From an uncultured Paracoccaceae bacterium (GTDB taxonomy: Bacteria > Pseudomonadota > Alphaproteobacteria > Rhodobacterales > Rhodobacteraceae): DNA of 64,000 nucleotides. Where the stretch lies: positions 1-64,000 of the forward strand of contig CAJWNQ010000001.1 in the NCBI GenBank assembly GCA_913043905.1, read 5' to 3'. A program made the translations under genes and the position numbers. Under the pieces are notes generated by a model that worked only from the letters and a program-made list of their open reading frames with translations, ran no database searches and was not told where the DNA came from. The number at the start of each line of letters is the position of its first letter. The stretch's first letter is position 1. Below, one piece after another: positions 1 through 64,000 of the stretch.

Positions 1-752
1 ACACCACCTGCATTTCCAACTGCAGCAACAGACGCACCATATTTCATCTGCCCTAGAACCCGAGCCAACATTTGCCCTCCAACAGCATCAATACAACCAG
101 CCCAAGTTGCACTTTCAAGTGGCCGTTTAACTGTTTCATTGATTTCTTCTCGCGCAACAATCTGAGAAACGCCCAATGATTTTAAATATTCAGCAGTTTC
201 CGGGCGTCCAGTGACGCCAGTTACTTCATAGCCAAGATTTGATAAAATTGCGGCAGCAATAGAACCTACGCCACCAGCAACACCCGTTAAAAGAACAGGT
301 CCACCTTCAGGCTTTAAGCCATGCGCTTCTAGTGCCATAACAGAAAACATTGCTGTGATACCTGCTGTACCTACTGCCATAGCTTGTTTAGTGGAGATCG
401 CATCTGGTAAAGCTACTAGCCAATCTGCATTTACACGTGTTTTTTGAGAGTATCCACCCCAATGAGCTTCACCATAACGCCAGCCAGTTAATACAACACG
501 GTCGCCAGACTTATAACGAGGGTCTTCAGATGCTTCGACTACGCCAGCCATGTCTATGCCTGGAATATGAGGATAGTTTCGTACCATTCCCCCACCCGAT
601 CCAATACATAATCCATCTTTGTAATTTAGCGTAGAGTAATCAACTGCAACTGTAACATTACCCTCTGGTAATTGCGCAGTAGTCATTTGCTCTACAGAAG
701 CTGTAGTTTGACCGTCTTCGTCTTTACGAACAATTAATGAATTAAAAGACAT
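1..752 (-). CDS. acuI: Acrylyl-CoA reductase (AcuI/YhdH family), 3' end cut by the window
   Basis: About 250 N-terminal residues of a zinc-free MDR-family NADPH-dependent oxidoreductase are present; the family is about 330 residues long. The translation begins MSFNSLIVRKDEDGQTTA and carries the YhdH/AcuI landmarks: STLNYKDGL near residue 40, a HIPGIDMAG stretch, SGDRVVLTGW, and the cofactor loop VLLTGVAGGVGSIAA near residue 150. AcuI reduces acryloyl-CoA to propionyl-CoA, a step of DMSP cleavage and detoxification of acrylate in marine Roseobacter bacteria. The start ATG (752..750) is preceded by AT-rich DNA with a weak GGAGAA ribosome site. No neighbouring DMSP lyase or dmdABC gene lies inside the window, so whether it sits in a DMSP operon cannot be seen. 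Family is clear; the AcuI role rather than a general YhdH quinone reductase is inferred from the sequence style and the host. Confidence 0.85.
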   Translation of the reverse strand, partial: MSFNSLIVRKDEDGQTTASVEQMTTAQLPEGNVTVAVDYSTLNYKDGLCIGSGGGMVRNYPHIPGIDMAGVVEASEDPRYKSGDRVVLTGWRYGEAHWGGYSQKTRVNADWLVALPDAISTKQAMAVGTAGITAMFSVMALEAHGLKPEGGPVLLTGVAGGVGSIAAAILSNLGYEVTGVTGRPETAEYLKSLGVSQIVAREEINETVKRPLESATWAGCIDAVGGQMLARVLGQMKYGASVAAVGNAGG

Positions 753-1297
753 AATATTCTCCATTTTAAGTTTAGATGCTTTAGACACAATTCTAAAAAG
801 ACTGTCACCCTAAAATATAGATTTATAATAATCTATCGGGTAAAGTTGTTAATTAATGTGAATACAAAATTAGTAAATTGCAAATTTGTTTATTAAATAA
901 TGCCATATAGTTATTCATAATATAAATTTAAAAATTTAAGTTTTTATCTAATTATATCAGTATTCTAAATGTTTCTAATAACTAATAGATTAAAATTTAT
1001 TAATTTTATTATATTAATTTTATTATATTTATTTTGATATAATATTTAGAATATTTTTTCAAATAAAGTACTAACTTTTAAGCAATAACTACAAGCTATT
1101 ACGTTGTGTCAAAGTCTCAGTATATAAATCTAATCAAAGAAAGTTTGGCCCTTTTGGACACTCAAGGGTAAGTGAAAGCAAAAGCATTTATAACGGCCCC
1201 TAACTCAGAGGGTATAAATATCAATAATGTCAGGTGTAACAATTTAGTTTATTTTTTTATTTTAGGCATGATAATATAAAAATATCTTATAAAATAT
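753..1297. other. AT-rich intergenic region with a short GC-richer island
   Basis: This stretch of about 545 bases between acuI and the HupE-like gene is mostly A/T runs and has no convincing gene. It should hold the acuI promoter. One island at about 1140-1215 is clearly less AT-rich. On the plus strand it reads without stops from about 1075 to 1203 as a peptide containing KFGPFGHSRVSESK, and it contains a CCCTT...AAGGG inverted repeat. It may be the decayed tail of a gene, but no start or partner domain is visible. Confidence 0.5.
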
Positions 1298-2440
1298 TTA
1301 TAAAAATGCCCTTTCAAAAGCCCACCAAACCCCTACGATTGCTATGCCTAAAGAGCAGGGAACAACTACAACCGATCTGTATTGAGCAAAGCGCCCAAAT
1401 GGCAGCGATAAAAGTATAAATGCCAAAGTAATAACAGCTAACTGGCCAAACTCTACTCCAATATTAAAAGCAACCAGTGATAAAATGAATTGCCCCTGCG
1501 CAAGCCCAAGATCTCCCAAAACTGATGCAAACCCCAACCCATGTAATAGGCCAAATCCAAAGACTACTACGATGCGCCACCACCCCAACTTTGGTCGCAA
1601 TATATTTTCTATTGCGACATAGGCAATTGAAACAGCAATAAGCGCCTCAACCAGCCACATCTGCGAAGCAGGAATAGTGATAACACTTAGTGTGGATAGG
1701 CCCAACGTTACGGTATGTGCCAAAGTAAACGTAGTGATTTGTGACAGTAATGGCCGCCAAGCTAGTGAAAATAAAAATAGCCCAAACACAAATAAAATGT
1801 GATCTAAACCTTTGGGGATAATATGTTCAAACCCCTCCACTATAAATCTCCAGAAAACCTTCACTTTAGTCTCATCCACAAACCCATCCCGTGGAAGCTG
1901 CGCACTTAGTTCCCCACCCTCAAGGAAAGCCGCATAAGCATTATCACCGGCACCATGACGCACGACCAAGCCACCATTTTGGGCGACCCAACCCAGCGCA
2001 ACTGGATCACCACCAATTGGTAAGTCTGCATAAATTGTTAACATCGTATCACGCGGCAAATCCAAGTTTATTTCAGGAATAACTTCAATATTATTTAATT
2101 TTAAAGAACCAGCCCCTTCAATCAACAAGCCTCGCGAAAGCGAAGGCCACTCTTGCCGCACCAAATCCGCTAACTCTGCATCAGTCAGACTACGTAATTG
2201 ATCATAAATAATTGCCTCAGGGGCATCGTCAGTGTTCATCACCTCAGTTAAATCGATGCCTGCAAGTAATGTCTCAACCGTAAGGAGTAACTTAATTTCA
2301 ACCTTTGACTCTGTCACAGTCACATCTGCAACCGCTGGCCGTAATTCATGAGCCTGTACTCCTGTGAGCGCTAAAAAGCTGACAACAGCGCTTGACATTA
2401 GCGCCAAACGCCACATCATCTTAGAAAAAGGTTTAGACAT
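1298..2440 (-). CDS. HupE/UreJ-like membrane protein
   Basis: Membrane protein of about 380 residues. The N-terminal signal-like segment ends in GVQA, followed by HELRPAVADV. A periplasmic domain runs to about residue 200, then six or so membrane helices hold the HupE/UreJ signatures HIIPKGLDHILFVFGLF, TFTLAHTVTLGLS and GLLHGLGFASVLGDLG, rich in conserved His and Asp. HupE/UreJ proteins are associated with nickel or cobalt uptake; the long periplasmic N-terminus is typical of the UreJ_2-type subgroup whose substrate is not settled. I start it at ATG 2440; a TTG two codons upstream is possible, as is an inner ATG nine codons later that keeps the signal segment. It is head to head with a DUF4198 gene, a family also linked to nickel/cobalt uptake, which supports a joint metal-related role. 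Substrate is inferred. Confidence 0.8.
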   Translation of the reverse strand: MSKPFSKMMWRLALMSSAVVSFLALTGVQAHELRPAVADVTVTESKVEIKLLLTVETLLAGIDLTEVMNTDDAPEAIIYDQLRSLTDAELADLVRQEWPSLSRGLLIEGAGSLKLNNIEVIPEINLDLPRDTMLTIYADLPIGGDPVALGWVAQNGGLVVRHGAGDNAYAAFLEGGELSAQLPRDGFVDETKVKVFWRFIVEGFEHIIPKGLDHILFVFGLFLFSLAWRPLLSQITTFTLAHTVTLGLSTLSVITIPASQMWLVEALIAVSIAYVAIENILRPKLGWWRIVVVFGFGLLHGLGFASVLGDLGLAQGQFILSLVAFNIGVEFGQLAVITLAFILLSLPFGRFAQYRSVVVVPCSLGIAIVGVWWAFERAFL

Positions 2441-3251
2441 GTTCAAACGATCCCTGATACTTATTTTAAGCCTACTGATTATTAACCCAGTTTATGCCCA
2501 TGAATTTTGGATTTCACCAGTCAAATACGAAATTGGCATCAATAAGCCAATCGAGGCTCACTTTCGCGTAGGACAAAATTTTAATGGTGGAAGCTATACC
2601 TTTTTAGAAAGAGACACTAATCGGCATGAAGTGATGCAGGCTGGCAAAATAATTAAAGTAACAGCACGTAACGGTGACCGACCTGCATTTCAACTTGAAG
2701 GTTTACCCAATGGGTTGGCAATATTAGTGCATGAAACCACTAATAGTACTTTAACGTACAGAAATTTTGAAAAATTCATAAAATTTGTTAACCACAAAGC
2801 CTTTAAAGGACTTCCTCAGGCCCATATTTCACGTGGCCTACCTAAGATTGATTTTGATGAAAGTTACAGCCGCTTTGCAAAGTCATTGGTCGCTATAGGA
2901 GATGGTGGAGGTCAAGATGTTTCAGTTGGGCTCGAAATTGAAATAGTTGCCCTAACCAATCCTTATACGGATGACCTTAGCAACGGAATGCATATACAAG
3001 TCTTGATGGAGGGTCAGCCACGAGCAAATGTACAAGTTGAACTCTTTGAACGTCCAATTAACTCTGGCGAAGACGCTCAAATCAGGTTGTATACGACAGA
3101 TGCCCAAGGCATTGCTATGTTTCCAGTCACAATGGGTAATGAATATATGTTAGATAACGTCGCTTTAATCCCACTTGAACCTAAAGTTGAAGGCGATCCT
3201 GTCTGGCATAGTTTATGGGCCAATTTAACATTTTCCGTTCCAAAAAATTAG
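2439..3251 (+). CDS. DUF4198-type periplasmic protein
   Basis: Predicted 270-residue exported protein. A clear signal peptide (MFKRSLILILSLLIINPVYA) is followed at once by HEFWISP, the hallmark start of DUF4198 proteins, which are described as periplasmic partners of metal (nickel/cobalt) transport. The C-terminal half looks like a carboxypeptidase-regulatory beta fold: GQPRANVQVELFE and TTDAQGIAMFPV. The reading frame is open upstream to a GTG at 2364, but the signal peptide and an AAAAAGG ribosome site 6-8 bases upstream fix the start at ATG 2439. That ATG overlaps the ATG of the divergent HupE-like gene by two bases. The shared context suggests one metal-acquisition pair. A small hairpin (AGACC/GGTCT) just after the stop may end transcription. 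Confidence 0.75.
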   Translation: MFKRSLILILSLLIINPVYAHEFWISPVKYEIGINKPIEAHFRVGQNFNGGSYTFLERDTNRHEVMQAGKIIKVTARNGDRPAFQLEGLPNGLAILVHETTNSTLTYRNFEKFIKFVNHKAFKGLPQAHISRGLPKIDFDESYSRFAKSLVAIGDGGGQDVSVGLEIEIVALTNPYTDDLSNGMHIQVLMEGQPRANVQVELFERPINSGEDAQIRLYTTDAQGIAMFPVTMGNEYMLDNVALIPLEPKVEGDPVWHSLWANLTFSVPKN

Positions 3252-3431
3252 ACCTTTAACGGGTCTATTATATTGTAAATTAGAATGAGTTTGGAAATAA
3301 TGTTGAATTTATATCGAAAATCGATAGAAATAATATTAAATGGAACTCCAATTGTATAAATACTTAGCCCCTTTAAATAATATTTATACTTTATATAGCA
3401 TGCCGCAAATCCAATTATTATACTCAAAAAA

Positions 3432-4856
3432 ATGGTACCAATAATGACTACGCGAGAAGCAGCCTTACAATTCAGCATCGAGTATTTTGATGGAGGAGGC
3501 TTTCAAACAGATCTGGCAAAAATGGTAGCAATCCCTAGTGAGAGCCAGTCGTCAGAAGGACGCATACACCTCCAGGAATATTTAGATATTAGCATTATTC
3601 CAATATTATTAGAAATGGGATTTACCTGTCAGGTATTGCAAAATATAGACCCTGAGGGTGGTCCTTTTTTGATTGCTGAGCGTATTGAAGGTCCAGACCT
3701 ACCAACTATTCTAACCTATGGGCATGGTGATGTTGTAAGAGGCCAAGCAAACAATTGGAAACCAGGTCTGTCACCTTTCGAATTAAAGGAAGAAGCCTCA
3801 CGCTTTTATGGGCGCGGTACTGCAGATAACAAAGGCCAGCATTTAATTAATCTCAAGGCATTAGCGTCAGTAATTAAATCACAGGGAAGGCTAGGGTTTA
3901 ATTTTAAAGTTTTATTTGAGACTGGCGAAGAAATTGGTTCGCCAGGCCTAAAAGATTTTTGTAAGCAATACACTGAGGAATTAAAGGCAGATGTTTTCAT
4001 TGCGTCAGATGGCCCACGAATTTCACCTAAAAACCCTACAATTTTCACTGGTTCGCGCGGTGCCCTAAACTTTAATCTTCTGGTTAAACTTAGGAATGGT
4101 GCACACCATTCTGGAAATTTTGGTGGATTACTAGGTGATCCAACAATTATTTTAGCACATGCACTTGCCGTTATTACAGATGTACGTGGTCAAATTCAAA
4201 TTCCTGAATGGCGCCCAGCAAGCCTTTCGCCCGAAATTCAGGAGGCCTTAGCAATTTTGCCTCCTGTTGACGCTGGCTTTTCACTTGATGCAGACTGGGG
4301 CGAAGAAACCCTAACAATGGCAGAACGAGTTTTTGGGTGGAACAGCTTTGCAGTTCTGGCCATAAAATCTGGTAACCCCAAAGCGCCTGTAAATGCAATT
4401 CCAGGATATGCACGCGCCACCTGCCAATTGAGATTTGTTGTAGGGACAAACGAAAAAGACATACTTCCAGCTTTAAGGCGACACCTAGATGAGCATGGCC
4501 TACAGTCTGTTGAAATAGAACAAGCAGAGAGAAATTCATTTCAAGCCACGAGATTGGATATTAATAACCCTTGGTTGGAGTTTGTGGCCAAATCACTAAA
4601 GAAAACTTGCGGTCAAAACATAGATTTATTACCAAATATTGGTGGCTCTCTACCTAACGACTGTTTTGCAGAAATACTTGGCTTACCAACTATTTGGATA
4701 CCACATTCATACGCAGGATGTTGCCAACATTCCCCAAACGAGCATCTCCTTAAGCCATTAGCCCGCCAAGCTCTTTTGTGTATGACGGGTCTTTTCATAG
4801 ATATAGCAACCTCTGCTAGTATTCTAACTGCAGAGACGATTAAGGCTAGGGTGTAA
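3432..4856 (+). CDS. M20 family zinc dipeptidase/deacylase
   Basis: A 474-residue M20 metallopeptidase with the full set of dinuclear zinc residues: His98 and Asp100 in TYGHGDVV, bridging Asp132 in GRGTADNKGQH, catalytic Glu166 with Glu167 in FETGEEIGS, Asp193 in ASDGPR, and His433 in the C-terminal HSPNEH. A dimerisation (lid) domain lies between about 205 and 320. Length and motif spelling fit the carnosinase/DUG1-like M20 dipeptidases; possible substrates are dipeptides or N-acyl amino acids. The start is uncertain: ATG 3432 or ATG 3444 (MTTREAAL), neither with a good ribosome site. It is a lone gene upstream of a converging Lrp regulator. No signal peptide, so probably cytoplasmic. Confidence 0.87.
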   Translation: MVPIMTTREAALQFSIEYFDGGGFQTDLAKMVAIPSESQSSEGRIHLQEYLDISIIPILLEMGFTCQVLQNIDPEGGPFLIAERIEGPDLPTILTYGHGDVVRGQANNWKPGLSPFELKEEASRFYGRGTADNKGQHLINLKALASVIKSQGRLGFNFKVLFETGEEIGSPGLKDFCKQYTEELKADVFIASDGPRISPKNPTIFTGSRGALNFNLLVKLRNGAHHSGNFGGLLGDPTIILAHALAVITDVRGQIQIPEWRPASLSPEIQEALAILPPVDAGFSLDADWGEETLTMAERVFGWNSFAVLAIKSGNPKAPVNAIPGYARATCQLRFVVGTNEKDILPALRRHLDEHGLQSVEIEQAERNSFQATRLDINNPWLEFVAKSLKKTCGQNIDLLPNIGGSLPNDCFAEILGLPTIWIPHSYAGCCQHSPNEHLLKPLARQALLCMTGLFIDIATSASILTAETIKARV

Positions 4857-4922
4857 TTAGCTAAATGCAGAAAATATCTAGTTTGTCTTTTTCCTTTAAG
4901 AAATGTGTGTCTAAATACATTT

Positions 4923-5399
4923 TCACTTAATTTCAGTTTCAAGATGTGACAGAGGAAGCAAATAACTATCTTTTATTTGTTTAAGGGATATTTTTGTGGA
5001 CATAGAAGTAAAGTCAATTTTACCAATTAACTTTTGTTGAAATAAATCATAAGAATCTATTGAAGGGCAGACAATCTTTAGCTGATAATCAGCACCTTCT
5101 CCTGTTAATCTATGCACTTCGACAATTTCTGGAAACTGTTCAATTACAGCAGTAAATTTATCAACCCAGTCGATAGAATGTCTTCCCACAGTTATGGAAA
5201 GAAATACAACTACCTGAAGACCAAGAGCATAACGGCTTAATAATACCTGTTTGCCTAAAATAAGTCCCTGTTCCTCCATGCGCTGAATACGGTTCCAACA
5301 GGCTGTCTTAGATATACCAACACGACGCGAAAGTTCGGCAAGTGAATGATCTGCAGATGTTTGCATCTGTTTAATTAATGCAAGATCAATATTATCCAT
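4923..5399 (-). CDS. Lrp/AsnC family transcriptional regulator
   Basis: A 158-residue regulator. An N-terminal helix-turn-helix (about 17-47, LAELSRRVGISKTACWNRIQRM) is followed by an AsnC ligand-binding (RAM) domain with the expected VVVFLSITV strand and the GEGADYQLKIVC segment. It is divergently transcribed from metY across a 153-base gap containing a 5-3-5 palindrome (TGAACGATGTTCA). Lrp-type proteins usually control the adjacent divergent gene in response to an amino acid, so control of metY by a sulfur amino acid or homoserine derivative is a reasonable inference. Confidence 0.87.
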   Translation of the reverse strand: MDNIDLALIKQMQTSADHSLAELSRRVGISKTACWNRIQRMEEQGLILGKQVLLSRYALGLQVVVFLSITVGRHSIDWVDKFTAVIEQFPEIVEVHRLTGEGADYQLKIVCPSIDSYDLFQQKLIGKIDFTSMSTKISLKQIKDSYLLPLSHLETEIK

Positions 5400-5419
5400 T
5401 CTAAAATTTCCTAATTATA

Positions 5420-5432
5420 TGAACGATGTTCA
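5420..5432. promoter_or_regulatory. Palindrome between Lrp gene and metY, candidate operator
   Basis: TGAACGATGTTCA, perfect 5-base arms around GAT, 20 bases upstream of the lrp-type start codon and about 120 bases before metY. The position suits autoregulation of the Lrp gene. The arms are short, so chance is possible. Confidence 0.4.
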
Positions 5433-5552
5433 CTTATAAGCCTAAAAAAAGAAATAAATAGAACAAATCTTAATATTTGTACATAATTATATTAACATTG
5501 ATCATTTATACTTTTAGGAACACTTAAACATATTTTACGTTAGGAACCCCCA

Positions 5553-6851
5553 ATGCCCATCAATTCAAAAAATATAGAAACCCTTATGTTGCATGCTGGG
5601 AGCCACAGACGGGATTCAGCTACAAATTCCGTGGCAGTGCCCATTTATCAAACCACTAGTTATCAATTTGATAACACCGAACATGCTGGGAAATTGTTTG
5701 CACTTCAAGAACTGGGTAACATTTATACAAGAATAACCAATCCAACAACACAGGTACTTGAAGAAAGGTTAACAGCCCTGGAGGGTGGAGCAGCAGCGGT
5801 AGCCGTAGCCTCTGGCTCATCGGCAGTAACTTTAGCAGTTCAAAATGTAGCATCAGCTGGCGATAACATTGTTGCATCACCATACCTTTACGGTGGAACA
5901 TATAATCTTTTTACCAATACCCTTCCAAAAATGGGGATAGAAGTACGCTTTGCTGATCCTTCAGATCCTGAAAGTTTTTCTAAACTCACTGACAAAAACA
6001 CGAGAGCATATTTCGGGGAAACGTTACCTAACCCTCAGCTTGTACCCTTCCCTATTTCTGAAGTTGCAGAAATAGGAAGAGAAAAAGGCATACCTCTCAT
6101 TGTTGATAATACAGCTGCGCCAATCACCTGCCGTCCCTTTGACCATGGTGCTGCTGTAGTTGTGCATTCATTAACTAAATTCATTGGTGGCCATGGAACA
6201 TCAATCGGTGGCGTTATTATAGATGGTGGAAATTTTGATTGGGTAGAGCATTCAGATCAGCAACCAAATTTCAATTTACCTGACGGTAGCTATCACGGTG
6301 CGATTTGGGGCTCATTAGTGCCGGAAGCTTTAGGCGCCCCAATTGCATTTGCAGTGAGAGCGCGAGTTGTCTTATTACGTGACCTTGGCCCATCACTATC
6401 ACCATTCAACGCATTTCAAATTATACAGGGTTTAGAAACCCTCCCTCTTCGTTTCCACAAACATCAGTCTAATGCAGCTAAACTGATAAATTATTTGACC
6501 GAACATCCAGAAATTGACACCGTAACTTATCCTGGGCTCTTCACAGGCGCCAACAAGTCTCTGGTGGATTCCTACCTAACTTCTGGGCACGGCGCATTAA
6601 TAGGAATTGAGATAAAAGGAGGAGTAGAGTCTGGAAAGAGCTTTATTGATAATCTAAAGCTAATATATCATGTTGCTAACATTGGTGATGCCCGTACACT
6701 TGCAATCCACCCAGCATCTACAACACACTCTCAACTTTCAGCTCAAGCTCAAATTATAGCTGGTGTCAGCCCAGGATATGTAAGGCTTTCAATTGGAATT
6801 GAGCATATAGATGATATTATAGCAGATATAGAGCAGGCCCTAAAAAAGTAA
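5553..6851 (+). CDS. metY: O-acetylhomoserine sulfhydrylase (MetY)
   Basis: A 432-residue PLP enzyme of the Cys/Met metabolism family. The PLP lysine is Lys209 in [17 protein letters not shown], with Asp185 in IVDNT pairing to the pyridine nitrogen, YTRITNPT (about 58-65) for phosphate contact, and ASGSSA near 87. The long insert after [12 protein letters not shown] and total length about 430 separate MetY (O-acetylhomoserine aminocarboxypropyltransferase) from the shorter MetB/MetC/MetZ enzymes. It makes homocysteine from O-acetylhomoserine and sulfide in the cytoplasm. It is a single gene, divergent from an Lrp regulator and closed by a bidirectional terminator. Confidence 0.92.
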
Positions 6852-6916
6852 TATATGGGTACCGCTTAATAAAAAAATCCTACGAAATAGACAAAGGTTT
6901 TAAATTATTACTGAAA

Positions 6917-6959
6917 ATTTAGAGGGCTTGTTACAAACAATATATCAAGGCCTCTAAAT
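6917..6959. terminator. Bidirectional terminator after metY
   Basis: A 14-base stem with one mismatch (ATTTAGAGGGCTTG against CAAGGCCTCTAAAT, 15-base loop), flanked by A/T-rich runs on both sides. It lies between metY and the convergent isochorismatase-family pseudogene and can serve both. Confidence 0.75.
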
Positions 6960-6960
6960 A

Positions 6961-7527
6961 TTATATTTTATTCAGTAAATGTTCAGAGTTTATTACTGAA
7001 ACAAACTCTTTGTTCAAACTTGCTAGCGTAGTTGCGTGAATTACATCTGAATTAAAACATTCTCCATTCACTTCTACTTTATCAAAAGTAGTTGTAGCAT
7101 CTCATATAACATATGTTTTGTAACCATAATTACCAGCCATTCGAGCCGTTGTAAAAACACAATGGTCAGTTGTTAAATCAATAATTACTAATAAATTGCA
7201 ATTTTTAGTATCAATTAATTCTTTTAAATTAGCACCCATAAAGGCACTATTAACTGATTTTGTAATAACGGTTTTATTAACTAATGGAGCTGGAATTGGG
7301 TTGAAGATAAAGCCTTTGTTATTTTTACGAGATTTTGATTTAGGATCTCTTAAACTGTGCCTAACGTGAATAATATCAAGTCCAATATTTCTCCACTTTT
7401 TTATAATTAAAGAACAAGTTACCTCTGCATTTTTATTATTTCCACCACCACCCCAATATTTTTCACCTGCGAACACTTCTTGTAGGTCCACACTAATAAG
7501 TATTGAAGCTTAATCACCTAAATTCAT
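6961..7527 (-). pseudogene. Isochorismatase-family hydrolase, broken by two in-frame stops
   Basis: Read on the minus strand from ATG 7527, a cysteine hydrolase of about 188 codons can be followed in one frame, interrupted twice. TAA at 7512..7510 is the sixth codon, and TGA at 7104..7102 falls between KTYVI and DATTTFDK, where family members have a serine or other residue before the conserved Asp-Ala-Thr. Between them the family features remain: first Asp in ISVDLQEVFAG, DIIHVRHSLRDP, and catalytic Cys in LTTDHCVFTTARMAG. After the TGA the frame continues with the expected helices to TAA at 6963..6961. A GTG at 7491 could restart after the first stop but still yields a protein missing its last 46 residues. 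The absence of frameshifts suggests recent inactivation, or sequence errors. Substrate unknown. Confidence 0.75.
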
Positions 7528-7750
7528 TTTATAACCTTTTTACCAATAAAATTAGCACTTATATTTAATTATTAAATAATATCTTGAAAATACTGTAAAT
7601 TAAACAGTCAAATCTAAGATATTTAAATTTACAATTTTAATCCTGCTTAACTGCTAATCATAAGGCCTAATATGTGAAAATAAATAAAATTTTTATAGAC
7701 TGTGATTTGTATTAAAGGCTAAACTTAATTAATGTTTTGAGGGGAAAATA

Positions 7751-8791
7751 ATGTTTTTAAAAAACGCATGGTACGTAGCCGCATGGGCGGAAGAAATAAC
7801 ACGTAACTTACAACAAATAGTTGTTCTAAGCGAAAAAATTTGTGTTTTTAGATCCGAAGCAGGCGAATTTATAGCACTTGAAGATGCATGTCCTCACAGA
7901 AAACTGCCTCTCTCAAAAGGGCGAATTAAAGGTGATACAGTTGAATGTGGCTATCACGGCTTAACTTTTGATTGTGCTGGCCAATGCGTTTGGGCTCCGG
8001 GACAAGGCAGAATTCCATCAAATGCTAAAGTTCATGCATATCCTCTACATGAAAAGTATGGACTTGTTTGGATATGGATGGGAAACCCTGCACTAGCTGA
8101 TCATCACGACATTTTTGAAATTGAAAATTACGACGATCCAACATGGGGCATAAATCGCGGTGATGCTATGGAGTTAAACTGCAATTATTTATTAATGTGC
8201 GATAACCTGTTAGATCCAACTCATGTTGCATGGGTCCACGCTGGAAGCTTTGGCCAATCAGCCACCAAAGATACACCCCTACGAGTTAACAAAACAAATG
8301 ATGGCGTCATTGTTCAACGATGGATGTTAGATGTAGAACCTGCACCATTCTATAAAAAAGTGATAGGTTTTGATGGTAAGTGTGATCGATTGCAGCATTA
8401 TGAAGTAAGATATCCATCACATGCTTTAGTTAAAGCAATATTTACTCCCACAGGAACTGGCGGTCCTAACCTGCCATTACACAAAGATGTCTTCATAATG
8501 GACAGCTACAACTTTATGACACCCACATCTGAAAATGAAACGCGGTATTATTGGTTCCAATTACGTAATATTCGACCTGATGATATTGCTCTGTCAAAAT
8601 TAATGTCTGATGATGTACAGCATGCATTTGAAGAGGACCGTGCTGTTCTCAATGAAGTGCAAAAAGGTATGGCAGACAAAAGATCACCCCATATTGATTT
8701 ACCTATTGATGGTGGCCAGTTGCGCTTTAGGCGTCAATTGCAGGCAATGATCAATGAAGAGCAACAGGTTGATCAGCAAATGGCTGAATAA
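7751..8791 (+). CDS. Rieske non-haem iron oxygenase, vanillate demethylase-like oxygenase subunit
   Basis: A 346-residue alpha-only oxygenase. The start MFLKNAWYVAAWAEEI is the classic opening of the VanA/PobA group. The Rieske [2Fe-2S] ligands are Cys47 and His49 in DACPHRKLPLS and Cys66 and His69 in CGYHGLTF. The mononuclear iron site shows NLLDPTHVAWVH with His158 and His163. A strong GAGGGG ribosome site precedes the ATG. No ferredoxin reductase gene lies next to it, so electrons must come from a reductase elsewhere. It heads a same-strand run with hyuA, hyuB, a FAD oxidoreductase and an epimerase, which suggests oxidative O- or N-demethylation or hydroxylation of a small substrate that then enters the hydantoinase-like step. 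The VanA name reflects similarity only; vanillate as substrate is not supported by context. Confidence 0.87.
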   Translation: MFLKNAWYVAAWAEEITRNLQQIVVLSEKICVFRSEAGEFIALEDACPHRKLPLSKGRIKGDTVECGYHGLTFDCAGQCVWAPGQGRIPSNAKVHAYPLHEKYGLVWIWMGNPALADHHDIFEIENYDDPTWGINRGDAMELNCNYLLMCDNLLDPTHVAWVHAGSFGQSATKDTPLRVNKTNDGVIVQRWMLDVEPAPFYKKVIGFDGKCDRLQHYEVRYPSHALVKAIFTPTGTGGPNLPLHKDVFIMDSYNFMTPTSENETRYYWFQLRNIRPDDIALSKLMSDDVQHAFEEDRAVLNEVQKGMADKRSPHIDLPIDGGQLRFRRQLQAMINEEQQVDQQMAE

Positions 8792-8814
8792 ATAAAGCGT
8801 TAAATTTATTATTG

Positions 8815-8835
8815 TAGTTTGATTTCATCAAACTA
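8815..8835. repeat. Perfect 9-3-9 inverted repeat between Rieske gene and hyuA
   Basis: TAGTTTGAT-TTC-ATCAAACTA, no mismatches, in the 84-base gap. It could be an operator for an internal promoter ahead of hyuA, or an mRNA hairpin. There is no U-run after it, so a classical terminator is unlikely. Confidence 0.55.
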
Positions 8836-8875
8836 TTAACATCTACTGATTGCAATTATAATTAGGACTTATGCA

Positions 8876-10954
8876 ATGGCTAAACAATCTGTTCGACTTG
8901 GGGTCGACATCGGCGGAACCTTTACGGATGTTGTTCTTGAAGTTGGTAATCAAACATATTCAACAAAGGTTTTGACAACTTATATTGCTCCTGAGAACGC
9001 AATAATTGATGGAATCCAGCAGGTTTGTACGAAAGCAAATATTCAACACTCAGATATTAATCAAATTATTCATGGCACGACGCTTGCAACCAACGCTCTC
9101 ATAGAGCGGCGTGGCGCTAAAACAGCTCTCATTACGACAGAAGGGTTTCGTGACGTCATAGAAATGCGTACTGAATCTCGCTTTGAACAGTATGACTTAA
9201 ATCTGACCCTTCCAGATCCATTATTACCACGACAGATGCGTTACACTGTGCCAGGAAGAATGGATGCCAATGGGAATGAACTGATACCACTTACACGAGC
9301 AGATATTTTGCCAATAGTTGATGAAATTGCTACTGCTGGCTATCAAAGTGTCGCCATTGGTTTAATACACTCATACCTTAACGATACACATGAAAAGTTG
9401 GTAAGGGATGTTTTAGCTGAGAGAGTGCCAGATATAATGATCTCTCTGTCAAGTGAAGTCTCACCACAAATGCGAGAGTATGAACGGTTTAATACCGTTG
9501 TTGCCAATGCGTATATTAAACCTCTTATGAAATCTTATCTTGGACGACTTGAGGGACGCCTCCAAGATGAAGGAATTAACTGTAGTATATTTTTGATGCA
9601 TTCTGGTGGTGGCATAATTTCAATTGAAAACGCAGCAAACTTCCCTGTTCGCTTAGTTGAATCTGGGCCAGCTGGTGGGGCCGTGTTTGCGGCTAATATT
9701 GCTGCAAAATATGGCTTAGATAAAGTGCTATCTTTTGATATGGGCGGGACAACTGCAAAGATTTGTTTAATAAAAAATCAAACTCCAAAAACATCTCGCG
9801 TATTTGAAGTTGCACGCACCTATCGATTCAAAAAAGGCTCGGGCATGCCAATTTCAATTCCCGTAATTGATATGGTAGAAATAGGAGCCGGAGGTGGGTC
9901 TTTGGCCCATATAGATGCGATGCGTCAAATTCGTGTCGGCCCTGAGAGTGCTGGTTCTGAGCCAGGCCCGGCTTGTTATGGGCGTGGCGGTGCAAGGCCT
10001 GCAGTAACAGATGCGGACCTTATTCTTGGAAGACTAGACCCAAATAACTTTGCAGGTGGATCAATAAAGTTATACGCATTGTTGGCTGAAAATGCACTCA
10101 AATCTGAATTAGGTGATCAATTAACAATGGATGCTACAACATCAGCCTTTGGCTTAACTGAAGTTGTAGACGAAAATATGGCAAATGCGGCACGTGTTCA
10201 CGCAGTTGAAAATGGTGAAGATCTTTCAGAATATACAATGATTGCATTTGGAGGTGCTGCGCCACTTCATGCTGGGCGCCTATGCGAAAAGCTTGGCGTA
10301 AATCGCCTATTAGTTCCTCCCGGAGCAGGCGTGGGATCTGCAATCGGATTTTTGCGAGCCCCATTTAGCTTTGAGGCAAACCGTTCCGTTTACATGACAC
10401 TCAAAAGTTTTGACCCAAAAAAGATTAAAAACATTCTCTCCAACTTAAAAATAGAAGCAACAGCTTTTGTTAGGAATTGTGACATAGTAAGCCCAATTCT
10501 TGCAGAGTTTAAAGTATACATGCGATATTCAGGCCAAGGATGGGAAATACCTATCACTTTAAATGAAAATCAAGCCATGAACCCAAATGTTACAGAATTT
10601 GAAAATCGTTTTATAGAAGATTATACTAAACTCTTTGGCCGCCCAGTTGAAGGTATGAACATTGAAATTACAGTTTGGTCAGTAAACGCTACAACACCGT
10701 CAGAAAATGTCAGTCGCGTTGCTGAGAAAATAAATGGTGAAACTGCTCTAATTCATTGCGAGCGCAATCTTTTTGACCCAGCCTTAGCAAAATTTGTAAA
10801 TGCATCTGTTGTACTCCGTGATTATATGAAAAGTGGGTCAGTTACCCAAGGACCAAGTATAATAACTGAGGACGAAACAACCATCATCGTTCCATCTAGC
10901 CGCAATGCAATTCGCCAACCTGACGGCTGCATTGATATTACACGGAAGATTTAA
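8876..10954 (+). CDS. hyuA: Hydantoinase/oxoprolinase A-type subunit (HyuA)
   Basis: A 692-residue ATP-dependent amidohydrolase subunit. Sugar-kinase/actin fold motifs are visible: GVDIGGTFTDVVLE at about 9-22, HGTTLATNALIERRG at about 66-80, ESGPAGGAVFAANI near 262, FDMGGTTAKI near 288, the VEIGAGGGS loop near 336, and AFGGAAPLHAG near 460. Length and motifs match N-methylhydantoinase A / 5-oxoprolinase N-terminal half. Known members open hydantoin or 5-oxoproline rings with ATP in the cytoplasm, together with HyuB. hyuB follows after 2 bases, then a FAD oxidoreductase. Substrate cannot be read from sequence; an N-methylhydantoin- or oxoproline-like lactam is the family expectation. Related carboxylases (acetone/acetophenone) share this fold and remain a possibility. 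Confidence 0.88.
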   Translation: MAKQSVRLGVDIGGTFTDVVLEVGNQTYSTKVLTTYIAPENAIIDGIQQVCTKANIQHSDINQIIHGTTLATNALIERRGAKTALITTEGFRDVIEMRTESRFEQYDLNLTLPDPLLPRQMRYTVPGRMDANGNELIPLTRADILPIVDEIATAGYQSVAIGLIHSYLNDTHEKLVRDVLAERVPDIMISLSSEVSPQMREYERFNTVVANAYIKPLMKSYLGRLEGRLQDEGINCSIFLMHSGGGIISIENAANFPVRLVESGPAGGAVFAANIAAKYGLDKVLSFDMGGTTAKICLIKNQTPKTSRVFEVARTYRFKKGSGMPISIPVIDMVEIGAGGGSLAHIDAMRQIRVGPESAGSEPGPACYGRGGARPAVTDADLILGRLDPNNFAGGSIKLYALLAENALKSELGDQLTMDATTSAFGLTEVVDENMANAARVHAVENGEDLSEYTMIAFGGAAPLHAGRLCEKLGVNRLLVPPGAGVGSAIGFLRAPFSFEANRSVYMTLKSFDPKKIKNILSNLKIEATAFVRNCDIVSPILAEFKVYMRYSGQGWEIPITLNENQAMNPNVTEFENRFIEDYTKLFGRPVEGMNIEITVWSVNATTPSENVSRVAEKINGETALIHCERNLFDPALAKFVNASVVLRDYMKSGSVTQGPSIITEDETTIIVPSSRNAIRQPDGCIDITRKI

Positions 10955-10956
10955 TT

Positions 10957-12669
10957 ATGACGAAAAAACATTCAGAAGTTGCATATCAAGTTATGTGGAA
11001 CCGTTTAATTTCTGTTGTAGAGGAACAGGCTCAAGCACTTATTCGCACTGCATTTTCTACATCTGTAAGAGAGGCTGGCGATTTATCTGCAGGCGCATAT
11101 GATGTAAATGGTCAAATGCTCGCACAAGCCGTCACTGGTACACCTGGCCATGTAAATGCGATGGCAGATGCCGTTTCACATTTTATCCGTAGAATTGGTC
11201 CTGCAAACATTTTCGAAGGCGATATATACATCACAAACGATCCTTGGGAAGGCACAGGCCACCTACATGATATTACGATGGTTACCCCCTCTTTTTACGT
11301 AGGAAAACTTGTGGGTTTCTTTGCTTGTACAGCACATATCGTCGATATTGGTGGGCGAGGTTTTGGAGCCGATGCTGCTAGCATTTACGAGGAAGGTTTG
11401 TATATTCCAATTATGAAGTTCGCAAACCGCGGTATAGTTGATGATACGCTTATTTGCATCGTTAGAGGAAACGTGCGTGAACCCGATCAATTAATTGGCG
11501 ATATGTATGCACTTGCTACATGTAACGAAATTGGACACCGTCGCCTCATCAACATGATGGAAGAGTTTAATCTCAATAATCTAGAGGGTATTGGAACCTT
11601 TATCCTTGAAAACTCCCGCCGCGCCACTCTCGAACGTATCGCGGCATTACCACGCAAGTCTGGAGTCGGCGAAATGACAGTTGATGGATTTGATACTCCT
11701 ATTAAACTTAAAGTGAAGGTTACTGTGTATGAAGATCGGATCGTGTCAGATTTTACTGGTTCATCTCAACTTGATAAAAAAGGCATTAACTGTCCATTAG
11801 TCTACACAAAAGCTTATGCCTGTTATGCTCTCAAGGTAGCAATTGCACCTGAAATACCAAACAATGCAGCATCACTAGCCCCTTTTGAAATAAAAGCTCC
11901 AATAGATACAATTGTGAATGCGGTCCATCCAGCGCCCGTTGCTTTACGACACATAATCGGTCACTTTGTGCCTGATACTGTATTTAATGCTTTTGATAAG
12001 ATTGTACCAGGACTGGTTCCAGCAGAAGGAGCTGGCTGTCTTTGTAATTTTCAAGTTTCACTTCGCCCTCGTAGCGATGCAACTGCACCCAATGGGGCTC
12101 GAAGATCTGAAGTTTTGACGTTTAACTCTGGAGGTTCAGGCGCACGCCCAAATCATGACGGATTAAATGCAACTGCCTTTCCGTCTGGAGTTATGACTAT
12201 GCCTGTTGAAGCCACTGAGCATGCTGGGCCAGTAATTATCTGGAGAAAAGAACTGCGACCTGATTCAGGTGGTGCAGGAAAACAGCGAGGCGGCCTTGGC
12301 CAATACATGGAAGTAGGAGCACGAGAAGGCCATGAATTTGACATTCAGGCAATGTTTGATCGAGTAAATTACCCAGCACTTGGACGCCATGGAGGCATTG
12401 CAGGTGCATCTACAATCATTAATCAGGATGATGGGTCCACTATGCGTGGAAAAGGCAAACAATTTGTTCCTCATGGCCGCAAAGTGATAATGGCATTTCC
12501 AGGTGGTGGTGGGTATGGCAATCCCAAAGATCGCCCAGCTGAACTCATAAAGCGTGACCTTGCCCGAGGGTATATATCAGCGAAAGCTGCTCGTGAAATA
12601 TATGGAATGAAACAGGACGAAATTAATGCAGTTTTGAGTGCTGTTAAATCCGGAAATTATACGCAATGA
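10957..12669 (+). CDS. hyuB: Hydantoinase B-type subunit (HyuB)
   Basis: A 570-residue partner of HyuA. Family landmarks include STSVREAGDLSAGAYD near residue 30, TGTPGHVNAM near 60, ITNDPWEGTGHLHDITM near 92, HIVDIGGRGFGAD near 125, the YTKAYACYALK segment in the middle, and the glycine-rich C-terminus GGGGYGNPKDRPAELIKRD. HyuB carries much of the substrate and metal site in the heterodimeric hydantoinase/oxoprolinase enzymes. It begins 2 bases after hyuA stops and its own stop overlaps the next gene's ATG (ATGA), so the three are co-translated. The gene is full length. Confidence 0.88.
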   Translation: MTKKHSEVAYQVMWNRLISVVEEQAQALIRTAFSTSVREAGDLSAGAYDVNGQMLAQAVTGTPGHVNAMADAVSHFIRRIGPANIFEGDIYITNDPWEGTGHLHDITMVTPSFYVGKLVGFFACTAHIVDIGGRGFGADAASIYEEGLYIPIMKFANRGIVDDTLICIVRGNVREPDQLIGDMYALATCNEIGHRRLINMMEEFNLNNLEGIGTFILENSRRATLERIAALPRKSGVGEMTVDGFDTPIKLKVKVTVYEDRIVSDFTGSSQLDKKGINCPLVYTKAYACYALKVAIAPEIPNNAASLAPFEIKAPIDTIVNAVHPAPVALRHIIGHFVPDTVFNAFDKIVPGLVPAEGAGCLCNFQVSLRPRSDATAPNGARRSEVLTFNSGGSGARPNHDGLNATAFPSGVMTMPVEATEHAGPVIIWRKELRPDSGGAGKQRGGLGQYMEVGAREGHEFDIQAMFDRVNYPALGRHGGIAGASTIINQDDGSTMRGKGKQFVPHGRKVIMAFPGGGGYGNPKDRPAELIKRDLARGYISAKAAREIYGMKQDEINAVLSAVKSGNYTQ

Positions 12670-13886
12670 TGGCAGAAAATATATCTACTAGCCCATTAAA
12701 AAAAAGCTATGACGTAGTAATCATTGGCGGTGCAATGCTAGGTTCATCAGTCGCATGGTTTCTATCAACGAATACAGACTTCAAAGGGTCTATATTGATA
12801 ATTGAAAAGGATCCTACTTATGAATTTAGTTCAACAGCACATACTAACAGTTGCATAAGGCAACAATTCAGCACAGAAATTAATATAAAAATTTCTCAAT
12901 TTGGGGCTAATTTTATAAAAAACTTTCGTGAGTATATGGGTGGAGATGAACGTGTCCCCATCGTGCCGTTTCAAAGCTTTGGATATATGTATTTAGCTGA
13001 CAATTTAGATTTTTCAGAAACTTTACAACAAGCACAGATTATTCAAAAAAAATGTGGTGCCGGCACAAAGTATATGCGCGCTGACGAGATTAAGCGTGAT
13101 TACCCATTCTACATGTTAGATGACATCATTGGGGGCAATCATAATTTAATTGATGAGGGTTATTTCGACGGCAACACACTTTTTGATTGGTGGAAAAGAT
13201 CAGCTCGTGAACGCGGTGCCGAATATATTACAAACGAAGCTATTTCTATGCAAAAAAATATAAAAGGGAATAGTGTTAAAACCATAATCTTAAAATCTGG
13301 AGAAGTGATTTCTGTTGGGCAAGTGGTTAATGCCTCAGGCCCACGCGCCAAATTAACTGCACAAATGGCTGGCATAGAGATACCGGTAGAGCCGCGAAAA
13401 CGATACACATTTATTTTTGATGCAGAACATTCTCTAAATTGTGATTTACCATTAACAATCGATCCTTCTGGGATCCATATGAGATCTGAAGGTGAATATT
13501 ATCTTGCAGGTAGCGCCCCAGATCTTGACCTAGCAGTAGACTATAATGATTTTGTTGAAGATCATGATATTTGGCAGGAAAAAGTCTGGCCAATTATTGC
13601 TAATCGCATTCCTCAATTTGAGTCTATAAAATTGATTAATTCGTGGGCGGGACATTACGCATTTAATACTCTTGATCAAAATGCGATTATTGGAGCACAC
13701 ACAGAAGTAGAAAATTTTATATTTGTTAATGGATTTTCAGGTCATGGCTTCCAACAATCTCCCGCAATGGGTCGTGGACTTTCTGAATTGATAACATATG
13801 GTGAATACCGCAGTCTTGATTTATCACCGTTTAGCTATGCCCGCATTGAAAATAACGAGCCTTTCGTTGAAAAAGCCGTAATTTAA
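12666..13886 (+). CDS. FAD-dependent oxidoreductase (DAO family)
   Basis: A 406-residue flavoprotein. The Rossmann FAD motif DVVIIGGAMLGSSVAWFL lies near residues 17-34 and a C-terminal DAO signature NAIIGAHTEVENFIFVNGFSGHGFQQSPAMGRGLSELI near 345-380, the style of the FOXRED1/sarcosine-dimethylglycine oxidase group. Such enzymes oxidise secondary or tertiary amines, or amino acids, to imines. The second Met (12669) is an equally good start. The 4-base overlap with hyuB and 10-base gap to the next gene place it firmly in the operon. A reasonable inference is that it oxidises the N-substituted amino acid released by HyuAB (in creatinine breakdown the analogous product is sarcosine), but no N-carbamoyl hydrolase is encoded nearby. 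Confidence 0.83.
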   Translation: MMAENISTSPLKKSYDVVIIGGAMLGSSVAWFLSTNTDFKGSILIIEKDPTYEFSSTAHTNSCIRQQFSTEINIKISQFGANFIKNFREYMGGDERVPIVPFQSFGYMYLADNLDFSETLQQAQIIQKKCGAGTKYMRADEIKRDYPFYMLDDIIGGNHNLIDEGYFDGNTLFDWWKRSARERGAEYITNEAISMQKNIKGNSVKTIILKSGEVISVGQVVNASGPRAKLTAQMAGIEIPVEPRKRYTFIFDAEHSLNCDLPLTIDPSGIHMRSEGEYYLAGSAPDLDLAVDYNDFVEDHDIWQEKVWPIIANRIPQFESIKLINSWAGHYAFNTLDQNAIIGAHTEVENFIFVNGFSGHGFQQSPAMGRGLSELITYGEYRSLDLSPFSYARIENNEPFVEKAVI

Positions 13887-13896
13887 AGGAAATATA

Positions 13897-14733
13897 ATGA
13901 AAAAAATCGTACTTACAGGTGCCGCTGGACGGCTTGGTTCTTACCTTCGCGAACCATTGCTCAAATTGACTGAAACATTAGTATCTACCGACATAGTTTC
14001 AGATATTGGAAAACTTTATCCAAACGAAACCTATATCAGTGCAGACTTATCTAATCTGCCTGCCATGATGGGATTACTAAAAGACGCAGACATGGTCGTA
14101 CACTTTGGCGCCATTGGTGATGAAGCTCCATTTGATGATATTTTACAGTCAAATATTGTAGGTGCGTATAACATTTGGGAAGCTGCATATAAGAATGGAG
14201 TTCGTCGTGTAGTTTACGCAAGCTCAATTCACGCTGTTGGGATGCACAAGAAAACAGATTTCATAGGGATAGATGCAGCTCATAGGCCAGATACATACTA
14301 CGGTTTAGCTAAATGTTTTGCAGAAGATTTGGCTTCTTTATATTGGGATAAGCGCGGAGTGGAGTCTGTCTGCATGCGAATTCTTTCATGCGCCCAAGTA
14401 TCGAACGCTCGCGCAGTTGGCTCATGGTTATCATACGCAGACTTAATTCAACTTGTCGAAAAATCTATAACCACTCAGGTGACTGGTTTTTCTATTGTCT
14501 ATGGTGTCTCAGACAATGACCGTGCACCAGTAGACAACACTCTAGCCAGCCACTTAGGCTTTAAACCAAAAGACAATGCTGAACAGTTTTCTGAAAATAT
14601 TTTTGCTGAGAGTGAAATGTCAGACCCACATGATCCTGGCAATATGTGCCAAGGCGGGCCATTTGCATCCGTCGAATTAGGTAATAGCGGTATAGCAACT
14701 ATGAAAATAGTGGACGATAAAAAGCAATTCTAA
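13897..14733 (+). CDS. NAD-dependent epimerase/dehydratase, uronate dehydrogenase-like
   Basis: A 278-residue extended SDR. The NAD motif is GAAGRLG at 8-14. The catalytic triad is visible as Ser109/Ser110 in VVYASSIHAVG and Tyr135 with Lys139 in YYGLAKCFAED. The spelling and length (about 270) resemble uronate dehydrogenase (Udh), which oxidises galacturonate or glucuronate; other sugar or sugar-acid dehydrogenases are equally possible. It follows the FAD oxidoreductase by 10 bases behind an AAAGGAA ribosome site and is closed by a strong hairpin, so it ends the Rieske-Hyu operon. Why an epimerase-type enzyme should work with a hydantoinase is unclear. Confidence 0.8.
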   Translation: MKKIVLTGAAGRLGSYLREPLLKLTETLVSTDIVSDIGKLYPNETYISADLSNLPAMMGLLKDADMVVHFGAIGDEAPFDDILQSNIVGAYNIWEAAYKNGVRRVVYASSIHAVGMHKKTDFIGIDAAHRPDTYYGLAKCFAEDLASLYWDKRGVESVCMRILSCAQVSNARAVGSWLSYADLIQLVEKSITTQVTGFSIVYGVSDNDRAPVDNTLASHLGFKPKDNAEQFSENIFAESEMSDPHDPGNMCQGGPFASVELGNSGIATMKIVDDKKQF

Positions 14734-14739
14734 GACGTG

Positions 14740-14784
14740 AAAGTTGGGTTTTCGAAGATTAGATTTCGAAAAACCGAAACTTTT
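14740..14784 (+). terminator. Hairpin terminator after the epimerase gene
   Basis: A long imperfect stem (AAAGTTGGGTTTTCGAA against TTTCGAAAAACCGAAACTTT) followed by a short T/A run. It separates the Rieske-Hyu operon from hpsN. Confidence 0.7.
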
Positions 14785-14852
14785 AAATACTACTATGACT
14801 TAAAAACATAATAGGCCAATATTAAGATAAATTTTCTACAAAGGGACCATCT

Positions 14853-16160
14853 ATGGCACGCGAATATTTAAAAAAAGCCGAAAAGACTGCTAAAACTGAT
14901 GCAGGTTCAACACAAGATATCGTGCGTGGTATTTTAGCTGATATCGAAGAGGGGCGCGAGAAAGTTGCGTTAGAGATTTCTGCTAAATTCGATAAATATT
15001 CTGGCAATGCAATTTTGTCGCGTGATGAAATTGATGAAGCAAAAAATAAAATTCCACAAAAACTTCGTGACGATATGCATTTTGCACATGACAATATTAT
15101 GCGCTTTGCTTCTGCTCAAAAAGGCACCATGACAAATATGGAAATGGAATTACATCCAGGTTTAGTAACAGGCCAAAAATTGATACCTGTTAATGCTGCT
15201 GGATGTTATGTACCCGGTGGCCGCTACGCGCACATTGCATCTGCTATGATGACTGTCACCACAGCAAAAGTAGCAGGTGTTGGCCACATTACAGCATGCT
15301 CTCCTCCAAATGGAGATGAAGGAATTAATCCTGCTATTATTTATGCCGCTGATTTAGCAGGCGCTGATAAGATATTATCTCTTGGTGGCGTTCAAGGCGT
15401 CGCCTCAATGACTTACGGTTTATTTGATTTACCACAAGCTGATATTATAGTTGGCCCAGGAAATCAATTTGTTGCAGAGGCTAAGCGTCAATTATTTGGC
15501 CGAGTTGGAATCGATATGATCGCAGGTCCAACAGATAGCTTAATTTTGGCAGATGCTAACGCTGATGCGGAAATAGTAGCCTGCGATTTGGTTGGTCAAG
15601 CTGAACATGGATATAATTCACCTGTTTGGTTGGTTACTGATAGCCACGAATTAGCTGAAAAAGTAATGGAATTAGTGCCAGGCTATATTAAAAGTTTACC
15701 AGGCTTAAACCGTGACAATGCAACTGCTGCTTGGCGAGACTATGCAGAAGTAATAGTTTGTTCAGATCGCGAAGAGATGGCAGCGACTTCTGATGATTAC
15801 GCCCCTGAACACCTTACAGTACAAGCCTCAGATTTGGATTGGTGGCTAGATCGTCTCACATGTTACGGGTCTTTATTCTTGGGTGAAGAAACTACTGTTG
15901 CTTATGGAGATAAGTCATCAGGTCCGAACCATGTTTTACCGACATCACGTTCAGCACGTTATACTGGTGGCTTATCAGTTCATAAATATATGAAAGTAGT
16001 TACTTACCAACGTTCAACACGCGAAGGTGCTAAACGTGTAGCTGAATCTTGCGCACGCATTTCTCGACTAGAAGGCATGGAAGGCCATGCTCGTACAGCG
16101 GACATTCGGTTAGCAAAATACTTTCCCGGGGAAAATTTTGACTTAAGTTCCGAAGGATAA
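14853..16160 (+). CDS. hpsN: Sulfopropanediol (DHPS) 3-dehydrogenase HpsN, HisD-like
   Basis: A 435-residue member of the histidinol dehydrogenase superfamily. HisD-type motifs are present: NAAGCYVPGGRY near 112, GPGNQFVAEAKRQLFG near 203, VGIDMIAGPTDSLILAD, GQAEHGYNSPVWLV (zinc ligands Gln/His), DDYAPEHLTVQ, and SSGPNHVLPTSRSARYTGGLSVHKYMK. The EHGYNSP and GGLSVHKYMK spellings differ from true HisD. No his genes are nearby. Instead an SDR and a zinc-MDR dehydrogenase follow directly, the hpsN-hpsO-hpsP order described for DHPS degradation. HpsN oxidises (R)-DHPS with two NAD+ to (R)-sulfolactate. No sulfolactate lyase or sulfolyase gene is in the window, so desulfonation must be encoded elsewhere. 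Assignment within the HisD family rests mainly on this context. Confidence 0.78.
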   Translation: MAREYLKKAEKTAKTDAGSTQDIVRGILADIEEGREKVALEISAKFDKYSGNAILSRDEIDEAKNKIPQKLRDDMHFAHDNIMRFASAQKGTMTNMEMELHPGLVTGQKLIPVNAAGCYVPGGRYAHIASAMMTVTTAKVAGVGHITACSPPNGDEGINPAIIYAADLAGADKILSLGGVQGVASMTYGLFDLPQADIIVGPGNQFVAEAKRQLFGRVGIDMIAGPTDSLILADANADAEIVACDLVGQAEHGYNSPVWLVTDSHELAEKVMELVPGYIKSLPGLNRDNATAAWRDYAEVIVCSDREEMAATSDDYAPEHLTVQASDLDWWLDRLTCYGSLFLGEETTVAYGDKSSGPNHVLPTSRSARYTGGLSVHKYMKVVTYQRSTREGAKRVAESCARISRLEGMEGHARTADIRLAKYFPGENFDLSSEG

Positions 16161-16163
16161 AGC

Positions 16164-16907
16164 ATGTTTGATGTTAACGGCAAAACAATAGCTATTACTG
16201 GTGCCTCTTCAGGCATCGGCCTTGCAATGGCTAGTCACCTTGTTAGCAATGGTGCAAATGTTATTGCCGTAGCAAGGCGTGGCGAGGCACTCCGTAAATG
16301 GGTGGAAAACACTGAAGGCAACACAGCATTTGTTGCTGCTGACTTAAGTGTCATAACAGCCCTACCAGGCGTAGCTTCAGAAATTGCTTCGCCTTTTGGT
16401 GATGTTGACATCCTTATTAATGCAGCAGGGCTCAACCCTCGCAAACATGCAGATGATGTTACATTTGATGCATGGAATGCAGCAATAGATATAAATTTAA
16501 GTGCACCTTTTTTTCTTGCACAATCAATGGTGCCTGCCATGCGAGAAGCTGGTTGGGGGCGAATTATTAACTTTGCATCCCTTCAATCACAACGAGCTTT
16601 TGAAAATGGAATTTCTTATGGCGCAGCAAAAGGTGGCGTTGTCCAATTGACACGAGCAATGGCACAAGCATGGTCGCGAGATGGAATAACAGCAAATGCA
16701 ATAGCTCCTGGTTTTTTTCCAACTGAATTAACTGCGCCTGTTTTTTCTGATCCCACTTTAGCTAAAAAAAATGCAGATCAAACATGCATTGGACGTAATG
16801 GGACGATGCAAGATTTAGAAGGTCCAGTACAATTTTTATGTTCTGACGCCAGCGCATATATTACTGGTCAGACACTTTATGTTGATGGAGGTTTTACAGC
16901 AAAATGA
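16164..16907 (+). CDS. hpsO: SDR dehydrogenase, HpsO-like (sulfopropanediol 2-dehydrogenase)
   Basis: A 247-residue classical SDR. The cofactor loop is TGASSGIG at 12-19, with NAAG near 86-89, catalytic Ser in NFASLQSQRAF, Tyr/Lys in ISYGAAKGG, and the C-terminal ITGQTLYVDGGFTAK. It starts 3 bases after hpsN and overlaps hpsP by 4 bases. In DHPS pathways HpsO and HpsP are thought to interconvert the (S) and (R) forms through a 2-keto intermediate. The HpsO name is inferred from order and family; a generic 3-oxoacyl-reductase-like SDR cannot be excluded by sequence alone. Confidence 0.72.
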   Translation: MFDVNGKTIAITGASSGIGLAMASHLVSNGANVIAVARRGEALRKWVENTEGNTAFVAADLSVITALPGVASEIASPFGDVDILINAAGLNPRKHADDVTFDAWNAAIDINLSAPFFLAQSMVPAMREAGWGRIINFASLQSQRAFENGISYGAAKGGVVQLTRAMAQAWSRDGITANAIAPGFFPTELTAPVFSDPTLAKKNADQTCIGRNGTMQDLEGPVQFLCSDASAYITGQTLYVDGGFTAK

Positions 16908-17896
16908 AGGCACTTGTTTATACTGATGTGAAACAATTAGAGTTTTGTGATGTACCCAATCCAAAACTAGATATGGATGAAAATTTAATTGCAATTCGCT
17001 CAGTTGGGATTTGCGGCTCAGATATGCATGCATATCTTGGGCATGATGAACGTCGCCCAGCACCACTAATTCTTGGGCACGAGGCGGCTGGTGATGTCAT
17101 CAAAGGGCCTATGAAGGGTGAAAGAGTTACAGTTAATCCCTTAGTAACCTGCCAGACTTGTAAGGAATGCAAATCAGGGCGATCTAATCTTTGTGGCAGA
17201 CGTCAAATCATTTCAATGCAGCCACGAGAAGGTGCATTTGCAGAAATGATTGTAATGCCAAGTCGTAATTTAGTTAAAGTTCCTGGCAATATATCTTTTA
17301 ACGACGCTGCACTGACAGAACCCCTGGCAGTTTGCTGGCACGCAATACGCCTAGGGCTAAATGCCATGGATATAGCAGTAAAAGCTGCCAATACTCTTGT
17401 TATAGGTGGAGGTGCAATTGGTCTAGGGTCGGCACTTTCATTGATGGCTAAGGGTGTAAAAAAAATTAAAATTGCAGAGCCTAATCAAGCAAGGCGTGCA
17501 TTTTTACAGGCCAATACGTTGTTTGATGTTTATGATCCTGAACAGGGCCATGGTAAAATATCAGATTACGATTTAGTTATCGATGCCGTTGGGTTTTCAT
17601 CTAGCAGATCAGATGCTTGCGCTTTAGCAAAGCCTGGGGGTGTAATTATTCATATAGGTTTAGGTGATAGTGAAGGTGGACTCGATATTCGCCGCCTAAC
17701 TTTACAAGAAATTAGGTTCATTGGAACTTATACATATACAAGCCAAGATTTTGTAGAAACAGCGCACGCAATTTTTAATGGTAGTTTTGGTTCTTTAGAT
17801 TGGTATGAAACTCGCCCATTATCTGCAGGTAACAAAGCTTTTTCACAAATCTTACGCGGCGAAATCGCAGCCCCTAAAATTATCCTAAATCCTTAA
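16904..17896 (+). CDS. hpsP: Zinc-dependent alcohol dehydrogenase, HpsP-like
   Basis: A 330-residue MDR dehydrogenase. Catalytic zinc residues appear as Cys near 37 in GICGSDMHAYLG and His-Glu in LGHEAAGDV; the structural zinc lobe is CQTCKECKSGRSNLC near 85-99. The NAD fold is NTLVIGGGAIGLGSALSL near 165. It overlaps the SDR gene by 4 bases (ATGA) and shares its terminal TTAA with the convergent iclR gene. By position it is HpsP, the partner dehydrogenase of HpsO in DHPS isomer conversion. Sorbitol/threonine dehydrogenase-like function is the generic alternative. Confidence 0.72.
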   Translation: MKALVYTDVKQLEFCDVPNPKLDMDENLIAIRSVGICGSDMHAYLGHDERRPAPLILGHEAAGDVIKGPMKGERVTVNPLVTCQTCKECKSGRSNLCGRRQIISMQPREGAFAEMIVMPSRNLVKVPGNISFNDAALTEPLAVCWHAIRLGLNAMDIAVKAANTLVIGGGAIGLGSALSLMAKGVKKIKIAEPNQARRAFLQANTLFDVYDPEQGHGKISDYDLVIDAVGFSSSRSDACALAKPGGVIIHIGLGDSEGGLDIRRLTLQEIRFIGTYTYTSQDFVETAHAIFNGSFGSLDWYETRPLSAGNKAFSQILRGEIAAPKIILNP

Positions 17897-18663
17897 GATA
17901 ATAGTCCCTGCTTAAGTGCCTTTGCTCCATCACAAAGAACATTTATCCGATCCTTCAGAACAGAAACAGATAGGCGCTGTGACGGGCCATGAAACGCTAG
18001 TGCTGCTACAAAGCGTCCTGTATGGTCAGTTACAGGTACAGCAATTGCACGCATCCCATCCACAAACTCCTCATCGTCTATAGCATAGCCCTGCTTAGAA
18101 ATTTTATCTAATTCTATAAGTAATTCTTCAAAATTAATAAAAGATTTATTAGTTAATGCTCTCAAGTTAAGTCCCGAAACAAATCTATAACGCGCAGCTT
18201 TTGAGAGGCTCGCCATAAAACACTTACCACTTGCAGTGCAGTGAAATGGGACGTTTGTACCAACGGGTAACTTTATTTGAAACGGCCAATTAGTTTCAAT
18301 CCGATCTAAATAATGCATGCCAGATTCCTCTGGTATAACATAATTTACTGCCTCTTGGACTTTAGATGCAACAGTTAGCAAAACTTGGTGTCGAGTAATA
18401 TGAAATCGTGACGCATGTAATAAGCCTGCTCCCATTAAACGTAATCTACGGCTTGGGCGGTATCTTTTACCTCCAGGCTCACGGTTCAAGAACCCTTTTT
18501 TTTCCAGAGTAGCTACCAAACGATGAACAGATTGCTTGGGCAATCCAATTTCGTCATTTATCTCAGTTGCAGTCATTGCATTATCTGAGCGCCCAATCAC
18601 TTCTAGAATTAAAAGTGTCCTCAAATTAGTTGGTATGCGACTTTCGTCTATTTCTTTTTCCAT
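17893..18663 (-). CDS. IclR family transcriptional regulator
   Basis: A 256-residue regulator. The N-terminal winged helix (about 12-75) includes MTATEINDEIGLPKQSVHRLVATLEKKGFL; the IclR effector domain follows with VPFHCTASGKCFMASLS near 145 and DDEEFVDGMRAIAVPV near 200. It converges on hpsP (shared stop bases) and diverges from the GMC oxidoreductase gene across 102 bases with a 6-3-6 palindrome. IclR proteins usually control adjacent catabolic operons, so it may regulate hpsNOP, the GMC-terC pair, or both. Confidence 0.87.
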   Translation of the reverse strand: MEKEIDESRIPTNLRTLLILEVIGRSDNAMTATEINDEIGLPKQSVHRLVATLEKKGFLNREPGGKRYRPSRRLRLMGAGLLHASRFHITRHQVLLTVASKVQEAVNYVIPEESGMHYLDRIETNWPFQIKLPVGTNVPFHCTASGKCFMASLSKAARYRFVSGLNLRALTNKSFINFEELLIELDKISKQGYAIDDEEFVDGMRAIAVPVTDHTGRFVAALAFHGPSQRLSVSVLKDRINVLCDGAKALKQGLLS

Positions 18664-18725
18664 TAGTTAAAACTTCTTGTTGCACGAATCAAATATAGTC
18701 TTTCTAATAGATTATTAGCAAAAAC

Positions 18726-18740
18726 GAGACTAAAAGTCTC
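18726..18740. promoter_or_regulatory. GAGACT-AAA-AGTCTC palindrome in the iclR/GMC divergent region
   Basis: A perfect 6-3-6 inverted repeat 25 bases before the GMC gene, followed by a T-run. Placement between divergent iclR and its likely target suggests an IclR operator; the T-run also makes a weak terminator possible. Confidence 0.5.
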
Positions 18741-18765
18741 ATTTTTTAATATAAGAGGTTATTTT

Positions 18766-20364
18766 TTGAATTTTGACTATATTATTGTTGGTGCTGGCTC
18801 TGCTGGTTGCGTAGTTGCGAACCGTTTATCACAAAACGGTCGCTATACTGTTGCGCTGTTAGAAGCTGGTGGAAAAGACAATAATCCGTGGATACACATC
18901 CCGGTTGGTTACTTTAAAACAATGGGAAACCCAAAAACAGATTGGTGTTATCGCACTCAATCAGATGCTGGAATCAACGGACGTTCAATTCCGTGGCCTC
19001 GGGGACGAGTTTTAGGTGGCTCAAGCTCAATTAATGGTTTGCTATATGTACGGGGCCAAGCAGAAGACTTTGATAACTGGCGCCAACTTGGAAATTCTGG
19101 ATGGGGCTGGGACGACGTTTTACCACTATTCAAAAAGGCAGAAACTTGGAATGGTGATCTCAAGAGTGAAATGCGCGGATATAATGGACCCCTGTCAGTG
19201 TCTCCAACACGGTTAAGTCGTGATGTGGTAGATAAATGGGTCGATGCTGCCACAAACGCAGGATATAAACGCAACCTAGACTATAATTCAGGTGACCAAG
19301 AGGGGGTTGGGTACTTTCAGCTAACTGCAGATAAAGGGCGTCGATGTTCATCTGCGGTTGCATACTTGAAACCTGCTAAAAAACGAAAAAATCTAACTAT
19401 TTTCACGAATACACACGTTGAGAAAATATTAATTGTTGAGGGCAGAGCAACAGCAGTTAATGCTATGCAAAACGGAATTCTAAAAGTTCTAAAAGCAAAC
19501 AAAGAAATAATTCTGTCAGCTGGTGCCATTGGTTCGCCCCAAATACTTATGCTTTCTGGTATAGGTGACCCTAATGAACTAAAGGAACATGGGATTGAGG
19601 TTGTCGAAGCACTCTCAGGGGTTGGAAAAAACTTACAAGATCACCTACAAGCACGGCCAATATTTAAAACTGACCTTTCTACTATTAATATAGAAACAAA
19701 TAATTTTTTTAAACAAGGTATGATCGCTCTTCAATATGCCGTTTCCCGCACCGGTCCCATGACAATGGCAGCGAGCCTTGGTACAGCATTTCTTAAAAGT
19801 GACTATAAGTTAAAAACACCCGACATTCAGTTCCATATTCAGCCATTTAGCGCAGATAATGCTGTTGAAGGTGCACATAAGTTTTCTGCATTTACAGCTT
19901 CAGTACTCCAAATGCGGCCAGAAAGTTCTGGCCATTTAAAATTAAGTTCATCGAATTATAGGGACCATCCTCAGATATACCCAAATTATTTATCTTCTGA
20001 ACTAGATCAAAAAACTATTGTTAAAGGTATTCAAATAGCTCGTAAAATTGCACAGTTTGAACCGCTAAAATCTCATGTAATAGAAGAATACCAGCCCGGA
20101 TCAGAAGTTGGGTTTGATGATTATGAGGCAACACTAAGTTGGGCTAGGCAGACTTCAGTTACTATTTATCATCCAACTGGGACTTGTAAAATGGGAGCAG
20201 ATAAAATGGCAGTAGTTGATGAGCGCCTTCGAGTACATGGCATTCAAGGCTTACGCGTGGCAGATTGCTCAATTATGCCCGTAATCACATCTGGAAATAC
20301 TAATGCACCAGCAATAATGATTGGTGAAAAAGTTTCACAAATGACACTAGAGGACGCACAATAA
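18766..20364 (+). CDS. GMC family FAD oxidoreductase (choline/alcohol dehydrogenase-like)
   Basis: A 532-residue GMC flavoenzyme. ADP-binding motif DYIIVGAGSAGCVVANRLS at residues 4-22 and glutamate in LLEAGG; GMC signature 1 around PWPRGRVLGGSSSINGLLYVRGQ near 80-102; signature 2 GAIGSPQILMLSGIG near 255; catalytic His in TIYHPTGTCKMG near 465 and Asn in TSGNTNAPAIMIGEK. The start is TTG, fixed by an AAGAGG ribosome site 9 bases upstream and by the FAD motif beginning at once. BetA-like choline dehydrogenase is one option, but no betB or betI is near; with hpsNOP close by, an alcohol such as a sulfonated or amino alcohol is plausible. Its last base is shared with the next ATG. Confidence 0.86.
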   Translation: MNFDYIIVGAGSAGCVVANRLSQNGRYTVALLEAGGKDNNPWIHIPVGYFKTMGNPKTDWCYRTQSDAGINGRSIPWPRGRVLGGSSSINGLLYVRGQAEDFDNWRQLGNSGWGWDDVLPLFKKAETWNGDLKSEMRGYNGPLSVSPTRLSRDVVDKWVDAATNAGYKRNLDYNSGDQEGVGYFQLTADKGRRCSSAVAYLKPAKKRKNLTIFTNTHVEKILIVEGRATAVNAMQNGILKVLKANKEIILSAGAIGSPQILMLSGIGDPNELKEHGIEVVEALSGVGKNLQDHLQARPIFKTDLSTINIETNNFFKQGMIALQYAVSRTGPMTMAASLGTAFLKSDYKLKTPDIQFHIQPFSADNAVEGAHKFSAFTASVLQMRPESSGHLKLSSSNYRDHPQIYPNYLSSELDQKTIVKGIQIARKIAQFEPLKSHVIEEYQPGSEVGFDDYEATLSWARQTSVTIYHPTGTCKMGADKMAVVDERLRVHGIQGLRVADCSIMPVITSGNTNAPAIMIGEKVSQMTLEDAQ

Positions 20365-21032
20365 TGCTCGACACAATTCTTGGCTATGGCCAAATCATCA
20401 TTGCTGACTTAATTCTTTCAGGGGATAATGCATTAGTAATTGGGATGGCTGCTGCAGGACTTGCTCCTAAACTGCGGAAAAAAGCAATTTTTTACGGTAT
20501 GCTTATTGCTGCTGTGTTGCGTATAGTTTTTGCAGTGATTGCTACAACTCTGTTAGATGTCAAAGGCTTACTTTTTCTTGGGTCAATTTTATTGTTTTGG
20601 GTCTGCTGGACACTGTTTAAAGAGATTCGTAGCGCAAGCCATGCACAAACTGAACATCCTATTGGGGACCCAAGCAACCCAGAAATGGTAAGTACTGGAG
20701 CACCTCAAAAAACTATGCTTGCAGCACTTATATCCATTACTGTTGCAGATATTACGATGTCATTAGACAATGTGCTCGCAGTTGCTGGCATCGCGAATGG
20801 TGATACACAAATGTTAATTTTTGGGTTAGGTTTGGCTATTGTACTTATGGCATTTGCGGCTACACTTATTATGAAAATACTATCTAAGTACCCATGGGTT
20901 TCTTGGTTAGGTTTATTAGTATTGGTTTATGTTGCCGGAGAAATGATGTATCGTGGATTTTACGATATCTCTACCGGGATAGGACCAATGCTGGGATTGG
21001 TCGAGGGCATGGATATGTCCAAACACCACTAA
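20364..21032 (+). CDS. TerC family integral membrane protein
   Basis: A 222-residue protein with about seven membrane helices. TerC acidic motifs are present in paired form: DLILSGDNALVIGMA (about 16-30) and ADITMSLDNVLAVAGIA (about 127-143), separated by a hydrophilic loop. TerC proteins of this YjbE/YceF type are linked to manganese export and metal supply to exported enzymes. The ATG overlaps the GMC stop by one base (taATG), so translation is coupled. The pairing with a GMC dehydrogenase is unusual and unexplained. Confidence 0.87.
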   Translation: MLDTILGYGQIIIADLILSGDNALVIGMAAAGLAPKLRKKAIFYGMLIAAVLRIVFAVIATTLLDVKGLLFLGSILLFWVCWTLFKEIRSASHAQTEHPIGDPSNPEMVSTGAPQKTMLAALISITVADITMSLDNVLAVAGIANGDTQMLIFGLGLAIVLMAFAATLIMKILSKYPWVSWLGLLVLVYVAGEMMYRGFYDISTGIGPMLGLVEGMDMSKHH

Positions 21033-21037
21033 AGACG

Positions 21038-21101
21038 ATTCACCGCCTATACGCGCGGTGAATTCGAACACCCCTCCCTTTAAGTCTTCGGAATGGGGGG
21101 G
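21038..21101 (+). other. Two adjacent GC-rich hairpins before the TRAP operon
   Basis: Hairpin one has perfect 9-base arms ATTCACCGC and GCGGTGAAT around an 8-base loop (21038-21063). Hairpin two pairs CCCCTCC with GGGGGGG across about 17 bases (21071-21101). They occupy most of the 109-base gap between terC and the TRAP binding-protein gene and stand out in GC content. The first could end terC transcription, although no T-run follows. The pair could also be a structured 5' leader for dctP. Confidence 0.55.
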
Positions 21102-21141
21102 AACAATTAAAGAGGACAAAACTTAAGGGAGGATAAAACAT

Positions 21142-22236
21142 ATGTTTAATCTCAAAACAGCAACAGCAGTAGCTGTTGCGCTTTCCATAACGGCTACTTC
21201 AGCCTTTGCGGAAAAAGTTCTACGTGTTCAGTCAGTTCTATCAAACACGTCTGACGAAGCTGTAATGCTGCGCGAATTTGGCAAAGACGTAGCTGCTCTA
21301 ACAGGCGGGTCTTTGAAAATAGAAATACTACCAGCAGGTGCCATTGTTGGCCCACGTGACATCATGGACGCAGTTGATGCGGGTCTTGTTGAAGGTGGTT
21401 TCGCTTGGACCCACTACTGGGGTGGTAAGCACGTAGCTGCCAACTTATTTGGTGCACCGATTGCCGGTGCTGGAGTTGGTATGGACAACATCGCATTCCT
21501 ATCATGGTTTCAATACGGTGGCGGTAAAGAGCTTTACGATCGTCTTTGGACAGAAATGGGCGTAAACGTTAAAGGCTTCATGTTACAGCCAGTTGGTCCA
21601 GAAGCATTAGGTTGGTTCCCAAAGCCAATCAATTCTATGGATGACTTCCGTAAAATGCGTTTCCGCGCTCCTCCAGGTATGGTTGGTGCTGCTTACGCTG
21701 AAATTGGTGTTCCTGCTGTTGCTATGGGCGGTGGAGACATTCTTCCAGCGCTTGAAAAAGGTACAATTGACGCGGCTGAGTGGTGCTGTCCGAAGCCTGA
21801 CTCAGTGTTTGGTTTCCAAAAAGTTCTTAAGCACTACTACTTGCAAGGTTTACACCAAGTTGTTGTGAACGCTGACTTGTACGTAAACGGCGATTTCTAC
21901 AAGGGCCTGACTGTTACTGAGCAAAAAGCTTTAGAAGTTTCTGCAAACGCATCTTTGATTAAATCATTGTCATACCGTATCTATGAAAACGGTAAGGCGC
22001 TGAAAGATCTAACAGATAACCACGGCGTTATTTTGGAAGATACTCCAGCTGATTACTTTACAGAGTATATGGCTGCTGCGAAAAAGTCTTTGCAAGCTGC
22101 TTCTGATAGTAATGCGTTCTTTGCTGAAGTATGGCAGTCACAAAAAGATTTTGCTGACATAGCTGTTCCATTCTGGGCAGGTGCACAAACATCAAATGCG
22201 AGTTTGGGTAGAGCACACGCAGACACATTGAAGTAA
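21142..22236 (+). CDS. dctP: TRAP transporter substrate-binding protein (DctP family)
   Basis: A 364-residue periplasmic binding protein. Signal peptide MFNLKTATAVAVALSITATSAFA precedes EKVLRVQS. DctP features follow: LTGGSLKIEILPAGAIVGPRD, FRKMRFRAPPGM near 170 with the conserved substrate-clamping Arg, and GGGDILPALEKGTIDAAEWCCPKPD, a TakP-like loop seen in binders of 2-oxo and hydroxy carboxylates. A very strong GGGAGGA ribosome site, with a full terminator right after the gene, points to high expression relative to the permease. Neighbouring hpsNOP makes DHPS a candidate ligand, but a carboxylate or another sulfonate is equally possible. Confidence 0.9.
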   Translation: MFNLKTATAVAVALSITATSAFAEKVLRVQSVLSNTSDEAVMLREFGKDVAALTGGSLKIEILPAGAIVGPRDIMDAVDAGLVEGGFAWTHYWGGKHVAANLFGAPIAGAGVGMDNIAFLSWFQYGGGKELYDRLWTEMGVNVKGFMLQPVGPEALGWFPKPINSMDDFRKMRFRAPPGMVGAAYAEIGVPAVAMGGGDILPALEKGTIDAAEWCCPKPDSVFGFQKVLKHYYLQGLHQVVVNADLYVNGDFYKGLTVTEQKALEVSANASLIKSLSYRIYENGKALKDLTDNHGVILEDTPADYFTEYMAAAKKSLQAASDSNAFFAEVWQSQKDFADIAVPFWAGAQTSNASLGRAHADTLK

Positions 22237-22250
22237 GAATTTTTCTTACT

Positions 22251-22283
22251 GTGCGGGGCCTTTCTGGCCCCGCACTTTTTTTT
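22251..22283 (+). terminator. Strong terminator between dctP and the fused permease gene
   Basis: Perfect 10-base stem GTGCGGGGCC / GGCCCCGCAC with a 5-base loop and eight T. Partial read-through here would give much more binding protein than permease. Confidence 0.9.
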
Positions 22284-22361
22284 GATAAGGGGCTCACTAT
22301 TTTTTGAGGCCTTTTTCAAAAAAGAAGCCGGAATAAACGGTATTTTAAAGGGAGAGAAGAA

Positions 22362-24833
22362 ATGGCTGCAGAAGAACCGATTCCGGGGGATCTGGAAATT
22401 GCAGATGAGTTGATTGCTGAACGTCGTGCTGAAGCACCTGGTGAAACACCTGATGATATGACGCCTTGGATGCGACCTATTACAGCAGTAATCGATGTCA
22501 TCAACTTTCGTGTAGGTCAGATCATTGCCCTTTTGATGATACCACTTATAGCGGTTGTTGTGTACGAAGTTATATCTCGTAACCTTGATTCAGTCTTAAT
22601 TGATGCTGGTTTTGGAAATTTAGCGAGAGCCCTTCATCTGGGACCGACGCTTTGGGTATATGACATGAGCCGAATGATCGCAGGTGTCCTTTGGATGGCT
22701 GCTGCTGGCTACGGCTTAATGCGCGGTGTACATATTCGCGCAGATTTCTTGTATCGCAGTTGGACTAACAAAACTCAGGCAACAGTGGATGCTTCGCTAT
22801 ACTTACTTTTCTTCATGCCATCGATGATCTTTTTCACCTGGGTATCAACAGAATTCTGGTGGAGTGCGTTTTCATCAGGTGAAACCAACTCAGTAGACAG
22901 TGCATGGGGACCATTGTTGTGGCCTGCTCGTACTGCAATGCCTGTTGGTGGTTTCCTATTGCTGATTCAGGGTATTCCAGAGATTTTCCGCGCTTTTCAT
23001 AAAATGGGAAAGGCTCGTGAGCGTTTGTTTGTTAAGGCGCTTCCTTTTTATCTGGTTGCACTTACATGGCTTGTATTAGCAATTTTCTTACCGGATGTCA
23101 TTCCAGGTGGTGCTTGGTTTACAGAAATCATGAAAGCCGCTCCATCTGTTGGTAAACCAACAATTGGCTTAATCATGATGGCTGCAATGTTGTTTGTAAT
23201 TTTCATTGGCTTCCCGATTGCATTCACCTTAATTTTCTTGGCATTTATCTTCGGCATCTGGGGTTACAACTTCTTCTTTGCGACCTTCCTAATGACGCTT
23301 GGTACAAACTCCACAATGCTGAATGATCAGTTAATGGCAGTACCAATGTTTGTTTTGATGGGCATCGTGATGGAATCTGCAGGGTTAATGGAACGTTTAT
23401 TCTCGTCTGTTCAGATGATCATGTCGCGTGTGCGTGGTGCTTTATTTATTGCTGTGTTGATTGTGTCTACAATTTTTGCAGCAGCAACAGGTATTGTTGG
23501 TGCGTCTGTAACAATGTTGGGTATAATGGCTGGTGCTACAATGACCCGGGCTGGTTATGATGTGAGATTATCCGCAGGTACAATTACAGCAGGTGGTACA
23601 CTTGGCATCTTGATACCACCTTCAATCATGTTAATTGTCATGGGGCCAGTATTGGAAGTATCTACACTTGATCTGTTCCGTGGTGCGTTTATCCCCGGTG
23701 CGCTCCTTGCAATTTTATACTTACTGTACACGCTTGGACGTTGCTGGCTAAATCCAGATTTAGGTCCAATCTTATCTGAAGAAGATCAACCAGACACATC
23801 ACGTTTCTATGGCGCAGAAGTTGCATTGATCTGTCTTGGTGTTCTTACTGTGTGCCGTGTATTCGGTCTAGGTTTGAGTGGTACGTTTGGAGGGTTCATT
23901 CCATTTGGTGGGCTTGTTGCATTAATCATAATTGGGACAATCGCTTATAAAGCGTACCGAAGCTTATCAATTCTTCGGATTGTGGTGCCAATCGGAGTTC
24001 TGTTTCACCTTTATATGATTTTTGCAAGAATTGGTGAAGATGGCAGTTTGCCAATTATGTCAATCGTAATGGGCGCATTCATTTTACTCTTAGCCTACTT
24101 AGGTCGCATTATTTACAGTTCAGAAGCCGAGAAAGATTTTTACTTCTCTGACCTATGGGATGAATTCTTTGCAGGTTTAATGCCACCAACAATTCTCATA
24201 TCCTTTGCTTTAGGTTCAATACTGCTCGGCTTTGCAACACCAGCGGAGGCAGCTGCCATGGGTGCATTCGGATCAATAATTTTAGCTATTGCATACCGAA
24301 AATTCACCTTTTCAAGCTTTAATGACAACTTGATAAAGGCACTTGAAATCACAGTTCTAATCATGTTCTTGGTCGCAGCTTCAAACTTCTTTGGTGCAGA
24401 ATTCAGCTCACTAGGAACACCTAAGTTAATGACAGAAATGTTAATGGGTCTTGAAATGTCACCATACTTGATCTTACTACTTGTGATGGCACTAATATTC
24501 TTACTGGGCTGGCCACTTGAATGGGTACCAATTGTGTTGATCGTAGTTCCTATTCTATTGCCAACAGTTCAATCTTTAGAACTACATGGTCTGAGTAGTT
24601 ATGACACAATGGTCTGGTTTGGTATTCTTGTTGCAGTGAATTTACAAACTGCATGGCTCAGTCCACCTGTGGCCTTATCAGCTTACTTCTTAAAAGGTGT
24701 TGTACCAGACTGGGATCTTAAGGATATCTACATTGGCATGATGCAATTCATGTTAGTTCAGTTATTAGGATTGGCATTGATATTCATCTTCCCACAACTC
24801 GTACTATGGTTGCCAAGGGTTATGGCTGGATAA
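22362..24833 (+). CDS. dctQM: Fused TRAP transporter permease DctQ-DctM
   Basis: An 823-residue membrane protein joining both TRAP permease subunits. The first part (about 40-240) is DctQ-like with four helices and the typical RGVHIRADFLYRSW motif near 125. The second (about 265 on) is DctM-like with FIGFPIAFTLIFLAF, NSTMLNDQLMAVPMFVLMGIVME, AGGTLGILIPPSIMLIVMG and LLGFATPAEAAAMGAFG. The fused form is about 150 residues longer than many QM fusions because of an inserted helical stretch near 470-570. The ribosome site GGGAGAG lies before the ATG. It imports the DctP ligand with Na+ across the inner membrane. Confidence 0.9.
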   Translation: MAAEEPIPGDLEIADELIAERRAEAPGETPDDMTPWMRPITAVIDVINFRVGQIIALLMIPLIAVVVYEVISRNLDSVLIDAGFGNLARALHLGPTLWVYDMSRMIAGVLWMAAAGYGLMRGVHIRADFLYRSWTNKTQATVDASLYLLFFMPSMIFFTWVSTEFWWSAFSSGETNSVDSAWGPLLWPARTAMPVGGFLLLIQGIPEIFRAFHKMGKARERLFVKALPFYLVALTWLVLAIFLPDVIPGGAWFTEIMKAAPSVGKPTIGLIMMAAMLFVIFIGFPIAFTLIFLAFIFGIWGYNFFFATFLMTLGTNSTMLNDQLMAVPMFVLMGIVMESAGLMERLFSSVQMIMSRVRGALFIAVLIVSTIFAAATGIVGASVTMLGIMAGATMTRAGYDVRLSAGTITAGGTLGILIPPSIMLIVMGPVLEVSTLDLFRGAFIPGALLAILYLLYTLGRCWLNPDLGPILSEEDQPDTSRFYGAEVALICLGVLTVCRVFGLGLSGTFGGFIPFGGLVALIIIGTIAYKAYRSLSILRIVVPIGVLFHLYMIFARIGEDGSLPIMSIVMGAFILLLAYLGRIIYSSEAEKDFYFSDLWDEFFAGLMPPTILISFALGSILLGFATPAEAAAMGAFGSIILAIAYRKFTFSSFNDNLIKALEITVLIMFLVAASNFFGAEFSSLGTPKLMTEMLMGLEMSPYLILLLVMALIFLLGWPLEWVPIVLIVVPILLPTVQSLELHGLSSYDTMVWFGILVAVNLQTAWLSPPVALSAYFLKGVVPDWDLKDIYIGMMQFMLVQLLGLALIFIFPQLVLWLPRVMAG

Positions 24834-24850
24834 TCAAAAACATAAAATTT

Positions 24851-24884
24851 AAAGCCCACCTTTGAATAAGGGTGGGCTTTTTTT
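24851..24884. terminator. Bidirectional terminator between dctQM and puuB
   Basis: Perfect 10-base stem AAAGCCCACC / GGTGGGCTTT, 10-base loop, then a T-run on the plus strand and TTTAAATTTT on the minus strand. It serves convergent dctQM and puuAB. Confidence 0.88.
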
Positions 24885-24904
24885 ATTTTTTAGACACAAC
24901 TAAG

Positions 24905-26212
24905 TTATAATTTGTCACGCATTGAATACCACAGCATCGCCAATACCAGCATTGGGGACCGCAGCATCACACCACCTGGGAAACGCGGTGTTGGAACCGA
25001 TGCCATAAAGTCAAATTGCTCCGCCTGCCCTCGAATTGCATCAGCAGCCATTTTGCCCCCCATAGTGGCCATAGCCACACCATGGCCCGAATAGCCGGAA
25101 GCAGACAGGATATTACCACCTATACATTCAAAATGTGGCATGCGATTCATGGTGATACCCAATGTACCACCCCATGCATAATCAATGCGGGTATCCTTTA
25201 ATTGTGGATAGATTTGCAACATCGGCTTACGCACCGCCGCCGCGATATCACGTGGAAATTTGTACCCATAACTCTCGGACCCACCGAACAAAAGACGACG
25301 ATCAGAACTAAAGCGGAAATAATTAACCACAAATTTACTGTCAGCCACGGCATGATTGTTTTTTATTAATGCCTCTTGGGCATCCTCACTCATGGGTTCA
25401 GTTGCTATGATAAAATTGTTGATTGGCATAACACGAGCCGCAACACGATTGTTCAAACGCCCCAGATATCCATTACAGGCTAGCACTACAAATTTTGCGC
25501 GTACAGAACCACCTTTAGTTTTGACCAAGGCTGGATCACCCAATTGCACATCTATAACTTTAGACTGTTCGTAAATTGTTACGCCCACGTCAACGCATTT
25601 ACGCGCCAAGCCAAAGGCGTAACGCAAAGGATCAATATGCCCAGCACCTATGTCCAGCGTACCGCCATAATATGCAGGGCTGTTGACAAGATCGCGGGTT
25701 TCTTCACGGCTTAGGTTGCGGATTTTATTGTAACCGTATTTGTCGCGTAGGTGATCCGTATATGCATGTTCTTCACCTACATAACGTTCACGATGCGCCG
25801 TGTGGATAATCCCATCCACGACCCTACAATCATCCATATCGGCTGACAGTTCGCGTACCAGATCAACTGATTTTTGCGAAATATCCCATAATGCGTTGGC
25901 GTGTTCATCACCCAACAAACTCTCAAGACCCTCTTGATCCATGCGTTGACCACCAGACACTTGGCCGCCATTACGACCAGATGCACCAAAACCAATACGC
26001 TGTGCCTCAATTATAGCAACTGAATAGCCTGATTGCGCTAAATGTAATGCCGAAGATAAACCTGTAAAGCCAGCTCCAATCACACAAACATCGACCTCTA
26101 TGTTACTGAAAAGCATTGGTAATTCTGTAATCTGATTTGCATTTTCAGCATAATATGAATTAGGGTATTTACCCTGTTTATCATTAGCAGTTAATAAATC
26201 CATATTAGGCAT
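24905..26212 (-). CDS. puuB: Gamma-glutamylputrescine oxidase-like FAD enzyme (PuuB)
   Basis: A 435-residue flavoprotein. FAD motif DVCVIGAGFTGLSSALHLA lies near 41-59, then GFGASGRNGGQVSGGQ, and C-terminal GGTLGITMNRMPHFECIGGNILSASGYSGHGVAMATMGGKMAADAI, all spelled as in PuuB. Length matches E. coli PuuB (about 426). It oxidises gamma-glutamylputrescine to the aldehyde plus ammonia and H2O2. The start overlaps the end of puuA by 8 bases; an inner ATG at 26203 avoids overlap and is also possible. No puuC or puuD is present here, so later steps must be elsewhere or bypassed by the spuC aminotransferase. Confidence 0.87.
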   Translation of the reverse strand: MPNMDLLTANDKQGKYPNSYYAENANQITELPMLFSNIEVDVCVIGAGFTGLSSALHLAQSGYSVAIIEAQRIGFGASGRNGGQVSGGQRMDQEGLESLLGDEHANALWDISQKSVDLVRELSADMDDCRVVDGIIHTAHRERYVGEEHAYTDHLRDKYGYNKIRNLSREETRDLVNSPAYYGGTLDIGAGHIDPLRYAFGLARKCVDVGVTIYEQSKVIDVQLGDPALVKTKGGSVRAKFVVLACNGYLGRLNNRVAARVMPINNFIIATEPMSEDAQEALIKNNHAVADSKFVVNYFRFSSDRRLLFGGSESYGYKFPRDIAAAVRKPMLQIYPQLKDTRIDYAWGGTLGITMNRMPHFECIGGNILSASGYSGHGVAMATMGGKMAADAIRGQAEQFDFMASVPTPRFPGGVMLRSPMLVLAMLWYSMRDKL

Positions 26213-27593
26213 TTAACAACAAATGCTCACGCTCCCAAGGCGAAATTTCACGTTGATATTCAAGTAATTCAGCATGTTTAATTTGTCGATAAAGGTCACA
26301 AAATTCTTGCCCTAGAACATCTTGTAACTCAGTATCCGTCTCAAACAAATTCAAGGCCGCAAATAAAGAATGGGGAAGGCCTTTATCAGTTTCAAAGATT
26401 TCTACGTTTACGGCATCCCGCGGAGTGGTAGAATTAATCATTCCCAAATAACCAGCAGCTAAACTTACAGCAATAGCCAGATATGGGTTTGCATCGCTAC
26501 CAGTCACACGGTTTTCGACTCTACGCGAATTAGGCTCAGAATTGGGGATGCGTAGTCCAGTCGTGCGGTTGTCAGCCGCCCACTCCAAATTTGAAGGTGC
26601 GGAATACGCTCCAGCTAGTCGACGGTAAGAATTAACATAAGGAGCTAACAAAGGCAGGGCATTTTGTAGATGCTTTTGTGAACCTCCAATAAAACTATAA
26701 AATAAATCAGTTGGTGAACCATCAGAATTAGAAAAAAGGTTTTCCCCAGTCCTTACGTCAACAATAGATTGGTGAATATGCATGGCAGAACCTGGCTGAT
26801 CGCGCATAGGTTTTGCCATAAATGTAGCAAAAACCCCATGCTTCAATGCAGCTTCACGTATTGTACGCTTAAAGTAAAATACCTGATCTGCTAATGAAAG
26901 AGGATCACCATGCATAAGATTAATTTCAATTTGGCCAGCACCACCTTCTTGGATAATAGTATTAATTTCCAATCCCTGAGCTTCAGTGTAGTCATATATT
27001 GTGTCAATCACATCACCAAACTCATCTACAGCTACCATTGAAAATGCTTGCTGACGCGCACCTATACGGCCTGTACGGCCTACTGGCGGCTGAATATCTT
27101 CGGTTGGGTCTGTATTAGGCTTAGTTAAGTAAAATTCGAGCTCAGGCGCAACAACAGCACGCCAACCTTTAGCCGCATATAGTGCCATCACCCGGCGTAA
27201 AACATTACGTGGCGCAATTTGTAAATCTTCGCCTTCGCGTGTTTCAATATTGTTAATTATTTGTACGGATGCGTCTTCTGACCATGGAACAGCAGTGGCT
27301 GTCGACATATCAGGGCGCAAGACAATATCTTTTTCTGTCCACTGGTTTTCAATATTATCCATATCTACATATTCGCCAGAAATGGTTTGGTAAAACAACG
27401 AAATTGGTAAATATGTAGTTCCTGTAGATGAGAATTTATGTGCAGGCATAGTTTTACCCCGCGACATACCCGCAATATCCGGAATTATACTTTCTACTTC
27501 ATATAGACGCCTATCGCCTTTATGTGTGAGAAAAGGCTGCGGTAGCTTTTTCATCCAATCTTGTGTGTTATTGTTGCTCATAGGATCCATCAT
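26205..27593 (-). CDS. puuA: Gamma-glutamylputrescine synthetase-like (PuuA), glutamine synthetase family
   Basis: A 462-residue glutamine-synthetase-fold ligase. Active-site motifs are VAPELEFYL near 140, EGGAGQIEINLMHGDP near 215, GSAMHIHQSI near 268, and NRTTGLRIPN...RVENRVTGSDANPYLAIA near 340-375. These follow the PuuA subgroup rather than GlnA (no GlnA adenylylation tyrosine loop seen). PuuA glutamylates putrescine with ATP in the cytoplasm. The start is uncertain: ATG 27593, 27590 or 27581, with no clear ribosome site. It is followed by puuB in one operon and is divergent from a second GS-like gene. Confidence 0.87.
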   Translation of the reverse strand: MMDPMSNNNTQDWMKKLPQPFLTHKGDRRLYEVESIIPDIAGMSRGKTMPAHKFSSTGTTYLPISLFYQTISGEYVDMDNIENQWTEKDIVLRPDMSTATAVPWSEDASVQIINNIETREGEDLQIAPRNVLRRVMALYAAKGWRAVVAPELEFYLTKPNTDPTEDIQPPVGRTGRIGARQQAFSMVAVDEFGDVIDTIYDYTEAQGLEINTIIQEGGAGQIEINLMHGDPLSLADQVFYFKRTIREAALKHGVFATFMAKPMRDQPGSAMHIHQSIVDVRTGENLFSNSDGSPTDLFYSFIGGSQKHLQNALPLLAPYVNSYRRLAGAYSAPSNLEWAADNRTTGLRIPNSEPNSRRVENRVTGSDANPYLAIAVSLAAGYLGMINSTTPRDAVNVEIFETDKGLPHSLFAALNLFETDTELQDVLGQEFCDLYRQIKHAELLEYQREISPWEREHLLLNA

Positions 27594-27701
27594 AAATAAT
27601 TAAAAAAAAGGTATCACATTTTTGGACATGTACCAGAAAATTCGATATCAAAGTTTAACTAAATATAGTTTAGTCTTTTTTAAAAGACATAAGTATGCGA
27701 A

Positions 27702-29057
27702 ATGGTGGGGCTAATGACTGATTTCAAGACTGAGTACGACACATATTGCACTAAGCATGGTGTCCCGGAACGCATAGATTTAATGTTATGTGATTTAAAT
27801 GCAGTTTTGCGCGGCAAATGGTTACCTTCATCAGAAATATCTAAATTAATTGATAATCAGGTGCGCATTCCATTATCAACATACGCACCAAACATATTTG
27901 GTTTTGAGTTACCTGCTACAGGCCTTGGAATCATACAGGGTGATCCTGATGGCGTCCTCAAGCCAATTCTTGGGACTTTAAAGCCAGTTCCATGGGCTGA
28001 AGGTAATGTAGCTCAGGTTTTAGTTGAAATGCATGAAATGGATGGATCAATTTCAGAACTGTCACCCCGACGAATTCTCAAACTAATCTTAGATCAATTT
28101 AACGCTAAGGGCTTAAATCCTGTTGTAGCTTGTGAACTGGAGTTTTACCTTCTCAATAAACGTAAAAACATTAGTGACCCTCCCACACCGTTAGATGGAA
28201 CACCTGACGCACAAAATTATGACTTAGAAGTTTTGTCACGATCAGAGAGTTTACTGCGGGCTATTCAGGCCGCTTCTCATATTGTGGGATTACCAATTGA
28301 TACGATGATAGCAGAATTTGGGCCTGGTCAATTTGAAATTAATTTCCACCATACTGCAGACGTATTGGCAGCAGCAGACACAGCAATTCTATTTCGACGA
28401 ATTGTTCGTGGCGTTGCTGCAGAACATAATATGGAGGCGACGTTTATGGCTAAACCGTATGCCAGTCACCCTGGTAATGGAATGCATTTACATGCATCCG
28501 TTTTAGATGAAAAAGGTGAAAATATTTTTGATGCCTCTGATGATGAAATAGCTCCCACTCTTCGACATGCGGTTGCAGGTGTATTGAATACAATGAATGA
28601 ATTTCAAGCAATTTTTGCACCTCATTTAAATTCATACCGTCGGTTCTTTTTAGGAGGATTTGCCCCTTGCGCCCCTGATTGGGGTATAGATAATCGCAAT
28701 GCCGGTATAAGATTACCTGAAATAAATGGATCAAGTGCACGCCTAGAGCATAGAATTTGTGGTGCAGATGTAAATCCTTACCTTGCTTTTGCCGCCATTT
28801 TAGCTGGGGTTCTTCATGGAATAGAAGCCCAGGAAGAGCCTCCACTACCTCTGGAGGATAAAAATGCTCTACCCGCTGTCCCACTAACAACAAACTGGGC
28901 TCTTAGTGTTGAAAATTTTGCTACTTCGGATTTAGCAGCAAAAGTATTTGGTAAAAGCTATCGAGACATCTACACTATTTTACGTAGAGATGAGATAGCA
29001 CAACTAACAGCAGAGATATCACCAATAGAATATAAAACATACCTCAGCAGATTATAG
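27702..29057 (+). CDS. Second glutamine synthetase-family ligase (polyamine-type)
   Basis: A 451-residue GS-fold protein distinct from the divergent puuA product. It shows ACELEFYLL near 140, AEFGPGQFEINFHH near 205, GNGMHLHASV near 258, the ATP-site segment APDWGIDNRNAGIRLPE near 330 and HRICGADVNPYLAFAAILAG near 350. Start at ATG 27702 or 27714; the second has a GGGG stretch close upstream. It is followed 8 bases later by an agmatinase-like gene, so it likely glutamylates an amine produced in that branch (putrescine, spermidine or another amine). Exact acceptor unknown. Confidence 0.83.
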   Translation: MVGLMTDFKTEYDTYCTKHGVPERIDLMLCDLNAVLRGKWLPSSEISKLIDNQVRIPLSTYAPNIFGFELPATGLGIIQGDPDGVLKPILGTLKPVPWAEGNVAQVLVEMHEMDGSISELSPRRILKLILDQFNAKGLNPVVACELEFYLLNKRKNISDPPTPLDGTPDAQNYDLEVLSRSESLLRAIQAASHIVGLPIDTMIAEFGPGQFEINFHHTADVLAAADTAILFRRIVRGVAAEHNMEATFMAKPYASHPGNGMHLHASVLDEKGENIFDASDDEIAPTLRHAVAGVLNTMNEFQAIFAPHLNSYRRFFLGGFAPCAPDWGIDNRNAGIRLPEINGSSARLEHRICGADVNPYLAFAAILAGVLHGIEAQEEPPLPLEDKNALPAVPLTTNWALSVENFATSDLAAKVFGKSYRDIYTILRRDEIAQLTAEISPIEYKTYLSRL

Positions 29058-29065
29058 GAATTATC

Positions 29066-30034
29066 ATGACAGATAAAAAAGGTGACTTTGCATTCCGCTC
29101 AAATGAGGCCGTAGGAATGTTCAGTGAGATGACTTACGGTGGTGCATTATCATTCTTACGCCGCAAGTATACTCGAAACTTAGACGGCGTCGATGTCGCC
29201 GTCAGCGGTGTTCCTTTTGATAATGCAGTCACTTACCGCCCGGGTTGTAGACTAGGCCCTCGCGCCATTCGCCAAGCATCTGTACAATTGGCAGAGCTGG
29301 ACGCCTTTCCTTTTGGTTTTAATCTTTTTGATAACTTATCGATTGTAGACTATGGCGATTGTTTCCTCGACCCCCATCACCCTGAAACTATTTCAAAAGC
29401 CATAGAAGATCACGCAAGACAAATAATAGCAGCAGAAACAAAAATGTTAACATTTGGAGGTGATCATTTTATCTCTTATCCATTAATAAAAGCTCATGCA
29501 GAAAAATATGGTCCAATTGCCTTAATTCAATTCGATGCGCATTGCGATACTTGGGAAGACAATGGCGGAATGGATCATGGCACTATGTTTGCACGTGCAG
29601 TTGAAGAAGGCATAATCGATGCTACTAAGTCAACTCAAGTGGGATTGCGCACATATAATAATACAGATGCAGGATTTGAAATTTTAACTTCCCCTTGGGT
29701 ACATCGTAACGGAATTGATGCTACCCTAAATATAATAAAAGCCCGCGCAGGAAATGCACCAGTATATATTTCATGGGATATAGATGGATTTGACCCTTCC
29801 TTTGCTCCAGGAACAGGCACACCAGTTGTTGGCGGTCTCGCTACTTGGCAAGGGCTAGAATTATTACGAGGTTTGGGTGAATTAAATTTAATTGGAATGG
29901 ACGTAGTTGAAGTTTCACCCCCCTACGATGTTAGTGAAATCACCGCACTTGCAGCAGCAACTGTTGCACACGATTTTTTATGTTTATTAGCACAAAAAAA
30001 AGGTGCCAAAGGAAAAGTAGTTGGTCGCTTATAA
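29066..30034 (+). CDS. speB: Agmatinase-family ureohydrolase (SpeB-like)
   Basis: A 322-residue binuclear manganese enzyme. Metal ligands are His134 in GGDHF, Asp157, His159 and Asp161 in FDAHCDTW, Asp238 and Asp240 in SWDIDGFDP. Family length and the SFAPGTGTPVVGG loop are intact. Agmatinase gives putrescine and urea from agmatine; guanidinobutyrase and guanidinopropionase are close relatives. Location within the polyamine island, 8 bases after a GS-like ligase, favours agmatine or another guanidino amine feeding glutamylation. Confidence 0.87.
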   Translation: MTDKKGDFAFRSNEAVGMFSEMTYGGALSFLRRKYTRNLDGVDVAVSGVPFDNAVTYRPGCRLGPRAIRQASVQLAELDAFPFGFNLFDNLSIVDYGDCFLDPHHPETISKAIEDHARQIIAAETKMLTFGGDHFISYPLIKAHAEKYGPIALIQFDAHCDTWEDNGGMDHGTMFARAVEEGIIDATKSTQVGLRTYNNTDAGFEILTSPWVHRNGIDATLNIIKARAGNAPVYISWDIDGFDPSFAPGTGTPVVGGLATWQGLELLRGLGELNLIGMDVVEVSPPYDVSEITALAAATVAHDFLCLLAQKKGAKGKVVGRL

Positions 30035-30065
30035 TTACAAAAATAAACTTATGAATAGTAAAAAA

Positions 30066-30091
30066 TGGTGCACCCTAATTGAGGTGCACCA
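30066..30091 (-). terminator. Terminator of the pot-spuC operon
   Basis: Perfect 9-base stem TGGTGCACC / GGTGCACCA with an 8-base loop. On the minus strand it is followed by a run of T (AAAAAA on the plus side before it), placed 18 bases after the spuC stop. Confidence 0.85.
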
Positions 30092-30108
30092 AAGAAATAG
30101 TACTAAAA

Positions 30109-31500
30109 TTACTTATATAAACCTTGCTGTTTAATATCAGCTAAAGTTTCATCTAATGATTTAAATGCTATATCAATAAGTTTATCAATTTCCAAACGAG
30201 TTATACTGATTGGGGGGGATATGATCATTCGATCACCAACATGCCTCATAATTAATCCATTTCCAAAACTATGACCACGGCCAATTAGTCCAACAGTACC
30301 AGCATCAGCAGCAAATCTAGCCCGTGAGGGCTTATCAGGTGTCATTACTAGGGAGCCCATAAATCCAACCATATTAGTCTCACCAATCAAAGGGTGATCT
30401 CCCAATGCATGCCATTTTTCCTGAAGATATGGAATTGTATCTGCGACAGCATTTTCGATCATTTTCTCTTCTTGAATAATGCGCAAATTCTCCAATGCAA
30501 CTGCAGCAGCTACTGGATGGCCCCCATATGTATAACCGTGCGCAAAATCACCCGCATGGTTTACAACATTAGCCACTTCATCACAGACCATTGAGCCACC
30601 TATTGGTGCATAGCCCGAAGATAACCCTTTAGCTATAGTCATAATATGTGGACGTATTCCATAATAGTCAGATCCAAACCAATGGCCTGTTCGGCCAAAG
30701 CCACAAATTACCTCATCAGCAATTAATAAAATTTCATGGTCGTCACAAATTCGCTGAATTTCTGGCCAATAAGTTTCCGGAGGAACAATAACACCACCTG
30801 CGCCTTGAACAGGTTCAGCAATAAATGCAGCTACTTTATCTTCACCTAATTCATGAATTTTAGCCTCTAATTCGCGTGCACGCTTAAGGCCAAACTCTTC
30901 TGGAGACATATCTCCACCTTCATTATACCAATCAGGTTGACCGATATAAGATATATCAGCAATCGGTAAACCGCCCTGCGCATGCATACCCTTCATACCA
31001 CCAAGAGATGCACCTCCCATGGTTGATCCATGGTATCCATTTTCACGACTAATAATAATTTTTTTAGTAGGCTTACCTTTAGCTGCCCAGTAATGCCTTA
31101 CCATTCGAATATTTGTGTCATTTGCTTCAGATCCACCCGTAGCAAAAAAAGTATGATTAAAGCCTTCTGGTGAAACTTCAGCCAACTTTGCTGCCAATGA
31201 AATTGCAGGCACATGGCTCGTTTGAAAAAAAGTATTATAATATGGCAATTGTTGCATTTGAGCATATGCAACATCTGCTAATTCTTTGCGCCCATAACCA
31301 ATATTTACGCACCAAAGACCCGCCATACCATCCAAAATTTGAGTACCATCTGAATCTGTTAACATAACACCATCGGCGGCAGTAATAACTCGAACCCCTT
31401 TTTGGGCTAGCTCAGCATTAGCTGTAAAAGGATGCATATGATGAGCTGCATCTAATGCTTGAAGTTCTGCTGTTGGCAGATGGTTTACTATTTTATTCAT
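30109..31500 (-). CDS. spuC: Putrescine-pyruvate aminotransferase-like (SpuC), class III
   Basis: A 463-residue class III PLP aminotransferase. PLP lysine Lys291 is in TIAKGLSSGYAPIGGS and Asp262 in LIADEVICGFGRTG; GGSEANDTN near 122-130 binds phosphate, and GYHGSTMGG stacks on the ring. The group covers putrescine/polyamine-pyruvate and beta-alanine-pyruvate transaminases. It begins 1-2 bases after potI as the last gene of the polyamine uptake operon, which strongly favours a polyamine substrate, with 4-aminobutanal as the product. Confidence 0.87.
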   Translation of the reverse strand: MNKIVNHLPTAELQALDAAHHMHPFTANAELAQKGVRVITAADGVMLTDSDGTQILDGMAGLWCVNIGYGRKELADVAYAQMQQLPYYNTFFQTSHVPAISLAAKLAEVSPEGFNHTFFATGGSEANDTNIRMVRHYWAAKGKPTKKIIISRENGYHGSTMGGASLGGMKGMHAQGGLPIADISYIGQPDWYNEGGDMSPEEFGLKRARELEAKIHELGEDKVAAFIAEPVQGAGGVIVPPETYWPEIQRICDDHEILLIADEVICGFGRTGHWFGSDYYGIRPHIMTIAKGLSSGYAPIGGSMVCDEVANVVNHAGDFAHGYTYGGHPVAAAVALENLRIIQEEKMIENAVADTIPYLQEKWHALGDHPLIGETNMVGFMGSLVMTPDKPSRARFAADAGTVGLIGRGHSFGNGLIMRHVGDRMIISPPISITRLEIDKLIDIAFKSLDETLADIKQQGLYK

Positions 31501-31501
31501 T

Positions 31502-32293
31502 TTAGCCCTCCCTTGAGCTTTTACGCAACATTACTAATGTGGCGCAAAAAATTCCTAAGCCAACAATTCCAATCATGATTGTTGCTAATGCATTAATATC
31601 CGGGCTAACACCCAAACGAACCTTTGAAAAAATTACCATGGGCAAGGTAGAAGCACCTGGCCCAGCAACAAAGCTTGCGATTACTAGGTCGTCCAAAGAC
31701 AATGTAAATGCCAGCAGCCAAGCCGATACCAATGCAGGCAAAATCATTGGTAATGTTATATCAAAAAATACTCGCACAGGGCGAGCACCTAAATCAGATG
31801 CAGCTTCTTCAATATCTTTATCCATATCCACTAAACGCGACTGAACTATTACGGCAACAAAGGCTAGGCCAAATGTTGAGTGTGCAATAACAATTGTAGA
31901 TAGACCACGGCCAACAGGCCATCCTATTAACCCTTGTAAAGAAATGAAAAGCATCAACAGTGAAAGGCCAGTAATTACTTCAGGCATTACTAACGGTGCA
32001 GTAATCATCCCTGAAAATAATGTTCTCCCTTTAAAGCGCCCAAAACGTACCATAATAAGTGCAGCTAACGTTCCAAGCACAACCGAAATAGATGCACTTA
32101 TGAAAGCAATTTTTAAACTAATCCACGCAGCACCCAAAATTTGTGGGTCGCCAAAAAGTTCACCATACCATTTAGTTGAGAAGCCACCCCACACTGTAAC
32201 TAATTTAGATGCATTAAAGCTATAGAAAACGAGAGCGGCAATTGGAGCATATAAAAAGAAAAAGCCAAAGACACTAAGAATACGAAAGAACAT
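31502..32293 (-). CDS. potI: Polyamine ABC transporter permease PotI
   Basis: A 263-residue inner-membrane permease with six helices. The EAA loop DIEEAASDLGARPVRVFFDITLPMILPALVSAWLLAF near 165-200 contacts the ATPase. The frame is open further upstream inside potH, but the natural start is ATG 32293 (MFFRILSVFGFFFLYAP), one base after the potH stop, with the first helix starting at once. It pairs with PotH in a PotFGHI-type transporter. Confidence 0.9.
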   Translation of the reverse strand: MFFRILSVFGFFFLYAPIAALVFYSFNASKLVTVWGGFSTKWYGELFGDPQILGAAWISLKIAFISASISVVLGTLAALIMVRFGRFKGRTLFSGMITAPLVMPEVITGLSLLMLFISLQGLIGWPVGRGLSTIVIAHSTFGLAFVAVIVQSRLVDMDKDIEEAASDLGARPVRVFFDITLPMILPALVSAWLLAFTLSLDDLVIASFVAGPGASTLPMVIFSKVRLGVSPDINALATIMIGIVGLGIFCATLVMLRKSSREG

Positions 32294-32294
32294 A

Positions 32295-33182
32295 TTAAGA
32301 TACTTCCTCTTCCGCAGCGCGCCGCATCCACATAATGGGCAGTACAAGTAAAACAAGCATCGCAGTAGCAACCGCAGAAGCAACAGGCCAGTCACGATTA
32401 TTAAAGAATTCTGTCCAAAGTACTTTACCAATCATTAATGTATCAGGACCACCTAATAATGCGGGAATTACAAATTCACCGATTGCAGGAATAAATACTA
32501 GCGTCGACCCAGCTATGATCCCAGGCAAGGATAAAGGTAAAGTAATAGTCATAAATGAAACAAACTTTGACGCCCCTAAATCTTCAGCAGCTTCAAGCAA
32601 AGTATTATCAATTTTTGTTAAATTTGCATACAATGGTAAGATCATAAATGGTAAGTAAGTATATACAATACCTACATAAACTGCAAAATTTGTCTGTAAC
32701 ATAATTAATGGTTCATTAATTAATCCTAGCTTTAATAATAGCGCATTGATTAGCCCATTACCCTTAAGAAAACCAATCCATGCATAAACACGTAATAGAA
32801 AAGAAGTCCAAAAAGGTAATACAACCAACATCAATAGAATATTACGCCATCGGTCACTAGATCGAGCGACTACATAGGCCATTGGATAACCAACTAATAG
32901 TGCAAAAACAGTACTAAAAAAAGCAATCTTCATCGAACTAAAATAGGCCTTCACGTAAAGCGTATCATCCCAAAGGTAAGCATAGTTTTCTAAGCTGAGT
33001 GAAATCAATAAGCGACTTTCTTCCCAACTAAAAAGCGGCGTAAAAGGTGGGCGAGCACGTGCAATTTCTGCGAACGATATTTTGAACACAACAAAAAAGG
33101 GGGCTAAAAAAAATATAAGTAACCACAACATTGGAATTGCAATAATTATAGTTCGCCCACGGCGCTGAAACCAATTCATCAT
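32295..33182 (-). CDS. potH: Polyamine ABC transporter permease PotH
   Basis: A 295-residue permease with six helices and EAA loop LLEAAEDLGASKFVSFMTITLPLSLPGIIAGSTLVF. The start is MMNWFQRRGR at 33182, whose ATG overlaps the potG stop by 4 bases (ATGA); the longer frame upstream lies inside potG and is unlikely. With PotI it forms the membrane channel. Confidence 0.9.
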   Translation of the reverse strand: MMNWFQRRGRTIIIAIPMLWLLIFFLAPFFVVFKISFAEIARARPPFTPLFSWEESRLLISLSLENYAYLWDDTLYVKAYFSSMKIAFFSTVFALLVGYPMAYVVARSSDRWRNILLMLVVLPFWTSFLLRVYAWIGFLKGNGLINALLLKLGLINEPLIMLQTNFAVYVGIVYTYLPFMILPLYANLTKIDNTLLEAAEDLGASKFVSFMTITLPLSLPGIIAGSTLVFIPAIGEFVIPALLGGPDTLMIGKVLWTEFFNNRDWPVASAVATAMLVLLVLPIMWMRRAAEEEVS

Positions 33183-34315
33183 GACGTAAGCACAACGCCT
33201 GCACTTCGCGCCCAAGTTAAATATACATCTTGTTGCCAAGTAATTGGAGCTTCCGCACCACGGTCTCGATTTGCCCTCACTGTACGAACTAATCGCCCCG
33301 TTTCCAAACGCACTAAATAAACGGACTGCCCACCAAGATAGGCAATATCTTCAACAGTCCCCTTTAACAAATTGGTAACGTTTTTTGGTTTAGCAACTGA
33401 AATTTCAAATTTTTCAGGGCGAAGCGCAAACCATAATAACTGATTTGGCGAACAGCTCACACCGTGTGGAACATGAATATTGATACCCGCATCGGGACTT
33501 TCTATTACTAATTTATTAGGGCTATCTTTAATTACTCGACCTTCAAACAAATTAACTGATCCAATAAAGTCCGCAACATAACGTGTACGTGGAAATTCAT
33601 ACACCTCTTGAGGTTCACCAATTTGAGCAATCGTCCCAATGTCCATCACTCCTATACGAGTAGACAATGTCATAGCTTCTTCTTGATCATGGGTAACAAC
33701 TATAAAAGTTACCCCCAAAGTTTCTTGAATGTTAATCAATTCAAATTGGGTCTCTTCCCGAAGTTTTTTATCCAAAGCACCTAATGGTTCATCAAGTAAT
33801 AATAGTTTGGGTTTTTTAATTAACGCTCGAGCTAATGCAACACGTTGTCGTTGACCACCCGACAATTGCGAGGGCTTACGTTTTTCATAGCCTCCAAGCT
33901 GAACTAATTCAAGAATTTCTGAAACTTGGATATCAATTTCAGCTTTTTGCAAGCCATCTCGACGTAAGCCATATCCTACATTTTTAGCAACGTTCATATG
34001 GGGAAACAACGCATAAGATTGAAACATCATATTTGTTGGACGTGCATGGGGGGGAACTGCTAGCATGTTTTGCCCATCAATTTCGATAGTGCCAGATGTT
34101 GGAATTTCAAATCCAGCTAACATTCGTAACAAAGTAGATTTACCACAGCCTGATCCACCCAAAAGGCTAAATAATTCGTTTTCATAAATATCAAGACTGA
34201 TATTATCTACAGCAACTACATCACCAAACTTTTTTGTCAGGTTGCGTATTTTAATGAAAGGTTTCCTGTCGATATCAAGCCACGGCTTTTCATCAGTTGG
34301 GTTTGGATGTGTCAT
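33179..34315 (-). CDS. potG: Polyamine ABC transporter ATP-binding protein PotG
   Basis: A 378-residue ABC ATPase. Walker A GGSGCGKST at 53-61, Q-loop Gln99, signature LSGGQ at 151-155, Walker B LLLLDEP at 170-176, H-loop in VVTHDQEEAM, then a C-terminal TOBE/OB domain (about 290-378). Downstream potH overlaps by 4 bases; potF is 36 bases upstream with a small hairpin between. Confidence 0.92.
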   Translation of the reverse strand: MTHPNPTDEKPWLDIDRKPFIKIRNLTKKFGDVVAVDNISLDIYENELFSLLGGSGCGKSTLLRMLAGFEIPTSGTIEIDGQNMLAVPPHARPTNMMFQSYALFPHMNVAKNVGYGLRRDGLQKAEIDIQVSEILELVQLGGYEKRKPSQLSGGQRQRVALARALIKKPKLLLLDEPLGALDKKLREETQFELINIQETLGVTFIVVTHDQEEAMTLSTRIGVMDIGTIAQIGEPQEVYEFPRTRYVADFIGSVNLFEGRVIKDSPNKLVIESPDAGINIHVPHGVSCSPNQLLWFALRPEKFEISVAKPKNVTNLLKGTVEDIAYLGGQSVYLVRLETGRLVRTVRANRDRGAEAPITWQQDVYLTWARSAGVVLTS

Positions 34316-34325
34316 ATTGATAAGA

Positions 34326-34343
34326 GGCGGCCTTGCAACCGCC
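34326..34343 (-). other. Small hairpin between potF and potG
   Basis: GGCGG and CCGCC arms around 8 bases, in the 36-base gap. No T-run follows, so it may stabilise the 3' end of the potF message or slow read-through, giving more binding protein than ATPase. Confidence 0.45.
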
Positions 34344-34351
34344 CCATCTTT

Positions 34352-35434
34352 TTATTGACCAGTAACCACAGAGGTCCAAAGACGTGTGATAAAGCGATCA
34401 GTTTTTGGTGTTTGAACTTTTGAAGGCCATAATTTAGCTTTTGCTTCCACTGTTGGGAAAATTCCAATATCAGAAGTTATCTCTTCATCGATCAATGGGA
34501 ACGCAGCTTCATTTGCGGAAGCATACCAAACATAATTTGTAATATCTGCAGTTATTTGAGCATCCATTATGAAATCAATAAACTTATGGGCAGCATCTGG
34601 ATTTGGTGCATCAACAGGAATTGTTAACATATCAAACCATTGTAATGCCCCCTCATTTGGAACAACATATGCAAGTTCAACTCCGTTATCAGCTTCATCT
34701 GCACGATCTCGAGCCATGAAAACGTCTCCAGACCATCCAACAGCAACGCATGTATCACCATTCGCTAAATCGTTGATGTATTGCGATGAATGAAAATAAC
34801 GAATACTTGGGCGTACAGATTTCAATAAATCAGCTGCAGCCTGTAACTCACCTTTATCTGCTGAGTTTGGATCATGGCCTAAATAATTTAAAGCTGCAGG
34901 AATAATCTCTGTTGGAGCATCCAACATAGAAATTCCACAATCAGCTAACTTAGCAGCAGTTTCTGGATTAAATACCATATCCCAGCTATCACCAGCATAA
35001 TCAGCACCTAAACGATCTGCAATCATTCCAACATTGTATCCAATGCCAGTAGTACCCCAAAGGTAAATAACAGAATGTGCATTATCCGCATCATAACCAG
35101 CGGCTCCAGCCATCAGCTCTTTGTCCATATTTTTCAGATTAGGTAATTTTGATTTATCTAACTTCTGATAGACACCCGCTTCAATTTGGCGTTGCATGAA
35201 GTCAGACGTTGGCACAGTTAAATCGTAACCAGACGCACCAGCAAGCATTTTTGCTTCTAATACTTCATTGCTATCATAAACGTCATATATAACCTTTATG
35301 CCTGTAGCTGCTGTAAACTTTTCAATTGTATCTTCAGCTATGTAATCCGACCAGTTATAAATCCGTAATTCTTCTGCAGCCGCAAACGTTGCTGACAGTG
35401 CAAGCGCAGAAGCCGTTAAGGTTAGGAATTTCAT
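34352..35434 (-). CDS. potF: Polyamine-binding periplasmic protein PotF/SpuD-like
   Basis: A 360-residue exported binding protein. Signal peptide MKFLTLTASALALSATFAAA is followed by EELRIYNWSDYIAEDTIEKFTAATG, the standard opening of PotF/PotD/SpuD/SpuE. YDLTVPTSDFMQRQIEAGVYQKLDKSKLPN and VAVGWSGDVFMARDRA are polyamine-pocket segments with the expected Trp and Asp residues. It is the first gene of potFGHI-spuC, and its promoter region contains a 10-6-10 operator next to the divergent gntR gene. Confidence 0.92.
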   Translation of the reverse strand: MKFLTLTASALALSATFAAAEELRIYNWSDYIAEDTIEKFTAATGIKVIYDVYDSNEVLEAKMLAGASGYDLTVPTSDFMQRQIEAGVYQKLDKSKLPNLKNMDKELMAGAAGYDADNAHSVIYLWGTTGIGYNVGMIADRLGADYAGDSWDMVFNPETAAKLADCGISMLDAPTEIIPAALNYLGHDPNSADKGELQAAADLLKSVRPSIRYFHSSQYINDLANGDTCVAVGWSGDVFMARDRADEADNGVELAYVVPNEGALQWFDMLTIPVDAPNPDAAHKFIDFIMDAQITADITNYVWYASANEAAFPLIDEEITSDIGIFPTVEAKAKLWPSKVQTPKTDRFITRLWTSVVTGQ

Positions 35435-35489
35435 TTTATATCTCCCTTTTGGCAGGATCTAACGCCTATTATATGGCAGTCCTGAAATT

Positions 35490-35515
35490 GTATCACAAAT
35501 TTGATTTTGTGATAC
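35490..35515. promoter_or_regulatory. 10-6-10 inverted repeat operator between potF and gntR
   Basis: Perfect arms GTATCACAAA and TTTGTGATAC around TTTGAT, 55 bases upstream of potF and 95 bases before gntR. Size and AT-rich, GT...AC style fit GntR (FadR/FCD) operators. A single GTATCACA half-site also occurs before puuA (27612-27619). Confidence 0.75.
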
Positions 35516-35568
35516 TATTATGAAAACGTGCGTTATTAAGACACGATTCGTCAAATCATTTTTTAAAT

Positions 35569-35584
35569 ACTTGAATTTTCAAGT
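35569..35584. promoter_or_regulatory. Second palindrome before gntR
   Basis: ACTTGAA-TT-TTCAAGT, perfect 7-2-7 repeat, 26 bases before the gntR ATG and distinct in sequence from the 10-6-10 site. It may be bound by another regulator or act as an mRNA hairpin. Confidence 0.45.
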
Positions 35585-35610
35585 GTAGTGAACAATTTAA
35601 AGAGGGCAAG

Positions 35611-36300
35611 ATGTTAAAAGATTCACCAGCTCTGTTCGAGATTGATCGACCTGAAAACATGACAACACAAGAATATATTTATCAAAGACTGCGAAAATCC
35701 ATAATGTTGGGGCTAACAGTACCAGGTAAACCAATAACTATTCGCGGTATAGCAGACGCGCTGGAAACAAGCCCAACTCCCGTGAGAGAAGCATTGCGGC
35801 GCCTATCAACAGAGCATGGTTTAAAAATGTTGCCAAATCGACGTATTGTCGTACCCCAAATGACATCAATTAGATTTAAAGAACTTATATTATTACGTGT
35901 AACATTAGAAATCCATGCAGCTTGCGCAGCTCTACCCTTTATCACAAATCATTTAGTGAATGATTTATCTGATTTAGACTTAGAAATTGATGCCGCTGTA
36001 GAAAAAGAAAATTACAACCAACAAATTATATTAAATCAGCAATTTCATGAACTAATTTATACCGCAAATTCAGAACAGGTCATTATGCCCATGATCGAAA
36101 GTATATGGCTACAACTTGGGCCCTTTAATCGAATTGCCGCTAGAAATATTAAAGAATTTTATGTAGTTGATCACCACAAAGAAATTTTATCTGCACTCCA
36201 CGGCCGTCATAAAGAAGATTTAAAAGTTGCAATTAATGCCGATATAAAAGGAGCAGTTGGGCAATTACACCCTGATGCTTTAGAACGCATTTTAAAATAA
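35611..36300 (+). CDS. GntR family regulator with FCD domain
   Basis: A 229-residue regulator. The winged helix (about 20-85) includes TIRGIADALETSPTPVREALRRLSTEHGL, and an FCD all-helical effector domain (about 95-220) contains the metal or ligand residues ...NQQFHELIYTA... and DHHKEILSAL. GAGGG ribosome site 8 bases before ATG. Divergent from potF across the operator region, so it most likely controls polyamine uptake and itself; the ligand may be a polyamine or its breakdown product. Confidence 0.88.
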   Translation: MLKDSPALFEIDRPENMTTQEYIYQRLRKSIMLGLTVPGKPITIRGIADALETSPTPVREALRRLSTEHGLKMLPNRRIVVPQMTSIRFKELILLRVTLEIHAACAALPFITNHLVNDLSDLDLEIDAAVEKENYNQQIILNQQFHELIYTANSEQVIMPMIESIWLQLGPFNRIAARNIKEFYVVDHHKEILSALHGRHKEDLKVAINADIKGAVGQLHPDALERILK

Positions 36301-36374
36301 GGGAAATAGGAAATTAAGTTTTATATTTTTTATAATCCAGACTGAGCAATACATAACAGAAAATTTACACCTCA

Positions 36375-37472
36375 TTAAGTATTAAATAAGAAGTGCAGAA
36401 CGTCACCATCTGCAACCAAATACCCTTTACCTTCTGCGCGCATTTTTCCCTTTTCTTTAGAGCCTTGCTCACCTTGGCACTCAACATAATCATCATAAGC
36501 TATAGTCTCTGCTCTAATGAAGCCTCGCTCAAAGTCACCATGGATAACTCCTGCTGCTTGTGGTGCAGATGTACCTTTGTGAATAGTCCAAGCACGCGCT
36601 TCTTTGGGCCCTACTGTGAAATAGGTTTGCAAACTTAACAATCCATAACCTGCAGCAATTAAGCGATCCAACCCAGCCTCTTTTAAACCAAGTTCGCTCA
36701 AAAACATTTCTGCTTCCTCAGCTTCAAGTTGACTAATTTCTTCCTCTATAGCTGCAGAAATTACTACCGATGCTGCCCCTTGCGAAGCAGCCATCTCAGC
36801 TACCGCCACAGAGTGTGCGTTACCTTCACCAGCATTGTCTTCTTCAACGTTACATACGAATAAAACAGGTTTTGCTGTTAATAAAGTAAGTAATTTCCAT
36901 TGTTTTTCTTCATCCTCAGCAATATTACAGGTCCGCGCAGGTTTGCCAGTTTCCAGTGCGGTTTTGGCGCGTTCAAGTAAATCGTTTTGCATGGCAGCAT
37001 CTTTATCGCCCCCTTTAAGTTTACGTACTAAACCCTTTAAGCGCTTTTCAATACTTTCTAAGTCAGCCAACATTAGTTCTGTCTCTATTGTATCAGCATC
37101 TTCAATTGGATTAACACGTCCATCAACATGAGTAACATCGTCATCATCAAAACAACGCAAAACATGGGCAATGGCATCACATTCACGAATATTTGCTAAA
37201 AATTGGTTTCCCAACCCTTCACCTTTTGATGCCCCTTTAACCAAACCAGCAATGTCTACAAAAGTCATGCGCGCAGGAATAACTGTTTTTGATCCAGCGA
37301 TTTTAGATAAGATGTCTAAACGCACATCTGGTACGGAGACCTCACCAGTATTGGGCTCAATGGTACAAAAGGGAAAATTTGCAGCCTGCGCAGCTGCTGT
37401 ACGAGTTAACGCATTAAAGAGTGTTGATTTGCCAACATTTGGCATACCAACAATACCTGTTTTAAAACCCAT
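36375..37472 (-). CDS. ychF: Redox-regulated ATPase YchF (OLA1 type)
   Basis: A 365-residue Obg-like ATPase. P-loop GMPNVGKST at 9-17, switch region FVDIAGLVKGASKGEGLGNQFL near 72-93, and NVEE in place of the NKxD guanine motif, which explains ATP preference. TGS-like C-terminal domain includes ARAWTIHKGTSAPQAAGVIHGDFERGFIRAE. Universal ribosome-associated protein; single gene behind an AAAGG ribosome site. Confidence 0.95.
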   Translation of the reverse strand: MGFKTGIVGMPNVGKSTLFNALTRTAAAQAANFPFCTIEPNTGEVSVPDVRLDILSKIAGSKTVIPARMTFVDIAGLVKGASKGEGLGNQFLANIRECDAIAHVLRCFDDDDVTHVDGRVNPIEDADTIETELMLADLESIEKRLKGLVRKLKGGDKDAAMQNDLLERAKTALETGKPARTCNIAEDEEKQWKLLTLLTAKPVLFVCNVEEDNAGEGNAHSVAVAEMAASQGAASVVISAAIEEEISQLEAEEAEMFLSELGLKEAGLDRLIAAGYGLLSLQTYFTVGPKEARAWTIHKGTSAPQAAGVIHGDFERGFIRAETIAYDDYVECQGEQGSKEKGKMRAEGKGYLVADGDVLHFLFNT

Positions 37473-37599
37473 AATCGTTTACCTTTAAATAATGTTTGTG
37501 GCATGTATCTGCTCAATGGGGCAAAGGTCAAGTAATCCAGCTCTTGAATTTACCCCAATTTTACCGCAATGATTTTTTAAATTAGGAAAATCCATTATT

Positions 37600-38391
37600 A
37601 TGACCCGTATTGCTAACAAATTTGCTGACCTAAAGTCACAAGGAAAATCAGCTTTTGTATCATATATTATGGCAGGAGATCCTGATTACGATACGACCCT
37701 AGAAATCATGAAGGGACTTCCATCTGCCGGAGTGGATATCATCGAATTAGGTGCACCATTTACAGACCCAATGGCTGATGGCTCTACTATCCAATTGGCT
37801 GGCCAGCGTGCATTAGCAAGTGGGATGACTTTAAATAAAACTTTATCTATGGTTTCTAACTTTCGCGAAACTGATGACATTACGCCTATTGTCTTAATGG
37901 GGTATTATAACCCTATTTATAACCATGGCGTTGAGAAATTCCTTTTTGATGCAAAAAAGGCTGGTGTAGATGGCATGATTGTTGTGGATTTACCCCCAGA
38001 AGAAGATGCCGAATTATGTATTCCGGCAGGTAAAGCGGGACTGGATTTTATCCGCTTGGCTACCCCAACTACAGACGCACGGCGATTACCCAAACTTTTA
38101 CCAAACACTAGTGGGTTTATTTACTACGTTGCCGTCACTGGTGTAACTGGATCAGGTTCTGCAGATGCAAAAGCAGTAGGAGTGGAAATTAATCGCTTAA
38201 AAGAAAGCACTGATCTTCCTATTGTTGTCGGCTTTGGAATAAATACGCCAGAGGCAGCTCGTGACATGGCAAGTCATGCAGATGGTGCTGTAGTAGGGTC
38301 TGCAATTGTTTCAAAAATTGCAGCTGGCGATAGTGTATCAGATGTTTTATCTTTCGTTAAAAGCTTGGCCGATGGAGCTCATAGTGCTTAA
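37600..38391 (+). CDS. trpA: Tryptophan synthase alpha chain
   Basis: A 263-residue TIM barrel. Catalytic Glu49 ([11 protein letters not shown]) and Asp60 (MADG) are in canonical positions; the phosphate loops GVTGSGSAD and GFGINTPE are present. It cleaves indole-3-glycerol phosphate and passes indole to TrpB. No trpB or trpF lies beside it, so trpA is separated from its usual partners here. It is divergent from ychF. Confidence 0.95.
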
Positions 38392-38488
38392 ATGAGGGCG
38401 ACTAAGAAAAGCTAATAAATTCTGTAGAATTGACGCTACTTATCCCTTATGGTAATTTGGTAATCTAAGTTTACCAATTGAGAAAAGC

Positions 38489-39652
38489 ATGGCATTTATC
38501 ACGACAATTGACGACCTCAAGCCTATCTATAAGCGCCGTGTGCCAAAAATGTTTTATGACTACACTGAAAGTGGGTCATGGACCGAACAAACATTTCGCG
38601 AAAACTCTAGCGACTTTAATCGATTGTACTTCCGCCAAAAAGTGGCTGTAGATATTTCAAATAGAACTACAGCCTCAAAAATGATTGGTGAAAATGTATC
38701 CATGCCAATTGCTTTGGCACCAGTTGGTCTAACAGGCCTACAACACGCAGATGGAGAAATTAAAGCAGCAAAAGCAGCACAAGATTTTGGTATTCCGTTT
38801 ACACTATCCACAATGTCTATTTGTTCAATCGAAGACGTTGCAGCCAATACGAACAAACCCTTCTGGTTTCAACTTTATTGTATGAATGATATACCTTTTA
38901 TAGAAAATCTTATTGATAGAGCTAAAGCAGCAAACTGTTCTGCACTTATTATTACACTAGATTTGCAAATCTTGGGCCAGCGACACAAAGACATTAAAAA
39001 CCAAATGACAGCACCCCCTAAATTAACCATTAAAAATTTAATAAATATGGCTACCAAACCAAAGTGGTGCATGGGCATGCTTAAAACTAAACGACATGGT
39101 TTTGCCAATATTATTGGCCATGCAACTGGTGTCGAAAACCTAACAAGTTTATCAGAATGGTCAGCCAAGACACTTTTACGCACATTAAGTTGGAATGATC
39201 TTGATTGGATTATCAAACGCTGGGGCGGCAAAGTTATATTAAAAGGCATTCAAGACGTAGAAGATGCCAAGATGGCCGTAAAAACAGGTGCTGATGCAAT
39301 TATTGTTTCTAATCATGGTGGACGCCAGTTAGATGGCGCTCTTTCATCCATTAGATCACTTCCAGATATAATAGATGCAGTAGGAGATCAAATTGAAGTT
39401 TGGATGGATGGGGGCATTCGTTCAGGCCAGGACGTTGCAAAAGCTCTATCATTAGGTGCTAAAGGTGTAATGATTGGTCGGCCGTTTATTTATGGGTTAG
39501 GTGCAATGGGTCAACCTGGCGTTACCAAAGCATTAGAAATCATTCACAAGGAACTAGATACAACAATAGCTTTATGCGGCGAACGTAGTGTCCAAAATAT
39601 GAGCCCAGACAACCTGCTTATCCCAAAAGACTTTCGGGGTAATTGGGAATAA
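38489..39652 (+). CDS. lldD: FMN-dependent alpha-hydroxy acid dehydrogenase (LldD-like)
   Basis: A 387-residue TIM-barrel flavoenzyme. Active-site residues: Tyr23/Tyr25 in FYDYTESGS, Tyr130 in WFQLY, Asp158 in ITLDLQ, Lys252 in VILKGI, His276 and Arg279 in SNHGGRQLDG; FMN phosphate site WMDGGIRSGQDVAKAL and IGRPFIYGLG. Full length for L-lactate dehydrogenase (quinone-linked). Other short 2-hydroxy acids are possible substrates. It follows trpA by 97 bases on the same strand without an obvious link. Confidence 0.88.
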   Translation: MAFITTIDDLKPIYKRRVPKMFYDYTESGSWTEQTFRENSSDFNRLYFRQKVAVDISNRTTASKMIGENVSMPIALAPVGLTGLQHADGEIKAAKAAQDFGIPFTLSTMSICSIEDVAANTNKPFWFQLYCMNDIPFIENLIDRAKAANCSALIITLDLQILGQRHKDIKNQMTAPPKLTIKNLINMATKPKWCMGMLKTKRHGFANIIGHATGVENLTSLSEWSAKTLLRTLSWNDLDWIIKRWGGKVILKGIQDVEDAKMAVKTGADAIIVSNHGGRQLDGALSSIRSLPDIIDAVGDQIEVWMDGGIRSGQDVAKALSLGAKGVMIGRPFIYGLGAMGQPGVTKALEIIHKELDTTIALCGERSVQNMSPDNLLIPKDFRGNWE

Positions 39653-39926
39653 GTAAGAATAATTTATTTATACTTCTCATAGCCCTAATCCAAATCAATT
39701 CATTTAGTATAGATTTATTATGCACACTTTAAAATATATATAAAATTAGTGAAATAAATTAATAATAAAAAAAGCTAAGGGTCAGTTATCACTTTTTTAA
39801 ATTTATAACATACTTATTATCAAGAATTATGGGAAAAATCCCTTCACATCAGTTTAAATCTGTCTTATACGGCGTCTTCAATGGTCATACACCCTGGAGG
39901 ATGGCCTTAACTTATGGAGAATTATC

Positions 39927-40574
39927 ATGGCAGGAAAAATTCCTGATCTAGAATTGACGCCGCGCGCGGGGACAGGCAAGGGAGCCGCCCGTCAAGCACG
40001 TCGTGACGGCCTTGTGCCGGGTGTTGTATATGGCGGTGGCGTAGAGCCCCAAGCTGTAACTATTCCGTTCAATATTTTGTTCAAGAAATTAAAAGATGGT
40101 GGCTTTATGTCAACACTATTTAATCTAAAAGTTGAAGGCGCTGACGATGTTCGCGCTGTCTGTCGAGGCGTACAACGCCACGTTGTAAAAGATTTACCAA
40201 CACATATTGATTTTTTACGCCTAAAACGCGATAGCCGTATTAACATGAATATCCCAGTTCACTTTTTAAACGAAGAAACAAGTGTTGGCCTAAAAAAGGG
40301 TGGGACATTGACAGTTGTACGCTCTGAAGTTGAGCTTATGGTTACTGCTGGCGATATTCCTGATTATATCGAAGTTGACTTAGAAAATCTTGAAATCGGT
40401 CAAACTTTAAATATTTCTGATATTTCTCTTCCTGAAGGTACGCGGCCTGTAATTACTGATCGTGACTTTGTAATTGCAAATATTGCAAAGCCAGGTGAGA
40501 CTTCTGATGACGAAGATGATGAGACAACAGATGAAGATGAAGGCGAAGCTCCAGAAGCAGCCACTGAAGAATAA
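39927..40574 (+). CDS. rplY: 50S ribosomal protein L25 / general stress protein Ctc
   Basis: A 215-residue long-form L25 with the N-terminal 5S rRNA-binding domain ([23 protein letters not shown]) and the CTC C-terminal beta domain (about 100-185), then an acidic tail of Glu/Asp after 190. It binds 5S rRNA in the large subunit. The 274-base upstream gap is AT-rich, with a GC-richer stretch just before the ribosome site that probably forms part of the leader. Codon choice here is richer in GC than in neighbours, as expected for a highly expressed gene. Confidence 0.93.
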
Positions 40575-40596
40575 ATCAGCTTCTATCTATAAATTT

Positions 40597-40626
40597 AAAG
40601 CCCACACCTATTGTGTGGGCTTTTTT
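40597..40626 (+). terminator. Terminator after rplY
   Basis: Perfect stem AAAGCCCACA(C) / (G)TGTGGGCTTT with a short loop and T-run, 22 bases after the stop. pth therefore probably has its own promoter. Confidence 0.9.
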
Positions 40627-40732
40627 GTATGAAAATGATTTATAATAAAAAATATTTAATTTTTATTAACGAGTAATTTGCAAACTTTTAAACAAAGTTT
40701 TAGAAACAAGCCAAATCACAAGAGTAAAAGAC

Positions 40733-41407
40733 ATGAAACTGTTTGTTGGCCTCGGCAACCCCGGAACAAAATATGCAAATAATCGTCACAATATTGGTTT
40801 TATGGCGTTAGACCAAATTGCATTTGACTATGCATTCTCTCCTTGGAAGAAGAAATTTCATGGCCAAATTGCTGATGGTCGGTTGGGACAAAAAAAAATT
40901 ACTTTACTAAAGCCTGAAACATTTATGAACCTTTCCGGGCAGGCGGTAAGTGAAGCTATAAGATTTTACAAAATATCATCAGATGATGTTGTTGTTTTTC
41001 ATGATGAACTCGATCTAGCTCCAGCAAAGCTTCGAGTTAAGACTGCCGGTGGTCATGCAGGACATAATGGGTTGCGCTCTATTCATCAACATATAGGAGC
41101 AGAATATGATCGTGTCCGAATAGGTATTGGCCACCCGGGACATAAAGACAAAGTTTCCTCTTACGTATTAAGTGATTTTGGTAAAGCAGATCAAAATTGG
41201 TTAAATGATATTATTCGTGGAATTGGTGATGGTGCCACTTTTCTTGCTGCGGGTGATCCAGCAAAATTTATGAATGCTGTAGCTATGCGAACAATTCCAC
41301 AACGCCCAAAACCTAATAGTACTGAAAAAAAAGACCCCAAAAAAAAATTGGACCCATTAGATTCACGTACTCCAATTCAAAAGCTGATGGATAAATTTGG
41401 ATATTAA
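40733..41407 (+). CDS. pth: Peptidyl-tRNA hydrolase
   Basis: A 224-residue Pth. Catalytic His19 with Asn9 (GLGNPGTKYANNRHNIGF), Asn66 in TFMNLSG and Asp91 in FHDELDL are in place; GGHAGHNGLRSI forms the lid. The C-terminus is extended and basic (KKDPKKKLDPLD). It recycles peptidyl-tRNA. rplY-pth is a common pair in bacteria, here split by a terminator. Confidence 0.95.
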   Translation: MKLFVGLGNPGTKYANNRHNIGFMALDQIAFDYAFSPWKKKFHGQIADGRLGQKKITLLKPETFMNLSGQAVSEAIRFYKISSDDVVVFHDELDLAPAKLRVKTAGGHAGHNGLRSIHQHIGAEYDRVRIGIGHPGHKDKVSSYVLSDFGKADQNWLNDIIRGIGDGATFLAAGDPAKFMNAVAMRTIPQRPKPNSTEKKDPKKKLDPLDSRTPIQKLMDKFGY

Positions 41408-41492
41408 CGTAAACGAATAGTTATAAATTAGGTATTTAGTTAATTGATTTAACTTTCTTATAAATATAAGGTTAACGACCTTTAATTTAGGG

Positions 41493-41511
41493 ATTTAGAA
41501 TTATTCTAAAT
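41493..41511. promoter_or_regulatory. Irr/ICE-like palindrome upstream of nfuA
   Basis: ATTTAGAAT-T-ATTCTAAAT, a perfect 9-1-9 repeat 58 bases before nfuA. It contains TTTAGAA-N3-TTCTAAA, which resembles the iron control element bound by Irr in alphaproteobacteria. Match is by eye, from memory of the motif. Confidence 0.55.
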
Positions 41512-41569
41512 ATTGACTTTTCTAAACTTAAAGAGCATATTTATTTAAGCCGAAAAAGGATGTAGCTTT

Positions 41570-42130
41570 ATGTTTATTCAAACCGAATCCACGCCAAACC
41601 CAGCAACTCTGAAGTTTTTGCCGGGCCAAACTGTAATGTCCATGGGCACTGCAGATTTCCCAACACCTGCCGCAGGTACATCATCTCCACTAGCAAAACG
41701 AATTTTTGCAGTAGACGGTGCTACAGCTGTTTTTTTAGGTCCAGATTTTGTGACAATAACTAAAACAGAAGATGCTGACTGGGATCATATAAAGCCAGCT
41801 TTATTAGGCGCTATTATGGAACATTTTCAATCAGGGCAACCTGTTATTGAAGGGGAAGATAATTCAGGTGGACATGCTGAACATAGTGGTGAAGATTCCG
41901 AAATAGTAAATCAAATCAAGGACTTGCTTGACACTAGGGTTCGCCCAGCAGTTGCTCAAGATGGTGGTGATATCACATTTCATGGCTTTGAACGTGGTGT
42001 TGTTTACCTTCACATGCAAGGTGCGTGTGCAGGTTGCCCATCTTCAACAATCACATTGAAAATGGGTATTGAAAACTTGTTGCGCCATTATATTCCAGAG
42101 GTAACAGAGGTGCGGCCTGTTGCTACCTAG
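41570..42130 (+). CDS. nfuA: Fe-S cluster scaffold/carrier NfuA-type
   Basis: A 186-residue protein with an Nfu N-terminal domain (1-90, MFIQTESTPNPATLKFLPG) and a C-terminal NifU domain with Cys153-x2-Cys156 in GACAGCPSSTITLK. It carries [4Fe-4S] clusters to target enzymes such as aconitase and SdhB. The two domains are joined by a His/Asp/Glu-rich linker. It is followed by tsaB with an 11-base overlap. An Irr-like palindrome upstream suggests iron-responsive control. Confidence 0.92.
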   Translation: MFIQTESTPNPATLKFLPGQTVMSMGTADFPTPAAGTSSPLAKRIFAVDGATAVFLGPDFVTITKTEDADWDHIKPALLGAIMEHFQSGQPVIEGEDNSGGHAEHSGEDSEIVNQIKDLLDTRVRPAVAQDGGDITFHGFERGVVYLHMQGACAGCPSSTITLKMGIENLLRHYIPEVTEVRPVAT

Positions 42131-42758
42131 GCAATTAATATTAGCTTTTGATACATCGGCCGCGCACTGCGCGGTCGCTTTATTTCTGGATGGAAAATGT
42201 CTTGAAGAGCGAGCCGAACCGATGATTAAAGGACAGGCTGAACGATTATTTCCTATGTGTGAAGAAGTTTTGGAAAATGCATCTATAAAATGGCCGAACT
42301 TGGATGCTCTGGCAGTTTGTGTCGGTCCTGGGAATTTCACAGGCGTTAGAGTAGCTGTCTCTGCTGCACGTGGATTAGCCTTATCTCTAAAAAAACCAGC
42401 GATTGGTATTTCAAAATTAGAAGCCATGGGTTTAGGGTCTCAAGGCAAATCAACAGTAGTAATGGACGCACGGCGTAATCGTGTTTACATGCAAAATTTT
42501 CAAGATGGTAAAGCTACGGATACACCAGTTTTAGTCGAATTAGAAAATGTGAAAAAATCAATCACAGCGATCATGACTGCAGATGATATAAACTGGGAAT
42601 TATTCCTAAACAGCTACACCCCCAAAATTACATTACCAAGTGCAATTGCTACCTTAGCAATAAATAAAATGGGAAAACATAATCCACGCCCTGCCCCTTT
42701 ATACTTACAAGAACCCAATGCAGATCTACCTAAAGAACAACCTGTTGTAATTTTATGA
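42120..42758 (+). CDS. tsaB: tRNA t6A biosynthesis protein TsaB
   Basis: A 212-residue ASKHA-fold protein. N-terminal ILAFDTSAAHCAVALF and GPGNFTGVRVAVSAARGLALSL are TsaB hallmarks. The start is TTG 42120, inside nfuA, 9 bases after GAGG; no ATG lies early enough to keep the first strand. It acts with TsaD/TsaE/TsaC in N6-threonylcarbamoyladenosine synthesis. rimI follows with a 4-base overlap, a standard pairing. Confidence 0.92.
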   Translation: MLPRQLILAFDTSAAHCAVALFLDGKCLEERAEPMIKGQAERLFPMCEEVLENASIKWPNLDALAVCVGPGNFTGVRVAVSAARGLALSLKKPAIGISKLEAMGLGSQGKSTVVMDARRNRVYMQNFQDGKATDTPVLVELENVKKSITAIMTADDINWELFLNSYTPKITLPSAIATLAINKMGKHNPRPAPLYLQEPNADLPKEQPVVIL

Positions 42759-43168
42759 TTAACCCAGAAAGTTTGGCAAACCTTCATGCGCAATGTTTTT
42801 CGACACCAAGACCATGGTCATCGAAAGAATTTCAAGAATTGCTATTACAAACATCAGTACATTTAGTCTCAAATAATTATGGCTTCATAGTAGGAATGTT
42901 GATGGGTTCTGAAGCTGAATTACTTACATTGGCAGTTGACCCTCAACGACAACGCGAAGGAATAGCCACAGAATTATTACAAGAGTTTGAAAGCTTATGT
43001 CGTTCAAATACTGTAAAAAAGATAATTCTTGAAGTTGTGGAAACTAATATACCAGCACGTAAATTATATGAAACCAATAGCTTTATTGTTCAAGGTGCAC
43101 GTAAAGACTATTATAGTGGAGCTAACGGCATCAAAGTTAGCGCAATTGTTATGGTTAAAGTACTTTAA
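42755..43168 (+). CDS. rimI: Ribosomal protein S18-alanine N-acetyltransferase-like (RimI)
   Basis: A 137-residue GNAT enzyme. Acetyl-CoA loop DPQRQREGIATELLQEF near 67-83, beta-bulge LEVVETNIPARKLYETNSF near 103. Position right after tsaB supports RimI. ATG overlaps the tsaB stop (ATGA), and the stop shares TTAA with the convergent SDR gene. Confidence 0.85.
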   Translation: MINPESLANLHAQCFSTPRPWSSKEFQELLLQTSVHLVSNNYGFIVGMLMGSEAELLTLAVDPQRQREGIATELLQEFESLCRSNTVKKIILEVVETNIPARKLYETNSFIVQGARKDYYSGANGIKVSAIVMVKVL

Positions 43169-43872
43169 CCGCGTCCTACAAATGGCATTTTATTCGCCAT
43201 GATGGTCATCGACAGTATATTAGTAGTTAAAGGCAATTTTGCCATACTCAAAACAGCTTCAGCAGCATCAGATACTGCCATAGTTTCAGCAACGCCATCT
43301 TCACCAATAAGGTTTGAAACCATTTCTGTATGTGCATTCCCAATGTCTATCTGCCCACAACAAATATTTAGAGCACGCCCGTCAAGCGCAATAGTTTTGG
43401 TTAGCCCAGTAATAGCATGCTTTGTAGATGTATAAGGTGCAGAACCCTCACGTGGAGCATGTGCTGAAATTGAACCATTATTTATAATTCTACCACCTGT
43501 AACTTTCATATGTCGGAAAGCTTCACGAGCAGATAAAAACATACCAGTCAAATTAACATCAACAGATTTTTGCCAGTCACTGAGTCTAATTTTATCAATG
43601 CGTGATTGGGGTGTAAAAATGCCTGCATTATTGAATAGAACATCAAGTCTGCCAAAGTGATTTACTACTGATTCAAAAGTAAAGATAACTTGATCCTCTT
43701 GAGTAACATCGCAAACAATACATAAAGCGTTAACATGATTATCTGCTACTATCTTAAGTTCATCGTCTCTCCGCGCGATCAAAGCAACATTCCAGCCGTG
43801 TTTTAAAAATAGCTTTGCAGCACAAGCACCAATACCACTACTCGCTCCCGTTATCATAATAGTCTTTTTCAT
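43165..43872 (-). CDS. Short-chain dehydrogenase/reductase
   Basis: A 235-residue classical SDR: TGASSGIG at 8-15, NNAG near 89-92, Ser in NNGSISAH near 136, Tyr/Lys in PYTSTKHAITG near 150. Substrate not predictable. It is divergent from the ureohydrolase gene (82-base gap), so the two could share control; sequence gives no more. Confidence 0.82.
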   Translation of the reverse strand: MKKTIMITGASSGIGACAAKLFLKHGWNVALIARRDDELKIVADNHVNALCIVCDVTQEDQVIFTFESVVNHFGRLDVLFNNAGIFTPQSRIDKIRLSDWQKSVDVNLTGMFLSAREAFRHMKVTGGRIINNGSISAHAPREGSAPYTSTKHAITGLTKTIALDGRALNICCGQIDIGNAHTEMVSNLIGEDGVAETMAVSDAAEAVLSMAKLPLTTNILSMTIMANKMPFVGRG

Positions 43873-43954
43873 AATTTATCCTATTAATTATGATTAAAAT
43901 ACTGGCTTAGTTTTATAAAAAATGCAAACATTCTAACGATCAAGGAGAACCTCA

Positions 43955-44923
43955 ATGAGTAAAACCCCAAATACTTTTTTCCAACCAGTAGATGGTATGG
44001 AATTACCCCGTTTTGCAGGAATTGCAAGTTTTATGCGTTTACCGCATTTAGAATTAGATAGCTTAGAGATAAACGATGTAGATTTTGGCTTAATTGGTGT
44101 GCCTTGGGATGCTGGGACAACTAATCGCCCGGGGCCACGACATGGTCCGCGCCAAATGCGAGACTTATCAACAATGATACGAGCCATGAACGGTGCCACC
44201 CGGGTCAAACCTTTTGAGATGGCAAACTTTGCTGATCTTGGAGATGCTCCAGTAAACCCAGCAGATATTCAAGATTGTATGGTTCGAATTACAGACTTCT
44301 ATAAAAAAATTAAATCTAAAGGTATTATTCCAATGACAATTGGTGGTGATCATCTAACCAGTTTACCAGTTTTGCGGGCACTAGCAGATGATGCGCCCGT
44401 TGGAATGATTCATTTTGATGCCCATACAGATCTTTTTGAAAGTTATTTTGATGGTTTTAAATATACACATGGGACCCCATTTCGACGCGCTATTGAAGAA
44501 GGTTTACTTGATCCCAAACGCGTTATCCAAATTGGTATAAGAGGATCCATGTATGACGGTGAAGACATTGAATGGGGTAGAAAGCAAGGCGTGACAATCA
44601 TTCAAATCGAAGAACTATTTGAACGTGGTATTGCCGATGTAATGCAACAGGCGCGCCATATTGTTGGCGATAGTAAAACTTATTGCTCATACGATATTGA
44701 CTTTATAGACCCAACTTTTGCCCCTGGAACAGGAACCCCAGAAGTTGGTGGCCCCAATAGTTTTCAGGGATTACAGGTTGTTCGTGAATTAAAAGGAGTA
44801 AATTTAATAGGAATGGACCTTGTAGAAGTTTCCCCTCCATTTGATCAATCTGGAGCTACATCTTGGCTTGGTATATCTATTGTCTTCGAAATGATGTGTA
44901 TGTTAGCTCAACTCAAGAAATAG
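43955..44923 (+). CDS. Second agmatinase/guanidinobutyrase-type ureohydrolase
   Basis: A 322-residue enzyme with all Mn ligands: His133 in GGDHL, Asp155, His157 and Asp159 in FDAHTDL, Asp247 and Asp249 in SYDIDFIDP. It differs from the ureohydrolase at 29066 in the substrate loop (RPGPRHGPRQMR in place of RPGCRLGPRAIR) and lies outside the polyamine island. GbuA-like guanidinobutyrase or guanidinopropionase activity is as likely as agmatinase. AAGGAG ribosome site 7 bases before ATG. A permease gene follows 95 bases on. Confidence 0.83.
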   Translation: MSKTPNTFFQPVDGMELPRFAGIASFMRLPHLELDSLEINDVDFGLIGVPWDAGTTNRPGPRHGPRQMRDLSTMIRAMNGATRVKPFEMANFADLGDAPVNPADIQDCMVRITDFYKKIKSKGIIPMTIGGDHLTSLPVLRALADDAPVGMIHFDAHTDLFESYFDGFKYTHGTPFRRAIEEGLLDPKRVIQIGIRGSMYDGEDIEWGRKQGVTIIQIEELFERGIADVMQQARHIVGDSKTYCSYDIDFIDPTFAPGTGTPEVGGPNSFQGLQVVRELKGVNLIGMDLVEVSPPFDQSGATSWLGISIVFEMMCMLAQLKK

Positions 44924-45018
44924 TTATTAAATCTTTAAAATTATCAGCATTTTTTGTGGCAAATACATCTTTATCCGTTATTGCTCGCATAAATTAAAAA
45001 AGTTCAGTGAGGGAATTG

Positions 45019-46902
45019 ATGGAGTTAATAGTACTTAATACCGAAATGGTTGCGGTCTTATCTTTGTTAGCGTTTACAATATTTTTATTTGTTTCAGAAA
45101 TAGTCCGCGTTGATTTAGCTGCCATTATAATAATGGTTCTTTTAGGTGCGCTCAGTTATATTCCTGAATTAAATGGGCTGGCTGATGTAAATCATTTATT
45201 TGATGGATTTGCATCAAATGCAGTAATTTCAATTATTGCAGTAATGATCATTGGAGCTGGTTTAGACAAAACTGGATTAATGAATACAGTTGCTGCAAAA
45301 ATTTTGAAAGTTGGTGGAACTACTGAAAAGCGCATTATACCAGTTGTTTCTGGATCGGTTGGAATTATTTCAAGCTTTTTACAAAATGTTGGTGCGGCTG
45401 CGCTATTCTTGCCTGTTGTAAGCCGTATTTCAGCACGTACTGAAATCCCAATGTCACGCCTATTAATGCCTATGGGATTTTGTGCTATTTTGGGCGGAAC
45501 CATGACTATGGTGGGATCATCACCACTTATTTTATTGAATGATTTGATTATTTCGTCAAACGCGGATTTACCCCCTGAACTAAAAATGAAACCATTTAGT
45601 CTATTTTCAGTTACGCCAATCGGCTTGGCCTTACTTATAACTGGAGTATTATACTTTGTACTATTTGGACGTTGGGTTCTGCCGGGCTCTGGGGGCCGTA
45701 CTGCAGGATCAGCAGGCCAATCTATGAAAGACTATCTAAAGAGGATTTATGGCCTAAAAGCGGACATTGTTGAAATTGTTGTTCCCGAAGGATCAATCTT
45801 AATGGGCGAAACATTAGGTGATCTAATGGATGCACATCATATTTATGTAATAGGTACATATAACAACGGTAAACGCTGGGTTGGACCAACTTTAGATACA
45901 GAAATTATCCCACCTTGTCGGCTGGCAATTCTTGGGCGTAAAAAAGTAATACAACAAATGTGCGAAGATTACGCCTTAGAAGTGAGGCCTGAGTTGGATG
46001 TTTTTGCAGAAGAATTTGTGCCGACCAAAGCGGGTGTAGCAGAAATTGTAATTCCACCAAATTCAACAGTTATAGGTAAGACAGCGCGCGAAATGCAATT
46101 TCGTAAAGTATATGGTATGGCACTTCTAGCTATTTATCGAAGTGAAGAAACATTTAGTCATGTTGAGACTGATGAACATCAACCCAGCCGTATTGGAATT
46201 ATGGAATTACACGCCGGTGATACATTAGTTGTTCAAACCCAGTGGGAATCTTTGACACGCCTTAAGTCAGATCGTAATTTTGTAATAGTTACCTCAGATT
46301 ATCCTCAAGAAGAATTACGCCCGCAGAAAGTCGGTTGGGCATTGTTGTTTTTCTCAATAGCATTGGCGTTAATTTTGTTTTCACCAGTGCGATTATCATT
46401 ATGCCTTTTAGTTGGTGCAGTAGGAATGATCGCCTCAAAAGTCTTAAGTATAGACGAAGCATATAAGGCAGTTGGATGGAATACTGTATTCTTATTGGCT
46501 AGCTTAATCCCTCTGGGTTATGCAGTTCAGAGCACAGGTACGGCAGAGTGGATAGCACAGGGTGTTATGATAATTTTAGCTGGGTGGCCTATATGGGCTC
46601 TACAGGTAGGAATTGCAGTCCTCGCTACAGCTTTCACCTTGATTATGTCTAATGTTGGCGCAACGGTCTTATTAGTCCCTTTAGCCGTTTCAATAGCAGT
46701 GGCATCAGGCGGTGATCCAGCTATTTTTGCAATGACAGTAGCCATATCAACCTCAAATTCTTTCTTAATACCAACTCACCAAGTTAATGCATTAATAATG
46801 GGCCCTGCAGGATATCGAGTTATTGATTTTGTAAAAACAGGAGGAATGATGACTATCCTATTTCTCATCGTATCTATGGTAATGATGAACTTAGTATTTT
46901 AG
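45019..46902 (+). CDS. SLC13/DASS-family permease with two RCK_C (TrkA-C) domains
   Basis: A 627-residue membrane protein. Two hydrophobic halves (about 1-220 and 435-627) carry Na+/anion symporter motifs (SFLQNVGAAALFLPVV and MSNVGATVLLVPLAVSIA with paired SN-type hairpins). The cytoplasmic middle holds two TrkA-C domains (about 250-320 and 335-420; EIVVPEGSILMGETLGDL and EIVIPPNSTVIGKTAREM). The family takes up sulfate or dicarboxylates. GTG 45007 is possible, but GAGGGA 5 bases before ATG 45019 sets that start. Confidence 0.85.
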   Translation: MELIVLNTEMVAVLSLLAFTIFLFVSEIVRVDLAAIIIMVLLGALSYIPELNGLADVNHLFDGFASNAVISIIAVMIIGAGLDKTGLMNTVAAKILKVGGTTEKRIIPVVSGSVGIISSFLQNVGAAALFLPVVSRISARTEIPMSRLLMPMGFCAILGGTMTMVGSSPLILLNDLIISSNADLPPELKMKPFSLFSVTPIGLALLITGVLYFVLFGRWVLPGSGGRTAGSAGQSMKDYLKRIYGLKADIVEIVVPEGSILMGETLGDLMDAHHIYVIGTYNNGKRWVGPTLDTEIIPPCRLAILGRKKVIQQMCEDYALEVRPELDVFAEEFVPTKAGVAEIVIPPNSTVIGKTAREMQFRKVYGMALLAIYRSEETFSHVETDEHQPSRIGIMELHAGDTLVVQTQWESLTRLKSDRNFVIVTSDYPQEELRPQKVGWALLFFSIALALILFSPVRLSLCLLVGAVGMIASKVLSIDEAYKAVGWNTVFLLASLIPLGYAVQSTGTAEWIAQGVMIILAGWPIWALQVGIAVLATAFTLIMSNVGATVLLVPLAVSIAVASGGDPAIFAMTVAISTSNSFLIPTHQVNALIMGPAGYRVIDFVKTGGMMTILFLIVSMVMMNLVF

Positions 46903-46973
46903 CTTCTAATTAAACTGAATCGATCGGCTCACAGCTATTACAAATAAATAGCTATTTTGATGAAACTTTAAAT

Positions 46974-48485
46974 TTACTCCATAGGTTCTAGAGTTAGCTC
47001 ATTTGGCACATGGCTATGCAAGTCATCAGTATGCAAAGGGCTAGTCGGACGGGCCAAACGATAAGCTTTCACCCAATATAATCTATCAACTGCTCGAGTA
47101 ATAGCAACATACGCCAAGCGTTTCCACAGAGGAATTCCTGCTTCCGTGCGACCCATTTTGGCAGCAACAAAAAGATCCGGTGCAAAAACTTGAACGTCAG
47201 ACCATTGCGAGCCCTGCGCCTTATGTATGGTGCAAGCAGCCCCATGCACAAACGCAGCACCCATTTTAGCAGCAAATGGAATAAAGGGTTCTTCTTGGTC
47301 AGGTGCCTCAATTTTAATTATACTTGCTGCTGATACTTGAGGATCTTCAGCACCAATTACATGTAATCGTGAAAAGCCTGGCTTGCGTCCCTCTCCTAGA
47401 TAAACACACTGTGCGCCTTTGATTAGCCCACGTGCCTCTAAATCGATACGCTTTTTACGATGTTTAATTGGCAACTCAATACCATCACATATTAGTGGTT
47501 CACCTGATAACAAACGGTCATCAGGTGCTTCATATGCACGACGAAATGCTTGAATTAAACGAATGCGGGTTGCATTTCGCCAAACTAAGACAGGAGACCG
47601 AGACATTAAATCACACTGGACTGATGGTGCCAAAACAACTCGATCATCTTTAATAGCTGCTTCTTCAATTTGACGTTCAAAATCTTGAAAGGTGAGATCA
47701 GGGTTAGCTAATGAATGTGCCAAATCTAAAATTGGACTATCACCTGCTTGGCGATGAATACGAGTTAAATAACGTTGGCGAGATTTAGGAATATTTTCAA
47801 AAGCCATTGCACCTGACTGACCAACTGGAGCTAATTGAGCAGGATCACCAAACATAACAAGCGTTGAAAATATTTCTTTTAAATCTTCAAATTGTTTATC
47901 GTCTAGCATTGAACTTTCGTCTATAAAACCAATATCTAATTTTTCATCTCGGCGCTTCCAGCCAATAATAAAATCTGATCCCCGCAAACCTGCTGTGGCT
48001 AAAGCTCCAGGTATAGATTTATTACTTTTAAAAAATAAAGCAGCCCTATCTAGCGCAACATCAGATAAGCCCTCAATCTCAGGACGTTCACCAATGCCAT
48101 TTAGCCATTCTGAAATTTTTTCATATTCAGGATCATACATTGGAGTATATAAAATACGGTGAATCGTAGTAGCTTGCACACCCCGGTTACGTAATACGCT
48201 AGCAGCTTTATTTGTAGGAGCAAGAATTGCTAAGGTTCGACGGCCCTTGCGAGACTTACCCTCGTAGTCTCCTGAAACTAGTTCAACACCTGCATCAATA
48301 AGTGCATCTGCAAGATTAGCCAATAATAAGGTTTTTCCAGAGCCAGCTTTACCTAATATAGCTAAAATTTGGTCAGTACTTTCAGCATTAGGTAATAAAA
48401 CTTCATTTTCCAAATCCACGCCTGCTGATTTTAAAGCTATAGTAACGGCATCATAGGCATCCGCTTGATCATTTGAATATTCCAA
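46974..48485 (-). CDS. RecD-like SF1 DNA helicase / AAA ATPase
   Basis: A 503-residue superfamily 1 helicase. Walker A ILGKAGSGKTLLL near 43-55, motif Ia APTNKAASVLR, Walker B FIDESSML near 205, motif III GDPAQLAPVG, motif V/VI GAACTIHKAQGSQWSDV and YVAITRAVDRL near 470. It resembles the short RecD2/Pif1-like helicases found in Rhodobacterales. Role (repair or recombination) is inferred. Single minus-strand gene. Confidence 0.85.
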   Translation of the reverse strand: MEYSNDQADAYDAVTIALKSAGVDLENEVLLPNAESTDQILAILGKAGSGKTLLLANLADALIDAGVELVSGDYEGKSRKGRRTLAILAPTNKAASVLRNRGVQATTIHRILYTPMYDPEYEKISEWLNGIGERPEIEGLSDVALDRAALFFKSNKSIPGALATAGLRGSDFIIGWKRRDEKLDIGFIDESSMLDDKQFEDLKEIFSTLVMFGDPAQLAPVGQSGAMAFENIPKSRQRYLTRIHRQAGDSPILDLAHSLANPDLTFQDFERQIEEAAIKDDRVVLAPSVQCDLMSRSPVLVWRNATRIRLIQAFRRAYEAPDDRLLSGEPLICDGIELPIKHRKKRIDLEARGLIKGAQCVYLGEGRKPGFSRLHVIGAEDPQVSAASIIKIEAPDQEEPFIPFAAKMGAAFVHGAACTIHKAQGSQWSDVQVFAPDLFVAAKMGRTEAGIPLWKRLAYVAITRAVDRLYWVKAYRLARPTSPLHTDDLHSHVPNELTLEPME

Positions 48486-48674
48486 CAGAAACCCTCACAA
48501 ATTTATCTATATTAGCTTATAAAAGCTCTTAATAATGTTTCTGCATAAAGTCTTATACTTACCGCATAACATTTAATAATCTCAAAACTATACTAATAAA
48601 AATGAGGTGAACGAAAAGACATTAAATATAACTCAAAAGTAACAAAAATAAAAATTCATTGCGAGTTTAGTTTT

Positions 48675-49589
48675 CTAAAATACTAATTTAGGGATAATTT
48701 GTTTTTTCCTTGAAACAATTCCAGGCAGTATGACTATATCACTATCAACGTTTATATTAAATGATTTTTCAGCAATTGATTTGACTAATTCATTTGGTAT
48801 AAGAAGTGTCGCATGTTCGTTTAAAATATCTATAATAAACAGTAACACCTGGTCTACGCCATCTTCTTTTGCGACAGATACCATCTCATTCATCAAGCTT
48901 TTTTTGCGTGATAATAAGATTTCTGGACTAGTTGTTTCTAGAACTGATACTCTTAATTTTTTATTGTATAATTCATATTCCTTAGAGTCCATTCTCAACA
49001 ACTGAGCATCAGAAAATCTAGATACATCTGACTTAGCGGCAAACATTTCACCAGCATACTCAGCAATATTAATATTAAGATCTGTTGCTAATAATTTAGC
49101 TAAATCAATATCAATATCTGTTGTGGTTGGACTACGGAACTCTAAAGTATCAGATAATATACAAGATAGTATTAGACCTTTAATGCCCTCTGGAGCAGTT
49201 GCTAAATCATTACCCATCATACCAGCCATTATTGTTGCAGTCGATGCAACTGGTTTAAGAGTGAAATTAATTGGATTTTTTGTTTTCAAACCCCCTACTA
49301 ACATGTGGTGGTCAATAATTTCAATAATATTAGCATCATTTACATCATCCGGTAATTCTGATGGGTTATTTGTATCGACAATAATTACATCAGTGCCTTT
49401 ACCAGCGAACGTTAATAATTCTGGGGTTTCAAACCCCCACCGTTCAATAACAAATGCTGCTTCTGTATTTGGAGTTCCTAAGACATAAGGTATGGCTGTT
49501 TTCACTTTTTGACTTATGTACCAGGCCCAAATGATTGCTGAACCAGTTGCATCTGTATCAGGGGATTTATGGCCAAAGATTTTAATCAT
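48675..49589 (-). CDS. ppaC: Manganese-dependent inorganic pyrophosphatase (family II)
   Basis: A 304-residue DHH-family enzyme. His7, Asp11 and Asp13 in FGHKSPDTDAT, Asp72 in IVDTN and the DHH motif Asp93-His94-His95 form the Mn site; the C-terminal DHHA2 domain has SRKKSLMNEM near 225 with conserved Arg/Lys. It hydrolyses pyrophosphate in the cytoplasm. The family II enzyme is the less common type in alphaproteobacteria but does occur in Rhodobacterales. Confidence 0.93.
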   Translation of the reverse strand: MIKIFGHKSPDTDATGSAIIWAWYISQKVKTAIPYVLGTPNTEAAFVIERWGFETPELLTFAGKGTDVIIVDTNNPSELPDDVNDANIIEIIDHHMLVGGLKTKNPINFTLKPVASTATIMAGMMGNDLATAPEGIKGLILSCILSDTLEFRSPTTTDIDIDLAKLLATDLNINIAEYAGEMFAAKSDVSRFSDAQLLRMDSKEYELYNKKLRVSVLETTSPEILLSRKKSLMNEMVSVAKEDGVDQVLLFIIDILNEHATLLIPNELVKSIAEKSFNINVDSDIVILPGIVSRKKQIIPKLVF

Positions 49590-49734
49590 AATTATCTCTT
49601 TTTTCAGGAATTAACGCTTTATAACACGCAAATTCATCGTGTAAACGATACCAATGATTTAGTTTTTAAATATTACATTCATTACTTTGCAATATGTATT
49701 AATATTCTTTAGCCTAAAGATTGAGGAGACATAT

Positions 49735-50718
49735 ATGAAAATACGTAAACTAGGAAAATTAGGTCCAAATGTTAGTGCTATAGGCTTTGGAGCAATGAGT
49801 ATTACAGGGTTTTTTGGACCGACAAACGACACAACTTCACAGGAATGTTTAAAAGCCGCTTATGACTATGGGATTAATTTTTTTGATACGGCCGATGTTT
49901 ATGGTTCAGGGAGTTCCGAAATATTAATTGGTAAATTTTTAAAAGATACCAGAGCAGAAATAAAGATTGCTACTAAGGCAGGAATACAAACAAAACCTTT
50001 AAGACAATTTAACAACTCTAAAGATTATCTAACCCAATCTTTAGATATGTCACTTAAAAGGTTGGGCATTGATTATGTTGATTTGTTTTATATACATCGT
50101 CGTGAGGCGGATCGGCCAATCGAGGAAGTAGTCGAAACATTAAAAGAGTTTATTGATGCCGGAAAAATTGGTGGCTATGGATTATCTGAAATATCACCAA
50201 CAACGCTGCGCCGTGCACATTCTGTACACCCATGCATGGCAGTACAGAATGAATACTCATTGTGGTCAAGAATGCCAGATATGGGTTTGATTAGAACTTG
50301 TGATGAATTAGGCGTAGCCTTTGTACCATTTTCACCTCTCGGTCGTGGGATGCTCACTGACAGACCGGCAAAGCGAGAAAACATGGTTTCACCAGATTTA
50401 CGGATCAATAACCCGAGGTTCATTGAACCTAACCTTTCTGACAACCTATCTATGCTAAAGCCTTTTCAAGGCTGGGCTGCTGACAATGAAATGACAACAG
50501 CAACAGCTGCCTTAGCTTGGGTTTTGTCTCGTGGCGAAAATTTGATACCAATACCAGCCACTCGTACTGCAAAACATTTAATTGAATGGGTTGGAGCATC
50601 AGAAATCACGTTATCGCCAAAACAACTAAAGGAAATTGATGATATTTTACCAGTTGGTTGGGCATATGGAGATAGATATTCTGTAAGCCAATACGTTGGT
50701 CCAGAAACCTACTGTTAA
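49735..50718 (+). CDS. Aldo/keto reductase
   Basis: A 327-residue NADPH-dependent TIM barrel. Asp/Tyr active pair in NFFDTADVYGSGSSE near 47-61, Lys in IATKAGIQ near 81, His in LFYIHRREADRP near 120. C-terminal IPIPATRTAKHLIEW binds NADPH. It resembles the AKR13/YakC-type group. The frame is open to 49687, but GAGGAG ahead of ATG 49735 fixes the start. It shares TTAA with the convergent secreted-protein gene. Confidence 0.9.
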   Translation: MKIRKLGKLGPNVSAIGFGAMSITGFFGPTNDTTSQECLKAAYDYGINFFDTADVYGSGSSEILIGKFLKDTRAEIKIATKAGIQTKPLRQFNNSKDYLTQSLDMSLKRLGIDYVDLFYIHRREADRPIEEVVETLKEFIDAGKIGGYGLSEISPTTLRRAHSVHPCMAVQNEYSLWSRMPDMGLIRTCDELGVAFVPFSPLGRGMLTDRPAKRENMVSPDLRINNPRFIEPNLSDNLSMLKPFQGWAADNEMTTATAALAWVLSRGENLIPIPATRTAKHLIEWVGASEITLSPKQLKEIDDILPVGWAYGDRYSVSQYVGPETYC

Positions 50719-51461
50719 TTATTTTTTAACAATCGAATTGTAATTAAATTTGTAAGATTTTTGTGGCTAGTAAGTAAATCTCCACAACTGTCAAAATTAG
50801 AATTATTATTAATCTGGCAATAATTATAGGCACCCATATCTAGGTTTATCACCATATAAGGATTAAGATTTTTTTGAATTTCCAATGCTGCTTCATATAG
50901 TGTCACAGGAGTTTTAGTTTCATAGATCCCCCAGCCTTTTAAATCAGTGAAAAACATTCGCCGGATAAACCGGCGTGCATTTGGAATTACAAGTAAATCT
51001 AAAACACTATCAGTGATTAATAAATGAGATTGGATCATACTCCACCCATCATCTTGTGCTTTTTCTATAAAAATGCGTCGATCAGAAATATTTTTTAAAT
51101 TATATTTATGTCCCAAAAATTGAATATTTTCTACATTATGTATTTGCGGATTTCCATTTGGTGATATTAATAATGCTCCATCCCAACCTTTAAATCGTAA
51201 GCTAATCAGTCTAGCCGCTTTAAACGCAAGTCCTTCAACCCCGAAACGATCCCCACTAGAATATGCGCCCGTGATAGATAAAATATCTCGCCTATCTCTT
51301 TTAAATTCTAACGGAAAAAATTTTAAACTAACATTTGCATGAATATCGCAACTATGAAAAAGTACTTTTTTCGATCGCTCATTGCACGTCTCAGCTCTAA
51401 CTAACGAAGGAGCATTAAATAATATTAAACAGATAAGAATTAAAAATAAGTTACGTGGCAT
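50715..51461 (-). CDS. Predicted secreted protein, weak NAGPA/phosphodiester-glycosidase resemblance
   Basis: A 248-residue protein not firmly recognised. A signal peptide (MPRNLFLILICLILFNAPSLVRA) precedes ETCNERSKK. The rest is soluble, with two cysteine pairs possible (early CNER...SCDIH; late YNYCQ...SCGD). MVINLDMGAYNYC near 215 and RRMFFTDLKGWGIYET loosely resemble the NLDGG core of phosphodiester glycosidases (NAGPA/DUF2233), but the glycines are altered. A GTG six codons upstream is an alternative start that would run into a 16-base palindrome. Probably periplasmic; function unknown. Confidence 0.6.
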   Translation of the reverse strand: MPRNLFLILICLILFNAPSLVRAETCNERSKKVLFHSCDIHANVSLKFFPLEFKRDRRDILSITGAYSSGDRFGVEGLAFKAARLISLRFKGWDGALLISPNGNPQIHNVENIQFLGHKYNLKNISDRRIFIEKAQDDGWSMIQSHLLITDSVLDLLVIPNARRFIRRMFFTDLKGWGIYETKTPVTLYEAALEIQKNLNPYMVINLDMGAYNYCQINNNSNFDSCGDLLTSHKNLTNLITIRLLKNN

Positions 51462-51477
51462 ATTATTAAAAATAAAC

Positions 51478-51493
51478 ACTGTTTTAAAACAGT
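51478..51493. promoter_or_regulatory. Perfect 16-base palindrome before the secreted-protein gene
   Basis: ACTGTTTT-AAAACAGT lies 17 bases upstream of ATG 51461. It overlaps the alternative GTG start, so if it is an operator the ATG start is right. Confidence 0.4.
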
Positions 51494-51585
51494 CAATACT
51501 TTATCAGTAATACTATGAAGCATCAGCCTATAAAAACATGTAGATATCATATTTTTATAAGGTAAATTTCACATCTGATCTTATT

Positions 51586-52365
51586 CTATAATGTGCGCTC
51601 AACCATCTTCTTTTTGATTTCTGCTATTGCCTTGGCTGGATTTAATCCCTTCGGACAAGTTTTAGCGCAGTTCATTATCGTATGGCATCTGTATAGCTTG
51701 AAAGGGTCATCAAGTTCACCCAAGCGCTCACCTGTTGCTTCATCCCGAGAGTCTATTATCCAGCGATAAGCATGCAGCAGCGCAGCAGGACCCAAATAAC
51801 GATCACCATTCCACCAATATGACGGGCAAGACGTAGAGCAGCAAGCACACATGACACACTCATACAAACCATCTAATTTCTTACGGTCTTCTATCGACTG
51901 ACGCCATTCAGTTGCTGGCTTGTCAGTCTTCGTCTCTAACCAAGGCATAATTGATGCATGTTGAGCATAAAAATGTGTGAGGTCAGGAATTAAATCTTTA
52001 ATTACTTCCATATGTGGCAATGGATAAATTTTCACATCGCCCTTGATTTCATCTAAACCATAAATACAAGCCAATGTGTTAATACCATCGACATTCATTG
52101 CGCAAGAACCGCAAATTCCTTCACGACATGAACGTCTAAATGTAAGGGTTGGATCAACTTCACTTTTGATTTTAACCAAAGCATCCAGAACCATAGGCCC
52201 ACATTTATCCATGTCTAAAAAATAAGTGTCTAAAGATGGATTCTTGCCATCATCAGGGCTCCAGCGATAAACTTTAAAAGCGCGGACATTAGTTGCACCT
52301 TCTGGCTTTGGCCATGTTTTACCCACTGTCATCCGAGAATTTTTTGGGAGTGTTAATTCAACCAT
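51586..52365 (-). CDS. sdhB: Succinate dehydrogenase iron-sulfur subunit
   Basis: A 259-residue subunit. [2Fe-2S] ligands Cys80, Cys85, Cys88, Cys100; [4Fe-4S] Cys170, Cys173, Cys176 with Cys237; [3Fe-4S] Cys180, Cys227, Cys233. It passes electrons from SdhA FAD to quinone at the inner membrane. It is last in the operon, separated from sdhA by about 350 bases that hold a small lipoprotein gene and a hairpin. Confidence 0.96.
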
Positions 52366-52412
52366 TATATTACCATTTTACTTTTAATTTAGACACTACA
52401 GGTGATGTTATC

Positions 52413-52441
52413 TAGAGGCCAAACATTAAGTCCAGCCTCTA
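52413..52441 (-). other. Hairpin between the small lipoprotein gene and sdhB
   Basis: TAGAGGC / GCCTCTA, 7-base perfect arms with a 15-base loop. No T-run follows on the minus strand, so it is more likely an mRNA processing or stability element than a terminator. Confidence 0.5.
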
Positions 52442-52447
52442 AGAATT

Positions 52448-52561
52448 TTAAAGTTTGCTAGAAGCTACGTCTTTTGTAACCGTACCTTGCTGAACTGCTT
52501 GATCACAAGCCGTTAAAGTTAAAGCAACAGCTATGATTGCAGTGATTTTCAAAATGTTCAT
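52448..52561 (-). CDS. 37-residue lipoprotein between sdhA and sdhB
   Basis: A short gene reading MNILKITAIIAVALTLTAC and then a 19-residue polar tail rich in Gln, Thr, Ser and Lys. The lipobox LTAC, with Cys19 as the lipidated residue and Asp at +2, is a typical signal peptidase II site; Asp at +2 is the inner-membrane retention signal in E. coli. An AAGGAAAG ribosome site sits about 9 bases before the ATG. It is transcribed in the sdhCDAB operon. The mature part is only 19 residues and matches no domain I know; it is longer than chance would predict given the intact lipobox and ribosome site. Entericidin-like toxin/antidote lipoproteins are similar in size but differ in sequence. Confidence 0.75.
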   Translation of the reverse strand: MNILKITAIIAVALTLTACDQAVQQGTVTKDVASSKL

Positions 52562-52717
52562 TTTGTATCTTTCCTTAGTTTATTTCGCAAAATCATTTTG
52601 CTACTAATTAGTTTATCTATTTTTATCTACAAGAGACAGTTTTATTTATACTTTTTTTTCACCTTCAGCAACTTTATGCAATGAGTGGCTTAATTTTGCA
52701 TTTATGAATGAAAAAAA

Positions 52718-54538
52718 CTAGTAAACTCTTGCCTTTGGTGCGATTTTTCTCAAATCAATTCCACCCTCTTCTTCAGTTGTCAGAGGATCAATATGGACAT
52801 CACGATAGCTTACATTTACATTGTCGTTATTAACACGGCACAAAGTGTGCTTGCGCCAATTTACATCATCTCGATCTGGATAATCTTCGTGAGCATGAGC
52901 TCCACGACTTTCTTTTCGGGCTTCCGCTCCAACAATTGTAGCTAATGCGTTTGGCATCAAATTTGTTAGCTCTAATGTTTCCATCAAATCTGAGTTCCAG
53001 ATCATTGAGCGGTCAGTAACATTTAGATCTGCAACTTTCTGAGCAATTGAAGTCATTTTCTCAACACCCTCTGACAGTGTTTGGTCCGTACGGAAGACGG
53101 CCGCATCAGCTTGCATAGTCTTTTGCATTTCCAGACGAAGCTCAGCAGTTGGTACAGATCCATTAGAATGACGCAAGCCATCAAAGCGGGCCATTGCTTC
53201 TTCTACAGATTTTTCATTAAATGGCTCATTAGGAGTTTCTCTATCTACAACTTTACCCGCACGAATTGCAGCAGCACGTCCAAATACAACTAAATCTATT
53301 AAACTATTTGAGCCTAAACGATTAGCGCCATGAACAGATGCACATCCCGCTTCACCAACAGCCATGAGGCCTGGCAAGACACGGTCGTGATCTTCAGCGG
53401 TTGGGTCAAGAACTTCTCCCCAATAGTTGGTAGGGATACCACCCATATTATAATGTACAGTTGGCAAAACAGGTATTGGTTCTTTGTTAACATCAACACC
53501 TGCAAAAATTTTAGCGCTTTCAGATATACCAGGTAGGCGTTCAGCTAATGTTTCTGGAGGCAAATGGTTTAGGTGTAGATGAATATGATCCCCATCCACA
53601 CCATATCCACGGCCTTCGCGAATTTCCATAGTCATGCAACGAGATACAACATCACGAGATGCTAAATCTTTATATGTTGGAGCATATCGCTCCATAAATC
53701 GCTCGCCTTCTGAGTTAGTTAAATATCCACCCTCACCGCGAGCACCTTCAGTGATCAAGCAGCCTGAACCAAATATACCAGTGGGATGAAATTGAACAAA
53801 TTCCATATCTTGCAATGCCAAGCCTTGCCGAGCAACCATACCACCACCATCACCAGTACATGTATGAGCTGACGTAGCACTAAAATATGCACGCCCGTAA
53901 CCACCTGTTGCAAGAACAACCATTTTGGCATTAAACCTATGAATAGTGCCGTCATCCAATTTCCATGCAATAACACCTTGGCAACGGCCATCTTCAGTCA
54001 TAATTAGGTCAATAGCAAAATATTCGATATAAAACTCAGCATTATGCTTCAGTGATTGACCATATAATGTATGAAGTATCGCATGCCCTGTTCGATCAGC
54101 CGCAGCACATGTCCTTTGTACAGATGGGCCTTCACCAAATTTAGTAGTATGACCACCAAATGGGCGTTGATAGATTTTTCCTTCTTCTGTTCGAGAAAAA
54201 GGGACACCATAGTGTTCTAACTCATAAACCGCTTTTGGAGCCTCTCGGACTAAATACTCCATGGCATCAGTATCACCCAACCAATCTGAACCCTTGACTG
54301 TATCATACATATGCCACTGCCAATGATCATTTGGTGTTGTTCCAACGTCCATATTCGCCAACGATGCTGCAATCCCACCTTGCGCAGCCACAGTATGGGA
54401 TCTTGTCGGAAACACTTTAGATATGCAGGCAGTCTTTAGACCTTGCTCAGCCATACCTAAAGTAGCTCGCAATCCAGCACCACCGGCCCCAATAACAACA
54501 ACGTCATATTCGTGATCAATATATTCATAAGGTGACAT
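52718..54538 (-). CDS. sdhA: Succinate dehydrogenase flavoprotein subunit
   Basis: A 606-residue subunit. FAD motif [19 protein letters not shown] near 12-30; His48 in [12 protein letters not shown] carries covalent FAD; active-site segment GARGEGGYL near 290 and [15 protein letters not shown] near 415. Start is ATG 54538 ([12 protein letters not shown]), 14 bases after sdhD; the frame is open further but enters sdhD. Confidence 0.96.
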
Positions 54539-54552
54539 TAATAATTCTCCAA

Positions 54553-54933
54553 TCAAGCCGCAAAGGTAATTTTTGCGATGGCAAAAATAGCTACCAGTCC
54601 AAAAGTCCAGCAAAATAATTTGTTTAATTTAATTAGTATTAAAACGCGTCCCCGTGTATGGACGTAGTCTTCAATTACAACCTGTAAACCTTCTTCTAAG
54701 TGTTTGAGGGTAACCAAAAAGAAAATAATTAATGCAAATCCCTTTACTGGGCTTTGCAGTGACCCCACGACAGTTGAATGATCAGCACCAATTAAAGGAG
54801 CAATAATGCAAATGAAAATAATCGTCAGCGGTATTAGAGCAACAGACTTAAGCCGCTCACCAAACCAGTGGCTAGCACCCGTTTCTGCAGATCCACGGCC
54901 TGATACTTGAACTATATCAGTTTTATAATTCAT
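54553..54933 (-). CDS. sdhD: Succinate dehydrogenase membrane anchor SdhD
   Basis: A 126-residue anchor with three helices. His78 in [17 protein letters not shown] with Asp89/Tyr90 matches the haem and quinone positions of SdhD. ATG 54933 overlaps the sdhC stop by 4 bases. Confidence 0.93.
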
Positions 54934-55325
54934 GATAATGCTCCAGAATAATAGATAACTATAATTGTAAATATAAAGCTTCCAATTATGACGCACCAAC
55001 CCATTCGGTCAGAAGTTTTCAAATCAAAACCATATCCCATATCCCATATAAGATGCCGAATACCCCCTAAAGAATGGTAACAAAGGGCCCAGACAGAACC
55101 CACCATAACTATCGCCCCAAACCAGCTGGTCATCATACCATTAATAAATTCAAAATATGGAATGCTTATTGAAGCTGCCAAAAGCCACCAAATTACTAAT
55201 ACAAATCCAAGCGCCAAAGCTACACCTGAAATTCTTACAAAAATTGAGGAGACGGAACTCATTTGTGGCCGATATATAGTCAAATGAGGTGAAAGTGGGC
55301 GTTTACCCTTGGCTTCATTGGCCAT
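54930..55325 (-). CDS. sdhC: Succinate dehydrogenase cytochrome b556 subunit SdhC
   Basis: A 131-residue anchor with three helices. RPLSPHLTIYRPQMSSVSSIFVRISG (about 9-34) is the SdhC signature and quinone-site Ser/Arg; His84 in YHSLGGIRHLIWD is the haem ligand. GGAGAG ribosome site. It is the first gene of the operon; the upstream region has a 7-5-7 hairpin and a TTGTGATCACAA palindrome. Confidence 0.95.
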   Translation of the reverse strand: MANEAKGKRPLSPHLTIYRPQMSSVSSIFVRISGVALALGFVLVIWWLLAASISIPYFEFINGMMTSWFGAIVMVGSVWALCYHSLGGIRHLIWDMGYGFDLKTSDRMGWCVIIGSFIFTIIVIYYSGALS

Positions 55326-55367
55326 GCATTACTCTCCTTGAATTTTTATCTTTGGAGAACTGTTATA

Positions 55368-55386
55368 TGACTTTCTTTTAAAGTCA
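55368..55386. other. 7-5-7 inverted repeat in the sdhC leader
   Basis: TGACTTT-CTTTT-AAAGTCA, perfect, 43 bases before sdhC. It may fold in the 5' UTR or bind a regulator. Confidence 0.45.
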
Positions 55387-55444
55387 CAGAGTAAACAGAT
55401 CATTTTGTAGTATAAAAGTGTAATAAAAAGATATTTATTTAATC

Positions 55445-55456
55445 TTGTGATCACAA
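55445..55456. promoter_or_regulatory. TTGTGATCACAA palindrome upstream of sdhC
   Basis: A perfect 12-base palindrome about 120 bases upstream of sdhC. TGTGATCACAAAT (55446-55458) is identical to a 13-mer in the inverted repeat upstream of sucC. Probable operator of a shared TCA-cycle regulator (GntR-like or CRP-like half-sites; type not known). Confidence 0.65.
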
Positions 55457-55467
55457 ATTACTTAATT

Positions 55468-55653
55468 CTAACTTATTAGAGTAGATTCCACTGTTTTTTT
55501 CATCATAGCCTGCGCACATCGCATAACTCCTCGTTTCTCATCATTAGCATATTGTGTATCTCCATATAATTCCCACCCCAAGGACAAAACTTCTGTTACC
55601 CTTTGACAAAACTCAGAGCTTTCATCATCAGTCAGTAATCGGCAGACAATCAT
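55468..55653 (-). CDS. DUF1737 domain protein
   Basis: A 61-residue protein spanning one DUF1737 domain: YRLL-like opening CRLLTDDESSEFCQRVTEVLSLGWELYGD and CAQAMMKK. DUF1737 proteins are small, single-domain and of unknown function, with a conserved Gly-Trp-Glu-Leu core, seen here. It stands alone between sdhC and mdh with the TTGTGATCACAA site just downstream of its stop. No clear ribosome site, but the domain is intact. Confidence 0.75.
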   Translation of the reverse strand: MIVCRLLTDDESSEFCQRVTEVLSLGWELYGDTQYANDEKRGVMRCAQAMMKKTVESTLIS

Positions 55654-57076
<1,423 letters not shown>

Positions 57077-57099
57077 ATAATTCACACAAAACATTTAAG

Positions 57100-57127
57100 A
57101 AGCGTACTGCATTAGTGCGCTTTTTTT
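57100..57127 (+). terminator. Terminator after mdh
   Basis: AAGCGTAC / GTGCGCTT stem (one G-U pair in RNA) with a 7-base loop and T-run, 23 bases after the mdh stop. Confidence 0.85.
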
Positions 57128-57151
57128 AGTTTTAAACTTTCATATCAAAAA

Positions 57152-57230
57152 AAATTAGTTTAATTAATCTATATTTGTGATCACATCTTATTTTCATGTG
57201 ATCACAAATATAGATTAATTAAACTAATTT
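57152..57230. repeat. Perfect 35-base inverted repeat upstream of sucC
   Basis: Arms at 57152-57186 and 57196-57230 are exact reverse complements over 35 bases, with a 9-base spacer. Each arm contains TGTGATCACA. It lies just after the mdh terminator and about 90 bases before sucC. It might be a pair of operators, a cruciform, or a very stable RNA hairpin in the sucC leader. No mobile-element feature or target-site duplication is evident. Confidence 0.92.
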
Positions 57231-57317
57231 AGCGTTTTTAATACTTTTCAACTTTTTGTGACTGAACTTTTATGCTTTTAAGTAAAAATACTTTACCGCT
57301 CAGAGGAGCCTCTTGCG

Positions 57318-58514
57318 ATGAACATTCATGAATACCAAGCTAAACAACTATTAAAAGCATACGGATGTCCAGTATCGGACGGCCAGCCCGTCTTTAATGC
57401 ATCAGAAGCAGAAGCTGCAGCAAGTCAGATGGATGGACCCCTTTGGGTCGTAAAAGCACAAATACATGCGGGTGGTAGAGGCAAAGGTTCGTTTGTAGAA
57501 GATGCCGCTGGAGATAAAGGTGGTGTCAGGTTAGCATTTTCCATTGAAGAAGCTGTTGCAGAAACTAAAAAAATGCTTGGAAATGTATTAGTCACCCACC
57601 AAACTGGTCAAGCAGGTAAGCAAGTTAATCGAATTTATATAGAAGATGGCTCAGACATCGAAACAGAATTATATTTAGCTGTTTTATTAGATAGTTCTTC
57701 CTCACGCATTTCTTTTGTAGCCTCCACAGAAGGTGGCATGGACATAGAAGCTGTAGCGGAAGATAACCCTGAAAAAATTATCACTGTAACTATTGATCCA
57801 TCTATCGGTTTTACAACAAAAAATGGTCGAGATGTAGCTAATGCACTGAACCTAGCTGGTAGTAATATCGACGAATGTATAGAATTAACTACTAACCTAT
57901 TTCGTATGTTTGTTGAAAAAGATATGGATATGTTAGAAATTAATCCATTAATTGTTTTAAAAACTGGTGGGTTAAAATGTTTAGATGCAAAAATGGCCTT
58001 TGATGGTAACGCATTGTTTCGTCAACCTGACATTTTAGCATTGCGCGATGAAACAGAAGAAGATCCAAAAGAATTAGAAGCGTCTAAATATGACCTTAGC
58101 TACATTGCATTAGAAGGTGAAATTGGGTGTATGGTAAATGGTGCTGGCTTAGCTATGGCTACTATGGATATTATCAAACTTAAAGGTGCAGAACCTGCCA
58201 ATTTTTTGGATGTAGGTGGCGGAGCAACTGCAGAAAAAGTAACTGCAGCTTTTAAAATTATAACTTCTGATCCGAATGTTAAAGGTATATTAGTAAATAT
58301 TTTTGGCGGCATAATGCGCTGTGATGTAATAGCTGAAGGAGTAGTTCAAGCTGTAAAAGAAGTAGGATTAAAGGTGCCATTAGTTGTGCGCCTCGAAGGT
58401 ACAAAAGTTCTAGAGGGTAAAAATATTATTAATGAATGCCCATTTGACGTTATTGCAGCTGATGATTTAGATGACGCTGCTGAAAAAATTGTTAAAGCAG
58501 TGAAAGCTAAATAA
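57318..58514 (+). CDS. sucC: Succinyl-CoA synthetase beta subunit
   Basis: A 398-residue ADP-forming subunit with the N-terminal ATP-grasp fold ([26 protein letters not shown] near 47-56) and C-terminal ligase domain ([16 protein letters not shown] near 330). With SucD it makes succinate, ATP and CoA from succinyl-CoA. GAGGAG ribosome site lies in a small AGAGG/CCTCT repeat. Its stop shares one base with the ATG of a methyltransferase gene placed before sucD. Confidence 0.96.
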
Positions 58515-59317
58515 TGACTGAAAATTTGTCTGCTAGAAATTGTCCAAATTGTAAAAGTACAGTCGCAACTGTGCTGGAAGAATATTCCTACAATGAATGG
58601 AACGTTGCAGCATGTGATAGTTGTTCAATGTTGTACTTAAAAAACCCACCCACTTACAAAGACCTAGAAAAAACTTTTGGTTGGGAAACTACATTTAGGG
58701 AAGAGGATAGCAGACGCGCAAAAAAACGTGGTCCTATAAAACACTTGGCTAGAGCTATTCGTGAGTTAAATTATAGTCTACGCTCAGACGATAATGTTCG
58801 ATATCGCCGCATATTAGGCAGTGGGCGAATATTAGATGTTGGATGTGGTGATACTGTTCGTTGGAAACCTCCATTCATTCCATTTGGCATTGAAATTTCC
58901 AAAGCATTAGCACTAAGTGCAAACAAAAAAATGCACCCTCTTGGTGGTGAGTGCCGCCAAGGTTCTGGTGCAGAAACAATCTGGGAATTTGAAAAAAACT
59001 ATTTTGATAACATAATGATGCACAGTTATTTAGAACATGAAATAAACGTAAGTAAAATACTCAATGGTGCGTATCAATGTTTAAAGCCAGGGGGGAAAAT
59101 ATTTGTTCGTGTGCCTAATTTTAATTCTTTGAATCGCAGAATTTCTAAAAGTAATTGGCCAGGAATGCGTTACCCAGATCACGTTAATTACTTCACAGTC
59201 AGAACACTACGGTCTGTTGCAAATAATGCTGGTTTTAATTTTAAACTACATAATAAGCACAAAATTTGGGTGGATGACAACATTCAAGCTTTGTTTATTA
59301 AACCCATTAAAAATTGA
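58514..59317 (+). CDS. SAM-dependent methyltransferase with zinc ribbon, inside sucCD
   Basis: A 267-residue protein. The N-terminal zinc ribbon has Cys10-x2-Cys13 and Cys34-x2-Cys37. A class I methyltransferase core follows: SAM loop [10 protein letters not shown] at 105-114, acidic IEISK near 126-130, [19 protein letters not shown] near 163, and [13 protein letters not shown]. This is the layout of the Methyltransf_23 group, often acting on sugars, lipids or small acids. It overlaps sucC by one base and ends 10 bases before sucD, so it is co-translated with succinyl-CoA synthetase. No link between the two activities is known to me; a role in CoA-thioester or lipid chemistry is speculative. 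Confidence 0.85.
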
Positions 59318-59327
59318 AAGAAGCCAC

Positions 59328-60227
59328 ATGTCGATCCTTATAAATCACAATACAAAAATTTTAGTTCAAGGCCTAACAGGGAAAACTGGTACCTTTCACA
59401 CTGAACAGGCACTAGCATATTACGGAACGCAGATGGTTGGTGGCACACACCCAAAAAAAGGCGGGACAAGCTGGTTAGCTACAAGTGGTCAAGAATTACC
59501 AATTTTCTCCAGCGTCGAAGAGGGTAAAAAAGCTACAGGAGCAACATCTTCCGTAATTTACGTTCCACCAGCAGGGGCTGCAGCAGCAATTGAAGAAGCC
59601 ATTGACGCAGGAATTGAGCTAATTACATGTATTACTGAAGGCATTCCAGTAATGGATATGCTGCGCGTTAAAAATAAGTTGGAAAAATCTAGCTCGCGTT
59701 TAATTGGTGGCAATTGTCCAGGTTTGATGACACCGAATGAATGCAAAATTGGTATAATGCCAGGATCTATCTTCAAAAAAGGTTCTGTTGGTGTTTTATC
59801 GCGATCAGGTACGTTAACTTATGAAGCTGTCTTCCAGACAACAAATGCAGGCTTAGGCCAATCTAGTGCAGTTGGTATTGGTGGTGATCCCATTAAGGGA
59901 ACAGAGTTTATTGATATACTTGAACTATTCTTAGCTGATGATGAAACCCAATCAATAATAATGATTGGCGAAATAGGTGGAAGTGCCGAAGAAGAAGCAG
60001 CTCAATTTTTGATTGATGAAGCAAAAAAAGGTCGTAAAAAGCCAGTAGCTGGATTTATAGCGGGTGTTACTGCGCCTCCTGGCCGTCGCATGGGCCACGC
60101 CGGTGCTATAGTTGCTGGTGGCAAAGGTGATGCTGGATCTAAAATTTCTGCGATGCGGGAGGCCGGCATTGTTGTCGCAGATAGCCCAGCAGGCTTAGGC
60201 CAAGCGGTTCTAAAAGCTATAGGATAA
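59328..60227 (+). CDS. sucD: Succinyl-CoA synthetase alpha subunit
   Basis: A 299-residue subunit. CoA site [20 protein letters not shown]-type loop at 13-32, [20 protein letters not shown] near 128-146, and phosphorylated His257 in [10 protein letters not shown]. Start is ATG 59328, 10 bases after the methyltransferase; the longer frame upstream is inside that gene. Confidence 0.96.
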
Positions 60228-60236
60228 ATCAATTAC

Positions 60237-60254
60237 TTGGCCCATTTTGGCCAA
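60237..60254 (+). other. Hairpin between sucD and sucA
   Basis: TTGGCC / GGCCAA with a 6-base loop, 10 bases after the sucD stop, no strong T-run. It may modulate read-through into sucA. Confidence 0.45.
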
Positions 60255-60305
60255 AATTTATAGACCGTTGCCACAAAGGTAACTTATTTTGACTAGGTGA
60301 TATAT

Positions 60306-63257
60306 ATGACTGAAAAACTTACAAACGACCAACTGCATGCCTCTTCGTTCTTACAAGGACATAACGCAGAATATGTTGAAAAGTTATATGCACAATATGC
60401 TTCTAATCCAGAAGCAGTCGATCCAAATTGGCGTGAATTTTTTTCTGAATTAGGCGACGAAACTGCTAATGTAGTTGCCTCAGCTGCAGGACCATCCTGG
60501 GCAAGACCTGATTGGCCGCCTGCTCCAAATGACGACTTAACAGCTGCACTAGATGGCCAATGGGCAGAAGATCCTGAAAAAGCAGGAGATAAGATTAAGG
60601 CAAATGCCACAAAGAATGGCAAATCAATCACAGATGCAGATATACAAAAAGCAGTATTAGATAGCATGCGTGCATTAATGATTATTCGCGCTTACCGTAT
60701 TCGGGGTCATTTAATTGCAAACCTTGACCCATTAAACATGCGCGCCAATGACCCACATCCAGAATTAGACCCACGGTTCTATGGCTTCAATGGCATCGAT
60801 ATGGATCGCCCAATATTCTTAGATAACGTGCTGGGCATTGAAACCGCAACAATGCGTCAAATTTTAGAAAAATTAAGAAAAACATACTGTGGGACATTTG
60901 CACTTCAATATATGCATTTATCCAATCCTGAAGAGGCTGCTTGGTTAAAGGAACGTATAGAAAGCTGGGATAAAGAACACTTTTTTTCTGCTGAGGGCCG
61001 TAAAGCTATATTAAACAAAATGGTTGAAGCAGAAGGTTTTGAAAAATTTTGCCACGTCAAATACTCTGGCACAAAACGTTTTGGTTTAGACGGGGGTGAA
61101 GCCTTGATCCCAGCCATGGAGCAAATTATTAAACGTGGTGGTGCTTTAGGTGTTAAAGATATTATTATAGGCATGCCACATCGTGGGCGCTTAAATGTTT
61201 TGGTTAACGTAATGTCAAAACCTTATCGTGCAATTTTTAACGAATTTTTAGGTGGATCTCATAAACCTAACGACGTCGAAGGATCTGGTGATGTAAAATA
61301 TCACCTTGGAGCTTCATCTGATCGAGAGTTTGACGGCAATCCTGTTCATTTGTCTCTAACAGCCAATCCTTCCCACTTAGAAGCAGTAAACCCTGTTGTT
61401 TTAGGCAAAGCACGCGCTAAGGGCGATCAGCAAGGTCGTGATCGCGGTGCAGTTATGCCAGTACTTTTACACGGAGATGCAGCATTTGCTGGCCAAGGTG
61501 TGATTGCAGAATGTTTTGGCCTTTCAGGATTAAGAGGTCATATAACAGGTGGCACAGTTCATATTGTAGTAAATAATCAAATTGGCTTCACAACATCTCC
61601 ACATGATAGCCGTTCATCCCCTTACCCAACTGATATTGCTTTGATGGTTGAAGCGCCAATTTTTCACGTTAATGGAGATGATCCTGAAGCGGTTGTTCAT
61701 GCTGCTAAAATAGCAACTGAGTTTAGACAAAAATTTCGTAAAGATGTTGTTTTAGATATTTTTTGCTATCGCAGATTTGGTCACAATGAGGGTGATGAAC
61801 CAATGTTCACTCAACCACAAATGTACAAAAAAATCAAAACTCACAAAACTTCTTTATCAATATATACAGAACGGCTGGTTCATGACGGATTAATCCCTGA
61901 AGGCGAAATAGAAGATATGAAAACAGCATTTCAAATGCAATTAAATGAAGAATTTGAAGCTGGAAAAGTGTTTATGCCAAACAAGGCAGATTGGCTTGAT
62001 GGCCGCTGGAAACATTTACAATCAAAAGACCCAGAATATCAACGTGGAAAAACTGCAATTACAAAAAAGAGATTTAACGAAGTAGGTTCTGCATTGACCA
62101 GATTACCAAAAACCTGGAACCCACATAAGACAGTTGCCCGGATTTTAGATGTAAAGTCAAAAATGATTACTTCTGGTGATAATATTGACTGGTCCACTGG
62201 GGAAGCATTAGCTTTTGGTTCTTTGCAAGTGGAAGGCTTCCCAATAAGATTATCAGGCCAGGATTGTACACGTGGAACATTCAGTCACCGCCATTCCGGA
62301 ATTTTAGATCAAAACACTGGTGAAAAATTCTACCCATTAAATAATATTCGTGAAGACCAAGAAGGTACATATGAAGCAATTGATAGTATGCTATCTGAAT
62401 ATGCTGTATTAGGTTATGAGTACGGATATTCGTTAGCAGAACCAAATGCATTAACACTATGGGAAGCTCAATTTGGTGATTTTGCTAATGGTGCCCAAAT
62501 TATGTTTGACCAATTTATTAGTTCAGGCGAATCTAAATGGCTACGCATGTCAGGTCTAGTAATGTTGTTACCCCATGGCATGGAAGGCCAAGGACCAGAG
62601 CATTCTTCCGCTCGTCCAGAACGGTTCCTGCAAAACTGTGCCGAAGATAACTGGGTAATTGCTAATGTTACAACACCAGCAAATTACTTTCACATCCTAC
62701 GGCGCCAACTGCACCGTACCTATCGCAAACCATTAGTTTTAATGACACCAAAGTCTTTATTACGCCATAAACTAGCGGTTTCATCAATTGATGATTTTGT
62801 TGGTAAATCTAGTTTTCATCGAGTGTTGTGGGACGATGCTGAAAAAGGCCGTTCCAGTACGAAATTAAAAACGGACGATGATATCAAACGTGTCGTAATG
62901 TGTTCTGGAAAGATTTATTATGACCTTCTTGCAGAGCGCGATGAGCGTGGCATAGATAACATTTATTTATTGCGTATTGAACAGTTGTATCCTGTAGCAA
63001 ATGCAGCACTCCAAAAAGAAATGAAGCGTTTTAAAAATGCAGATGTTATTTGGTGTCAAGAAGAGCCCAAGAATCAAGGTGCATGGTCATTTATCAACCC
63101 TCACATTGAACGCAATTTAAATGAATTAGGTGCAAAGCATACTCGTCCTCAATACATTGGACGTGAAGCTGCGGCTGCACCAGCAACAGGTCTAGCAAGT
63201 ACACATAAAAAAGAACAAATAGCGCTAGTTGACCAAGCGTTGACATTGAAAGGATAA
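60306..63257 (+). CDS. sucA: 2-oxoglutarate dehydrogenase E1
   Basis: A 983-residue E1. Thiamine diphosphate site GDAAFAGQGVIAE...NNQIGFTT near 395-435; FCYRRFGHNEGDEP near 485 is the E1 active-site His loop; IGMPHRGRLNVLVNV near 285 binds substrate. N-terminal SSFLQGHNAEYVE binds E2. Start ATG 60306 with AGGTGA just before; GTG 60297 is the alternative. Confidence 0.96.
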   Translation: MTEKLTNDQLHASSFLQGHNAEYVEKLYAQYASNPEAVDPNWREFFSELGDETANVVASAAGPSWARPDWPPAPNDDLTAALDGQWAEDPEKAGDKIKANATKNGKSITDADIQKAVLDSMRALMIIRAYRIRGHLIANLDPLNMRANDPHPELDPRFYGFNGIDMDRPIFLDNVLGIETATMRQILEKLRKTYCGTFALQYMHLSNPEEAAWLKERIESWDKEHFFSAEGRKAILNKMVEAEGFEKFCHVKYSGTKRFGLDGGEALIPAMEQIIKRGGALGVKDIIIGMPHRGRLNVLVNVMSKPYRAIFNEFLGGSHKPNDVEGSGDVKYHLGASSDREFDGNPVHLSLTANPSHLEAVNPVVLGKARAKGDQQGRDRGAVMPVLLHGDAAFAGQGVIAECFGLSGLRGHITGGTVHIVVNNQIGFTTSPHDSRSSPYPTDIALMVEAPIFHVNGDDPEAVVHAAKIATEFRQKFRKDVVLDIFCYRRFGHNEGDEPMFTQPQMYKKIKTHKTSLSIYTERLVHDGLIPEGEIEDMKTAFQMQLNEEFEAGKVFMPNKADWLDGRWKHLQSKDPEYQRGKTAITKKRFNEVGSALTRLPKTWNPHKTVARILDVKSKMITSGDNIDWSTGEALAFGSLQVEGFPIRLSGQDCTRGTFSHRHSGILDQNTGEKFYPLNNIREDQEGTYEAIDSMLSEYAVLGYEYGYSLAEPNALTLWEAQFGDFANGAQIMFDQFISSGESKWLRMSGLVMLLPHGMEGQGPEHSSARPERFLQNCAEDNWVIANVTTPANYFHILRRQLHRTYRKPLVLMTPKSLLRHKLAVSSIDDFVGKSSFHRVLWDDAEKGRSSTKLKTDDDIKRVVMCSGKIYYDLLAERDERGIDNIYLLRIEQLYPVANAALQKEMKRFKNADVIWCQEEPKNQGAWSFINPHIERNLNELGAKHTRPQYIGREAAAAPATGLASTHKKEQIALVDQALTLKG

Positions 63258-63261
63258 TTCG

Positions 63262-64000
63262 ATGACCGAAGTACGCGTACCTACACTAGGCGAAAGTGTA
63301 ACCGAAGCAACCGTTGCCACATGGTTCAAAAAGCCAGGTGACGCTGTAGCTCAAGATGAAATGATATGTGAATTAGAAACAGACAAAGTGACTGTTGAAG
63401 TTGCGGCACCTATTGCTGGAATATTATCTGAAATTGTAGTGCCTGAAGGCACTACTGTTGGAGTTGACGCCCTCTTAGCACAAATATCTGAAGGTGTAAT
63501 AACGGCACCAAAAGCATCCAATTCTGAGATTTCTGCAATACCTTTAAAAACAGAACCTGTTGCTAAAGAAACTTCAAAAAATGCACCTTCCGCTGAAAAA
63601 TTAATGGCAGATAATAATATTACTAACGTTACAGGAACTGGTCGTGAAGGACGAATAATGAAAGGTGACGTATTAAATGCAATTACAGATCCAATGCCAG
63701 AACTGAATACAGGTCCTGCTAAACCAACACGTAAGCACGACATACGTGAAGAACGAGTTACGATGACGCGACTGCGCCAAACTATTGCACGGCGTTTAAA
63801 AGAAAGCCAAAATACAGCAGCTATGCTAACCACCTACAATGAAGTGAACATGACTGCAGTAATGGATCTTCGTAATGAATACAAAGATCTCTTTTTGAAA
63901 AAGCATGGTGTAAAGCTAGGCTTTATGTCTTTCTTCACAAAAGCCTGCTGTCACGCGCTAAATGAAATCCCAGAAGTTAATGCTGAGATTGATGGTAATG
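63262..64000 (+). CDS. sucB: 2-oxoglutarate dehydrogenase E2 (dihydrolipoamide succinyltransferase), 3' end cut by the window
   Basis: The first 246 residues are present. Lipoyl domain with lipoylated lysine in ELETDKVTVEV near 43, a short linker, the peripheral subunit-binding domain (SAEKLMADNNITNVTGTGREGRIMKGDVL near 112-140), and the start of the catalytic domain (TRLRQTIARRLKESQNTAAMLTTYNEVNM near 170-200). Only one lipoyl domain, as usual for SucB. ATG 63262 has AGGA 8 bases upstream, four bases after sucA. Confidence 0.94.
   Translation, partial: MTEVRVPTLGESVTEATVATWFKKPGDAVAQDEMICELETDKVTVEVAAPIAGILSEIVVPEGTTVGVDALLAQISEGVITAPKASNSEISAIPLKTEPVAKETSKNAPSAEKLMADNNITNVTGTGREGRIMKGDVLNAITDPMPELNTGPAKPTRKHDIREERVTMTRLRQTIARRLKESQNTAAMLTTYNEVNMTAVMDLRNEYKDLFLKKHGVKLGFMSFFTKACCHALNEIPEVNAEIDGN

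Follow-up and report, generated by a model that had tools for sequence, protein, structure and literature searches.

The long inverted repeat at 57152-57230 of the window (the whole 64,000-nucleotide stretch of DNA analysed here, from an uncultured Paracoccaceae bacterium) is very probably a pair of AkgR-type operators placed two helical turns apart before sucC, one flank of which was most likely rewritten by template switching. As judged from comparison with related genomes, the repeat has two layers: a conserved core of two TGTGATCACA palindromes 21 bp apart, and outer flanks that are private to this lineage. It is thus ordinary in kind: an already known regulator, paired operators that recur across much of the family, and a mutational ornament specific to this lineage. 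At the level of sequence, the evidence consists of the conservation of the pair, its placement before sucC and sdhC, its co-occurrence and linkage with a regulator gene, and a single copy of the motif in the promoter of that regulator in relatives. What looked like a puzzling hairpin thereby yields a rule, open to testing, for how an abundant family of marine bacteria regulates its TCA cycle.

The two 35-nt arms (57152-57186 and 57196-57230) are 100% complementary, without a mismatch, and are separated by 9 nt. At the base composition of the 64-kb window, approx. 1.5e-13 such repeats (perfect 35-bp arms, spacer of 0-20) are expected by chance in 2.02 Mb, which bears out the claim of an earlier note on this DNA that a perfect 35-base repeat with a 9-base spacer is far above chance. 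The arms contain the distal operator S1 (57176-57185) and the proximal operator S2 (57197-57206), both exact copies of TGTGATCACA with 21 bp from centre to centre; an 11-nt spacer (57186-57196) separates them, and a left and a right outer arm of 24 bp each (57152-57175 and 57207-57230) enclose them. The sites begin 142 and 121 bases before the start of sucC (57318-58514, plus strand), which encodes the succinate-CoA ligase beta subunit according to NCBIfam and is the putative regulated gene. The upstream neighbour is the malate dehydrogenase gene mdh (56102-57076, plus strand; NCBIfam). Downstream, a methyltransferase-like open reading frame (58514-59317, plus strand) without an NCBIfam family at 1e-20 lies between sucC and sucD.

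Exact matches to TGTGATCACA in the window start at 55446, 57176, and 57197. The first of them (55446-55455) begins 130 bases before the start of sdhC (54930-55325, minus strand), which encodes the succinate dehydrogenase cytochrome b556 subunit according to NCBIfam and would be the second regulated gene. The available genome of this organism comprises 2,020,252 bases in 83 contigs (92.65% complete, and so possibly lacking some sites) and holds TGTGATCACA at five places, where approx. 2.4 are expected; three are the sucC and sdhC sites. Of the remaining two, one (L004) falls within a 742-aa open frame and one (L005) outside the listed open reading frames of at least 60 aa, and neither context extends to the 13-mer TGTGATCACAAAT on either strand; therefore, all three known places of the 13-mer in this genome are at two TCA promoters. 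The earlier note had reported that the 13-mer recurs at 55446-55458 before sdhC and had called for a genome-wide scan; the recurrence is confirmed, and in this genome the scan confines the 13-mer to those two promoters.

Conservation in relatives separates the two layers of the repeat. A pair of TGTGATCACA-like palindromes with at most two summed mismatches precedes sucC at 42 of the 43 nearest sucC loci (L013-L054 and L071) and at none of 37 more distant ones. The centres are 21 bp apart in 36 of the 42 loci and 20 bp apart in six, the S2 core lies 104-128 bp upstream of the sucC start in these 42 named loci, and the pair is kept even in GC-rich genomes with otherwise unlike flanks. The one exception among the nearest loci, L044, is preceded by another gene and possibly represents a second sucC locus. 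The consensus of the pair reads TTTGTGATCACA, 11 nt, TGTGATCACAAA. A strict tandem pattern, which was limited to spacings between 16 and 21 bp, was matched in 168 of 199 genomes of the family (two matches in 103, one in 64, and three in one), and its reversed control had no match in the same genomes. A relaxed pattern added 11 of the 31 strict-negative genomes, counted by pattern match alone whatever its position, which brings the tandem to 179 of the 199; in a class-wide draw, the relaxed pattern was found in 6/6 family genomes versus 7/381 others. Among 116 distinct pairs, many of which were retrieved by the spacing-limited pattern, the spacing is 21 bp in 103 and 20 bp in 13.

These results divide what the earlier note had treated as one functional unit. 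The 35-bp arm, whose loss in close relatives the note had named as evidence against itself, is indeed missing there, whereas the two 10-bp palindromes 21 bp apart are conserved and the 13-mer lies at TCA promoters, as it had proposed. The core pair most likely represents AkgR-type operators that, to judge from these genome comparisons, are widespread in Rhodobacteraceae. A consensus scan for a sigma-70-like promoter between the repeat and sucC yielded none.

The second target is sdhC. In 17 family genomes inspected for the position of the tandem, all selected for having strict-pattern matches, it stands before sucC in 17 and before sdhC in 16, which supports the earlier proposal that one regulator may couple the sdh and sucC operons. 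In the genome analysed here, sdhC has one site with no partner at 20-21 bp, so that a second tandem member is not recognisable, and a single tandem was found in the whole genome at up to three mismatches. The same search found no distant partner sites, and the suggestion that the two inverted copies allow DNA looping was thus not supported. Across the genus of the window (20 loci surveyed, with SdhC located in 12; L246, on a short contig, was left out), the state of the sdhC site varies. An exact single site is found in this genome and in G024, G023, and G025, one exact site with a two-mismatch partner at 21 bp in G005, and a 21-bp pair in G015, G026, and G012; in G029 (L242) two sites lie 32 bp apart, approx. 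three helical turns, and in G001, G032, and G031 there is no site within one mismatch. Such mixed states suggest ongoing decay of the sdhC operator in this AT-rich group, in which the sucC pair has been kept. In the family genome G069, a third tandem (L170:7293-7324, on G069:C16) is situated approx. 130 bp upstream of a class II fumarase gene, and fumC may therefore belong to a predicted AkgR-type regulon in some lineages.

The likely binding protein, called the candidate below, is encoded approx. 2 kb beyond the end of the window, on the minus strand at G000:C1:65965-66621, directly after sucA-sucB-lpd of the same cluster. Its product has GntR and FCD domains and is one of six GntR proteins in this genome above the Pfam cut-off. 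At E≤1e-55, the gene is found in 179 of the 199 family genomes, and of these 179 genomes 177 have the tandem, against 2 of the 20 that lack the gene (Fisher 2e-21, a value that is not a probability because shared ancestry is uncorrected). The exceptions are G050 and G137, with the tandem and no candidate at this cut-off, and G067 and G170, with the candidate and no tandem. Of 50 genomes with both positions among the matches listed, 20 have the candidate no more than 20 kb from the tandem; this set of 50 derives from 58 genomes with tandem positions among the matches listed (47 strict and 11 relaxed), less eight in which the regulator was unlisted or absent (G033, G115, G116, G137, G154, G220, G085, and G222). 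In a scan for GntR genes around sdh, the candidate adjoins sdhB only in G078 (0.74 kb) and G186 (approx. 1.5 kb). Because tandem and regulator occur together almost one to one, regulons could be predicted in uncultured genomes, where the site pair and the regulator together predict which operons are coupled.

The regulon of AkgR, a GntR-family regulator of Rhodobacter sphaeroides, was reportedly described by Imam et al. in mBio in 2015, article e02461-14. We take AkgR to be RSP_0981. The candidate at 65965-66621 is apparently an AkgR orthologue, an assignment that comes from protein family, gene neighbourhood, and motif rather than from direct comparison with RSP_0981. The likeness extends to the GTGATCAC palindrome, of which sucC and sdhC together have three exact copies upstream, to the predicted sdh and suc targets, and to a GntR/FCD gene near the sdh-suc cluster. 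The numbering RSP_0974-6 and RSP_0981 suggests that the regulator is adjacent to sdh in R. sphaeroides too. What differs here is the strict pairing at 21 bp (sometimes 20 bp), the single site at the regulator gene in relatives, and the homogenised flanks in one lineage. In a passage of PMC4344238, the GntR protein RSP_0981 is predicted to regulate sdh, sucCD, and odh in R. sphaeroides, and PMC6365646 contains an attribution of the GTGATCAC motif to AkgR sites. AkgR is also named in passages of PMC11323563, PMC4419725, and PMC7471390. Moreover, GT-GATC-AC fits the GntR-type consensus GT-Nx-AC given in an excerpt of PMC4494728.

It is quite unlikely that the pair is instead bound by another regulator, e.g., the GntR/FCD protein L156 or the PdhR-like protein L153. 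L156 is as widespread as the candidate (179/199 genomes at E≤1e-30) and has the tandem in 172 of these 179 genomes versus 7 of the 20 without it, but this co-occurrence is weaker than that of the candidate at 65965-66621. Among the matches listed, the tandem is never within 20 kb of L156 (0/42) or of L153 (0/39), and GTGATCAC was absent upstream of L156- and L153-type GntR genes in all eight loci examined (0/8). L156 and L153 were rejected as binders on these grounds; for L153, the co-occurrence by the strict pattern alone is 138 of 146 genomes with it versus 30 of 53 without it. CceR was rejected as well, as its predicted motif in the relevant passage of PMC4344238, GTT-N6-8-AAC, differs. The window holds a further GntR/FCD gene, L157 (35611-36300, plus strand), to which the orthologues of the candidate in G078 and G186 are approx. 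33% identical.

The AkgR-type candidate is also set apart by the promoters of its orthologues. Of 30 orthologue loci (L208-L237), which are the best-scoring matches and not a random draw, 22 have the GTGATCAC motif just upstream of the gene, against a background of 104/1500 windows, a count that includes windows over the site itself; the candidate gene of this genome (L208) has no recognisable GTGATCAC upstream. In 14 of the 21 loci in which the distance was measured (the twenty-second site-bearing locus, L213, fell outside the position limits), the motif follows the start of TTGA(C) at a distance of exactly 18 bp, between the likely -35 and -10 regions. Repressors commonly bind at such a position, which suggests autorepression in these relatives.

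A working model follows these observations. AkgR dimers would sit at S1 and S2 along one side of the helix, probably binding cooperatively, and from these paired sites AkgR would activate sucC and sdh, while the single site in the core promoter of akgR would mediate autorepression in relatives. The earlier note had raised cooperative binding at two neighbouring sites, and the S1/S2 pair sustains it as a possibility at the level of sequence. A model for such a fixed-spacing pair is offered by NanR of E. coli, whose GntR/FCD dimers bind cooperatively to adjacent (GGTATA)3 operator repeats, as described in part of PMC8012715. The analogy is partial: according to the same excerpt, NanR is a repressor, its operators are direct repeats, and it requires an N-terminal extension, whereas none is obvious in the candidate here. 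PMC4494728 provides, in the section concerned, a comparable case of extra recognition sequence beside a GntR palindrome; in that case, weaker half-sites lie 7-12 nt from the centre, and here a full second palindrome lies 20-21 bp away. It is quite possible, although we stop short of calling it probable, that AkgR is a dual-mode switch governed by operator number, in which the pair at TCA genes activates and the single site at its own gene represses, and that the pair doubles as a template-switch site that rewrites the promoter flank in one step and leaves the operators untouched. In the literature searched, within which the primary AkgR paper did not fall, the constant spacing of the pair, the lone site in the promoter of the regulator, and the templated flank were not found described. 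In particular, the titles and abstract beginnings searched contained no report of the paired architecture, and a search with the string TGTGATCACA returned no title on the subject.

The position of the repeat also invites a reading at the RNA level, namely that it acts as a terminator, an RNase III target, or an attenuator between mdh and sucC. A perfect hairpin in this intergenic region is what such a reading calls for, but what relatives keep is two palindromes with variable flanks and spacers rather than a stem, the same pair occurs before sdhC (and, in G069, before fumC), and a separate terminator-like hairpin (57097-57125, plus strand) already lies 3' of mdh; this makes the reading very improbable. 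The duplex that the earlier note had offered as a possible RNase III target is accordingly disfavoured, since the repeat lies downstream of this putative terminator, although transcription may run across it. Three terminator-like hairpins were found in the region, with 1.2 expected in shuffles. That the repeat is the end of a mobile element or a MITE is more improbable still. A long perfect inverted repeat would suit such an element; however, no second copy was found in this genome (the leftover matches were short, with E of 0.03 or worse) or in the sucC regions of relatives, and the function of the core is predicted to be conserved across the family. The left arm also had no match among viral contigs.

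The long perfect arms are best explained, from comparison with the nearest relative, G024, as a recent templated mutation outside the recognition code. Only in this lineage are the 24-bp outer flanks exact mirror images of each other. The right flank, colinear with G024 and the presumed source of the copy, is identical to it in 21 of the first 25 and 51 of the first 60 bases, whereas the left 25-nt window matches the left flank of G024 in 8/25 positions and the inverted right flank in 20/25; the best of 2000 shuffles reached 17. The 11-nt spacer is flipped relative to G024, with 4/11 identical positions in direct and 10/11 in inverted orientation, and in a genome search the match to G024 was 91% over 64 bases inverted and 84% direct. 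Hence, one arm appears to have been copied in inverted form from the opposite flank, and it is missing in the sister genome G024, as expected of template switching. Most likely, the polymerase switched templates at the inverted operator pair and thereby put a reversed duplicate of the right flank in place of the left one. Since the right flanks of the two genomes have diverged whereas the arms remain the same, the copying probably took place recently in this lineage. In a portion of PMC8604942, homogenised arms together with an inverted spacer are given as the mark that template switching leaves at inverted repeats. The likeness to the cases treated in that portion covers perfect arms in one lineage, arm copying, and a flipped spacer; those cases concern yeast coding genes (arms of 5 bp extended to 16 bp in REG2), and here the site is a bacterial operator pair with arms of 35 bp. 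Twenty-one hand-read spacers from part of the genus did not assign the flip to a lineage, and there is no family-wide excess of arm symmetry (2/120 pairs above the 99% null, with 1.2 expected).

Selection of the perfect arms for a function, such as a cruciform, extended recognition, or looping, is quite unlikely. The strand does fold as a full 35-bp hairpin (-31.9 kcal/mol, with z of -14.85 as DNA), and another lineage (L022) carries a perfect arm of 21 bp; yet long perfect arms are missing in G024 and in the other pairs, and copying accounts for the arm-to-arm identity. The perfect arms may also be an assembly error, against which stands the colinearity of this genome with G024 on either side of the repeat. 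On the preferred reading, a templated copy, the private arms would be a clean natural case of templated multi-base mutation at a bacterial operator, and they warn that a long perfect inverted repeat need not be selected. Elsewhere among the 116 pairs, the longest perfect arms measure 21 bp (L022) and then 17 bp. The former belong to the sucC operator pair in the region of L022:4858, where arm homogenisation possibly occurred independently.
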